Assembly: GCA_001789205.1 (NCBI GenBank)
Contig: MFYT01000100.1
Span: 1-43,641, forward strand
Source of the DNA: Candidatus Raymondbacteria bacterium RIFOXYA2_FULL_49_16
Lineage (GTDB): Bacteria > Fibrobacterota > OXYB2-FULL-49-7 > XYB2-FULL-49-35
DNA: 43,641 nucleotides
Direction: 5' to 3'
Shown here piece after piece: positions 1-43,641 of this stretch (position 1 is its first letter; each line of letters opens with the position of its first letter). Under the pieces are notes generated by a model. The model was not told where the DNA came from, did no database searches, and saw only the letters and a list, made by a program, of their open reading frames with translations. Both the position numbers and the translations under genes were made by a program.

Positions 1-2001
1 AAGAGACAATTGCAAATCACCTATCTCCTTGCGCAACTCAGGCCGCGTTTTGAGCAAATAAAGCTTTTCAAGGACTTCGACCCCGGCTTTATTATCTTTG
101 TTCCTGATCTCGAGATCAGCAAGAAGACGTAGCGCGACCTCATCGTCAGGCTTCTGTTCAACAACCTGCTGGAGCAGCTTTCGCGCTGACGCGTCGTTGC
201 CTGCTTTGATAAAACCTTCGGCAGCTGCCCGATTGCCCGCAAAGGCGCTCTCAGCATCGCTGCCCAGTTTTTTCAGGTATTCAGAGGCCTTCTCGATCTG
301 GTTCATGGAGAGATAGACCGTGGCGAGTTTCTGCATCACATCCTTGTTGTCTGGAGACTTTTCGAGTATCTTCTCGAGATAGGGAATAGCGTCTTGTTCA
401 CGGCCAGAAAGGTACATGGCCTTGGCAAGCCCCCTGGTGACATCGTCCTGGTGCAATCCCAAGGCTTTGAGCTTTAAAAGAGCGTCAATCGCTTTCTGCC
501 ACTCCTGTTGATCAAGATAATACGCGCCAACATAATACCACGCTTCGCCCATCATGGGATTCATCTTCAACGCCTGCTCGTAGGCCGCCACAGCCTCGGC
601 TTTTTTCCCAGTTCTCTGGAGAACGGAACCGTTCAATTCGTACAGTTCAGCTTCGTTGATGCCCACCTTCTTGATCTGGGCTGCGGAATTTGAAACGAGT
701 TGGGCCAAGACAGCGGACGCCTTCTCATCCTGTTTTACGGAAAGATAGAGATTGGCAAGCAAATACATTTGAGATAAATCATTTGCCTGGAGGGCGGTAT
801 ACCGTTCAAGGGGTTCGATGGCTTTGGCACTGTCTTTTAAATCAAGATAGATTTGCGACAACTTCTTGTTGCCCTGAGCATCGGGTTTTACCTTGAGATA
901 TTCGTTCAGATATTTGGCCACCTTGGCCCTCTCGTTCCTGATATCGTATAATTCGATGAGCGCCTTGTATGATTCTTCGTTCGACGCATCAATGGTCAAG
1001 GCCTCCTCGTATAAAATAATGGCCTTGGCCGTATTTGAAATACGCTGAATGGATGCTTCCTTCAGGATCATGTCGATATTTCTGGTCCCCGCAGCTGCCT
1101 GATAGTCGCCATATAACTGCACCAGCCGGACATTGTTCTTCTGGCGTTCGTAAATTCCAATAAGTTTCTCGATGATTTCCTTGTTCTTTGGGTCTGTTTT
1201 TAGCACTTCTTCGTACACGCGTGCAGCCTCAGCCTCGTTATTTATCTTTTCAAACGAATCCGCAAGATGCAGGGCCGGTTCACCAGAAAGCGGTTTTTCG
1301 ATAGAGGCCTTTTTAAGTTCATCAGCGGCAATATCGAATTTCTCGAGTTTGTAGGCGCTTTCACCCAGGTAAAAGCAGTTGTCTGGATAGGCGGGAGAGA
1401 TGGATTTGACAACGTTGAATTCGTTGAATGCGGCCTTTAAATTAGCGCGTTCTAGGTCGATTCTACCTTTCTTAAAATGGTAATGTTCGTTTTTCGGTGC
1501 GATTTCGATAAGCCTGACCAGTACATCGTAGAGCGCGGTATCGTTCTTTTTTTCTTCGTAAGCTACGGCAAGCTTGTCCAGGGAGATCCGCAGTTTGGTC
1601 TTATCTTGCGGTCCAAGGTTGAGCCCTACGAATTTTTCGTGGAAAAAAAGTTCTTTTTCCTTGTCTCCTGCTTTCTCAAAAAGGCTGAGGGCGTCTTCAA
1701 TATTTTCCTTGGAGGGTTCGAGAGAGACCAGCTGTTCCAGATATTCAGCCTCAAGTTTGCGGTCGTTCTGGAACCGCGCGATTTCGCGCAGCATCTTATA
1801 GGCGGCGACTTCCTGTGAATTCTGTGCTACTACGGCCTTGAGCATCTCCTTTGCTTGTTCAAATTGCTGTTTCTTAAACAATTCCTCAGCTTGCTGAAGA
1901 GACGATCCCGCTGCCGAGGCTGCATCAGACTGAGCCTGCGCGAAAAGGCCTGTAAATACCCCCAGCACGAGTACGCTAAAAAACGTGGTAAAAACTCTCA
2001 T
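1..2001 (-). CDS. Secreted tetratricopeptide-repeat protein (3' end beyond window)
   Basis: An open frame of 667 codons runs from an ATG preceded by AGGGGAGA off the left edge, so the C-terminus is missing. The first ~22 residues (MRVFTTFFSVLVLGVFTG followed by LFAQAQ) form a Sec signal peptide. The rest is alpha-helical, with TPR-like units of about 34 residues: A-x-x-x-Y-E-x-A-L and P-x-x-x-x-A-x-x-x-L patterns recur, for example around residues 150-260, 330-420 and 470-600. No catalytic domain is visible. TPR arrays are protein-protein scaffolds, so this one probably acts in the periplasm or at the outer membrane. It lies downstream of the flagellar operon on the same strand but is separated by a hairpin terminator and ~250 bp of AT-rich DNA, so it probably has its own promoter. 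A partner cannot be named. Confidence 0.85.
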   Translation of the reverse strand, partial: MRVFTTFFSVLVLGVFTGLFAQAQSDAASAAGSSLQQAEELFKKQQFEQAKEMLKAVVAQNSQEVAAYKMLREIARFQNDRKLEAEYLEQLVSLEPSKENIEDALSLFEKAGDKEKELFFHEKFVGLNLGPQDKTKLRISLDKLAVAYEEKKNDTALYDVLVRLIEIAPKNEHYHFKKGRIDLERANLKAAFNEFNVVKSISPAYPDNCFYLGESAYKLEKFDIAADELKKASIEKPLSGEPALHLADSFEKINNEAEAARVYEEVLKTDPKNKEIIEKLIGIYERQKNNVRLVQLYGDYQAAAGTRNIDMILKEASIQRISNTAKAIILYEEALTIDASNEESYKALIELYDIRNERAKVAKYLNEYLKVKPDAQGNKKLSQIYLDLKDSAKAIEPLERYTALQANDLSQMYLLANLYLSVKQDEKASAVLAQLVSNSAAQIKKVGINEAELYELNGSVLQRTGKKAEAVAAYEQALKMNPMMGEAWYYVGAYYLDQQEWQKAIDALLKLKALGLHQDDVTRGLAKAMYLSGREQDAIPYLEKILEKSPDNKDVMQKLATVYLSMNQIEKASEYLKKLGSDAESAFAGNRAAAEGFIKAGNDASARKLLQQVVEQKPDDEVALRLLADLEIRNKDNKAGVEVLEKLYLLKTRPELRKEIGDLQLSL

Positions 2002-2164
2002 GGCAAAATCTCCCCTAAATAATTATTGTGTTATATTATGACGAATTTTAAAACTTGTTTTTCCAACTTAACTTCCCAAACCCAGTAAACCCACGAACCA
2101 TAAATTATTGATTATTATAATTTAAGGTTCATTTAAACATAAAAATATGACACTAGTTACATCA

Positions 2165-2204
2165 ATAAAAAAAACAGGCGCCAATTTTTATTTCAGCCCC
2201 TGTT
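2165..2204 (-). terminator. Rho-independent terminator after flgI
   Basis: Read on the minus strand, AACAGG-G-GC pairs with GC-G-CCTGTT (one G-G mismatch) across a ~13-nt AT-rich loop and is followed by a run of eight Ts. It starts ~48 nt after the flgI stop codon, so it probably ends the flagellar operon. The rest of the 250-bp gap up to the TPR gene is AT-rich and presumably carries that gene's promoter; no box was clear enough to call. Confidence 0.6.
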
Positions 2205-2251
2205 TCCAGTTTTGGTAAAAAATATTGTTTTATTATTTCAGCGGGTCGTTA

Positions 2252-3349
2252 TCACATACAGACAACCTCGGCATTTATGGCCCCGGCCTTTTTTATTGCC
2301 TGGAATATTGCAATCATATCACGGGGTGTAACCCCCATTTCATTCAACGCTTTTGCTAGATCGCCTACGTTCGTATTTGCTTTAAGGACAACCATTTGCG
2401 GCTTCTCTTCCACAACGGAAGTTTGGACCTGTTCGGTTACGATTGTTTTACCGGTTGAAAGAGGCAGGGGCTGTGATACTTGGGGCTGCGCACTAACACT
2501 CACAGTAATGCTGCCATGCGACACAGCCACTTCAGCAATGGTCACTTCCGCGCCAGCAACAATAGTCCCGGTCTTCTCATTAAGAACGACCCGGGCAACC
2601 CTGTTCGGTTCAAACTGCATCTGTTCGACCATGGCGATAAAGGTCATGAGTTTGTCCACGTATTCCTGCGGAACACTCACTTCAACAGTTGCCGCATCAA
2701 TAGTCTTTGCGAAATTCGCATTCAATCCGGCGTTGATGGTCTTGGTCATTTCAACCGCAGAGGTAAAATCCGGGGATGTAAGCGAGACCCTGATCGATTG
2801 AGTGTTTAATTCATTACTCAATACCTCCCTTTTTACCACTGCGCCTGCAGGGATTTCACCGGAAAGAGGATGGTTTTTCTTGCGCATGGCGGATTTCACT
2901 CTGCCTATTGAATACCCGCCTATCGAAACCGCGCCCTGTGCCAGTGCGTAGTTCTCCCCGTTTTCATCCTGAAGGGGGGTAAGCAGCAGCGTTCCCCCTT
3001 CAAGGCTGATAGCATCACCGATTGAAGAAACGGAAACATCAATTTTTGCACCGCGTTTTGTAAAAGGGGGAAGCGTGGCTGTGACCATAACCGCTGCCAC
3101 GTTCTTGATCCGTATTTTTGTAGTAGGAACATAGATGCCAAGATTTCTGAGCATATTAATGATTGAATGGACAGTGAACATGGTCCTGCTGCCGTCACCG
3201 GAACCGTCGAGGCCCACGATGAGACCATATCCCACAAGCTGGGTCTCCTCAATGCCTTCGATACGCGAAACATCCTTGATCCGCGAGAGCGGGTATGCGG
3301 CAATGGCCGCGACCAGCACAACGCACACTGCATAGGTATATCTGTTCAT
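2252..3349 (-). CDS. flgI: Flagellar P-ring protein FlgI
   Basis: The 365-residue product is the usual FlgI length. A signal peptide (about residues 1-20, ending AAIAAYP) is followed by the hallmark start of the mature protein, SRIKDVSRIEGI...NQLVGYGLIVGL-like, here ETQLVGYGLIVGLDGSGD. Further conserved stretches include LPPFTKRGAKIDVSVSSIGD and RVVLNEKTGTIVAG near residue 260. FlgI forms the ring around the flagellar rod in the peptidoglycan layer and is assembled with the chaperone FlgA, encoded two genes upstream. The ATG has a strong GGGAGG ribosome-binding site and follows the flgH stop by 12 nt. It is the last gene of the flagellar operon. Confidence 0.96.
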   Translation of the reverse strand: MNRYTYAVCVVLVAAIAAYPLSRIKDVSRIEGIEETQLVGYGLIVGLDGSGDGSRTMFTVHSIINMLRNLGIYVPTTKIRIKNVAAVMVTATLPPFTKRGAKIDVSVSSIGDAISLEGGTLLLTPLQDENGENYALAQGAVSIGGYSIGRVKSAMRKKNHPLSGEIPAGAVVKREVLSNELNTQSIRVSLTSPDFTSAVEMTKTINAGLNANFAKTIDAATVEVSVPQEYVDKLMTFIAMVEQMQFEPNRVARVVLNEKTGTIVAGAEVTIAEVAVSHGSITVSVSAQPQVSQPLPLSTGKTIVTEQVQTSVVEEKPQMVVLKANTNVGDLAKALNEMGVTPRDMIAIFQAIKKAGAINAEVVCM

Positions 3350-3361
3350 GTGCCTGCCTCC

Positions 3362-3931
3362 CTAGAACAACCAGGTGAAAAAACGGGTGAAAATTCCGGG
3401 TTTTTGTGCATTCTGAGTCACACCGTCTCCCGTATAGGTTATCTTTGCATCCGCGATATTATAAGAGAGCACTGTATTGTCAGCCCTGATGTCCTCGGGT
3501 CTGATGGTGCCGGAAACATGGATGGTCTCTTTTTCATCATTGATCTCAACCACCTTGCTTCCCTGAATAAGCAGGTTACCATTGTCCTGCACTTCAACCA
3601 CGCGTACGGTCACCTTTGCCTTCAGTTCTCCGCTGCGTGTTGTCTCCCCTGTACCCCGGAAATCGACATTGTCTCCCCCGGAAAGGCCCACGCTTGGGAT
3701 AAACTGCATGAGACCGTTTCCCGACGAAGAGGTACTGAGTCCAACGTCCGTCTTTGATTTGGTATCGGTCTTGGTCTTGTTCATGGCACTCGCCTCTTCT
3801 GTCACATAGACAGTGATGACATCATCGATCTTTTTGGCCTTTTTGTCACCGTATATTGAGAAGCTGCGCGCTTCACTGGTTATATAGGCAAGCATGATCA
3901 TGGAAAAAATGATTACTGTCCCGAATTTCAT
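3362..3931 (-). CDS. flgH: Flagellar L-ring protein FlgH, without a lipobox
   Basis: The 189-residue product has the FlgH core: DDVITVYVTEEASA near residue 37, a Ser/Gly-rich segment, FRGTGETTRSGELKAKVTVRVVEV near residue 90, and the conserved block GNLLIQGSKVVEINDEKE...SGTIRPEDI. FlgH forms the outer-membrane ring of the basal body. Most FlgH proteins are lipoproteins with an N-terminal Cys; this one has an N-terminal hydrophobic signal (residues 1-20) but no cysteine anywhere in it, so it should be released by signal peptidase I and not lipidated. The start codon overlaps the flgA stop (ATGA), indicating translational coupling. Confidence 0.93.
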   Translation of the reverse strand: MKFGTVIIFSMIMLAYITSEARSFSIYGDKKAKKIDDVITVYVTEEASAMNKTKTDTKSKTDVGLSTSSSGNGLMQFIPSVGLSGGDNVDFRGTGETTRSGELKAKVTVRVVEVQDNGNLLIQGSKVVEINDEKETIHVSGTIRPEDIRADNTVLSYNIADAKITYTGDGVTQNAQKPGIFTRFFTWLF

Positions 3932-4905
3932 GATTCTCCTCCTCCCGTACGCGTGAGAGTGACTTCGCCTTCACCGCATACAAACGCCTTGATTATCTTT
4001 CTATTCACCAGATTCCGCACCCTGATTTCTTCTCCAATACTTCCGTCTTCCCGCGCTTCACCATCAACGGAGATAGAGGCGGTATTTACTGTATACAGAA
4101 TTTTCACCTTATTGCCCTTGAATACCACGGGTTGTTCTTCGATCATCTTATCGTTTATGACCTTTCCCGGTACAATGGTCCGCGTGGCCCGTTTCCCAGC
4201 AACCAAAGAGGGGTTGGCAAATGTATTGTCACGGATTTCGGTCAGGTCCCGCTCCTCGACCCGGAGATCGCTGGAAAAAATGACCGTGTTGCGCGCTATT
4301 TTCCGATCAGCGATACAGACAAGACCGTAGACCTGCAGCCTGATATTGACAGGTATGCGCTTGATCTCCGCGCCATTGCTTAAAACAATAATGTCCAACT
4401 TCTCCGCGCCCTTCCAATCACACTGCGCGTTCTCTTTGAACTGCAATTCGTATGCGTTGTCGGGCAAAACCACCTTCTCGGGTATGGATGAAAATGAAAG
4501 ATGCACTTTGTCCTTTTTCCACGGGATCTTTGAAAGTACCCATGTCCGCACCGATTCCTGCAATGAGACGCCCGTGAGTTCGTGCGCTGAAGCACGGACA
4601 AGAACCACTTCAGCCCCGCTGGTGACGACGTGTATATCCTGGTTGGCAAGGCCATCAAGAAAATACCTGCGGATTCGTTCCGCGTTCAACCGTTGGCGGC
4701 AGCCTGGAATGGATACGGTACCGATACGGACGCTGTCCAGTATTGCCTTGGCATGGGCATCGTCGGAAGAGACATCCGCGATGTCGCACAGCAGGATCTC
4801 CCTGCTTTTTGCGGTGGCATTTTCCTTGAAAACAACCTGGGCCACCGTGGCCCAGATTCCCGAAACCGCCACCAGTACCGCGCATAGTAAGATTGTATAT
4901 TTCAT
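3928..4905 (-). CDS. flgA: Flagellar P-ring assembly chaperone FlgA (SAF domain)
   Basis: FlgA is the periplasmic chaperone that helps FlgI polymerise into the P-ring. This protein has 325 residues, longer than the ~220 of the enterobacterial form, because of an extra N-terminal region after the signal peptide (about residues 1-22). The C-terminal half holds the SAF-like domain: VCIADRKIARNTVIFSSDLRVEERDL near residue 193, then AGKRATRTIVPGKVIND and a final KVKILYTVNTASISVDGEA beta unit. It starts 7 nt after flgG and overlaps flgH by four bases. Confidence 0.92.
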   Translation of the reverse strand: MKYTILLCAVLVAVSGIWATVAQVVFKENATAKSREILLCDIADVSSDDAHAKAILDSVRIGTVSIPGCRQRLNAERIRRYFLDGLANQDIHVVTSGAEVVLVRASAHELTGVSLQESVRTWVLSKIPWKKDKVHLSFSSIPEKVVLPDNAYELQFKENAQCDWKGAEKLDIIVLSNGAEIKRIPVNIRLQVYGLVCIADRKIARNTVIFSSDLRVEERDLTEIRDNTFANPSLVAGKRATRTIVPGKVINDKMIEEQPVVFKGNKVKILYTVNTASISVDGEAREDGSIGEEIRVRNLVNRKIIKAFVCGEGEVTLTRTGGGES

Positions 4906-4912
4906 GCGTGTA

Positions 4913-5707
4913 TTATCTCTTCAACTGGTTCGCCACCTGGAGCATCTCCTCGGACGTGGTGACGCCTTTGGAGGCGATTTCATAGGCGCGCTGCGCCATG
5001 ATCATATTGACCATTTCCTCAACAATCTGGACATTGGACGCTTCAAGATATCCCTGCGAAAGCGTTCCCATTCCTTCGAGGCCAGGTTCATTGACAACAG
5101 GTTCTCCGGAAGCCGCTGTCGACTCGTAAAGGTTGCCGCCGAGACTCTTAAGCCCCGCCGGGTTGATGAACCGGGCCAGTTCAAGCTGTCCCACCTCTTC
5201 CAGAACATCCTCGTTCACCATCTTCATGTAAATTTTCCCGTTCGTATCAATGGTAAACTGTTCGGCATCAGCGTCAACGGGGAGAACGATCTCCGGTTCG
5301 AGCAGATACCCGCTGGTGGTGACAATATATCCCTCGTCGCTGAGTTTGAATGCGCCATCGCGCGTATAGGCTGTGGAGCCGTCAGGTCTGGTAACCTGAA
5401 AAAACCCATCGCCCTGGATGGCAAAATCAAGTTTGTTCTCGGTCTGGACTAAACTGCCTTGGGAAAAAATCTTCTGCGTACCAGCTGGTTTCACGCCAAG
5501 TCCCACCTGCAGGCCCGTGGGGTTGATGTTCTGATCGGAGATATTTTCTCCAGGTTCTTCCATGGTCTGATAGAGCAGATCCTCGAATTCGAGTTTCGAT
5601 TTTTTAAAGCCCATGGTATTGACGTTCGCCAAATTATTGGAAATATTATCCACAAACAGCTGCTGGGCTTTCATGCCAGTGGCGGCGGAATACAGTGACC
5701 GGATCAT
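4913..5707 (-). CDS. flgG: Flagellar distal rod protein FlgG
   Basis: The 264-residue product has the typical FlgG length. It starts MIRSLYSAATGMKAQQ and continues with the rod/hook signature DNISNNLANVNTMGFKK. The central GDGFFQV and YTRDGAF motifs and the C-terminal EEMVNMIMAQRAYEIASK helix are those of the flagellar rod/hook family (Flg_bb_rod and Flg_bbr_C). FlgG forms the distal rod that crosses the P- and L-rings. The ATG has AAGGAG seven nt upstream. It lies between flgF and flgA, separated from flgF only by a 34-residue microprotein. Confidence 0.96.
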   Translation of the reverse strand: MIRSLYSAATGMKAQQLFVDNISNNLANVNTMGFKKSKLEFEDLLYQTMEEPGENISDQNINPTGLQVGLGVKPAGTQKIFSQGSLVQTENKLDFAIQGDGFFQVTRPDGSTAYTRDGAFKLSDEGYIVTTSGYLLEPEIVLPVDADAEQFTIDTNGKIYMKMVNEDVLEEVGQLELARFINPAGLKSLGGNLYESTAASGEPVVNEPGLEGMGTLSQGYLEASNVQIVEEMVNMIMAQRAYEIASKGVTTSEEMLQVANQLKR

Positions 5708-5721
5708 AGGAGTCTCCTTGT

Positions 5722-5826
5722 TTAGAGTATGCTAGCCCAGAAATCCTGGTATAGTACCGCGGTATAGGCCGCGACTGCCGATGCGAACGACAACAGAAAC
5801 AAGTTATAGATTACGACAAGCCTCAT
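5722..5826 (-). CDS. 34-residue single-span membrane microprotein inside the flagellar rod operon
   Basis: A small open frame fills the gap between flgF and flgG. It begins MRLVVIYNLFLLSFASAVAA and ends with an aromatic, acidic tail (YQDFWASIL). Its ATG has a strong GGGGAGG ribosome-binding site six bases upstream; the flgF stop lies 19 nt before it and flgG starts 14 nt after its stop, so it fits the operon like a real gene. The predicted product is one hydrophobic helix (about residues 3-26). I do not recognise a family. It could be a small inner-membrane partner of rod assembly or a leader that couples flgG translation; both are inference. Confidence 0.5.
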   Translation of the reverse strand: MRLVVIYNLFLLSFASAVAAYTAVLYQDFWASIL

Positions 5827-5845
5827 GAGCGCCTCCCCTTTTATT

Positions 5846-6580
5846 TTACCTGACAATCCCGATTTCGTTGACAGCCTTTGAAAGTGTCTGGTCTTCTGCC
5901 TGCATGGCCTTCTGGTCAGCTTCATAATTCCTGAAGCTTGATATCATTTTAACCATTGTTTCGATGGGGTTTACGTTCGAGCCTTCAAGGTAACCAGCCT
6001 GTATCTTGTAGTTTTCAGACGTGGCATCAACGGTCAATTCACTTCTCTGGTAAAGATTGGCACCGAGTTTGATAAGATAGTTCGGCTCCTGGAACTGGGA
6101 AAGCTTCAATTTATTGACAATCCGTCCGTCGACCTGTACCTGACCGTCATCGAGAATGTTGATATGAGAGCCGTCGATAGGAATGGGCTTGTCGGTTTCG
6201 CCGATCACCCTCTTTCCGTCGAGTGTGGAAAGCATGCCTTCATTATCAATGGTGAAGGCTCCACTGCGCGAATACGCCACTGTCTCATCATCAAGCATGA
6301 CTGTAAAAAACGCCTTTCCCTGCACGGCAAGATCAAGTGGATTCCCGGTCTGGATCATGGGCCCCGGAGAAAAATCAGTAACCAGATCATCGATGGTCAA
6401 TTCGTCGTTTATAAATGGCTGTCTGAGATCGTTGCTGACCTGATCAACATAGGCGCGGATAAAAAGATCGCTCTTTTTGAAACCCGTAGTATTGGCATTC
6501 GCGAGATTGTTGGAAATGACCTCCTGTTTGCGCAGGATTGCCTTCATGCCTTCGTTTGCAGTATAGATTCCCTTTACCAT
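5846..6580 (-). CDS. flgF: Flagellar proximal rod protein FlgF
   Basis: The 244-residue protein begins MVKGIYTANEGMKAILRKQ and carries the rod signature SNNLANANTTGFKK near residue 23, the central LAVQGKAFFTV and YSRSGAF motifs, and the C-terminal GSNVNPIETMVKMI...RNYEADQKA helix typical of the flagellar rod/hook family. Its position in front of flgG and its length favour FlgF over a second FlgG. It is the first gene of the operon; the ATG follows a GGGAGA ribosome-binding site and lies about 38 nt from the start point predicted by the upstream sigma-54 promoter. Confidence 0.92.
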   Translation of the reverse strand: MVKGIYTANEGMKAILRKQEVISNNLANANTTGFKKSDLFIRAYVDQVSNDLRQPFINDELTIDDLVTDFSPGPMIQTGNPLDLAVQGKAFFTVMLDDETVAYSRSGAFTIDNEGMLSTLDGKRVIGETDKPIPIDGSHINILDDGQVQVDGRIVNKLKLSQFQEPNYLIKLGANLYQRSELTVDATSENYKIQAGYLEGSNVNPIETMVKMISSFRNYEADQKAMQAEDQTLSKAVNEIGIVR

Positions 6581-6628
6581 ACCTTATCTCCCAATAAGGT
6601 TAAACTCGTACATCCCGGAGAATATAAA

Positions 6629-6644
6629 AGCAAAAGTGGTGCCA
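6629..6644 (-). promoter_or_regulatory. Sigma-54 promoter of the flgF-flgI operon
   Basis: On the minus strand the sequence TGGCAC-CACTT-TTGCT matches the -24/-12 consensus for RpoN perfectly, with GG and GC correctly spaced. The predicted start point is near 6618, giving a leader of about 38 nt before the flgF ATG. Sigma-54 control of rod/ring genes is well known in many diderm bacteria. The enhancer-binding protein is not in this window. Confidence 0.85.
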
Positions 6645-6785
6645 TGTTTTCGACTCATGGTTGAGGGGAAAGTTGAAGCTATAGTTTTGTTCCAGATTTA
6701 GAGATACAAAGGATTTCAAGGAAAACTTGAAGCGAACTGGCAGGTTTTGATCGCTTAAACAGGTAAAAAATGCCCGGGACTCCTC

Positions 6786-7574
6786 CTAGTCGCTGGGTCT
6801 TTGTCTTTCATAAGATATACCACAAGAACGGGTGTTTCCCAAGTCTGGATGAGAGATACTACTCAGGTCAATCCTGGCGCCTTGAAAGAACAAGCCAATC
6901 CCAAATGAAAATGTCAGGGGTTCGCTTCTGAGTCCAGCCCGGATAATGAGAGTCTTGAAAAAAGTGAACTCCTGCCCAAACTTCAGGAGAAAAGGAAAAC
7001 CGTACTGGTATTCGAATTCTGTCACAGTTCTCATACCGGAATCGGGAACAAAACAGATCCCACCGCGGTATAACGGGGAGACCATCTCCCTGCTGGCCAT
7101 GGCAGCTGATAAAAAAAGCTTGTCAGTTATCCTTACAAGGGCGCCAGCATCACCGCCCGCTGAGTAGTCAGTACCATAGCCCCCGGGAAAAGACCGGTAG
7201 CAAAGTGAGAGTGAAATACCCGCATGTATCCGGCCCATGCCAAAGGCTGCACCGGTAATAAACCGGCCTTCCCGATACAAAGTGTCTGCGGAAAGAAAAG
7301 TAGCTCCTGCGCCCGCGCTGATTTTCCACACAGGAATCTGCACTGAGGCTTGTCCGCAATTCAGGGATGGCATCTGGAACAGATTAGTGGCTGACGCAGC
7401 AGCCTCAAATCCAGCATCGTTGCAAAGCCAAGCTGGATTTGAAAAAAGAGAACGCGATCCAAGCGACAATGCAGCAGAACAGCCTCCCAATGCAGCACTT
7501 ACCGGATTTGTTTCCTCCCACGCCAGCAACATCGTATTACATAAGGCTATGATTATGATAACGATATGGGTCAT
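6786..7574 (-). CDS. PorV/PorQ-like outer-membrane beta-barrel protein
   Basis: The 262-residue protein has a signal peptide (about residues 1-18). It then carries the motif AALGGCSAALSLGSRSLFSNPAWL, which resembles the 'ALGG...A..D......NPAGL' start of PorV/UPF0164-type barrels. The rest alternates short amphipathic strands (for example ISAGAGATFLSADTL, IHAGISLSLCYRSF, KLFLSAAMAS, LIIRAGLRS) with turns. PorV proteins are outer-membrane barrels that carry C-terminal-domain cargo in type IX secretion. Its ATG lies only 7 nt after the stop of the lamin-tail gene, so the two are probably one transcript and possibly cargo and carrier. Assignment rests on motif and strand pattern only. Confidence 0.5.
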   Translation of the reverse strand: MTHIVIIIIALCNTMLLAWEETNPVSAALGGCSAALSLGSRSLFSNPAWLCNDAGFEAAASATNLFQMPSLNCGQASVQIPVWKISAGAGATFLSADTLYREGRFITGAAFGMGRIHAGISLSLCYRSFPGGYGTDYSAGGDAGALVRITDKLFLSAAMASREMVSPLYRGGICFVPDSGMRTVTEFEYQYGFPFLLKFGQEFTFFKTLIIRAGLRSEPLTFSFGIGLFFQGARIDLSSISHPDLGNTRSCGISYERQRPSD

Positions 7575-7581
7575 AATATTA

Positions 7582-9030
7582 CTACTTCAAAAGAGCAACA
7601 GGGTATTTTTCCAGTACAGCGGAGCTGCCTTCGTTTCTCACTGATATCAAATACAATCCAGCTGGCATCAGATGGCCATTCCCGTGCTTACCATCCCAAA
7701 AAAGATAGGGCGCTGTTCCTGTTGCGCGATCGCAGATAGAACGAACAACCCGGCCCCGAATATCATATATCTTGATTGTAAGCTGATCATCCGCAGGTTT
7801 CACCACATGCATGGTGATACGCGACAGATCGCATCCGCATCCGGGCCGTATTCTACTGTTTTGCAGGGTAAAATGAAATGCGGACACAGCCTCTTCCGGA
7901 CTGCTATTTGCAAATCCAGCCGTTGATCCAGAGACATTGCGTGACTGGTGCCAGTTATCTTTCTGGTTTGTAGCGCCTCCAGGCAAAACACGTTCAAACG
8001 ATACCCCTTTGCTTACCGGAAACCAGTCGCCGGCATACGCAAGGGAATCAATTGTAACATTGTTTCTATCACGGATAACGATAATATCATCATCGCGCCT
8101 CAATGCATCCCATGCTTCAGGCTCTATAAGCGGGCAAAGCGCATCAGGAAAAAATCTGGAGGCAGTCTCATTATCTTCGGTGATTATCGCGAAATGCCCC
8201 GGAGGGACAAAAACCATGTCCGGTGTCAGGAGAAAATCGTCTTCCTCGTTTCCGCCGATTCTCCAGCCGCGCAGATCGACTGTATCGTCGCCAGGATTGA
8301 AAAGCTCAATCCATTCCGGATGGCCCTCCAAAGGATCGCTCATCACTTCATTAATAACCAAAGTACTGCCATATTCCCGGGCCCCCTGATAGGGAAACTG
8401 TCCTCCAGGCGTAGGAAAAGCGATTGCCCAGTTCCCGGGAAAATCCTGGGAATCGGGGGCTATCAGGTGCTGGGTCCACGATTCTCCCGGATCCATTGCC
8501 GATGACAAAAAACTATTGAATGAGGAAAGAAGGAGTCCTGACGAGTCAAAAAGCTGGATAGTTGTGCCGCTGTTCGCAAGGCCGCCGCTACGAAAATATT
8601 TATTTTTACTGGTAAAAATGAAGGTTCCTGAAGCAATGGCATACCAGGTGCTTTCCGGCGCAGAGACATATCCACGGCAAAGCATGATCGCAAATGCGCC
8701 TGCCGGTATCTGGGCCGCATATTGCACGGCGCTGTCACGGCCCACATTTCTTAGCGAATCACCGGCCCAGACAACCGGATCGCACCGGTTAACAGTTGAG
8801 GAGCCTGATGACCCAAAAATGAAATAGCATTCACTCAGATTGACCGGCAAAGGGCCCGTGTTGTACACTTCTACGAATTCGTGTGTCAGATCACCGGGAA
8901 TATCGCCTGAACTGTTACCCGGAGGATTGGGCTCAACTTCGGTGATCACCAGTCCGCACCACGCGGCGCGACAGACTATCAAGAGGATGACAAAAAGCAT
9001 AAAGGCCGGATAAAATACCTCTTCAAGCAT
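7582..9030 (-). CDS. Secreted protein with two lamin-tail domains and a FlgD/Por-type C-terminal domain
   Basis: From the ATG at 9030 the product has ~482 residues. A hydrophobic N-terminus is followed by two lamin-tail (LTD) folds: the first starts LVITEVEPNPPGN and continues HEFVEVYN; the second starts LVINEVMSDPLEGHPEWIELFN with DLRGWRIG. The end, LTIKIYDIRGRVVRSI then LFWDGKHGNGHLMPAGLYL, is the Ig-like C-terminal domain found on proteins exported by type IX-like systems in FCB bacteria. LTD proteins are extracellular or surface structural proteins, sometimes linked to nucleases; no nuclease motif is present here. An upstream start at 9096 (TTG) is possible but would overlap the divergent gerW-like gene, and no start has a good ribosome-binding site. 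The PorV-like gene follows at once. Confidence 0.8.
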   Translation of the reverse strand: MLEEVFYPAFMLFVILLIVCRAAWCGLVITEVEPNPPGNSSGDIPGDLTHEFVEVYNTGPLPVNLSECYFIFGSSGSSTVNRCDPVVWAGDSLRNVGRDSAVQYAAQIPAGAFAIMLCRGYVSAPESTWYAIASGTFIFTSKNKYFRSGGLANSGTTIQLFDSSGLLLSSFNSFLSSAMDPGESWTQHLIAPDSQDFPGNWAIAFPTPGGQFPYQGAREYGSTLVINEVMSDPLEGHPEWIELFNPGDDTVDLRGWRIGGNEEDDFLLTPDMVFVPPGHFAIITEDNETASRFFPDALCPLIEPEAWDALRRDDDIIVIRDRNNVTIDSLAYAGDWFPVSKGVSFERVLPGGATNQKDNWHQSRNVSGSTAGFANSSPEEAVSAFHFTLQNSRIRPGCGCDLSRITMHVVKPADDQLTIKIYDIRGRVVRSICDRATGTAPYLFWDGKHGNGHLMPAGLYLISVRNEGSSAVLEKYPVALLK

Positions 9031-9089
9031 TTTCGTTGCAAGCTTATTTCGAAAATACGTACTTTTTAGGTATTGAAAGGAGAATCCAT

Positions 9090-9464
9090 ATGACACTTGA
9101 ATCGGTAGTAAAGACCGTCATGGAAGAGATACGCACCATTGCCAAGACCGAGACCGTTGTCGGCAAAGAAATCAAAGCAGGTGAATCAACCATTGTGCCC
9201 GTGTCCAAAATATCGTTCGGCTTTGGCGGAGGCGGCGGAACCGGAAAAGAAGGCAAGGAAGGTACGGGCGTTGCCGGCGGAGCAACAGTCGAACCCATTG
9301 CCTTCATTGTCGTGACTAATGGCCGCGCCCAATTGATGCCGCTGACCGATAAATCGGGCAACTTGGGCAAGGTTATTGACCTTATTCCTGAGGTTCTGGG
9401 AAAATTTACCGGAAAAAAAGCCAAGGAAAACAATCAAGCAGCCGACCCAAAAGCGTCAGAATAA
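9090..9464 (+). CDS. GerW/YtfJ-family protein
   Basis: The ATG at 9090 follows AAAGGAGAA at good spacing and gives a 124-residue product. It begins MTLESVVKTVMEEIRTIAKT, then has ETVVGKEIKAGESTIVPVSKISFGFGGGGG, an acidic/Gly linker and the block GGATVEPIAFIVVTNGRAQLMPL, which is the signature of the GerW (Spore_YtfJ) family. The founding member is a spore protein of Bacillus, but the family is widespread in non-spore-formers, where its role is unknown. The amphipathic C-terminus ends in a Lys/Ala-rich tail. It is transcribed away from the lamin-tail gene and converges on the histidine-kinase gene with 13 nt between stops. Confidence 0.88.
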   Translation: MTLESVVKTVMEEIRTIAKTETVVGKEIKAGESTIVPVSKISFGFGGGGGTGKEGKEGTGVAGGATVEPIAFIVVTNGRAQLMPLTDKSGNLGKVIDLIPEVLGKFTGKKAKENNQAADPKASE

Positions 9465-9477
9465 CCAGGTCTCTTTT

Positions 9478-11547
9478 TTATTGCAGGGGCATCTGGACAA
9501 ACACACGCGTTCCCTTGCCCCTGCCATCTGATTCAACCCAGATCTTTCCCCTCAGATCCTCTGTAATAATTTTTGCGATGGTGAGCCCCACCCCGGTCCC
9601 GTCAGCGGAAGCGCTCACCTGATAGAAGCGGTCAAAGACCCGTTCAACATTTTCGGGGGCCAGCCCTAGTCCATTGTCTTCGATTATGACGCGCGCGGTG
9701 GCACTCTGCAGCGTGACTCCCGCATGAATCCTTGGGGCCGCCTCTCTACTCCGGTATTTTATCGCGTTGTTCACTATGTTCGAGAAAACATGGAACAGCA
9801 TTTCCTTGTCTGACCTGATGACAAGAGGCGTAAGTTCTTCGGAAAGCGCGATCTGGTGGACGGTGATTTCCGGATTGAAGTAGGCAAGCACATCGCGCAC
9901 TAACCCGTCAAGCGCAACCGGTTCGCATTTGTATTTCCGTCCTCCCTCCTCCAGCCGTGACAGGTCGAGGATATTGTTAATCACGTTAATCTGCCGCTTT
10001 ATCGACTCGTCCATAATCCGCAGGACATTGCCAAATTTTCCGGCAAGGCCCGATTCATCGAGCATCTCCTTGGCGAGTTCAAGCTGCATGACCTGTTTTG
10101 CGACCGGGGTCTTTAACTCATGGGCCACGTCGCGCAATAGACCGTCCTTGATTTTGTCTATCTTTTTCAACTCCTGGTTCTGACGTTCCAGTTCCTCCTT
10201 TGCCCTTTTTAACGCCTCTTCAGCTCCGCGTTGTTCGGTTATGTCCCTGCCCACGGATTGGAACTCAATAAAACGTCCGCTATCATCGAATATCTTACGG
10301 TCGGTCCATTGCTGCCACCGGATGTCCCCGTTGTCGAGGATAACCCGGTGTTCAACGACGCAAACGACCGAGTCCGCGGTGACAGGCTCCGAAAGATGCG
10401 TTATTTTTTCCCTGTCTTCTTCAAGAATACGAGGCATAAAACTGGCGCCTATCAACTCTTCCCGCCGCCTATTGAAATACCGGCAATACGCTTCATTGAC
10501 AAATGTCAGTATGCCGTTTGGCAAAAACCTGCATATAAGTTCGGTCTGGTCTTCGACAATAGCGCGATACCGTTCTTCGCTGGCGCGCAGCTCTTTTTCC
10601 GCGCGCCGCCGCTCGAGCAGTTCCTGCATGATCTTCCGGTTCGCGTCAGCCAGTTCAGCCGTCCTGCCCACGACACGCTGTTCAAGTTCAATTCTGCTCT
10701 TCTTCAACGATTCGACGAACTGGTAACGCTCTGATATATTGCGCATAGTCCCGACAATTTTGGCGGTCTCATCGTTCTTTTCCCGGAGCAGACGGGCGGT
10801 TATTGAGCAGGGAACAAACGAACCATCCTTGTCCTTGAGCATTATTTCATAGTCAGTAACACGCTCCTGGGCCCTGAGCTTATCGAGCAGTCTTTCGCGG
10901 ATGGCCGGATCGGAATAGTAGTGATACAGGGAAGTGCCTAAAAGCTCTTCCCGGGTAAAATGCGAGATGAGCGAAATAGAAGGGCTGATCTCCTCGATAA
11001 TTCCCGGAAGTGAAATTTCAAAATAGACATCCTGAATATTCTCAAATATTGCGCGATACCGCTCCTCGCTCTGACGGCGTTGGTCAATCTCCCATTCATA
11101 CGCCTGTTTCAACACGGAAATCTCTTCAGAACCGGTCATGACCGGTTGCGCGATACGCGAGGACGGCATACTGGCGTTGGTATCGTTCGCATCCGGATCT
11201 ATCATTTCAAGGGACGAGACAATGGGAAAAGACTTATGGAGATTCACCTTCTCAAGTATTTCACGCATGGACGGAGGCGGTGAAAAAAGCGCGAAGGGAA
11301 GTTTCTGGGCGCGAAACAGTTTCCCTATTTCAATAAGCGCTCCAATGCCGCTGCTGTCGATTTTTTTCATGCCGGACAGATCGAGTGCAACTCCGGACAC
11401 CGCCAATGGCATATGGCGTTCGACATATTTGTTTATAACGGTCTTTACCTCTTTGGCGTTCTCATTGCCCAACAATTCGTTCACAGCAACAACAAGTACC
11501 CGGGCCCTGACGGAAAAAGTGACCGGTCCGCTTTTTTCTGAAACCAT
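9478..11547 (-). CDS. Hybrid STAS-PAS-PAS sensor histidine kinase
   Basis: From the ATG at 11547 this has 689 residues. Domains in order: an N-terminal STAS domain (about 5-115) with the DSSGIGALIEIG motif near residue 64; PAS 1 (about 162-275, EERYRAIFENIQDVYFE); a coiled coil (about 280-320); PAS 2 (about 325-440) ending GRDITEQ; a HisKA domain with the phospho-acceptor in VAHELKTP (His ~476); and an HATPase_c domain with N box NIVNNAIKY and G boxes EDNGLGLAP and GTGVGLTIAK. There is no transmembrane segment, so it is cytosolic. The receiver gene immediately upstream (gap 14 nt) is its likely partner. STAS at the N-terminus of a kinase is uncommon and suggests input from partner-switching proteins. 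A TTG at 11556 is a less likely start. Confidence 0.93.
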   Translation of the reverse strand: MVSEKSGPVTFSVRARVLVVAVNELLGNENAKEVKTVINKYVERHMPLAVSGVALDLSGMKKIDSSGIGALIEIGKLFRAQKLPFALFSPPPSMREILEKVNLHKSFPIVSSLEMIDPDANDTNASMPSSRIAQPVMTGSEEISVLKQAYEWEIDQRRQSEERYRAIFENIQDVYFEISLPGIIEEISPSISLISHFTREELLGTSLYHYYSDPAIRERLLDKLRAQERVTDYEIMLKDKDGSFVPCSITARLLREKNDETAKIVGTMRNISERYQFVESLKKSRIELEQRVVGRTAELADANRKIMQELLERRRAEKELRASEERYRAIVEDQTELICRFLPNGILTFVNEAYCRYFNRRREELIGASFMPRILEEDREKITHLSEPVTADSVVCVVEHRVILDNGDIRWQQWTDRKIFDDSGRFIEFQSVGRDITEQRGAEEALKRAKEELERQNQELKKIDKIKDGLLRDVAHELKTPVAKQVMQLELAKEMLDESGLAGKFGNVLRIMDESIKRQINVINNILDLSRLEEGGRKYKCEPVALDGLVRDVLAYFNPEITVHQIALSEELTPLVIRSDKEMLFHVFSNIVNNAIKYRSREAAPRIHAGVTLQSATARVIIEDNGLGLAPENVERVFDRFYQVSASADGTGVGLTIAKIITEDLRGKIWVESDGRGKGTRVFVQMPLQ

Positions 11548-11561
11548 GATACACAACCCTT

Positions 11562-11936
11562 TTACAAACCAAGTTTCTGGGCCACAATGTTTTGTAGGAC
11601 GCGGCCACCCTGCGTTTTAATGAAAATATGGTCGAACTGCTGGAACTGCGTAAGACATTCAACGGACTTCTCGTCCACAGAGCAGGGAATGACGGGTATG
11701 GATGACTTTTGTTCCTGCCGCAGTTTTTGGAGGAATACGCCCCCATCCATGACCGGCATAATGGCATCGAGTAGGATAAGATCGATCCGCTTTCCTGAAT
11801 TAAGGATTAAAAAGGCCTCTTCACCATTTCCCGCGCACACAATTTCCACGGGTAATTTACCGAGAACGATCCGGTAGTAATCTTGTATATCGGTATCGTC
11901 CTCGATAATCAAAATGGTCTTGCGTTGTGATGACAT
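11562..11936 (-). CDS. CheY-like single-domain response regulator
   Basis: The 124-residue product is a lone receiver domain. The acidic pocket is in ILIIEDDTD (residues 8-16), the phospho-acceptor is Asp57 in LILLDAIMPVMDG, and the switch residue is a Ser in IPCS near residue 86; the conserved Lys lies in IFIKTQGG. No output domain is present, so signalling must go through another protein. It is encoded directly in front of the STAS-PAS kinase, which probably phosphorylates it. The ATG lacks a clear ribosome-binding site. Confidence 0.92.
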   Translation of the reverse strand: MSSQRKTILIIEDDTDIQDYYRIVLGKLPVEIVCAGNGEEAFLILNSGKRIDLILLDAIMPVMDGGVFLQKLRQEQKSSIPVIPCSVDEKSVECLTQFQQFDHIFIKTQGGRVLQNIVAQKLGL

Positions 11937-12041
11937 GAAATAAAAATAACCGAAAAGAGGTGGATTGTCAAATAAATCCTTGCGTCATTTCTTTTCACCC
12001 GGTCAAAAATGTATTTTATGGGGACCGGCAAAGGAGGATGC

Positions 12042-12386
12042 GTGCGTATTGAACAGGAAAAACTTAAACACTTTCTGGTTCTTACCCTGCGGGAAGAGAT
12101 CGATCTGGACAAGGACGCGGAGGACCTTTCCCGCGAGCTTGAAAAGGCCATAAACGACGGCTACAAGTATATCGCCCTCCGCTTTACCCACGTCTCATAT
12201 ATCTACAGCGGCATCATCAAAGTCATCATCAAATATTTCAAGAAAATCCAAACCTTGGGCGGCATACTCACCATCATTGAAACGAACAAGGCTCTATACG
12301 ACGTCCTCGATGTCATTGGCGTTGCGCGTGTGTTCCGGATTTTCTATACGCTAAAGGATTTTGAGGAATATATTTTCAAGACATAA
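12042..12386 (+). CDS. STAS-domain protein (anti-sigma-factor-antagonist-like)
   Basis: A GTG at 12042 is the best start because it directly follows a strong AAAGGAGG; in-frame ATGs at 12009 and 12018 lack one. The 114-residue product has a STAS fold: LKHFLVLTLREEIDLDKDAEDL as the first strand and helix, YKYIALRFTHVSYIYSGIIKVI around the usual phospho-site (Ser in YIYSG) and LGGILTIIETNKALYDVLDVIGVARVFRIF. Single STAS proteins typically bind or release anti-sigma kinases. It runs head-to-head with the receiver gene, and its stop codon abuts the MATE start. The leader contains a CCGGTC/GACCGG inverted repeat just before the ribosome-binding site. Confidence 0.82.
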   Translation: MRIEQEKLKHFLVLTLREEIDLDKDAEDLSRELEKAINDGYKYIALRFTHVSYIYSGIIKVIIKYFKKIQTLGGILTIIETNKALYDVLDVIGVARVFRIFYTLKDFEEYIFKT

Positions 12387-13811
12387 ATGGCAACAGACCT
12401 GACCCGGGGACCCATTACCCGCACTCTGATTTCCCTCGCCTTCCCCACACTTGGCATGTTGGTGCTCCAGCAAGCATATATGTATATCGATATGGCCTGC
12501 GTTGGACGCTTGGGCAAAAACGCCTTGGCCGCTGTGGTTGTTGGCAACGTCTACTCCACCATCATATTTACCATTTCCATGGCCTTCACCCGTTCGGTAC
12601 TGCATTTTATTTCGAGCGCCATCAGCCGGAGGGACTACGAAGAAGCGAACGCGCTCCTGTTCAGGATTTTCACGCTGGCGACGGCAACCGGCGTTCTTTT
12701 TTCAGCCGCGTACTTCATATTTGTCGAACGCCTTGTCGGTATCATGGCGCGTGAACCTGAAGTGATCCGCTTGGCAGTGCAGTACTTCACTCTCATTTCG
12801 CTGATGCCTGCCATCGCCCTTCCCTCCATGACAATCATCACTGCCCTCCGTGCGGACGGAGACACCCGTACATCCTTCTGGATTTCAGCGGTCACTAATG
12901 CGATCGACGCGGTCTTATGCGTCCTCCTCGTTTTCGGATTCTTCATTTTTCCGCGTCTCGGAATCCGCGGCGCCGCGCTTGCAGCGCTCATATCCCGTTT
13001 TCTCTCTCTTAGTGTGCTTATGACGCTGGTACTCAGAGGATATGGCAACCTAAAACTCACGTTTCCCAAATCAGGCATTCTCCCCGCCAGGGCCGACGCT
13101 TCACTATTCCTGAAACATTTCTTTCCCTCATTGGGTGAAGGCATCCTGCGCGGTTTCAACACCTTTTTCATCGTAAAGATCGTTTCTCCTTTTGGCGCCG
13201 CGGGCCTTTCGACAATGATGATCTGCCAAAGAATCATCTATTTCCTGGGAATATTTTCAAATTCACTAGAGTCGGCCAGCTCGGCCATCATGGGTCAATC
13301 GCTGGGAATAGGAGCGGTCAAACGGGGTTGGCAAAGTTTCAGGCAAGCCAATGTCCTCTATCTTTCACTCGCTGCAACGGGCATAGCCGCAATGATACTT
13401 TTCCCCGGATTTTTTATCAATCTTTTCATCCACGACCCGGAGGTCTTGGCCATTGGCCGTATTGGTCTCCGTATTTTGGCCTTCAGTGCGCTCTTTTTCG
13501 GTGTCATAAACCTAGGCGGTTCAGGCCTTAATGTTTCGGGCAATCCCTTCTGGTCCATGCTCATCGCACTCGCTGGAAACTACCTTATCCAACTGCCCCT
13601 CGCGTACGTTCTCTCCCGTTTCACCCGCCTGGGTTTATACGGTATTTGGATCGCGGATGTATCGACCCACGTGGTGCAAGGCGCTATCTTTCTATTTATC
13701 TTTATTACAGGCCTATGGCACAGAAAATACCGGCGCGACCGCGCGAAAGAATGGATACTGGAGGGAGCGGCGATTCAGAGTGGAACTAGTTGCCCGCGTA
13801 TACCCGGATAA
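12387..13811 (+). CDS. MATE-family multidrug/toxin efflux transporter
   Basis: The 474-residue membrane protein has about 12 hydrophobic segments. It begins with the family's RGPITRTLISLAFPTLGMLV, and the two halves repeat this layout (second half from about residue 235, LFLKHFFPSLGEGILRG). MATE proteins are Na+ or H+ antiporters that expel cationic compounds. The ATG immediately follows the STAS stop codon (TAAATG) and has no separate ribosome-binding site, so it is probably translationally coupled. The last 26 bases overlap the 3' end of the opposite-strand giant gene. Substrate unknown. Confidence 0.93.
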   Translation: MATDLTRGPITRTLISLAFPTLGMLVLQQAYMYIDMACVGRLGKNALAAVVVGNVYSTIIFTISMAFTRSVLHFISSAISRRDYEEANALLFRIFTLATATGVLFSAAYFIFVERLVGIMAREPEVIRLAVQYFTLISLMPAIALPSMTIITALRADGDTRTSFWISAVTNAIDAVLCVLLVFGFFIFPRLGIRGAALAALISRFLSLSVLMTLVLRGYGNLKLTFPKSGILPARADASLFLKHFFPSLGEGILRGFNTFFIVKIVSPFGAAGLSTMMICQRIIYFLGIFSNSLESASSAIMGQSLGIGAVKRGWQSFRQANVLYLSLAATGIAAMILFPGFFINLFIHDPEVLAIGRIGLRILAFSALFFGVINLGGSGLNVSGNPFWSMLIALAGNYLIQLPLAYVLSRFTRLGLYGIWIADVSTHVVQGAIFLFIFITGLWHRKYRRDRAKEWILEGAAIQSGTSCPRIPG

Positions 13812-16800
13812 AAAACTGCAGATCTCTGCCATCGTATAGATGGCCCGACTGAAATACTTCGTCGTACTTAAGAATATCGTAATCGTTGTTGATAAAATTC
13901 ATGCCCATGAGCAACGCGACATTATAGCCCGCAACATTGTCGCTGCTATATACCTGGAGGGTCTGTACCCTGCGGAGACTGCTTTGCTCTTTGACCAGCC
14001 AATCAAAAGTCTTTTTCCACTGAACGCCGTATTGGAAAATGGTTTTTTCAGCGATTTTAAAGGCGCAGCGAAGAATCGGGGCGCTCATGAATTCACTTAT
14101 ATTATCGGTACGGTAGCGCGCCCAATCAACTCGGTATTCGGTAAGGAGCTGATCTGTGAGAAGTTCGTCGGGGTCAAACGCGTCACGCGGATCCACGGTC
14201 TCGCTATTGCCCGAGTATGACCAGGCAAATTTGTATTGCGGATTCAACGAAAACCTGTTAAGAAAATTCAGAGGCGCAAACTTATCCTTGAAATTAAAAT
14301 TGAAATTCAGCTGGTAATCGAATTTGTTTACCAGGGAAACGCGCTTCGTAAGCGATGCGTCATAGGTTTCCCAACGATATTCGTAAAGCGTGGTATCAAG
14401 CGCCTGATTGCGGATGGTACGGACAGTATAGAAACGGCCATTGAGCGGCAGCGTTTTATTGGCCCCAATATTAAGCGCCGCTTTGTACGAAAAGTTCGGG
14501 ATGTTGTTGTAAGTAAAACCGGCGATGGCATTGCCCACTATGGCGTTGCGGTAGCGCAATTCGTCAGTTTGGTAATAGTAGTCCTGGTACAGGAATTCGA
14601 TGTCCTCCACTTCCTGGAGACGGATGACATCGTTGCGAATATTATCGCGGAGATACTGTATCTCGCCACCAAGGTAATATTGGAGGCCCAAGCTGCGTTT
14701 CACGACATTCAACATGGCCAAGCTTTTCAGCGTGAGTGACTGATTACCCTCGCCATCGTAGCCAGCGGTAGCGTCGTTTAAGGGGCTGAAATCGAGATCA
14801 ATGGCCTTTTCAAAGACCCCAACACCCGACACCTTGAGATTTTTGATAGGTGTATAGTCTACGCCGGCGGTAGCACCGCGGATGCCTTGGCTTTTCCAGC
14901 CATTGGACACAAGCACATAGCTGGGCTGAATACCCTTGGGAAGATCGGGATAGGGATCGTCTTCCTCAAGATCCCAGACACCATTGTTGTTTTTATCATT
15001 ATCGAGCTCTGAAATATTGGGAGGTTCTTTGTCGTAGAGAAGGAAATCTTCCTTGTAATCGACAAGACCGTTGTGATTGCGGTCGAACTGATCGGTATAG
15101 ACCCCGTTGTCGTCCCCATAAAACATCTGAAGCCCCGTGGGCAGGCTGACGAAGTTCGCCTTTTCGTACATGCGCTGCCCGCTTGCCTTGTAGCTGTTAA
15201 ATGTGCCATCCGCTTGCCAGCGGTTGACCGCGCTCCCACTCCCTAGGTCGCCAGGATAGACCATGCGGTCGCTTTCAACGTACAAATCATTGTCGTCATT
15301 ATCGTCGAGTAAGTGGAAATTATTGTTAAAATGCTGTGGATATCGCAGGTAATCCGGAATAAAATAGCTCTCGTTCCGGTCGAACCGGTTGTACAGGTAA
15401 GAATAAGAAAAATGACCGCTAACCTGCGGGATTTCAAGCGCAGGATCGTATTCAGGATCAACATTGTATAACATCCCTTTGGCGGTCAGCACTTCGGGGA
15501 TAATACCACGGTCGAGTTTGATATAGGCGGCCAGCCGGTTGACTGGATCGAATCGTTCGCCGCCAGGATAGATATAGTCTTTGCGGTTGACAGCGACTTC
15601 GCCGTTAAAATTGACTCCGAACATTTTGCCTTTGAAATCAATGCCATAGGTCTCGCTGCCCGCATTGATGGAATACGTATAGGAATAGGACCGTCTGCTT
15701 GATGCGTAAGCCGCTTCTATCCCCGAACCCGAGGCATAGACAGGACTGGGCGATTTGGCTATATAATCGCCAAACCACGAATTACCCGACGTGGTGAAAT
15801 CCTTGCCATGCCTGGCGTAAGTAAAAGGGTCCATTTCCTGCGAGGTATTGCTGCGAATAATATACTTGGTCCATCCGGGCAGCTGCTGCGATTCATAGGT
15901 TCCGGAAATAGAACGCGTAAAAGGACCGTCGAGTTCGACCTCGTTGGTCTGGGAATTCCGTTTACCCGCATATCCCATGGTGACCATTTTGTCCGTTGAG
16001 ACAAAAACGATATAGTTGCCCGCCACTGTGAACGTAAAATCGATACGCTGCACCTTCGTCGAATCGCCAAAATGGTTTTTCGCGGCAAATGACGTATTGA
16101 ACGCCACTATCACGGGTCTGTTGCCGGAACAACCAACGGGAAGCGCTGAATTGACCAACAGATCGTCGCTGCGCAGCAGATACGCCGCTCCCTCGCCGTC
16201 TGGACCCAGGTCCTGGCCATTCATGGTCATGGTGACTTTTTCGACCCGTACGCCGGGATCTGATTCGGTTTCCGGGGTAAGATCGTAGAACTCAAAATGA
16301 ATTTCAGATGGGATGTAGTCGTTGGGAAGGTCGCCGGAAAACACCTTTTCGCCTTTTTTAACGTCGCTCCGGTGGTGGTTGAGATAGGTGAGCCCTAGAT
16401 TAACCCCCTTCACGTTCGTTTTGCCGTGAAATCCCCACAGAATATCGTAATCGCCATAAATGGACTTATTCGAATAGTCGCTATTTTCATCGTAATTCAG
16501 TTGCCAGCCGCGCTTCTTTCCATAGGTATCGTCGGAAGACACGTCAGGTGGCCAGAGGCCCCAGTTTTTCTCGATATACTCCTCGTCGGGAAGCAATTCA
16601 TCTCTCACCACCCCCTGCCAGTTGCGCATATCGTCCCGATAATAACCGATATATGAATTGCCTGAAACATCGTTTTGCGACATGATAAACGGCCTGGTGC
16701 GGGAAATTAGTGTGGTGAATTTTATTGCCGGGGTCCAGATATCCCAGCGCACGCCCTGGAAGTTGAGCTTGTTCATGGTGAGCGGGGTGAATTTGGTATA

Positions 16801-17208
16801 GATCTGCGATCCTACGAGAAAGACGGATTTCATATCGCCCAAGGCGTCGCGGGTTATAATGAAATTGTTGAACGCTTCTGAAACCAGGGAGGTCTGGAAA
16901 AGATTGTTGCTGGCATTTATTGTTGAGTCGGATGAGTTCTGGTCGTCCGAATCAAATACACGGCTTCTGTCCGTCTGCAGCCCATAAATAAGATAACCAT
17001 TGACTATATGGCTTCCAAAATTATCGTAATAGGGTATGACCTGCCGTTCGATTTCCTTCTTCGAATACCCCGAAACGCCATAATTATTGTAATATTCGTT
17101 TTCTTCCTTGAGCGACTGATTGAGGGATTCCTGTGAAAAAAGTACGGTAGAACAGAGCAGAAATGCCGCTATATAAATTATTGTATGTTTTTGTCCGCGA
17201 AGTCGCAT
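13786..17208 (-). CDS. Giant secreted/outer-membrane protein of unknown family (1140 residues)
   Basis: I do not recognise a family. A signal peptide covers about residues 1-25 (IIYIAAFLLCSTVLFS). The middle is rich in Tyr, Asp and Asn. Around residues 680-730 there are calcium-loop-like segments, DRNHNGLVDYKEDF and DNDKNNNGVWDLEEDDPYPD, like EF-hand/thrombospondin-3 loops. The last ~350 residues alternate beta-strands (LGLQYYLGGEIQYL, FSYKAALNIGANKT, FDYQLNFNFNFKD, FQYGVQWKKTFDW) and end in an aromatic-flanked strand, as in an outer-membrane barrel. It therefore probably has a large extracellular or periplasmic part anchored by a barrel. The ATG has no Shine-Dalgarno and follows an AT-rich stretch. 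The 3' end overlaps the MATE gene. Confidence 0.8.
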   Translation of the reverse strand: MRLRGQKHTIIYIAAFLLCSTVLFSQESLNQSLKEENEYYNNYGVSGYSKKEIERQVIPYYDNFGSHIVNGYLIYGLQTDRSRVFDSDDQNSSDSTINASNNLFQTSLVSEAFNNFIITRDALGDMKSVFLVGSQIYTKFTPLTMNKLNFQGVRWDIWTPAIKFTTLISRTRPFIMSQNDVSGNSYIGYYRDDMRNWQGVVRDELLPDEEYIEKNWGLWPPDVSSDDTYGKKRGWQLNYDENSDYSNKSIYGDYDILWGFHGKTNVKGVNLGLTYLNHHRSDVKKGEKVFSGDLPNDYIPSEIHFEFYDLTPETESDPGVRVEKVTMTMNGQDLGPDGEGAAYLLRSDDLLVNSALPVGCSGNRPVIVAFNTSFAAKNHFGDSTKVQRIDFTFTVAGNYIVFVSTDKMVTMGYAGKRNSQTNEVELDGPFTRSISGTYESQQLPGWTKYIIRSNTSQEMDPFTYARHGKDFTTSGNSWFGDYIAKSPSPVYASGSGIEAAYASSRRSYSYTYSINAGSETYGIDFKGKMFGVNFNGEVAVNRKDYIYPGGERFDPVNRLAAYIKLDRGIIPEVLTAKGMLYNVDPEYDPALEIPQVSGHFSYSYLYNRFDRNESYFIPDYLRYPQHFNNNFHLLDDNDDNDLYVESDRMVYPGDLGSGSAVNRWQADGTFNSYKASGQRMYEKANFVSLPTGLQMFYGDDNGVYTDQFDRNHNGLVDYKEDFLLYDKEPPNISELDNDKNNNGVWDLEEDDPYPDLPKGIQPSYVLVSNGWKSQGIRGATAGVDYTPIKNLKVSGVGVFEKAIDLDFSPLNDATAGYDGEGNQSLTLKSLAMLNVVKRSLGLQYYLGGEIQYLRDNIRNDVIRLQEVEDIEFLYQDYYYQTDELRYRNAIVGNAIAGFTYNNIPNFSYKAALNIGANKTLPLNGRFYTVRTIRNQALDTTLYEYRWETYDASLTKRVSLVNKFDYQLNFNFNFKDKFAPLNFLNRFSLNPQYKFAWSYSGNSETVDPRDAFDPDELLTDQLLTEYRVDWARYRTDNISEFMSAPILRCAFKIAEKTIFQYGVQWKKTFDWLVKEQSSLRRVQTLQVYSSDNVAGYNVALLMGMNFINNDYDILKYDEVFQSGHLYDGRDLQFFIRVYAGN

Positions 17209-17269
17209 CGTTATAATATATTTATTCGTACAATAATAATTACAACAACTTTTTATCGCTTCTTTTTCC

Positions 17270-17839
17270 TTAGTTTGCGCTCAGATCGGGCGGCATGGTT
17301 GCAAGGAAAGAATAATATCCGCCCATGGATTTTAAAACCTGGGGCCACATGGTTTCGGCATTGCTGGAAAAGACGATGTCCCGTGCCGCTTTACACACAA
17401 TCCACGCATTGGCCTCCATTTCGGTTTCGAGCTGATTGGCGCCCCATCCGGAATATCCCCGGTAGAACCGGCAATACCGGTTGGCTTTAGGTTTTGCCTT
17501 GCATGCGGCGATAATTTTGAGAAAATCGCCGCCCGCATAGATCCCACTGCAAATCAGGGCGCCCCCAATGTCATTTGATCTGAAGGAATGAAGTACCTGT
17601 ATGCGGTCGAGTTCACACGGCCCGCCGGTGTAGAGGGAGAGATCACAGGAAGTGAATTCGGGCGTATCAGGAAACACCTGCGAAAGGTGAACCTGTGCCG
17701 GCTGGTTTAGGATAAGCCCATATGCTCCTTGGCTGCCGTGTTCACATAATAAAACTAATGTGCGCTTGAAATTAGTGTCTGTTAGGTTTCCATTTGCAAG
17801 CAGGATAGTACCTTTGGCCAACTGATTTTTACCCGGCAT
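17270..17839 (-). CDS. yqgE: YqgE/AlgH family protein
   Basis: The 189-residue product matches the YqgE/AlgH family (UPF0301, DUF179) throughout: LAKGTILLANGNLTDTNFKRTLVLLCEH at the start, then GAYGLILNQPAQ, LYTGGPCELDRIQVLHS, YAGGDF near residue 100, RFYRGYSGWGANQLETEM, and a final Trp-rich helix. The biochemical role is unsettled; AlgH was linked to alginate regulation in Pseudomonas. It is downstream of tRNA-His on the same strand, with a strong hairpin between them, and the giant gene lies on the same strand 61 nt beyond it. Confidence 0.95.
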   Translation of the reverse strand: MPGKNQLAKGTILLANGNLTDTNFKRTLVLLCEHGSQGAYGLILNQPAQVHLSQVFPDTPEFTSCDLSLYTGGPCELDRIQVLHSFRSNDIGGALICSGIYAGGDFLKIIAACKAKPKANRYCRFYRGYSGWGANQLETEMEANAWIVCKAARDIVFSSNAETMWPQVLKSMGGYYSFLATMPPDLSAN

Positions 17840-17882
17840 AGTCGCATACCGCCTTTGGAACGAAATAAAAGCTTATGTTAAG

Positions 17883-17913
17883 AACAAGGGCACAGAAGGT
17901 CTGTGCCCTTGTT
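17883..17913 (-). terminator. 14-bp perfect hairpin downstream of tRNA-His
   Basis: AACAAGGGCACAGA pairs perfectly with TCTGTGCCCTTGTT across a 3-nt loop. It begins 12 nt beyond the tRNA-His 3' end on the minus strand and ends ~44 nt before yqgE. There is no long T run after the stem (CTTAACATAAG follows), so it may act as a tRNA 3' processing or bidirectional termination signal. Confidence 0.55.
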
Positions 17914-17924
17914 TAAATCAAATG

Positions 17925-17998
17925 GGTGCCAGAGGGGACTTGAACCCCCAACGCCCAGAACCACAATCTGGTACTCTGCCAATTGAGCTACTAGCACC
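17925..17998 (-). tRNA. tRNA-His (anticodon GUG)
   Basis: The cloverleaf folds cleanly. The acceptor is GTGCTAG/CTGGCAC; the D arm is GCTC...GAGT; the anticodon stem CCAGA/TCTGG encloses TTGTGGT with anticodon GTG; the T arm is GGGGG TTCAAGT CCCCT. The extra G-1 of tRNA-His is encoded (17998) opposite discriminator C73 (17925), as expected for histidyl-tRNA synthetase recognition. The 3' CCA is not encoded (CAT follows C73). A possible promoter, TTGCAT - 17 nt - TTATTT, lies in the ~50 bp upstream (18010-18050). Confidence 0.95.
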
Positions 17999-18096
17999 AA
18001 GGGAAATAAAAATAAAAAATGCGGGAAGACAAATGCAACGAATGACTGCGGTCAATCCCGGGAATAAAAACAACACAGGGTGCACCCAACAACACA

Positions 18097-18117
18097 GGGT
18101 GCAGGACAGGGTTTGCA
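18097..18117. repeat. Left terminal inverted repeat of the MITE-like element
   Basis: Twenty-one bases beginning GGGTGCAGGACAGGG. They are perfectly inverted at 18423-18443 and abutted outside by AACAACACA. Confidence 0.75.
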
Positions 18118-18133
18118 TGTTCAATCCGTTGGA

Positions 18134-18155
18134 CCGGCAGCGCGGAGGCTGCCGG
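18134..18155. repeat. Left inner hairpin with loop complementary to the right inner hairpin
   Basis: CCGGCAGC-GCGGAG-GCTGCCGG is a perfect 8-bp stem, 9 bp with the flanking A/T. Its hexamer loop GCGGAG is the exact reverse complement of the CTCCGC loop of the hairpin at 18377-18398, so the two could kiss as RNA. The two hairpins also belong to an imperfect larger inverted repeat that continues into TTAGTCA/TTAATCA. Confidence 0.7.
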
Positions 18156-18238
18156 TTAGTCAGTTTTCTTTTCGTGTTCATGGCACACGGCCGCCCGCTT
18201 TAGCAATTTTTTAGAAGCTCTATGAAGCGGGCCCGCTC

Positions 18239-18292
18239 AAAGGGATGTCATTAATGCAACCATGTCTGGAATGTTAGAAATGACATCCCTTT
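18239..18292. repeat. Central hairpin of the element
   Basis: AAAGGGATGTCATT (18239-18252) is perfectly inverted at 18279-18292 around a 26-nt loop. The palindrome GCGGGCCCGC lies just to the left (18227-18236), and further stems CCCGCTT/AAGCGGG and GAGGCC/GGCCTC flank it. Confidence 0.7.
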
Positions 18293-18376
18293 GGGCGGGG
18301 AGGCCCGTTTTTCCCCAGTTGAGGCCAGTTGGGCCTCCGGCCGTATAATCAGAAGAAAAAACATGCGTATGATTAA

Positions 18377-18398
18377 CCGGCGGCCTCCGCGCCGCCGG
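18377..18398. repeat. Right inner hairpin
   Basis: CCGGCGGC-CTCCGC-GCCGCCGG is a perfect 8-bp stem whose loop is complementary to that of the left inner hairpin at 18134-18155. A small GTAGA/TCTAC stem follows at 18405-18418. Confidence 0.7.
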
Positions 18399-18422
18399 AC
18401 ATGCTGTAGAGGTTTCTACGGC

Positions 18423-18443
18423 TGCAAACCCTGTCCTGCACCC
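18423..18443. repeat. Right terminal inverted repeat of the MITE-like element
   Basis: Perfect inverse of 18097-18117, ending CTGCACCC and followed directly by the flanking repeat AACAACACA. Confidence 0.75.
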
Positions 18444-18514
18444 AACAACACATCTCCAGTATTGTCTGCAATACAGATAAATTTATATTATAGTCTTTAA
18501 AATTCACATATATT

Positions 18515-19915
18515 ATGATTATGATAAAGTCATTGTTTATTCTGGTTTGTGCTTTCGCCTGTTCTCTTTCAGGATATGGGAACCGCCTTACTATCCTGAT
18601 AAAAATGCTTCCAGACCAGGAAGAGTGGTTTCTTCTCAATGCGGTCCGGCCCTTTGAACGGCTGGCCAATGTCACCATATACGTGGACCATTTCACCGAT
18701 TATACCATGCTGCAGGACAAACTAAAGGCCAATCCGTCCATCGACGTGATCAAGGTGCCAATGGATTTTGCATCAACATTGGCGGATGAGGGCCTAATTG
18801 CGCCTATTTCCGATATAGCCGATCCTGCGGCGCTCAGCCGGATGAGAGACGATTTTATTTTGCCTCCTCTTGCTTCAAGAGGAAAAAAACTTCTCTATGT
18901 GCCTAGAAAATTCGAAACCAGGATCATGGTCTATCGGATTTCCAAGGTGGCGGAAGCCGTGGCCGCATACCAAGCCTATAAAACGGGGTTGGACAGCCTG
19001 CTGCGGAAATTCGACAATACCGGCCTACCCGGAAACTACGCGCTCGAGAGCGATCCGAACGAATGGGATTATTTCGACGTGCTGATGGCAGGATATACCT
19101 GGGCGCGGACCTCCCCGGGTCCCAATCCAGGGAAAATTGGCCAGCGCGGGAAAAATTATCCTGGGACCTTCCTTGGAATAGCGGACCGCGCCTTTCAATT
19201 CGGCGCCACACGAAGCGATATTCCTTCTGTATCGTCAAACGCCGTGACCGAATCATTCGAATGGGAACACCTCTTCGCGCGCCTGAAGGTCTGCAACACA
19301 CGGATGTACAGTGAAGAATGGAGCGGAAAAGAGCTCTGGATGGCCTTTGGCGACAGTTCTATCTATCTCTCCTTTCTTACGCAACTCGATTGTTTCTTCA
19401 TGCTGGGCACCGGAGAAAACGGTTTGAAGGGTTATTTCCATGACGATGCCGACATTGACTTTGCGATCATGCCCTCGGCCGCCCCGTTAGGCGGCAGGAA
19501 AGAGCTCCTCCTCAACAGGAACATCACAACCAACGGCTGGTTCTGGGGCATTGGAAAAGAGGCGAAACACAAGGAAGAGGCGCTCAAACTCATTATGTTC
19601 ATGACTTCACAGGACAAGCAGAAACGCGAGTTTGAGGCCTTTGGGGCGCTGCCGACCCGGAAAGCCTTGCTTGCCGAAACCGATGACCGGTTCTACATGA
19701 AAAAATGGATTAACCGCATGCTGCAAATTTCAGCCCGTCAGATTTCAATAAACCGGCTTACCCTCCTGCCAACCTTGGAAAACATGGAAGAACTGCAAAA
19801 CAGGTACTACGCCATCATTAAAGAACTCTGCTTCTATCCCGAAAAGATCAAGACCATTGAAAACGTTGACAAGATAATCCTGCGGTACGAGACTAAAAAG
19901 CCGCGCCAGTACTAA
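18515..19915 (+). CDS. Extracellular solute-binding protein (ABC sugar-type, family 1-like), orphan
   Basis: The 466-residue product begins with a signal peptide (about residues 1-20, SLFILVCAFACSLSG) and has the layout of bacterial family-1 solute-binding proteins. These features are LTILIKMLPDQEEWF, RPFERLANVTIYVDHFTDYTMLQDKL and IDVIKVPMDFASTLADEGLIAPISD near residue 80, and, late in the chain, NGWFWGIGKEAKHKEEALKLIMFMTSQDKQ and FGALPTRKALL. Such proteins deliver sugars or similar ligands to an ABC importer. No permease or ATPase gene is adjacent, so it is an orphan or serves as a sensor or carrier. A second ATG lies at 18521; neither start has a strong ribosome-binding site. The MITE-like element lies just upstream and could affect its promoter. 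The stop is two bases from that of the convergent tadB. Confidence 0.8.
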   Translation: MIMIKSLFILVCAFACSLSGYGNRLTILIKMLPDQEEWFLLNAVRPFERLANVTIYVDHFTDYTMLQDKLKANPSIDVIKVPMDFASTLADEGLIAPISDIADPAALSRMRDDFILPPLASRGKKLLYVPRKFETRIMVYRISKVAEAVAAYQAYKTGLDSLLRKFDNTGLPGNYALESDPNEWDYFDVLMAGYTWARTSPGPNPGKIGQRGKNYPGTFLGIADRAFQFGATRSDIPSVSSNAVTESFEWEHLFARLKVCNTRMYSEEWSGKELWMAFGDSSIYLSFLTQLDCFFMLGTGENGLKGYFHDDADIDFAIMPSAAPLGGRKELLLNRNITTNGWFWGIGKEAKHKEEALKLIMFMTSQDKQKREFEAFGALPTRKALLAETDDRFYMKKWINRMLQISARQISINRLTLLPTLENMEELQNRYYAIIKELCFYPEKIKTIENVDKIILRYETKKPRQY

Positions 19916-19917
19916 TT

Positions 19918-20763
19918 TCAGTATTTTATATCCACGATCTTCTTGATCATAAGCAAGCCGGTGAGTTCGAGGAGTACACCCGCACCGAGCATGAGCCTTC
20001 CCGGGGCTGTTTCAAAAAGCGGCCGAATCATCTGATAATCGATAACGCAGAAAACGGCAAGGAGCGCGGCTGGCAGCAAACCAATGATGATCCCCTGCAT
20101 TTTCCCCTGAGAGGTGAGTGAACGCACCTTGCCGTCAAGAGTACGCCGTTCCTGAATGGCCTGGGCAATGCTTTCGAGCATGGAAGAAAGATTGCCGCCG
20201 GTCTGGAGGGTGATGGATATCGCTGTGCAGACCGTGCTAACATCATCGGATTTGACGCGCTGGGCCATGCGGCGCAAGGCCTCGTCCATGGAAAGACCAA
20301 GCCCCACTTCCTGGAGCAAGTGGGTGATCTCCTGGCTAAAAGGCCCTTCGCTCCTCTCCGCAATCTGTTCGAACGCAGACTGAAGGCTCCCGCCCGCACG
20401 CAGAGAAGCGGCAGCCTTCTCAAGGGCGCCTGGCAGAATCCGGTCAAGTTCGCGCCTGCGACGGCGCTGGGACACAGTAGTCAGGAAATAGGGTATGGCC
20501 AATCCAATGCCGCATGCCACAATGCCTCCGGCCATACTGGAAAGAACCATGCCTATCAGAAGACCAAAACAGAGCGAAACAAGGACGGCTGTCCGGATCA
20601 TCTTTCTAGAATCAATGCGTATGTATAGTTCATCGGTCTTTGCCTCGGCCTTTTTCAAAAGACGGGCCTGACGCTCTTCGACCCAGTCCCTGAGAGCAGG
20701 AACAAAAATATAGACCAGAAGACCGATAGAAATGAACAGAAGAATGAGGGCGCCGTAATACAT
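19918..20763 (-). CDS. TadB/TadC-like type II secretion F-domain membrane protein
   Basis: The 281-residue product has an N-terminal membrane helix (about 5-22), a second pair near 60-95, the cytosolic T2SS-F domain (LDRILPGALEKAAASLRAGGSLQSAFEQIA near residue 106, then EVGLGLSMDEALRRMAQRVKSDDV and ISITLQTGGNLSSMLESIA) and two C-terminal helices. T2SS-F proteins form the inner-membrane platform for Tad/Flp pilus assembly. It follows the TadA-like ATPase by two bases, so the two are coupled. No pilin, TadZ, secretin or second F-domain gene is visible here; they must lie elsewhere if the system is complete. Confidence 0.88.
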   Translation of the reverse strand: MYYGALILLFISIGLLVYIFVPALRDWVEERQARLLKKAEAKTDELYIRIDSRKMIRTAVLVSLCFGLLIGMVLSSMAGGIVACGIGLAIPYFLTTVSQRRRRRELDRILPGALEKAAASLRAGGSLQSAFEQIAERSEGPFSQEITHLLQEVGLGLSMDEALRRMAQRVKSDDVSTVCTAISITLQTGGNLSSMLESIAQAIQERRTLDGKVRSLTSQGKMQGIIIGLLPAALLAVFCVIDYQMIRPLFETAPGRLMLGAGVLLELTGLLMIKKIVDIKY

Positions 20764-20765
20764 GA

Positions 20766-22268
20766 TCAGTGTGCGGGTATTCCCGAATCGCCTTCGGTTT
20801 CAGCGCAAAACGAACCTGTTTCCTGGTTATAATAGAAGATTTCGCGCAGGTTAATAGCGTCACCGGTAATGCCACGCACTTCGCATATGGAAACTATCTT
20901 CCGGCCGCCGCCCGGAAGACGTGACTGTTGGATGAAAATATCGACGGCGGAGGCGATCTGTTCGCGAATGACCCGCACCGGCAGGTCAACACCCGACATA
21001 AGCACCATGGTTTCGAGTCTTCGGATCATGTCTGCCGGAGTATTTGCGTGGCCCGTGGTAAGCGAACCATCGTGGCCTGTATTCATGGCCTGGAGCATAT
21101 CGAGCGCCTCTCCTCCCCGGCATTCGCCAACAATGATCCGGTCGGGCCGCATCCGCAGCGTATTGCGTACAAGGTCGCGGATAGTGACCGCGCCTGTTCC
21201 TTCAATGTTTGGCGGCCGCGCTTCGAGCGACACCACGTGTTCTTGGCTAAGTTTCAATTCAGCGGCGTCTTCGACCGTTATAATCCGTTCATCCGCGGGA
21301 ATGAAAGACGAGAGAATATTGAGCAGTGTTGTCTTGCCCGAACCTGTACCGCCGGATATGATGATGTTCTTCCGGGATACAACAGCCTGTTTCAGATAGT
21401 CAAGCATGGCCTCGGTAGCGCTGCCATAGGAGACCAGGTCCTCGGGCCGAAGCGTATGTTTTGAAAATTTCCGGATAGTGAGCACCGGCCCGGTAAGAGA
21501 AAGCGGCGGAATGACCGCGTTGACGCGGGAACCATCCTTGAGCCGGGCATCGACCACCGGCGAGCTCTCATCGATCCGGCGGCCAAGCGGCATCACAATG
21601 CGTTCAATGACATCCCGGACTTGCTGCTCATTAAGAAAACATTTGCCGGTGATTGTCAACCGGCCACCCCGTTCCACATAGATTTTCGAAGGGCCGTTGA
21701 CCATTATTTCGGTGACAGAGGGATCGGCAAGAAACGGCTCTATAGGCCCCAATCCCAGGACATCGCTGATGATTGCCTCGCAATGGCGGCTCCCTTGCTT
21801 CCCGAAGCGCTCGGTAAGAATATCCAATACATGCTTGCGAGTGTGTTCGGCCAATTCAGTTTCACTCAGACTGGTCAATTTCAGCCGGCTCTGATTCATC
21901 CGAACAATGAGTTCAGTGTGGATGGATTGTCGCGTTTCAGAATTGAGTTCGGGTATATCTTGCCCTGCCTCGTCAATACTCAGCATAACCAGGGCTTCAC
22001 CCAGCCTGAAAGTATCTGAGCCGCGGACCACGAAAGACTGCAGCCTGGTATTATTGAGAAATGTACCATTGGTGCTTCCAAGGTCGGTTACCGTTATTGT
22101 TTCAGGAGTAACCACGGCCTCCGCATGAATCTGAGAGACAGTGGTATCGTCAATGCAGACACTGTTGTCCGGGTGCCTGCCGATACGGTACAATCCAGGC
22201 TTCAATGAAAAAGAAAAAATACGGCCGCTGGCCGGGCCGCTATTACCGTCCTGTGCTGCCGAACCCAC
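20766..22268 (-). CDS. FHA-fused TadA/CpaF-type secretion ATPase
   Basis: This is the hexameric ATPase that powers Tad/Flp pilus assembly, fused to an N-terminal FHA domain. Residue numbers are from the GTG at 22268 (500 residues). The FHA domain is at about 20-100, with YRIGRHPDNSV, SQIHAEA and STNGTFLN, and should bind phospho-threonine. The CpaF region begins near 160 (DVLGLGPIEPFLADPSVTEIMVNG). Walker A is GGTGSGKTT (about 306-314), followed by TVEDAAELKL, the arginine-rich RNTLRMRPDRIIVGECRGGEA and TGHDGSLTTGHANTP. The start is uncertain: a TTG at 22343 would add 25 residues inside dut, while the GTG has GGGGAG three bases upstream and overlaps dut by 26 bp. TadB follows directly. Confidence 0.92.
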   Translation of the reverse strand: MGSAAQDGNSGPASGRIFSFSLKPGLYRIGRHPDNSVCIDDTTVSQIHAEAVVTPETITVTDLGSTNGTFLNNTRLQSFVVRGSDTFRLGEALVMLSIDEAGQDIPELNSETRQSIHTELIVRMNQSRLKLTSLSETELAEHTRKHVLDILTERFGKQGSRHCEAIISDVLGLGPIEPFLADPSVTEIMVNGPSKIYVERGGRLTITGKCFLNEQQVRDVIERIVMPLGRRIDESSPVVDARLKDGSRVNAVIPPLSLTGPVLTIRKFSKHTLRPEDLVSYGSATEAMLDYLKQAVVSRKNIIISGGTGSGKTTLLNILSSFIPADERIITVEDAAELKLSQEHVVSLEARPPNIEGTGAVTIRDLVRNTLRMRPDRIIVGECRGGEALDMLQAMNTGHDGSLTTGHANTPADMIRRLETMVLMSGVDLPVRVIREQIASAVDIFIQQSRLPGGGRKIVSICEVRGITGDAINLREIFYYNQETGSFCAETEGDSGIPAH

Positions 22269-22686
22269 CTGCTCCCCGCTCGGTTTGAGAAAGCGTCTCC
22301 ACAGCCTCGACTGTCCATCCGAAGTCTTCCTGTTTGCGCACAATGAGCTGCGCTATTTTGTCGCCCGGATTGATGGCCGGTTTTTCTGAAGGATTATGCA
22401 CTACCAGGACAACCATGATCTCGCCACGGTAGATATTGTCGATGATACCGCCGTGTACATCGTACCCCTTGACACCCATTGAGGAACGCCCCTCGACCTG
22501 ACCCCAGTATCCGGAGGGCAATTCAACGGCTATGCCGGTTTTAATCTTGACCAGTCCAGGCGCGCTTTCCTCAGTTGACACACAGAAAAGATCCCATCCG
22601 ATGTCGCCATCGCGCCGTTCCGGAAGCTTTGCAGCCGGATGCAGTAATTTCACTTTCAGAGTGAAAACAGGGGCATTACCGTTCAT
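22243..22686 (-). CDS. dut: dUTP diphosphatase (dUTPase)
   Basis: This enzyme hydrolyses dUTP to dUMP and pyrophosphate, keeping uracil out of DNA and feeding dTMP synthesis. All five trimeric dUTPase motifs are present in 147 residues: GDIGWDLF, GRSSMG, GGIIDNIYRGEI with the catalytic Asp, NPGDKIAQLIV, and RGAGGFGSTG at the C-terminus. The ATG overlaps the 3' end of the thymidylate synthase gene by 11 bp, and its own 3' end overlaps the start of the TadA gene. dut and thyA are therefore one functional pair, dUTP to dUMP to dTMP. Confidence 0.96.
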   Translation of the reverse strand: MNGNAPVFTLKVKLLHPAAKLPERRDGDIGWDLFCVSTEESAPGLVKIKTGIAVELPSGYWGQVEGRSSMGVKGYDVHGGIIDNIYRGEIMVVLVVHNPSEKPAINPGDKIAQLIVRKQEDFGWTVEAVETLSQTERGAGGFGSTGR

Positions 22687-23575
22687 AAAAACCCGTTTTG
22701 TGGGATGTTTCGTACTGTTTCAGATTGGCCGGAATATCGCGCTCACGCGCCTCCGTGAATACCGCCGCAATGGCTGGATCGTGGTAGTTGTAAACCCGTT
22801 TCGAGAAATCGCTGGACAGCACCTTTTCCTTGAAGCTCTTAAAGAAATCGTGCCGTGACCCATATATGTGGTAGCTGTCTGAAAAATCAACGTATCGGCC
22901 CAGTTCAATTTTCTTCCCGGTCCTGCGGCCTACTTCATCGGCAATGCGCTTTTGCAGGTGGATAAAAGCAAACATGTTCATGAATGCAGCGTCGAGGGCG
23001 TCACGGCTTCTGAAACGGACATTCATATTCAAGAATGGCACGCCCTTCTGGTCCTCGATGATACGCACCCAGATGCTCTGGCAACAAGGGGAATGCTTGT
23101 CCGTTGGGTCGAGATCAGGACGCCAGGTGATCATTTGGAGCCGCCGGTTGTTGGGCGCTTTGACCAAACCCTCGATAACCTGTTCGAGCTGGTTTACCGT
23201 ATGGTATCCGCCCTTTTTATCACGGTATCCGTATCTGACCCACCGGTCGTGATAGGTGTAATTCCACCGGGCGTCAGAGGGGTCGCCGGGATCGGCCTGC
23301 CAGGAATCCTTGATCCCATGCACCACCTCCTGTACGTATTCCTCTAGTTCAGTGAAGCCAGCGGGCATGGCTTTATGTATCATGGGGTCCTGCCAGGGAT
23401 GCCGGATGGTCATCAGCATGGTGCAGTCTTTTGAAGGGGGATCGCCCGGTTTATCGTATTTCGTGGTGACCGCGCACCCTTCGTCCCAGGTGCGCAGGAC
23501 CGATTTCTCCCACACCTCGGCAATGGTGTCGCCTTCCACGGCAAGAACAGGAATAGAGCCGTCTGCGCCATTCAT
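22676..23575 (-). CDS. thyA: Thymidylate synthase, ThyA family (divergent form)
   Basis: ThyA methylates dUMP to dTMP with methylene-tetrahydrofolate. The 299-residue product shows the family pattern RRLQMITWRP, then SPCCQSIWVRI with the catalytic cysteine, LNMNVRFRSRDALDAAFMNMF corresponding to the RS-x-D-x-x-L-G-L-P-F-N block with the dUMP-selecting Asn, and DFSDSYHIYG matching D-x-H-I-Y. It differs from the E. coli type over the first 100 residues and resembles shorter archaeal/phage-type ThyA sequences. The ATG follows GGAAGGA nine nt upstream. It overlaps dut, supporting a dTMP-synthesis pair. Confidence 0.86.
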   Translation of the reverse strand: MNGADGSIPVLAVEGDTIAEVWEKSVLRTWDEGCAVTTKYDKPGDPPSKDCTMLMTIRHPWQDPMIHKAMPAGFTELEEYVQEVVHGIKDSWQADPGDPSDARWNYTYHDRWVRYGYRDKKGGYHTVNQLEQVIEGLVKAPNNRRLQMITWRPDLDPTDKHSPCCQSIWVRIIEDQKGVPFLNMNVRFRSRDALDAAFMNMFAFIHLQKRIADEVGRRTGKKIELGRYVDFSDSYHIYGSRHDFFKSFKEKVLSSDFSKRVYNYHDPAIAAVFTEARERDIPANLKQYETSHKTGFYER

Positions 23576-23599
23576 GATGAAGTCCTTCCGCTTGAAAAA

Positions 23600-24574
23600 T
23601 TACTTATTAAATTTGCGTCTGATACTGATGAATTCGTCGTTGAGAGTAAGAAAAGCGTCCACCACGACCGGATCAAAATGTTCGCTTCGTTCCGCGGCGA
23701 TTATTTCACAAGCAGTCTCATGCGAAAAGGCCTTTTTATAACACCGTTTTGAAACTAACGCGTCGTACACATCGGCAAGGGCCACGATCCTGGCGGACAA
23801 CGGGATGGCGTCGCCTTGAAGCGGGCTGCCCACCCCCTCCTCAACAAGCATGATGCCGCCCTTGAAAATATTGGGATACCCCTTCCCGTTGTATTTCTGG
23901 TGGTGGTGATAGGCGATCTCCTTGCCCAGGGTGAAAAATGACCTGAAATTCAGCTTTCGCTCAAGTTCGGCGATAATATTACCACCGATGATGGTATGCA
24001 TCTTCATGATCTCAAACTCTTGGTCGGTAAGTTTGCCCTCCTTGAGCAGTATCTCGTCCTTGATGCCCACCTTGCCTATATCGTGCAAAGGCGCGGAAAT
24101 AAAAATTTCCTCGATATAGCGCGGGGTAACGTATTTGGTATACTTCCCCTTCTGCGACAGGCGTTCGGCCAGGACCTTGCTGTAGTTCGCGACCCTGATG
24201 ATATGGTCGCCGCTGTCCGGGTCGCGCGCCTCGGCAAGCCGGGTGAACCCGATAACCGAAATACTTTGGGTCTCCTTGACCTGCCGCATTCCCTCGTTGA
24301 TCTGAATGGAAAGATTCTGACTGTTTATAACAAATATTTTATTGGCGAAAAAAAGAAACAGGAAGGGGACAAGAAACTCGGCCGACAGGACCGCGACGCC
24401 CCAGAGGGGCGCGGTGGTGACCGTCTGTAATGTTTCGCCGAGATACGAGCGCCCCGACAGTTCGAAGAATATGACCTTGCAGATCTGCAGGATAATCCAT
24501 ATAGTGCAGGCGCCTATGAACGGCACCCGCACAAAAGGGTTGACAAATGCGTATAAGTTGACTTTCCTTGCCAT
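23600..24574 (-). CDS. Membrane-anchored HD-GYP phosphodiesterase
   Basis: HD-GYP proteins hydrolyse cyclic di-GMP. The 324-residue product has two or three N-terminal membrane helices (about 17-37 and 55-82), a short linker helix, and an HD-GYP domain from about residue 105. Its residues include HIIRVANYSKVLAERL, His164-Asp165 in LHDIGKVGI, HHHQKYNGKGYP with the GYP triad at 232-234, and ALADVYDALVSKRCYK. All expected metal-binding residues appear present. It sits between a STAS protein and thyA on one strand with short gaps, so it may report envelope signals to the adjacent Tad-type genes; that link is inference. Confidence 0.9.
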   Translation of the reverse strand: MARKVNLYAFVNPFVRVPFIGACTIWIILQICKVIFFELSGRSYLGETLQTVTTAPLWGVAVLSAEFLVPFLFLFFANKIFVINSQNLSIQINEGMRQVKETQSISVIGFTRLAEARDPDSGDHIIRVANYSKVLAERLSQKGKYTKYVTPRYIEEIFISAPLHDIGKVGIKDEILLKEGKLTDQEFEIMKMHTIIGGNIIAELERKLNFRSFFTLGKEIAYHHHQKYNGKGYPNIFKGGIMLVEEGVGSPLQGDAIPLSARIVALADVYDALVSKRCYKKAFSHETACEIIAAERSEHFDPVVVDAFLTLNDEFISIRRKFNK

Positions 24575-24609
24575 GATGCCTGCCGTGTACGGCCTGTGCG
24601 GCCCGCCGT

Positions 24610-24951
24610 TCAGCCCTCTATGCGCGCGAAAAACTCTGTTTCGCTCAGATATATTTTTATGGCCTCTTCGATATTCAGGATCTTCAGGATTTCAAGAATT
24701 ACCTGCGGCGGCTCCACAATCACCAGTTCGCCGCTCAAGGCCTTGAGCTTCTTCTGCATGGCAATGAAAAGACCCACTGCCCCGCTGTTTAGAAAGGTGG
24801 TATTTGAAAGATTGAGGGCAAGAAAGATGCTCCCTTTGCGTATCAGGTTCTGGATAATTTCCTTGAGTACGTTGTAATTGTCTATTTCATTGATATCTCC
24901 ATCGATATCAAGGATCCGGTACTTGCCCTTCTGGCGCACATTCACTTCCAT
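24610..24951 (-). CDS. STAS-domain protein (anti-anti-sigma-like)
   Basis: The 113-residue product is a single STAS domain: YRILDIDGDINEIDNYNVLKEII, FLALNLSNTTFLNSGAVGLFIAMQKKL with the probable phospho-Ser56 in FLNSG, and ELVIVEPPQVILEILKILNIEEAIKIY. The ATG has GGGAGAAG at ideal spacing. It is the first gene of a minus-strand run leading into the HD-GYP gene (36-nt gap) and is divergent from rsmA. Its partner kinase is not in the window. Confidence 0.9.
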   Translation of the reverse strand: MEVNVRQKGKYRILDIDGDINEIDNYNVLKEIIQNLIRKGSIFLALNLSNTTFLNSGAVGLFIAMQKKLKALSGELVIVEPPQVILEILKILNIEEAIKIYLSETEFFARIEG

Positions 24952-25046
24952 AACGCTTCTCCCTTGAAAAAAAACCCCAACACACTATAGGAACAGCATA
25001 TATAATATATTTATACTCCGTCCTAACACAATACTAAATTTTATTA

Positions 25047-25877
25047 TTGCTTTATTATGCGGGAACCGTATACTTTTTAAGGCATGAGGTACGTCTGAGG
25101 GCGAAAAAACACCTGGGCCAGAATTTTCTGATCAACCCGCACTATATCGAGAAACTCGCTGCTTCGATACACGTGGCGCCTGGCGTCCCGATACTCGAAA
25201 TAGGTCCGGGAAAAGGCGCGATCACCAGCCTGCTTGCGCAGAAAACGGACGCTCTTTTCGCCGTTGAAAAAGACCATGAGGCAGTCGCATATCTGCGCCA
25301 GACCTTGGCGTCTCACCGGAACATTACCCTTATCGAGGCGGATGTCCTGAAGTTTGATCTGGCCAGTATCGCGGTTCCGGAGACTCTCATGGTTGCTGTG
25401 GGAAACCTCCCCTATAATATCGCAAGTCCCATCATGCTTAAAATCCTCAGAAACAACCGTTTTTTTTCAGCCGGATATTTCATGCTTCAACGAGAGGTGG
25501 GCGATCGCCTCCTTGCCCGGCCGCGTACCAAGGAATATTCATTCCTTACGGTGGCTATCAATACTTTTGCCCGAGTGCACCGGTTGCATCTTGTCCCTCC
25601 CGGGGTCTTCAGCCCGGTCCCCAAAGTCAGGTCGGTTTTCATGCACCTTGCAATCAGAAAGGAAACCAGACTGGCGGACAGTGATATAGACAATTATTTT
25701 TCTCTGGTGACCACGGCCTTTTCACAGCGAAGAAAAAAAGTGATAAATACTTTATGCCACCGTTATCATGAAGACAAAGTGCGCCAGTTTTTCTCTGAAG
25801 GCAGGATACACGACACTGCCCGGGCCGAAGAACTCTCTGTCGACGAATATCTGGGACTTTTCAAGGCTGTTTCATGA
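25047..25877 (+). CDS. rsmA: 16S rRNA dimethyladenosine transferase RsmA/KsgA
   Basis: RsmA dimethylates two adjacent adenosines in the 3' hairpin of 16S rRNA during 30S maturation. Conserved features are RAKKHLGQNFLINP at the N-terminus, the SAM site EIGPGKGAITSLLAQ, the VEKDHEAV acidic loop, the catalytic NLPYNIASPI and FSPVPKVRSVF. The start is odd: no ATG or GTG lies in frame. The options are TTG at 25047 without a ribosome-binding site, or a CTG at 25095 preceded by AAGGCATGAGG, which would give a more usual N-terminus. The last codon overlaps the next gene (ATGA). Confidence 0.94.
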   Translation: MLYYAGTVYFLRHEVRLRAKKHLGQNFLINPHYIEKLAASIHVAPGVPILEIGPGKGAITSLLAQKTDALFAVEKDHEAVAYLRQTLASHRNITLIEADVLKFDLASIAVPETLMVAVGNLPYNIASPIMLKILRNNRFFSAGYFMLQREVGDRLLARPRTKEYSFLTVAINTFARVHRLHLVPPGVFSPVPKVRSVFMHLAIRKETRLADSDIDNYFSLVTTAFSQRRKKVINTLCHRYHEDKVRQFFSEGRIHDTARAEELSVDEYLGLFKAVS

Positions 25878-27757
25878 AACCGCTCATGGTCCTAGGCGCG
25901 ATTTGCGCAACGCTCTGTCATGCGCAACTTCCCTACCCGAATATTCCGCAAAACCCGTCCTTGCCCGTATTTCAGGACACGTCGCACACGGTGTTCAAAC
26001 CCCTCTTTGAACAGGGTATGACCTATCGGAAATTCGTTGCGGCAGCCGGACTTGCTCAAAACATATCCAACCAGTGGACCGCAAAACAGGATTTTGAACT
26101 GATTCTTACCCCAGCGCTCAATTCCGATGTTATTTCAGGAAAGACAACCGGCGCTTTCCAGTGCTTCAGGCCCGTTAAACCGGGAATGACCGCAGGCGGT
26201 CTAGTATTCGCAACAGCGGCAGGAACGCGTACTACAACGGATACTGCCTTTTACTGGGACCAGGAATCGGATTTTGAGCGGATTGGCGGCCTCTTTGAAT
26301 ATATAAAAGACCAACACTTCGGCCTGGCACTCAAGACCGGCCTCCAAACCAACCGTACTGTCATGCGCACAGCATACGACCGCCAATACGGTCTGTTCTA
26401 TACACTCCAGGCAACCATGGATTCGGCCAATCCTCTGCTTACAGGTTTTGTCTTTGATGGTATTGATTCCGCCCACTATGTTCCTGACAACCGGTCTCTA
26501 TTCCACTCCTACCGTTTCGGCGGGGTGCGCACACTCTCGGCCACGGATTCCTTCGCCGTTGCCGCTGCCTATACCCGCGCATCGAACCAGTCGGTCCTCT
26601 ATCCGAAAATAGATAAAACCGGCCTTGGTATCACTCTCCGGCTGCATAATGGTTTTAAGGGCATGTTTACCACGGATGCGGTTACAGACATCAACCGATC
26701 ATACATGGAATATCCGGGCAATTCGCTCAAGGATCGCCGCATTTCCGACTTGTTCGCCGGTATACGCCCAGCGGCGGCATATAAGTCTTTTTTCAGCAGT
26801 ATGATTGGTTCAGTGCTGCGGCGCCAATCAGATTTTGCCTACAACAACCCCTTGAAAAAATATCCCTCGTCTGAAGAATCGGTAGCGGCCAACAAGCAAC
26901 TGCTGAATGAAACCCTGCAGGAAATCACTTTTTCATGGCTGGCGGGCTACACGTATTACCGGGGATACGCCATATCATTCCGCAGGTATCAGGACATCCG
27001 GAGATTCAATTATGAATATTCGTTTTATGAAAGCAGAGCAGCGACGGATTCGACATATAATCATGACACCAGGGACATCATCGATGACAACGATACGCTG
27101 AGTATCTGCTTTCCCGCGGCTGATACCGGAAAACTGGTTTTAAGCAGATCGTCGCGGCTGGAAAATTACCTTGACGCCTCCCGCTCCTCCGGAAACCATC
27201 TGGGCACAACCTACCAGGCCGAACTTTCACATTGCGTGAAATCCGGATCGTGGATCAATGCAACAAGCGCCCTGCTGCTCAAGGTAACCGAGGACAGTAG
27301 CTTGTATGGCGCAGCGGGTACTTCTCCGCACCGGTTTGACCGTAGAAGCCAAGCCTCCTCCTACATCGATCTGAACATGGTTCCGGGATTCACAGGTCTG
27401 AGAGACAGTCTCCTGCTCGACGGACTCTACGCGGTTAATGAATCCGGCGACATGCGCTACCCTGATGGTCGCAGGCTCTTTTCAAAACAGACCACATTCC
27501 ATGAACGCAGCATTCGCGCGGGCGTCATGAAGCGCTTTCAAAACAACGTGTCTGTTGGGACCACATATTACCACCAACAAAACATGGATGACGCCAGCGA
27601 AAACCGGTCAATTTACCGGGAACTGGTTTTTTTTGGGGGCTATTCACGCGAACGAGTATCGGTGAGTGCTAAAATAAAATCTATACGATCGACCTTTAAC
27701 GATATGACAACAAGTGATTATTGGTACATCAACCTTTCAGCAGGACTTGAACTGTGA
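25874..27757 (+). CDS. Outer-membrane beta-barrel protein of unknown family
   Basis: I do not recognise the family. The 627-residue protein has a signal peptide (residues 1-17, ending LCHAQ) and, over its whole length, alternating amphipathic strands typical of a large barrel. Examples are FVAAAGLAQNIS, FGLALKTGLQTN, YSRERVSVSAKIKSI, and the final YWYINLSAGLEL ending in an aromatic-rich strand. The stop of rsmA overlaps its ATG, and its own stop overlaps the start of a lipoprotein gene (GTGA), so the three are translationally coupled. A barrel with two coupled lipoproteins suggests an outer-membrane complex; this is inference. Confidence 0.78.
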   Translation: MKPLMVLGAICATLCHAQLPYPNIPQNPSLPVFQDTSHTVFKPLFEQGMTYRKFVAAAGLAQNISNQWTAKQDFELILTPALNSDVISGKTTGAFQCFRPVKPGMTAGGLVFATAAGTRTTTDTAFYWDQESDFERIGGLFEYIKDQHFGLALKTGLQTNRTVMRTAYDRQYGLFYTLQATMDSANPLLTGFVFDGIDSAHYVPDNRSLFHSYRFGGVRTLSATDSFAVAAAYTRASNQSVLYPKIDKTGLGITLRLHNGFKGMFTTDAVTDINRSYMEYPGNSLKDRRISDLFAGIRPAAAYKSFFSSMIGSVLRRQSDFAYNNPLKKYPSSEESVAANKQLLNETLQEITFSWLAGYTYYRGYAISFRRYQDIRRFNYEYSFYESRAATDSTYNHDTRDIIDDNDTLSICFPAADTGKLVLSRSSRLENYLDASRSSGNHLGTTYQAELSHCVKSGSWINATSALLLKVTEDSSLYGAAGTSPHRFDRRSQASSYIDLNMVPGFTGLRDSLLLDGLYAVNESGDMRYPDGRRLFSKQTTFHERSIRAGVMKRFQNNVSVGTTYYHQQNMDDASENRSIYRELVFFGGYSRERVSVSAKIKSIRSTFNDMTTSDYWYINLSAGLEL

Positions 27758-28296
27758 AAAAAAATATTCTGGCATGCCTCACATGTCTTTTCCTTGCGGG
27801 CTGTGGTATCTTTGACCCGCGTCCATCAGACCCGCCCTCGGACTTCGGAGCCAACAGCTACGAAACCTACCAGGACATTCTCAACGAATTACATGATATG
27901 TATGCGACGCGGAATACCGAAAGCATGTCGGCGATTTTTCCGCCAGAAGACACGGATTTTACCTTTGAGGCTGACAGTCTCGATTCCGCCGCAATGCATG
28001 CCACTGCCCGTACGTGGCACAGAAACGATGAAATTGAGGTGACCAGATCCATACTGACGAACGACTCGATCATTGATTTTATCCACAATACGTATCCCAT
28101 CAACACCGGCGCCGACTCGGTAACCGTTGACTGGGGGTATGCGCTGATGCTTTCTGACTCAACACATATCAAAGGAACATCCCGGTTTACCATTCAACGA
28201 TACGTAAACAGATACTACCTGACCCGCTGGACCGATCGCGCCGACTCAACAGGCCCGGGCGTAAAAAGTTGGGGGCGGTGGAAAATGGAAAATTAA
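27754..28296 (+). CDS. Outer-membrane lipoprotein, NTF2-like architecture
   Basis: The 180-residue product starts at a GTG overlapping the preceding stop. It has a type II signal peptide with lipobox LAGC (Cys17), and Gly-Ile after the Cys allows outer-membrane sorting. The mature part (YETYQDILNELHDMYATRNTESMSAIF near residue 38, ending GVKSWGRWKMEN) has the helix-helix-then-beta-sheet layout of NTF2-like domains, ending in the W-G-x-W-K type pattern. I do not recognise a named family. The next gene encodes a protein of the same architecture. Confidence 0.78.
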   Translation: MKKNILACLTCLFLAGCGIFDPRPSDPPSDFGANSYETYQDILNELHDMYATRNTESMSAIFPPEDTDFTFEADSLDSAAMHATARTWHRNDEIEVTRSILTNDSIIDFIHNTYPINTGADSVTVDWGYALMLSDSTHIKGTSRFTIQRYVNRYYLTRWTDRADSTGPGVKSWGRWKMEN

Positions 28297-28300
28297 CAGT

Positions 28301-28912
28301 ATGCGTATATTTATTATTGCGGCACTTGGGCTCCTTGCTGCTTCGTGCGGGGAACGCGATCTGGCACTGTTCCTGCCCTCCACGTATTTTCCTGATGAGA
28401 GCGCGGTCGAAAACGAAAAACCCCTGGCAAACACCTCTGCGGCCAACCTCTTCACAAACCTTGCCACCAGCTACAACAAACGGCGCTACGACATCTACCG
28501 CACACTGATTTCCGATGATTACCGGTTCTACATGAGCGACAGTTACTGGGGATTATTCAACACCACTGAGCCCCCGGACCCGGCCTATTGGACAGCCGAG
28601 GACTCGGCGGGCAAAATAACCGGATACTATCTTACCCGCGACCAGGAGCTTGAGACGATCCGCAACATGTTAGACCCCGCGAAGAAAGCGAAAGACATTG
28701 AACTTTCATTTCAGAAAACGGCCCTTGATACCACACGGACCGATACCAGCTTGTACCTCCTCACCAATATTGAATTCAAAGTTACCATGCGGCTGGATCA
28801 GGAAATTAACATGGCGCGGGGTGAAGCCGAACTTATGCTGGTGCGCGGAACAGGCAATTTGTGGAAAATTTCTATCTGGCGGGACAAGACCCTGGGCTCT
28901 GATAACGAATAA
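28301..28912 (+). CDS. Second lipoprotein, NTF2-like architecture
   Basis: The 203-residue product has a type II signal peptide with lipobox AASC (Cys16). The mature chain repeats the architecture of its neighbour: a helical start (ANLFTNLATSYNKRRYDIYRTLI), a sheet region (LYLLTNIEFKVTMRLDQEINMARGEAELMLVRG) and the closing LWKISIWRDKT typical of NTF2-like folds. It starts 4 nt after the preceding stop and ends the rsmA-barrel-lipoprotein run, six bases from the convergent double-STAS gene. Probably a divergent duplicate of the preceding gene. Confidence 0.76.
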   Translation: MRIFIIAALGLLAASCGERDLALFLPSTYFPDESAVENEKPLANTSAANLFTNLATSYNKRRYDIYRTLISDDYRFYMSDSYWGLFNTTEPPDPAYWTAEDSAGKITGYYLTRDQELETIRNMLDPAKKAKDIELSFQKTALDTTRTDTSLYLLTNIEFKVTMRLDQEINMARGEAELMLVRGTGNLWKISIWRDKTLGSDNE

Positions 28913-28918
28913 GCGTTG

Positions 28919-29623
28919 TTATCGTTCGATGCCGTAGAGCGTTCCTATCTGGGTGAGCATGAGCACGTCTTTGACAACATCGTTCGCGTTGATGGCCCGT
29001 ATCCTGACCCCGTTTTCATCGCACATTTTATACGCAACCATCAATTTGCCCACACTCAGCGAGTCAATAAAGATTGTTTTTTCAAAGTCAATAATAATGC
29101 TTTTCGCGCTTTGCGCCAGGGCCAGTTTCACTTCCTCGATGAGCAGGTTGTGCTGTGGTTCCTCGATCATGCTGCCTTCAATCCTGATGACATGATTGTC
29201 CCCGTTTTTCACCAGGGAGATACGGAGCGCTTCCCGGTTTTCGCGCGCATCGGGTTTTTTCTCGAAAAATTCCTCCTCGAGACCGTGGTCGAGTATAAAC
29301 TCGTACTCCGATTCATAGATGGTGAATTTGTTGGCAATATTGGCCATTGAGAGCACCTTGGAGACCGCTGCCGGCACGTTTACCAGATAAAGTACGCTGC
29401 CCTGTTTTTCAACGGTCCTGAGAATTTCTACAAGCCGTGAGATGGAAGCGCTGTAAAACCGTGTCACCTCTTCCAAATCGAGCACCACTTTCTTTATGTC
29501 AGTCGTCAGCCGTTCCTGCACAAAGGGTGCGGTAAGTGTCGTCAGGTCGGTTTCTGTATTGCCCGAAAGACAGAAAAAAATGATGTCTTTGATTTTTTTA
29601 ATGGATACGCTAGTATTCTTCAT
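28919..29623 (-). CDS. Tandem double-STAS protein
   Basis: Two STAS-like domains are joined in 234 residues. The first (about 5-115) has KKVVLDLEEVTRFYSASISRLVEILRTVEKQ and VLYLVNVPAAVSKVLSMANIANKFTIY. The second (about 130-234) has HVIRIEGSMIEEPQHNLLIEEV, SIIIDFEKTIFIDSLSVGKLMVAY and INANDVVKDVLMLTQIG. Each keeps a Ser at the usual phospho-site (FYSAS, IDSLS). Tandem STAS proteins are uncommon and could bind two kinases or act as a dimeric hub. It lies 21 nt downstream of the FapA-like gene on the same strand. Confidence 0.88.
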   Translation of the reverse strand: MKNTSVSIKKIKDIIFFCLSGNTETDLTTLTAPFVQERLTTDIKKVVLDLEEVTRFYSASISRLVEILRTVEKQGSVLYLVNVPAAVSKVLSMANIANKFTIYESEYEFILDHGLEEEFFEKKPDARENREALRISLVKNGDNHVIRIEGSMIEEPQHNLLIEEVKLALAQSAKSIIIDFEKTIFIDSLSVGKLMVAYKMCDENGVRIRAINANDVVKDVLMLTQIGTLYGIER

Positions 29624-29643
29624 TGTGGATCCCTTCGCTGTTG

Positions 29644-31251
29644 TTATACAATTTTAATTTCGTCGTTTTCAAGAAAAATCGTTTTTTTGGTGAAAACCTC
29701 CGCTATCGACACACGATGTTCTAATATGACGATTTCGGTACCAGGATAACACGTGCCAATGATCTGGATTCGGCCGGGAAAGTCCATGCGTCTGCCCGTA
29801 AGCGGAAGTATCTTGGCAAGTTGCTGTTTCAAAAACTCCTGTTTCTTCTTTGCGGCATTGTACGTTTCAAGCGTCTCTTTGATCTGCACAATAAGTTTCG
29901 GGTTCGCCTGTCCCGCACCCATAGCCGACAGGAGCTTGTTCATCTGCTTGAGACCTGCTTCCTGCTGGCCAATTTTGATATCTAAAACGCGTAGAAGTTC
30001 ATCGAGCTGCTTTTTCTTGAGCAGATTTTTCTCGCGTTCGCGATCACAAAGAGTAAGCCTCGTCTTTACCAGGGACGTGTTGCCTGCCATGCGGACGGTG
30101 ATTGATCCGTATGACTTGAGTTCGCCGCCGATACAGGTATTGCATTCAATGCCTTCTGTCGCGGTAATTTGGGAATTTACCGCGTTCTTAGTAATGCGAA
30201 CAATTCCCTCGGCAAAAACCTCGGCATCCTGAACAACTGTAGCTTCGACATCGCGTGCCGCTGTGACCGACCCTGTATTCTTACCGAAAACACCACCCTC
30301 AACGCGGACCGATCCTTCCTTGGAAATGACCCGGGCGGCCTCAATTTCGCCTGAGACAAAGACATCACCGCCGGCCTTGACCTCGAAACCTGCGTTGATA
30401 TTTTTCTTTATTACGACCTTTCCAGTGTAATTCAGATTGCCAATGGAAAAATCCACGTTTCCATTTACCACATATACTTCACCCACGGCAATACCCTTTT
30501 CAGATCGGTAAAGATACCCCGCTTGTTGAGCAAAAAGTTTGGTCCCCTCTGGACTGACAACCGTGTTTTCTCCTCCTGGCAAAGGCAAATCCTGCCCTGG
30601 ACTGGCTGGCAGGGGTTCACCAAACACAGATGTACCATTGGTCCCCGCGGAAGCGGGTATTTTGACCGCTAAAAGATCGTTCTCGTGTACCTGGGTAATA
30701 GTGTCCAGGTCTTTGAAATTGCACTTGCCGCCTTCAAAAACCTTGGGTTTATATGACGCATCGACCTGTACGTATTCCTCAATGCACGCATCAACCCCGT
30801 TTCTGGGTAGCGTGGCGCTGGCCACGACCACTGCTTGGTCGAACATACATCCCTGGAGCAAGTTTTTTATGACTTCGTGGTCAATACCGTGGACAACTTT
30901 GTTCTTTTTCAGGACATAGATAATATCGTCATAGGTAATGGACACGCCCTGTGTCTGACAAGTACCATAGACCGTGATCAGCGCCTCGGCAGGATTCACG
31001 CTCACACGGATAAATTGATCTTTTACCTTGTTATAAATTTTAAATATATCGCCGATCCGTTCGTAGGCGCCTCGTTTTCGTTTGATCACATCGCCGATCC
31101 GGACACTGTCGTAATTCATGACCCCTTTTTCTTCAAGGGCCTTGATAATACCAGACAAAGTGCTGGCATCATTCGATGTCCGTGGGACGGAAAGATATAC
31201 CCCATCGTCCCGTATGTCAAAATCAAGGTTAAGTATCTGTTCTTTGGCCAT
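29644..31251 (-). CDS. FapA/DUF342-family polymer protein
   Basis: The FapA (DUF342) family has an N-terminal domain, a right-handed beta-helix of short repeats and a C-terminal coiled coil; Vibrio FapA modulates glucose PTS, and others are linked to flagella or polymerisation. From the ATG at 31251 the product is 535 residues. The N-terminal domain holds LDFDIRDDGVYLSVP and the mid-chain PASAGTNGTSVFGEPLPASPG block. A beta-helix (about 270-390) follows with repeated G-x-V-x-I and G-G-x-V-x-V rungs: VNGNVDFSIG, TGKVVIKKNI, AGGDVFVSGEI. The coiled coil is at about 395-495. The frame continues upstream to 31428, but family similarity begins at this ATG, which lacks a good ribosome-binding site. 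DUF4254 runs divergently 55 bp away. Confidence 0.88.
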   Translation of the reverse strand: MAKEQILNLDFDIRDDGVYLSVPRTSNDASTLSGIIKALEEKGVMNYDSVRIGDVIKRKRGAYERIGDIFKIYNKVKDQFIRVSVNPAEALITVYGTCQTQGVSITYDDIIYVLKKNKVVHGIDHEVIKNLLQGCMFDQAVVVASATLPRNGVDACIEEYVQVDASYKPKVFEGGKCNFKDLDTITQVHENDLLAVKIPASAGTNGTSVFGEPLPASPGQDLPLPGGENTVVSPEGTKLFAQQAGYLYRSEKGIAVGEVYVVNGNVDFSIGNLNYTGKVVIKKNINAGFEVKAGGDVFVSGEIEAARVISKEGSVRVEGGVFGKNTGSVTAARDVEATVVQDAEVFAEGIVRITKNAVNSQITATEGIECNTCIGGELKSYGSITVRMAGNTSLVKTRLTLCDREREKNLLKKKQLDELLRVLDIKIGQQEAGLKQMNKLLSAMGAGQANPKLIVQIKETLETYNAAKKKQEFLKQQLAKILPLTGRRMDFPGRIQIIGTCYPGTEIVILEHRVSIAEVFTKKTIFLENDEIKIV

Positions 31252-31306
31252 TACCGAAATATATATTTCAAAAGGCGGCGAAACCACTTCTTTGCGAGGA
31301 AAATGC

Positions 31307-31912
31307 ATGGTCCCGGTCAAGACACTCAGCGATCTTTTCCAGTCCGCTGTGGCCGCATGGCACACGGATGGCCAGCCGCGGACAACGGACGCGCTGCAGG
31401 TCCATGCTCTCACGCTGCACAGGCACAATTACGACATCTGGCACGAAGAAGACCAAGCGCGGCGCCGCGATGTGGCTGATCAAACCATTGTTCAGGTAAA
31501 ACGGACCATTGACCGGTTAAATCAACTCAGAAACGACTCTATCGAAAAAATTGACCGGCATCTTCTTGATATTATCGGGGGCCATGCGAATCCTGACGCG
31601 CCGGTCAATTCAGAAACACCAGGCAGCATCATTGACAGGCTCTCAATTATCAGCCTGCGGTTATTTCACATGGAAGAGGAAACCCGGCGGCCCGACGCCT
31701 CCGGCGACCATAAGGTCTCATGCGAAAAACGGCTTGCCGTGCTCCGCGAACAGCATGCTGACCTTGTCACAGCGCTGACCCGTCTTCTGAACGATCTCTC
31801 GGATGGGAAAAAACGTCTGAAAGTATACCGGCAGTTTAAAATGTACAACGACCCGGCCCTCAATCCGGCGCTCTACCGCACGCAGAACACCCAGGGTCCT
31901 TCGCAATCCTAA
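31307..31912 (+). CDS. DUF4254-domain protein
   Basis: From the ATG at 31307, with GAGG ~11 nt upstream, the product is 201 residues and helical. It matches DUF4254: VKTLSDLFQSAVAAWH at the start, then LHRHNYDIWHEEDQARRRDVADQTIVQVKRTIDRLNQLRNDSIEKID and, later, LSIISLRLFHMEEETRR. Function unknown; in other FCB-group genomes it is often near glycan or ADP-heptose genes. The 3' 53 bases overlap the convergent ThiF/MoeB-like gene. Confidence 0.85.
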   Translation: MVPVKTLSDLFQSAVAAWHTDGQPRTTDALQVHALTLHRHNYDIWHEEDQARRRDVADQTIVQVKRTIDRLNQLRNDSIEKIDRHLLDIIGGHANPDAPVNSETPGSIIDRLSIISLRLFHMEEETRRPDASGDHKVSCEKRLAVLREQHADLVTALTRLLNDLSDGKKRLKVYRQFKMYNDPALNPALYRTQNTQGPSQS

Positions 31913-32612
31913 CTGTCCTGAAATCGCATTCCCGCGTATCAACAATCAACATCCTGTTTTTGAGGAGGGTACCACTACCCACAAGGTATTTTATAGCCTC
32001 AAGCGCCTGTATGGTTCCAAACAAACCCGCGACAGCTCCTATTATACCCGCTTCCCGGCTGGTTGGCACGCTTCCCTCTACCGGTGGTGCGCTGAAAACG
32101 CAGCGATAGCACGCGGAACCTGGAACATAGGTGAGGGCCTGGCCTATAAAATGGACCACTCCGCAATGGCTGAACGGTTTTCGTTCCCTTACGCAAGCGT
32201 CATTGATAAGGAACTTGGCCTCAAAATTGTCAGTGCAGTCGGTTATAAAGTCGTATTCTGAGACAAGGGACCGCGCGTTTTCTCGAGTCACTTTTTCCAT
32301 GTGCGTTGTCACTACGACGTTACTGTTCAACGCCTGAATCTTGTCCTTGGCCGATTCTACTTTGGGACGTTCGAGATCAGCCGCTGCGTGGATAACCTGC
32401 CGCTGCAGATTGGAAAGATCGACCAGGTCTCTGTCAGCAATGCCAATGCGGCCTATGCCCGCAGCGGCCAAATACTGTAAGACCGCTGAGCCAAGTCCGC
32501 CCGCGCCAATGACCAAAACACTTGCCCGTTTGAGCAGCTCCTGCCCTTCCCGGCCAATGTCCGCAACAGCGATGTTCCGTTCGTAACGTCGCAGTTCCTC
32601 ATCCGATAGCAT
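31860..32612 (-). CDS. ThiF/MoeB/HesA-family adenylyltransferase with Ser in place of the conserved Cys
   Basis: E1-like enzymes of this family adenylate the C-terminus of ThiS- or MoaD-like sulfur carriers. The 250-residue product has the nucleotide loop GAGGLGSAVLQYLAAAG, IADRDLVDLSNLQRQV with the adenylation Arg, DCTDNFEAKFLINDAC, and two zinc CxxC pairs (CYRC near 167 and CSAC near 244). Where MoeB and ThiF usually have a cysteine (VPTC-x-x-AG), this protein reads VPTSREAG, so the cysteine for acyl-disulfide formation is absent. Adenylation may persist without sulfur relay. No sulfur carrier gene is adjacent. The ATG faces the YibQ-like gene 55 bp away. Confidence 0.9.
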   Translation of the reverse strand: MLSDEELRRYERNIAVADIGREGQELLKRASVLVIGAGGLGSAVLQYLAAAGIGRIGIADRDLVDLSNLQRQVIHAAADLERPKVESAKDKIQALNSNVVVTTHMEKVTRENARSLVSEYDFITDCTDNFEAKFLINDACVRERKPFSHCGVVHFIGQALTYVPGSACYRCVFSAPPVEGSVPTSREAGIIGAVAGLFGTIQALEAIKYLVGSGTLLKNRMLIVDTRECDFRTVRIAKDPGCSACGRAPD

Positions 32613-32667
32613 AGAGAGAAAATAAACTATTTAAAACCATGCCTGGCTAATTTTATATTTTTGCCTG

Positions 32668-33945
32668 ATGGAAAAACCAGGGAACGCATCCCTCGCAATC
32701 AAATTTTTTCTCGCTGTATGTCTGTGCATTGTTGTTATTTTCCTGTATCATAAGCGGGCCTGGTTCAGGAACATTCCTGAAAAGCAACAGACCGCTGTTG
32801 TTAGCGGAAAAAACGTTCCCGCGACGCCGGGGCAGCAGGCAAAGGCAGCGTCCCTTGCCCAACCTGCCAAACCATTGGCCCAGCCAGCGCCGCCCCCCGA
32901 AGCACTCACTGCTGACCGGAGTTTTATTGAGCAAACCACAACCAAATTAAAAAAGACAATTGGCGGAAAAAAGGCCTTTGATCTCGACAAACAGCTCAAT
33001 GCGCTTTTTAAAGCCTATGCCGCCTCTGATAAAAAAATCGAAAAAAAAACACGGCAAAAAACCGCGGCCTCCAGCACCCAGCAGGTACGGTTGCAGCGCG
33101 GAAAACCACTTCCAGAATACGCCATCATGGTCGCCCGCCTAGTGCGCGATACCCCGTACTGGATCAGCGATTCGTATGAATCAGCGATCGATACAACAAT
33201 AACCCTTACCATTGCGGACAATACTGGCTCTATAAAAGTCATTGTACTCACATATGGCAAACAATACGTACCCGGATTCGCCCGGATCGCCATTGTGCTG
33301 GAAGAGTTTGGCGAATCCATGCCGCCAGAGCTGAGCGATCTCTTCGCCCTGGTCAACTGTCCAATAAATATCGGGATTGTCCCTGGCAAGCCCTATTCAA
33401 ATAAAATCTACCGGAGCGCCATGCAGGGAGGATGGGAGGTTGTCTGTCAATTACCCATGGAATCGGTCCCCTATGCGGACCTTGGCACCATGGGCATCTA
33501 TAAAACAACCACCATTGAAAACCTGGAAAAACTGCTGGCCCGGCTGTCCGATGCATTCGAGGGCGCGGCCGGGTACAGCATCCATGGCGGTGGAGTCCGT
33601 ATTGTCGAAAATGAACCGGTCATTCTGAAAACGGTATTCAAACACATCAAGACCGAGGAAAAATACTTCCTGGACAACAGCTTTGCGGCCCATAGCAGGG
33701 CCGAGGAATTCGCCTATGCGCAGGATATAAAATGCAGGGTCCCGGGCCTCTGGGCTGATCGGAATGGGACGTTTGACCAGCAAAAGGAACTGGTGAGCCG
33801 CTTTGCCGATACCGTGCGAAAAACAGGGAGCGGCATTGTCCTTGTAAGGAACGGAGTACATTCGATTGAATTAGTCAGGTTTATGATAGCATATTTTCAT
33901 AAAAACGACGTTAAAATTGTAAACGTTTCTTCCCTATTTGAATGA
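32668..33945 (+). CDS. Divergent polysaccharide deacetylase (YibQ/DUF610 type), membrane-anchored
   Basis: The 425-residue product has one N-terminal membrane helix (about 12-27), a Pro/Ala/Gln-rich and Lys-rich periplasmic linker to about residue 150, then the DUF610 domain: [14 protein letters not shown] near 210, [39 protein letters not shown], a [18 protein letters not shown] segment, [18 protein letters not shown] and [11 protein letters not shown]. YibQ-type proteins are NodB-fold relatives. In canonical members a G-x-NNH-M-G-S segment stands where GYSIHGGG lies, so some metal residues may differ. Substrate unknown. It is followed 7 nt later by pdxJ. Confidence 0.82.
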
Positions 33946-33952
33946 GGTGACA

Positions 33953-34672
33953 ATGGCCACATTATCAGTGAACATCGACCACGTTGCCACAGTGCGCGAA
34001 GCGCGCAAGGCCCAAAACCCCGATCCCGTGGCCGCCGCTGTCTTATGCGAACTCGCTGGCGCCCATGGCATCACCTGCCACCTGCGCGAGGATCGGCGGC
34101 ATATCCAGGACCGCGACCTCTTATTGCTGAAAAAAACCATCCATTCGCGGCTCAACCTTGAAATGGCGCCAACCGACGCCATGGTGCGCATTGCGCTCGA
34201 GCACTCTCCCACTATCGTGACCCTGGTACCCGAAAAACGGATGGAATTGACCACCGAAGGCGGGCTCAACGCCGCAGGCATGGAAAACGAACTCAAGGGC
34301 GTCATCCAAACCCTGCAAAACCACAACATTCTCGTGAGTCTGTTTGTTGATCCTGACTTGAAACAGCTGAAAGCAGCGGCAAAAATAAAAGCTGATTATA
34401 TCGAGTTGCATACGGGCCACTACGCGAACGTGACCGGGGCTGAAAAGGCCGCGGCGCTCGACCAGATAAAAAACATGGCGCTGGCCGCCAACAAGTTCGG
34501 TCTTGGCGTAAACGCAGGCCATGGACTCGATTATGTCAATACCCCGTATATCGCGGCAATTGATTTTATCGAGGAACTGAACATCGGCCACTCGATCATC
34601 GCGCGCGCGGTCCTGGTGGGCCTGGATCAAGCGGTCAGGGACATGCTGGCACTCATGAAACGGCAAGACTGA
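33953..34672 (+). CDS. pdxJ: Pyridoxine 5'-phosphate synthase PdxJ
   Basis: PdxJ condenses 1-deoxyxylulose-5-phosphate with 3-amino-2-oxopropyl phosphate to make pyridoxine 5'-phosphate. The 239-residue product shows all signatures: [70 protein letters not shown] and [12 protein letters not shown], closing with [16 protein letters not shown]. The ATG at 33953 has GAGGTG just upstream; an in-frame ATG at 33938 lies inside the preceding gene. A terminator hairpin lies ~190 bp downstream. Confidence 0.97.
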
Positions 34673-34860
34673 AGAACCCAAACACCCCGCTTCAGACCGG
34701 CATTCAGGCGAAGACCCGTCTTTTCACGAAACAGTCTTCGGAAATTCAGCGACTTTGAACCCGCGTTCCACCACCAGAGCGCGTCGTCGGAAGCGGTCAT
34801 TCGACAAAAAGCTTACTGCGTAACACAAGGAAACGCATATTTCACCGGTACACTGCTGGG

Positions 34861-34890
34861 ACCCCGCAGGGGCCTGCTGCGGGGGTTTTA
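34861..34890 (+). terminator. Rho-independent terminator after pdxJ
   Basis: CCCCGCAG pairs with CTGCGGGG across a 7-nt loop and is followed by GTTTTA. It stands at the end of a 188-bp noncoding stretch after pdxJ that also holds a GAAGAC/GTCTTC inverted repeat (34711-34738) and no convincing gene. The beta-helix gene converges just beyond it. Confidence 0.75.
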
Positions 34891-34911
34891 TCTACATACT
34901 CTTCTCTCCTA

Positions 34912-36615
34912 CTATTTCACGACGCATATTTTTTTGCTGACAACTCCTCCCTGAATCGCGAGCCGCAGCATATACACCCCCTGCGGCAGCCGTGTTTTAT
35001 TCATGGATACCACATGGAGTCCCGCACCCGCAACGCCCCGGGCGCTCGGGCCCATTCGTTGTCCATTGATCGCATAGACGGCCAACTGGTATTGCGTGAA
35101 GTATGGAAGGGAAATGCGCGCCGCTCCGTTTTGATACGAGCGAATATTTAGCGGAAACAGGCCAGGGACAGTCGGGAGCAAAGTCCCCTGCACTGCCGTA
35201 GTTGGCTGGGAATCCAGGTCAAAATCATAAGCGCCCAGAGAAAATCCTTCTGATCCGGACCTCGCATTACCTTCAATATCAGTGGTAAAATGATCTGAAA
35301 GGTCGGCCCCCTGCCCAATGCAGGGAGAGGTCTGGCTAAGATGAAGATTCGTCGATGACACAAACCCAGGGTCTTCACTGTGCCCGTTACGGTCCAGACC
35401 AAGCGCTACCCAATTGGAAAATGAACCGACGAAGCTGCCGGCCCATTTTCCAATGTCGCTCACAAAATGCTCATCATTATAGTCTATTGTATGACTGGTT
35501 GAACGGAGATCAAATGGCCAGTTAAAATTGCTGAAGATGTTGTTTTTAACATCAAGGAACGGCGACGGATAGCGCGTATCGTCCTCCAGGATCGCAGCCG
35601 CCTGTCCTCCTGAAACCGGAGTCCTGAAAGTATTGTTATAAATCTTGTGGTGTCCGCCGCGGTTTGGGTTGTCGCGCAATGATATGAACGATTCGAAAAA
35701 ATTTGGGCTCTGGCTGCCTGAATATTGGGGTGCAAAGACATTATTGTATATTTGCACGCCTTTTGAGGATCCGCTGAGGTATATGAGCGCGGTCATAGCG
35801 CCGCCCGAGCCTGCAACTTGGGAAAAATCCCCTGAAAAGTGATTATTGAATATTTTAAACCCTTCAATATACCGGTCGTATGACGCGGCATTGTCCGGAG
35901 AGCAATAATGCTGAATACCATCGCCATGCACCGCCCCGCTCAACTGGGAATGAAAATCATGAATGGTATTATTATAGACTTGGACATTGTACATGATTGA
36001 GGCCGGGGCCGCTGGTACGAATCTCATGGCAAACGCGCACCGCGAAATGTCGTTATGGTGTACCAGAAAAGTATTATAATCTCCGGTCCTCTCTGTCGAG
36101 ACATAGAGGCAACCCCAGCTTTCAGGCGCAAAAGTGTTGTTGCTCAGTTCAAAATATGAACAGTTTATGAATTTAAATCCAATGACTCCGTTGGCGGTAA
36201 GCGCCCCGGCATTAATGAGCCGAAGATCATTGATCAGGACATGGCTTTTATCCGAAGCTGATACAAGGGTTTTCTCAAACAACTCGCCGTCAAAAGCGGG
36301 CTGTGTCCAATCTGCCCCAGAATACCAGGCATGGTCCGTTGTGTATGTATCAGTATTTTCCACGGACCCATTGTACGCGATAGTCAGAGGAAGCGCCGCC
36401 GCCGGCCAAGTAACGCCGCCTTTAAAAACAAAGACATCACCCGCTGCATGGAAATAGGCTGCTGAAAAGCCGTTCATTCCAGGACACCGTTTCCACGGAG
36501 CAGATTGGGATGTTCCCGGGTTGGTATCAGACCCGGAAACATAGTCGATGAAATACGTGTTTCCGAAAACAAAAACGGACATAATCAGCAGGAAACTTGT
36601 GAAATGATAAAACAT
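34912..36615 (-). CDS. Secreted right-handed parallel beta-helix protein with C-terminal sorting domain
   Basis: The 567-residue product has a signal peptide (about 1-19), a head with TYFIDYVSGSDTNPGTSQSAPWK, typical of pectate-lyase-like helices, then repeating N-N-x-F/I rungs to about residue 430: FELSNNTFAPESW, YNVQVYNNTIHDF, FKIFNNHFSGDF, VQIYNNVFAPQY, HKIYNNTFRTP, LDVKNNIFSNF. A short linker leads to an Ig-like C-terminal domain (ARISLPYFTQYQLAVYAING, then LPQGVYMLRL and VSKKICVVK) of the Por/type IX type. It is probably a surface or secreted carbohydrate-active or adhesive protein; catalytic residues cannot be assigned. The ATG has a strong AAGGGAGGAG site. Confidence 0.85.
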   Translation of the reverse strand: MFYHFTSFLLIMSVFVFGNTYFIDYVSGSDTNPGTSQSAPWKRCPGMNGFSAAYFHAAGDVFVFKGGVTWPAAALPLTIAYNGSVENTDTYTTDHAWYSGADWTQPAFDGELFEKTLVSASDKSHVLINDLRLINAGALTANGVIGFKFINCSYFELSNNTFAPESWGCLYVSTERTGDYNTFLVHHNDISRCAFAMRFVPAAPASIMYNVQVYNNTIHDFHSQLSGAVHGDGIQHYCSPDNAASYDRYIEGFKIFNNHFSGDFSQVAGSGGAMTALIYLSGSSKGVQIYNNVFAPQYSGSQSPNFFESFISLRDNPNRGGHHKIYNNTFRTPVSGGQAAAILEDDTRYPSPFLDVKNNIFSNFNWPFDLRSTSHTIDYNDEHFVSDIGKWAGSFVGSFSNWVALGLDRNGHSEDPGFVSSTNLHLSQTSPCIGQGADLSDHFTTDIEGNARSGSEGFSLGAYDFDLDSQPTTAVQGTLLPTVPGLFPLNIRSYQNGAARISLPYFTQYQLAVYAINGQRMGPSARGVAGAGLHVVSMNKTRLPQGVYMLRLAIQGGVVSKKICVVK

Positions 36616-36760
36616 TTTCTCCTCCCTTGTTAAGCGATTAACATTTGTAGCATAATAATCCCTATTAAAACCACCGATATCTCAGTTCCATCGTCCTTGC
36701 TTCAGGGGGTCATGTAACGATCTGTCTCTACATAAAATATAGGACGGAGCCGCCTTTTTG

Positions 36761-36806
36761 TATATACGGAAAGATAGCGTATATACTACATAGCTTTTCT
36801 GTGTAG
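36761..36806. promoter_or_regulatory. Two adjacent inverted repeats upstream of the sigma-54 promoter
   Basis: TATATACG (36761) is perfectly inverted at 36778-36785, and directly after it CTACATAG (36786) is inverted with one mismatch at 36799-36806. They lie 107-152 bp upstream of the -24 box, a range suited to an enhancer-binding protein. The rest of the 383-bp gap between the beta-helix gene and the eRF1-like gene holds the beta-helix promoter region and the sites listed next. Confidence 0.45.
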
Positions 36807-36810
36807 TGCG

Positions 36811-36843
36811 ATTCTCAAAATTGTCAACCTGCTATTCTCAAAA
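36811..36843. promoter_or_regulatory. Direct repeat ATTCTCAAAA x2, candidate enhancer sites
   Basis: ATTCTCAAAA occurs at 36811-36820 and 36834-36843, start to start 23 bp, or about two helical turns, 70-102 bp upstream of the sigma-54 -24 box. The core TCTCAAAA recurs inverted (TTTTGAGA, 41185-41192) 80 bp upstream of the second sigma-54 promoter of the island. Confidence 0.5.
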
Positions 36844-36912
36844 GCAGTAACTTTGTACGGGTTTGAACCCAGGAATAAGGCTTTCCAAGGGTTTTATCGC
36901 CAAAGCGCCCTA

Positions 36913-36928
36913 TGGCACTCTTGTTGCT
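36913..36928 (+). promoter_or_regulatory. Sigma-54 promoter of the stress-type island, first unit
   Basis: TGGCAC-TCTTG-TTGCT matches the RpoN -24/-12 consensus perfectly. The predicted start point is near 36939, 60 nt before the ATG of the eRF1-like gene. The transcript could run through the repeat protein, PRC-barrel and YihY genes, as no terminator was seen between them. Confidence 0.85.
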
Positions 36929-36998
36929 TTCTAAAGGTGGGCTAGAAGTGGGCTGATTTTCAGCACGGCGTACATGCCTTATTCAGGGAGAGACTACC

Positions 36999-37331
36999 AT
37001 GGAAACAGTAGCAGGCGCATGGATCGATCACTGGAAGGCGGTTGTTGTAAACATATCGGACAGTGAGGTCAGCACACAGGAGATACTGCCGAATGTTGAA
37101 AAACAGCCTGGCCGGTTCAACAGCAAGCGTTCGACCGCTTCCTTTGAATCGCAACTGGTGCAGGCAGACGATCATCAACAAAGAGAATTTAGCATGCACC
37201 TCAATGAATATTACGGCAAGGTGATGTCCTGTCTTAAAAACTTTGGATCAGTGTTGGTTTTCGGGCCCGGAGAGGCAAAAGGCGAATTGATAAAACTTAT
37301 GGAAAGAAACCGCATTGATACTACATATTGA
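36999..37331 (+). CDS. eRF1-like (baeRF/host-attachment-type) protein, C-terminally short
   Basis: The 110-residue product resembles small bacterial proteins with an eRF1 domain-like core: AGAWIDHWKAVVVNIS at the start (the V-W-I-D-H-x-x-A motif), NVEKQPGRF near 30, QREFSMHLNEYYGKVMSCLKNFGSVLVFGPGEAKGELIKLME toward the end. Family members usually continue ~25-30 residues past the GPGEAKGEL motif; this one stops shortly after it, so its last strand/helix is missing. The function of the family is unknown. ATG with AGGGAGAG upstream; first gene after the sigma-54 promoter. Confidence 0.6.
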   Translation: METVAGAWIDHWKAVVVNISDSEVSTQEILPNVEKQPGRFNSKRSTASFESQLVQADDHQQREFSMHLNEYYGKVMSCLKNFGSVLVFGPGEAKGELIKLMERNRIDTTY

Positions 37332-37366
37332 TTACACCACAATAGACAATACACAAAGGAGAACAT

Positions 37367-39088
37367 GTGACACATTTTCCCATCATCCGACGCAATGGTT
37401 TTTGCTACGGGACCACTATTTTTTTCACCTTGCTTGCGGCGATTCTCCTTGTCCCAGTACAGGCCATGTCCCAATGGTTATCTGATTCAACGATAAACAA
37501 TCCAGTCTGCACAATGGTCAACGATCAGACCAACCTTTCCATGGTAAGTGACAGCAGCGGCGGCGGCATCGTTGTCTGGCAGGACATGCGAAATGGTACA
37601 TACGGCATTTACGCCCAGCGGTTGTGCTTTTGCGACGAGGTAGTGGACTGGGCCGCAAACGGCGTGGTCATATGCTCAGCCAACAACAATCAAACACTTC
37701 CACTGATCGTGAAAGACCACAGGAGCGGGGCCATAATCGCATGGCAGGATGAACGCGCTGGCGCCAGTACGCTCTATGCTCAAAAGGTTAATGCGCATGG
37801 CGCGATCCAATGGGCCGTAAACGGTGTTGCCCTATGTTCCGCGGACAGTTCCCATACCCACAGTGCGATTGTCAGCGATGAGACAGGCGGCGCAATAATT
37901 GTCTGGCAGGACAGACGCAATGGCAACGATGATATCTACACCCAACGGGTTGATTCAAATGGCGCAGTATTATGGGGCGCACATGGACTACCGATCTGTG
38001 TGCAGGACAGCGGGCAATGCTTTCCTCAAATAGTGGGCGATGGAAGCGGCGGCGCGATTATTACCTGGCAGGACAAACGCGCGGGTGATTTTGACATATA
38101 CGCTCAACGGGTGAACAGCGGAGGTGTTGTACGTTGGTCCCCGGCAAACGGCAAGGCGGTCGCCACCATGCCGGGCGACCAGTTGAAACCTGAGATTGTT
38201 AGTGATGGAAGCCACGGCGCCATAATAACCTGGTATGATTTCCGAAGCACAACTGATTATAACATCTATGCGCAACGGGTGAATGGTAATGGCGCGCAGC
38301 AATGGACAACGGACGGCAACGTCATGAACAATAATGCGCCCAATGCCCAGACCAATCCCCAAATCGTGAGTGACGGAGGAGGAGGCGCGATCATCGCCTG
38401 GCAGGACAAACGGAATGGCGCTGTTGTTGATATCTATGCGCAACGGGTGAATGGGCAGGGAGCGGTGCTGTGGACCTCAACGGGAACGGCCATCGGCATT
38501 GCTGACAGCGGTAAAACAATTCCCGCCATCACCGAAGACTTCTATGGCGGCGCCTATATCACCTGGAGCGACGCACGCAGGGGAACCCCCGACATTTATG
38601 CGCAACGAGTAAACACCAGCGGCGGGATCCAATGGCCCGCAGGCGGCAAGGCCATCAGCATTGTGTCTGGCTGCCAGACCAACCCGTCAATAATCGGCGA
38701 TGGAAGCGGCGGAGCCATTATCGCCTGGCAGGACTTTAGAAACGGCCAGTTCGATATCTTCGCGGAAAGGGTCACCATGGCAACGGGGCTGTTTGAGGAG
38801 GGGCCAGGGCCCAAGCCATCCATGTTCCTGACTCTGTCGCCAAATCCATTTTTCCCAGGCGCACTGGTCAATTATTATGTATCTCAAACCGGCATGGTCT
38901 CTTTAAAATTGTTCAATGTATCGGGTCATGAAATCGCCTCCTTTATCAATGGCCGTCAGGAAGCGGGCTATCATACAACGGCCATACTCACTGGCAATGA
39001 ATATCAAAGTCTGTCCAGCGGCGCATATTTTTGCCGGCTTGTCGCCGGGGACTTTATTTTAACCAAAAAAATGACCATTGTGAAATAA
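37367..39088 (+). CDS. Secreted eight-repeat propeller-like protein with C-terminal sorting domain
   Basis: The start is GTG at 37367 after AAAGGAG; an overlapping ATG at 37365 is followed immediately by a stop. The 573-residue product has a signal peptide (about 1-36). It then has eight repeats of ~53-57 residues, each with IVSDGSGGAIIAWQDKRNG, D-I-Y-A-Q-R-V-N, G-x-x-x-W and a linker, which suggests an eight-bladed beta-propeller-like or delta-60-type fold. The last ~85 residues (LTLSPNPFFPG, then MVSLKLFNVSGHEIASF and SGAYFCRLVAG) are a type IX-type sorting domain. It is likely exported to the surface. The family is common in FCB genomes without known function. Its presence between stress-type genes is unusual. 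Confidence 0.85.
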   Translation: MTHFPIIRRNGFCYGTTIFFTLLAAILLVPVQAMSQWLSDSTINNPVCTMVNDQTNLSMVSDSSGGGIVVWQDMRNGTYGIYAQRLCFCDEVVDWAANGVVICSANNNQTLPLIVKDHRSGAIIAWQDERAGASTLYAQKVNAHGAIQWAVNGVALCSADSSHTHSAIVSDETGGAIIVWQDRRNGNDDIYTQRVDSNGAVLWGAHGLPICVQDSGQCFPQIVGDGSGGAIITWQDKRAGDFDIYAQRVNSGGVVRWSPANGKAVATMPGDQLKPEIVSDGSHGAIITWYDFRSTTDYNIYAQRVNGNGAQQWTTDGNVMNNNAPNAQTNPQIVSDGGGGAIIAWQDKRNGAVVDIYAQRVNGQGAVLWTSTGTAIGIADSGKTIPAITEDFYGGAYITWSDARRGTPDIYAQRVNTSGGIQWPAGGKAISIVSGCQTNPSIIGDGSGGAIIAWQDFRNGQFDIFAERVTMATGLFEEGPGPKPSMFLTLSPNPFFPGALVNYYVSQTGMVSLKLFNVSGHEIASFINGRQEAGYHTTAILTGNEYQSLSSGAYFCRLVAGDFILTKKMTIVK

Positions 39089-39117
39089 ATTTCACTGCAT
39101 CTGCAAGAAAGAGGGTT

Positions 39118-39551
39118 ATGCTAATCAAAACAAAAACACTGAAGGGTTACGCATTGCACAGTTTTGATGGGGAGATTGGGCAGATCAATGAATTCTACTT
39201 CGATGACCACCACTGGGCGGTCCGGTATCTTGTCGCTGATACGGAAAACTGGCTTATGGGAGGCAGGCATTGATTTCCCCCTATGCGCTGGCAGCCGTGA
39301 ACAAAGACAAACAAAACGTCACCATACACCTGACTAAAAAACAAATTGAGGACAGTCCGTCCCTCTCCAGCAATAAACCCGTCTCACGGCAATTTGAGGA
39401 GGCCTATTACGGCTATTTTGGATGGCCGCTGTATTGGACCGGTCCATATGTCTGGGGGGAATTCCCAGACCCTTTACCTGTCCGAAAAAAACCGGACAAT
39501 CGCCAGGGATACTGGGTCGAAGAACCAGTTGAAAAAGAGTATTCCCATTGA
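39118..39551 (+). pseudogene. PRC-barrel domain protein, interrupted by a -1 frameshift
   Basis: The first frame (ATG at 39118) reads MLIKTKTLKGYALHSFDGEI, then INEFYFDDHHWAVRYLVAD and WLMGGRH and stops at TGA 39271. The second frame, from 39270, continues exactly where the family does: LISPYALAAVNKDKQNVTIHLTKKQIEDSP, PVSRQFEEAYYGYFGWPLYW. One base is missing between GGRH and LISPY, so a full PRC-barrel protein of about 144 residues is split. PRC-barrel proteins of this type often occur with BON-domain and YihY genes. The break may be a real mutation, a sequencing error, or a translational slip; the second frame could also restart at the TTG overlapping the stop. Confidence 0.75.
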
Positions 39552-39574
39552 AACAATTCGCATGAGCGAGCCGG

Positions 39575-40432
39575 ATGAATACACTCAAACTATTTGACAC
39601 AAAGCCTAAGAGAATATGGGCCATACTTTCTTTCGCCATTAAAAGGTTCATACGGATTGACGGGGACCAGTGGGCAGGCGCCTTCGCCTTCAATGCGTTC
39701 TTTTCCCTGTTTCCTCTGATGATCCTTTTGGCCGCTTTTGCCTCACGCTTTATCGACCAGGACAGGGCGGGGAAAGAGGTGATTACCTACGTGGAAAGCT
39801 ACACCCCTATCAGCGGCGACATGCAGGAGCATATTTCCGGTGTAATCGCCGGCGTAATCAAAGCGCGCGTACAGGCCAGCGTTGTTGCCTTTATCATCCT
39901 GATCTGGGTTGTTCTCCAGTGTTTCATGACTCTTATCCGTGCAACCAATCGTGCCTGGGACATGGCCGCCGAGCGCAATGTGTGGCGGCTGCCTCTGAAA
40001 GGCCTGGTGATGCTCGGTGTTACAACAGGTATAGTGTTTCTGGGGCTGGTGGTACCCATACTTATACAAATCACGGATAATTGGCTGTTCCCAGTCGCTG
40101 CTTTTCATTACGGAATAAACCGGTCAATACTATTCCTGTTCCCATTAGTGCTGATGTTCTTGGGACTGACCCTCTTTTACCGGCTCGCTCCGCGCAGGCC
40201 CACAAGGTTTGCCGAGGTCTGGGCCGCTGCCCTGTTTGCCACGGTTCTTCTGCGCACAGGTGAAAGCCTCTTCGTCATTTACCTGAAAAGTTTCGCCACG
40301 TTTAATGCCATGTACGGCACGTTTGGCGGGATCATGGCCTTGCTGCTGTGGATATATATTTCGGGCTGTATTTTTATTTTCGGCGCCTGCGTATGCGCTG
40401 TTCAGGCCAGTCCCCCTGCACGCTCTGAATAG
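39575..40432 (+). CDS. YihY/BrkB-family membrane protein
   Basis: The 285-residue product has about six hydrophobic helices (about 50-65, 95-120, 140-165, 182-205, 210-230, 245-275). Family features are DQWAGAFAFNAFFSLFPLMILLAAFASRF, FMTLIRATNRAWDM, LTLFYRLAPRRPTRFAEVWAAALFATVLLRTGESLFVIYL and YGTFGGIMALLLWIYISGCIFIFGA. The family was once called RNase BN by error; its members are inner-membrane proteins of uncertain, possibly transport, function. It follows the split PRC-barrel gene by 23 nt on the same strand. Confidence 0.9.
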   Translation: MNTLKLFDTKPKRIWAILSFAIKRFIRIDGDQWAGAFAFNAFFSLFPLMILLAAFASRFIDQDRAGKEVITYVESYTPISGDMQEHISGVIAGVIKARVQASVVAFIILIWVVLQCFMTLIRATNRAWDMAAERNVWRLPLKGLVMLGVTTGIVFLGLVVPILIQITDNWLFPVAAFHYGINRSILFLFPLVLMFLGLTLFYRLAPRRPTRFAEVWAAALFATVLLRTGESLFVIYLKSFATFNAMYGTFGGIMALLLWIYISGCIFIFGACVCAVQASPPARSE

Positions 40433-40443
40433 CGTGAACGATC

Positions 40444-40750
40444 ATGAAAAACAATAATCCTGTTTTGAACCGCGGGGTGGTTATTTCGGTGCGCAGCAGT
40501 GTCATAGACATACAGTTTGATGCGGATGACATCGGCGTGGTTGGCGGTTGTGATTGAAGCGGTCGTGTTCGGCTCGGACCAGGTACTGGTAGGCCGGTTT
40601 AATGACGCGGTGGCCGATTATACAGTCAAGGCTTTGGCGGACCTGCCGGGCAAATCCCAGGTTTGGGCCGTGGGCGATGGTATTGACGAAGAACTGTTCG
40701 ATGTAATTTCCGGGTTCGAAGCACTGGGCATAGGACTGAAAAATAATTAA
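40444..40750 (+). pseudogene. Fused remnants of alternate (N-type) F1Fo-ATPase beta and gamma genes
   Basis: The first 25 codons (40444 on) read MKNNNPVLNRGVVISVRSSV, then IDIQFDAD, the beta-barrel N-terminus of an F1 beta subunit, and run into a stop at 40557. From about 40530, in the +1 frame relative to the first, the reading LAVVIEAVVFGSDQVLVG, then RFNDAVADYTVKALADLPG and KSQVWAVGD resembles the central part of the gamma subunit of alternate ATPases, ending with an unrelated tail at 40750. In N-ATPase operons beta is the first gene and gamma the last, so a single deletion of everything between them would produce this junction. Neither piece can be functional. Homology was judged by eye. 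Confidence 0.6.
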
Positions 40751-40766
40751 CACACGGAGGCGCTCC

Positions 40767-41171
40767 ATGGAAAACAAAAACAGAACCGATGCATTAGCAA
40801 CGGCGTTTGGCATGATAAAAAATAAAAGGTTACCCAAGACCGGCTCAGCCCCGGTGATCGGAGAAAAGAAAAAGTCATTTCCGGGATACCCCGCCTATCC
40901 CGCCGGAGATGATATCTACAATAAAGGAAAAAAGCTGGGCCTTGATCCGGAAGATTTGTCCAAAAATAAAAGGCCCAGGGTAAAACCCGGAAAGAATAAT
41001 AAAAAAAACCTCAATGAAGTGGCGCTTGGCGTCGATCTTGATGTGCCGGGTGCTGAATTGGATGATGAACAGGAGAATGTTGGCAGTGAAGATGAGGAAA
41101 ATAATTACTATAGCCTAGGAGGTGACAGGCATGACGATCTTGATGAAGACAGAGTTGGAATTAGTGAATAA
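40767..41171 (+). CDS. Acidic small protein of Bacteroidetes-type (YPAYPAGDDIY...ENNYYSLGGD)
   Basis: The 134-residue product has a basic, Lys-rich N-terminus, GYPAYPAGDDIYNKGKK near 45, PEDLSKNKRP, then DLDVPGAELDDEQENVGSED and EENNYYSLGGDRHDDLDED at the acidic C-terminus. The arrangement closely resembles a small uncharacterised protein that is common in Bacteroidetes. It is probably disordered. ATG with ACGGAGG upstream. Neighbours suggest a stress role; no function is known, and the match to Bacteroidetes proteins hints at transfer. Confidence 0.75.
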   Translation: MENKNRTDALATAFGMIKNKRLPKTGSAPVIGEKKKSFPGYPAYPAGDDIYNKGKKLGLDPEDLSKNKRPRVKPGKNNKKNLNEVALGVDLDVPGAELDDEQENVGSEDEENNYYSLGGDRHDDLDEDRVGISE

Positions 41172-41272
41172 ACAAGTGTTTCATTTTTGAGACGAGCATT
41201 ATCATAAACAATAAAAACCATGCGGTCTTTGCGCTGTACCCCTCTGAAAAAGAGGAAAAACGTGTCTATATC

Positions 41273-41288
41273 TGGCATAGTTATTGCA
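41273..41288 (+). promoter_or_regulatory. Sigma-54 promoter of the BON-domain gene
   Basis: TGGCAT-AGTTA-TTGCA fits the RpoN consensus. The start point would be near 41299, 39 nt before the ATG. A TTTTGAGA motif, the inverse of the core repeated before the first island promoter, lies at 41185-41192. A CCTCT/AGAGG mini-hairpin lies at 41241-41255. Confidence 0.8.
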
Positions 41289-41337
41289 ATACGGTGATCG
41301 GAAATCTACCATAAACCTAAAGCAAGGAGACGACAGT

Positions 41338-42108
41338 ATGAAAAAGACCAAGCTTGCAAGCATGATCACAGCCGCAGTTGTTATTCTGGGAGTCAGCTTG
41401 ACGCTGGCAAGCCAAAAAAGCGACAGGATTGAATCATCAGCAAAAAAGTCTTATGTATTCAAGACCTATCTAAAAAACGATGACATCACGATCAAAGTAG
41501 TCAATGACGACATTGTTACTTTAACAGGAACAGTAACCGAATGGTCGCACCGGGCGTTGGCCGAAGAGACTGTCGCGGGTTTTCCGGGAGTTAAGCGCGT
41601 GGACAACAAGCTGAAGGTCAAAGATGAATCGTCCGAGAACTCGGACACGTGGATTGGCATGAAGGTCAAAACCATGCTTTTGTTCCATCAAAACGTGAGC
41701 GGTTTTAACACTGAAGTGCATGTCAGTGACGGCATAGTTACCTTGACCGGAGAAGCAGCCAATGAAGCGCAAAAAGAACTGACAGTTGAATACGTCAAGG
41801 ATGTTGACGGGGTTAAAAACGTCACCAACAATATGACCGTTGAAAAATCCGGGAAAACAACCGTGCAAAAAGCTGGTGATACCATTGACGACGCATCCAT
41901 TACCGCGCAGGTCAAACTCGCCTTGCTGTTTCATCATTCGACCAGCGCCATTAAAACAAACGTTGAGACTAAAAACGGCATAGTCACGGTACGGGGCATT
42001 GCGCAAAATAGTGCTGAAAAGGCCTTGGTTGGCAAACTCGTAAACGATATAAAAGGTGTGAAAGGTTTGATAAATGAGATAACCATTGGCCAGATATCGA
42101 TGGAATAG
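41338..42108 (+). CDS. Periplasmic triple-BON-domain protein (OsmY-like)
   Basis: From the ATG at 41338 (AAGGAGACGAC upstream) the 256-residue product has a signal peptide (about 1-25) and three BON domains. They are at about 37-95 (LKNDDITIKVVNDDIVTLTGTV), 106-170 (TMLLFHQNVSGFNTEVHVSDGIVTLTGEA) and 188-252 (VKLALLFHHSTSAIKTNVETKNGIVTVRGIA), each ending in the G-V-K-x-V/L-x-N motif. BON proteins bind membranes or phospholipids and the OsmY group protects the envelope under stress. It has its own sigma-54 promoter. Confidence 0.93.
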   Translation: MKKTKLASMITAAVVILGVSLTLASQKSDRIESSAKKSYVFKTYLKNDDITIKVVNDDIVTLTGTVTEWSHRALAEETVAGFPGVKRVDNKLKVKDESSENSDTWIGMKVKTMLLFHQNVSGFNTEVHVSDGIVTLTGEAANEAQKELTVEYVKDVDGVKNVTNNMTVEKSGKTTVQKAGDTIDDASITAQVKLALLFHHSTSAIKTNVETKNGIVTVRGIAQNSAEKALVGKLVNDIKGVKGLINEITIGQISME

Positions 42109-42270
42109 GTCCTTTCCATATGAATTTTACGATTTATTCCGGTGGTTTTCCAGTAAACTACCCAAAAGTAAAAGCACACCTGCTGGAGGTTAACCTTGAT
42201 ATATACGGTGTACAAAATACGGTCGCCATTTAATAGGCGGCTGCACTATAAACATTAAAAAGGAGACGTT

Positions 42271-42378
42271 ATGCCAGCAGGTAAAAATCGTGGTTCGTGC
42301 GGTGGAACTCCGCGACGTGATGGATCGGGCAAAGGCAAGGGCAACAAAGGAACAAAGAGACAGCCGTCGAAGAAATAA
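42271..42378 (+). CDS. Tiny basic Gly/Lys-rich protein (35 residues)
   Basis: The ATG has a perfect AAAGGAG ribosome-binding site. The peptide begins MPAGKNRGSCGGTPRRDGSG and continues with Lys/Gly repeats to RQPSKK. It is very basic and has one cysteine, so nucleic-acid or metal binding is conceivable. I do not recognise a family. It follows the BON gene by 162 bp, with no clear promoter, and 246 bp of noncoding DNA follow it in which I see no gene. Confidence 0.5.
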   Translation: MPAGKNRGSCGGTPRRDGSGKGKGNKGTKRQPSKK

Positions 42379-42624
42379 AGCAGGCGATCGCACTTCGCAC
42401 AACAGGCAAATGCTGTCATGGTACTTTCCGCACACGAGACTCGGAACATGCAGACTAAAATCTGGTGCCACAACAGCCGTTCGCCGGGACGAAAGATGCA
42501 TTGTACGATCGGTAATCTTGACCTGCATTCCGCAGATATGCTTACATATAGGGCGAGCCTGAACCCATTGAAAAACAGGCTGTTATGACGACTTGGTCAA
42601 AATTATTCATGCTGACTTGGAGCC

Positions 42625-42792
42625 TCATTGCGATAAAAGGCCCATGACTTTGTGATACTTTGATATTGCCTTCGCAAATGCATCCGCTTCATCCTTTGAA
42701 ACAACGGTATTCTTGAAAACACCGTTTTCTCTCCGCGTCCATTCATAATACGGCCCATGCCGCTTGGTTTTGTCTGTAAGACAGGGATCCAT
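42625..42792 (-). CDS. DUF6788-like short protein (55 residues), possible fragment
   Basis: The frame starts at an ATG directly after the stop codon of the FolE2-like gene (TGAATG). It reads CLTDKTKRHGPYYEWTRREN, then GVFKNTVVSKDEADAFAKAI. The HGPYYEWTR...G motif and the following helical segment are those of DUF6788 domain ends, in which a basic patch precedes HGPYY. Such domains are often longer and linked to transposon or phage genes, so this may be a stand-alone short form or a trimmed copy. No ribosome-binding site of its own is visible, which fits coupling to the gene before it. Confidence 0.5.
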   Translation of the reverse strand: MDPCLTDKTKRHGPYYEWTRRENGVFKNTVVSKDEADAFAKAISKYHKVMGLLSQ

Positions 42793-43641
42793 TCAGCTGT
42801 CTTCGTAACCGCTGAAAGGTATCCATGAGCTTTTTTCAGTGGCTATGACCGTGTTGTAATAATGAAGCATTCCATAATTGGAACAACTGACCGAATACCA
42901 GTCGATACTCCGGTTGTACGCCAGTTCATCCTTGATCTCGTCGAGCATGACCACGCTGGTCTTTTTCTCCGAGTGGATTTTATCAATGATAAAGTTCTGA
43001 TCATCCTGTGTCAGGAACGAATAGACCGGGGCGAGTGCGTGACGGTCAACGATGTCAACCAGGTCCTCAAGAAAAATGTCTATGGAAGATTCAGCCTCAA
43101 TAGCCACTGTCGAGAGCTGGCCGAAAAGCCCCTTCGGCTTCTTTTCTAACGATACCGGATACGTAGTGATTACCGGTATTTTTGTCTTGAAAAACATTTT
43201 AGGCTTATTATCCAGGGACGAAACTTTTGCGGAAAAGGTGCATAGGTACCTGACCAGGCATTTTTCCTTGGATACGGGGGTGATTTTTTCAACAAACTGC
43301 GGGAATTGGAAGTCTACCCGTACCACCGAGGCGTTCAAGGCCTTCAGGTAATCAAGGATGTTCTTCCGCAGGGATTTTGCGCCGATCGTTTCCCGGTGCT
43401 GGTGAAGGATCTGAATAAACGTATCGATCCATTGCGCCTCGAATTCCTGCATGATGCGCGCCTGAATGGAAATGGTGGCGATGGTCGCCTGTCCGTCAGC
43501 ATTGGTTTTGGAAGATACCTTTATGGGAAATGGCAGATTCTCCATGCCAACATCTGCGAGAAATCTCTGTTCGTCATTGTTGAGTAGACCGGGCAGTTGC
43601 CTGCCCAGCCCCTCGCGGAACCGTACGAGCAGCTTTCCCGC
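42793..43641 (-). CDS. FolE2-like (GTP cyclohydrolase IB family) protein lacking the catalytic motifs, 5' end beyond window
   Basis: FolE2 converts GTP to dihydroneopterin triphosphate for folate or queuosine synthesis. The 282 visible residues follow the whole FolE2 fold: DVGMENLPFPIKV, GQATIATISIQARIMQEFEAQWIDTFIQIL, FPQFVEKITPVSKEKCLVRYLCTFSA, VDRHALAPVYSFL. But FolE2's Cys motif (CPCSKxIS) reads YPVSLEKKPK, its GAHNQR reads KGLFGQL, and its ESIHNHxA reads YGMLHYYNT, so most metal/catalytic residues are gone. The frame has no start codon upstream of the Met at 43545, and similarity extends past it to the edge (NNDEQRFLADVGM), so the true start lies outside. A non-catalytic paralogue is likely. 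Confidence 0.75.
   Translation of the reverse strand, partial: AGKLLVRFREGLGRQLPGLLNNDEQRFLADVGMENLPFPIKVSSKTNADGQATIATISIQARIMQEFEAQWIDTFIQILHQHRETIGAKSLRKNILDYLKALNASVVRVDFQFPQFVEKITPVSKEKCLVRYLCTFSAKVSSLDNKPKMFFKTKIPVITTYPVSLEKKPKGLFGQLSTVAIEAESSIDIFLEDLVDIVDRHALAPVYSFLTQDDQNFIIDKIHSEKKTSVVMLDEIKDELAYNRSIDWYSVSCSNYGMLHYYNTVIATEKSSWIPFSGYEDS

Follow-up and report, generated by a model that had tools for sequence, protein, structure and literature searches.

A FolE2-like clade without the cyclohydrolase active-site residues, often found beside acetate kinases and, in a Fibrobacterota genome, apparently split behind its start codon by a group II intron

GTP cyclohydrolase IB (FolE2, GCYH-IB) is the closest described relative of the protein considered here. 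In Neisseria numbering, we take Cys147, His159 and Glu201 to be the metal ligands of this enzyme and Cys149 and Glu216 to be essential residues. The likeness to GCYH-IB (PDB 3d2o, 5k95, 8g6c, 2r5r) is one of fold over almost the full length, at 21-25% identity; unlike GCYH-IB, the clade described below has its metal and catalytic residues replaced throughout, has acetate-kinase neighbours and shares its genomes with a real GTP cyclohydrolase I. The archaeal GTP cyclohydrolase IV, MptA, belongs to the same Pfam family but gives a weak local match (19 bits, far under the model cut-off of 468), and our protein differs from it in being bacterial and in having no conserved ligand set. The genes beside the FolE2-like gene belong to the same family (PF00871) as the acetate/propionate kinase pairs, with the difference that the second gene is here without equivalents of N7, S10 and R241 and falls under the ackA cut-off. 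As to introns, the Azotobacter groEL gene has a group II intron inserted in its stop codon. The introns of the source genome share with it, and with bacterial group II introns at large, domains V and VI, a high copy number and insertion where the gene is little harmed; they appear to differ in inserting directly after start codons and in containing a ribosome site with an ATG from which the 3' exon can be read in frame.

The window is the whole stretch of DNA analysed, the entire contig C100 (43,641 nucleotides) of a Fibrobacterota genome of 5.43 Mb in 112 contigs. A frame on its reverse strand (42793-43641), open up to the contig end, encodes a FolE2-related protein that has the FolE2 fold. 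Residues 27-264 match PF02649 at 90.4 bits (Pfam, E 1.8e-25), and sequence search alone leads to three distinct solved FolE2 sequences (phmmer: NE1163, E 5e-23; GCYH-IB 8g6c, E 6e-21; NGO0387, E 1e-19). With an AlphaFold2 model made from a 13-row alignment (pLDDT 83.6, pTM 0.79), Foldseek ranks 1-11 are all GCYH-IB, 3d2o being found at E 7e-17, and urate oxidases, which have the same tunnelling fold, follow. Against the NCBIfam FolE2 equivalog model the window protein scores 74.1 bits, and members of its clade 60-74 bits, below the cut-off of 215.

The active site is substituted. Relative to NGO0387, the window protein carries the changes C147Y, C149V, H159F, E201Q, E216V and H248Y; P148, S150, Q161, D200, N241 and H246 are retained. 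All three presumed metal ligands and both presumed essential positions are thus changed. Alignments with FolE2 are gapless across the motif regions, both in phmmer and in a profile-profile check, and the alignment with NGO0387 reveals no equivalent Cys/His/Glu set at shifted positions. Comparison of six canonical FolE2 sequences with the 13 members of the family gives the same picture, nearly every member having lost the ligand positions. The column of Cys147 holds Tyr in 10 of the 13, that of His159 Phe in 12, that of Glu201 Gln in 11, that of Glu216 Val in 12 and that of His248 Tyr in 12, and Cys149 is replaced by Val, Gly or other residues. Ser150, Gln161, Ser163, Asp200, Asn241 and His246 are retained in at least 11 of the 13, as are 30 of the 111 columns that are invariant in canonical FolE2.

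Relatives were sought with a degenerate DNA pattern for A-P-[VI]-Y-S-F-L-x-x-[DE]-D in one genome per species (84,980 species). The scan gave 18 matches, 12 of which are family members with E < 1e-83. They come from Acidobacteriota, Lentisphaerota, Kiritimatiellota, Zixiibacteriota, Thermodesulfobacteriota, Calditrichota, Planctomycetota, TA06, Sumerlaeota, Fibrobacterota and two further bacteria, about ten phyla overall. Because the matches were chosen by the single APVYSFL block, the sample is biased and only columns outside that block count as evidence. Identity to the window protein is 68% for the Acidobacteria member and 53-66% for ten others. Within 168 genomes of its own phylum there is one other member, in the same order and about 32-37% identical (G001, Fibrobacteres MAG contig JAEUSG010000297), which forms a long branch in the tree. 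In that tree the 13 members occupy one side of a branch against true FolE2 (support 100/99). A search for related loci with the single window protein found none, and a search of viral contigs with a two-row alignment found no relatives. Identities of 53-68% across phyla imply purifying selection, perhaps alongside horizontal transfer of the family. The sequence-only reading had proposed that the FolE2 fold segments are present, that the metal and catalytic motifs are substituted and that the protein is a conserved but inactive FolE2. The profile and structure matches bear out the first point and the gapless alignment the second, while the third gains support from twelve relatives in one clade with the same losses. 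At the level of sequence, the clade is shown to be a new variant on the FolE2 fold, minus the GTP cyclohydrolase IB active site.

The host genomes contain a canonical enzyme as well. The source genome has a normal FolE1 (251.8 bits), as have seven of the 12 others above the cut-off; four (L288, L290, L291, L301) give no FolE1 match and each has a second, full-scoring FolE2 (311-334 bits) that carries the CPCS motif. In a Calditrichaceae MAG (L292), the only such genome among the 13, neither FolE1 nor a second FolE2 was found. Since 12 of the 13 genomes encode a canonical GTP cyclohydrolase I, the FolE2-like protein is an additional paralog, and this distribution strongly indicates that it would not be a producer of dihydroneopterin triphosphate.

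Acetate-kinase family genes adjoin the FolE2-like gene in seven of the 13 loci (L286, L287, L288, L298, L301, G001 and, via contig C92, the source genome); the other six have no such neighbours, and some of these lie on short contig pieces. Folate genes are not recurrent beside the FolE2-like gene in the 13 loci. The neighbour set consists of a full acetate kinase and a shorter homologue, the piece from L298 showing the shorter one only. Positions N7, S10, R91, H123, D148, H180 and R241, which we take to be catalytic, are kept in all five full kinases. All seven shorter homologues have lost the equivalents of N7, S10 and R241, six of them that of R91 and five that of H180; scores of the shorter gene against the ackA model are 130-150 bits (cut-off 293). 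A second pair in the source genome, an acetate kinase and a homologue without the catalytic residues, lies on C38 (L304, L306) with no FolE2-like gene; the C92 pair is L305 and L307. In L286 and L288 a further acetate kinase is found near the FolE2-like gene, and by eye one of them has also a CoA-ligase-like and one a transketolase-like gene, hinting at a link to acetate or pentose-phosphate metabolism. An active-looking kinase in the company of two proteins that look like pseudoenzymes suggests that the three may form an acyl-kinase complex, regulated or scaffolded. No description of such a kinase, dead-kinase and FolE2-like set was found in the open-access literature, which is not proof of absence.

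The start of the gene probably lies elsewhere. Group II intron sequence accounts for the first 21 residues of the open frame (AGKLLVRFREGLGRQLPGLLN, 43579-43641): the first 63-66 bases of the frame also stand at seven other contig ends, followed there by different sequence, and fuller copies there match Rfam RF00029 (domain V/VI) at 49.7 bits (gathering 40), the window copy being cut in domain V. A longer FolE2 N-terminus as the origin of these codons was ruled out, since the same bases precede unrelated genes. Exon 2 begins at 43578 (AAT), and with a 5' exon ending in ATG the protein starts with M followed by NDEQRFLADVGMENLPFPI. Relatives begin with MTSQKAFLVDVGMRDLPFPI, MADEKRFLVDVGMDGLPFPI and similar sequences; the spliced N-terminus equals theirs, which places the intron precisely at the boundary of the start codon and the second codon. 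The earlier suggestion of similarity reaching upstream beyond the one visible Met therefore holds for about ten codons (NDEQRFLADVG); that the gene is longer than the window shows mostly does not, the rest being group II intron. At the end of C92 an acetate-kinase-like gene is followed by AAAGGAGATTGATTATG and then by GTTAACCTGGC, an intron end common to six other contigs and placed directly after ATG each time. Because the operon order and an intron 5' end are both found there, C92 is taken as the missing upstream part, and the start codon of the FolE2-like gene is probably at its end, behind the acetate-kinase-like gene. The join from C92 through the intron to C100 is spanned by no assembled sequence, and every copy seen of this intron type is cut at a contig end. 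One type of 5' end reads GTGCG (compare GUGYG) and the C92 type reads GTTAA; we infer the pairing of 5' with 3' ends. The genome contains five reverse-transcriptase matches, a genome-wide count rather than one per intron type.

Table 1. Features of the split FolE2-like gene in the window, with the intron ends read in the source genome (a slash marks the exon-intron junction)
Feature	Coordinates	Strand	Basis
Exon 2 of FolE2-like gene, codons 2-262 and stop	42793..43578	-	PF02649 match; N-terminus as in relatives from other phyla; boundary from eight intron copies
Spliced FolE2-like protein: M + NDEQRFLADVGMENLPFPI...FSGYEDS			
Group II intron domain VI and 3' splice end (...CTACTCAAC)	43579..43617	-	Identical at 3' ends of seven other contigs; RF00029 match there
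Group II intron domain V, 3' part, cut by contig end	43618..43641	-	Same as domain V part of RF00029 matches in L015-L021
Tyr140, at column of presumed metal ligand Cys147 of NGO0387	43159..43161	-	Alignment; Y in 10/13 members
Phe152, at column of His159	43123..43125	-	Alignment; F in 12/13 members
Gln194, at column of Glu201	42997..42999	-	Alignment; Q in 11/13 members
Val209, at column of Glu216	42952..42954	-	Alignment; V in 12/13 members
His239, at column of His246, sole active-site histidine kept	42862..42864	-	Alignment; H in 11/13 members
Intron 5' ends ATG/GTTAAC			L143-L145, L157, L185, L224, L307
Intron 5' ends ATGA/GTGCG			L067, L109, L137, L196, L228
Type A intron 3' ends (G000 contig ends)			L065, L084, L087, L094, L099, L100, L128, L150, L204, L241, L256

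Among 204 contig ends that were read there are two intron 5' ends, in seven and five copies, and two 3' ends, in eleven and eight. All 12 of the 5' junctions lie directly behind ATG or ATGA, and a purine-rich stretch resembling a ribosome site precedes each. Of 18 tested 3' ends, 16 lead into a frame without a stop before the stretch ends when read in the phase that splicing would set up, against 1 and 2 for the two remaining phases, and the spliced products resemble normal starts (MKKAFYFILVSC, MKTLLLVASFAAV, MKKMLLFAIMLFAIVSGSFA). The window itself holds an intronless paralog (about 41338-42108, BON-domain-like, MKKTKLASMITAAVVILG) of a gene that type A splits at the start of C92 (MKRPNLGTIIIASVVILG when spliced; L150), and this shows the empty site independently. 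Two further groups of repeated contig ends, L063 and L077 (CACTAGTGCTGTGACC.., CTAGCGTGAGTTTACTATAAAT..), are transposon-end-like and also break the assembly. On C39 (34625-37683, L036) lies a group II intron of about 1 kb with no reverse-transcriptase match between its D1-D4 and domain V matches.

In type A introns the 3' strand of domain VI contains a ribosome site and an ATG that is in frame with the downstream gene. Four diverged variants in three genera show this, even though either 16 or 13 bases separate the ATG from the splice site. This arrangement of domain VI (ribosome site, ATG, ACT CGA C, splice site) is also present in two further genera of the phylum, at L173, L177, L163 (G035) and L164 (G011), where the genes behind it are lipoprotein-like, glycosyltransferase-like and secreted-protein-like. 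In type B, the intron before the FolE2-like gene, the ribosome site and ATG precede domain V and the frame is open through V and VI (copy C84; also G077). A third start-codon group II intron, at the starts of C39 and C48 (L097, L106; ATG followed by AGGAAAGCACTG, giving MRKALIVLGVF), has no internal ribosome site and ATG.

In the mechanism that we propose, the 5' exon ending AAAGGAGATTGATTATG on C92 would be joined to exon 2 in the window, splicing giving MNDEQRFLADVGM... Unspliced RNA could be translated too, from a ribosome site and ATG of the intron; in copy C84 these are in frame through domains V and VI, and we infer the same for the window copy, cut in domain V. More generally, group II introns of this genome and their relatives in other genera of the phylum may target translation starts and carry their own ribosome site and ATG, so that the host gene would be translated spliced or not, with an intron-encoded N-terminal tag if unspliced. 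We hold this generalization, drawn from contig ends and reading frames, at roughly even odds. A doubtful but still credible alternative is that the ribosome site and ATG in the intron arose by chance and are unused, the genes being expressed by splicing only. All copies insert at a start codon, so that the in-frame phase is one event, fixed once per intron lineage, and in shuffled sequence an in-frame ribosome site with ATG arises in 2-7% per variant; moreover, the relatives of type B found in G025 and G049 carry a stop in the frame of the internal ATG, and the third intron on C39 and C48 has no such start at all. Chance would nevertheless have to account for six variants with the feature, and for a type A frame kept at both spacings in three genera.

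For the locus as a whole, the best explanation, with a probability of about 0.6, would be a FolE2-fold clade without a cyclohydrolase site that acts as partner of an acetate-kinase module, its gene in this genome split after the start codon by a group II intron. The protein would most likely be a non-cyclohydrolase, ligand-sensing or scaffolding partner of that acyl-phosphate module. Somewhat improbable, yet with arguments of its own, is an enzyme with an active site rebuilt on the FolE2 fold and a substrate linked to acetyl phosphate or short-chain acids. The strong conservation, the metabolic neighbour genes, the retained H239 and Q154 and the clade's own invariant polar residues (R41, C113, W50, H202, K216), absent or different in canonical FolE2, are consistent with it; however, no pocket or metal site is demonstrable, the interface at which FolE2 sites are located is beyond a monomer model, and the residues that are kept may instead maintain the fold or the contacts between subunits. 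The sequence-only reading had suggested either a new activity, which is still credible, or a regulator binding pterin or GTP, a role for which the analysis gives no support. Such a regulator of folate or queuosine synthesis is unlikely: it would explain a fold common with a GTP enzyme and the one histidine and one glutamine kept in the site region, but the base and metal residues are lost, and what recurs beside the gene is acetate kinases, not folate genes. Decay of a FolE2 gene killed by the intron would fit a gene that is split and has its start codon outside the window, and is highly improbable given 262 codons without stop or frameshift, the 68% identity to the Acidobacteria member, splicing that would recover the N-terminus of the family exactly, and a reading frame without a stop in the intron end as well; conservation of the family across phyla led us to reject a pseudogene. 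Least probable of all is an active GTP cyclohydrolase with relocated ligands, which has only the fold in its favor; it is rejected on the gapless profile-profile alignment over the motifs and the missing shifted ligand set, and the normal GTP cyclohydrolase I in 12 of the 13 genomes also stands against it.

The clade passes the Pfam cut-off, so its members will receive the name GTP cyclohydrolase in annotation, to the detriment of pathway reconstruction. Together, the seemingly active acetate kinase and the two putative pseudoenzymes encoded with it would constitute an undescribed module that is open to testing. The intron finding may be more surprising and more general than the pseudoenzyme; no earlier report of start-codon group II introns was found in the open-access literature, which is no proof that none exists. 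If confirmed, these introns would be self-splicing elements that live inside genes without depending on splicing, and the competition between translation and splicing in a bacterial intron would become directly testable.
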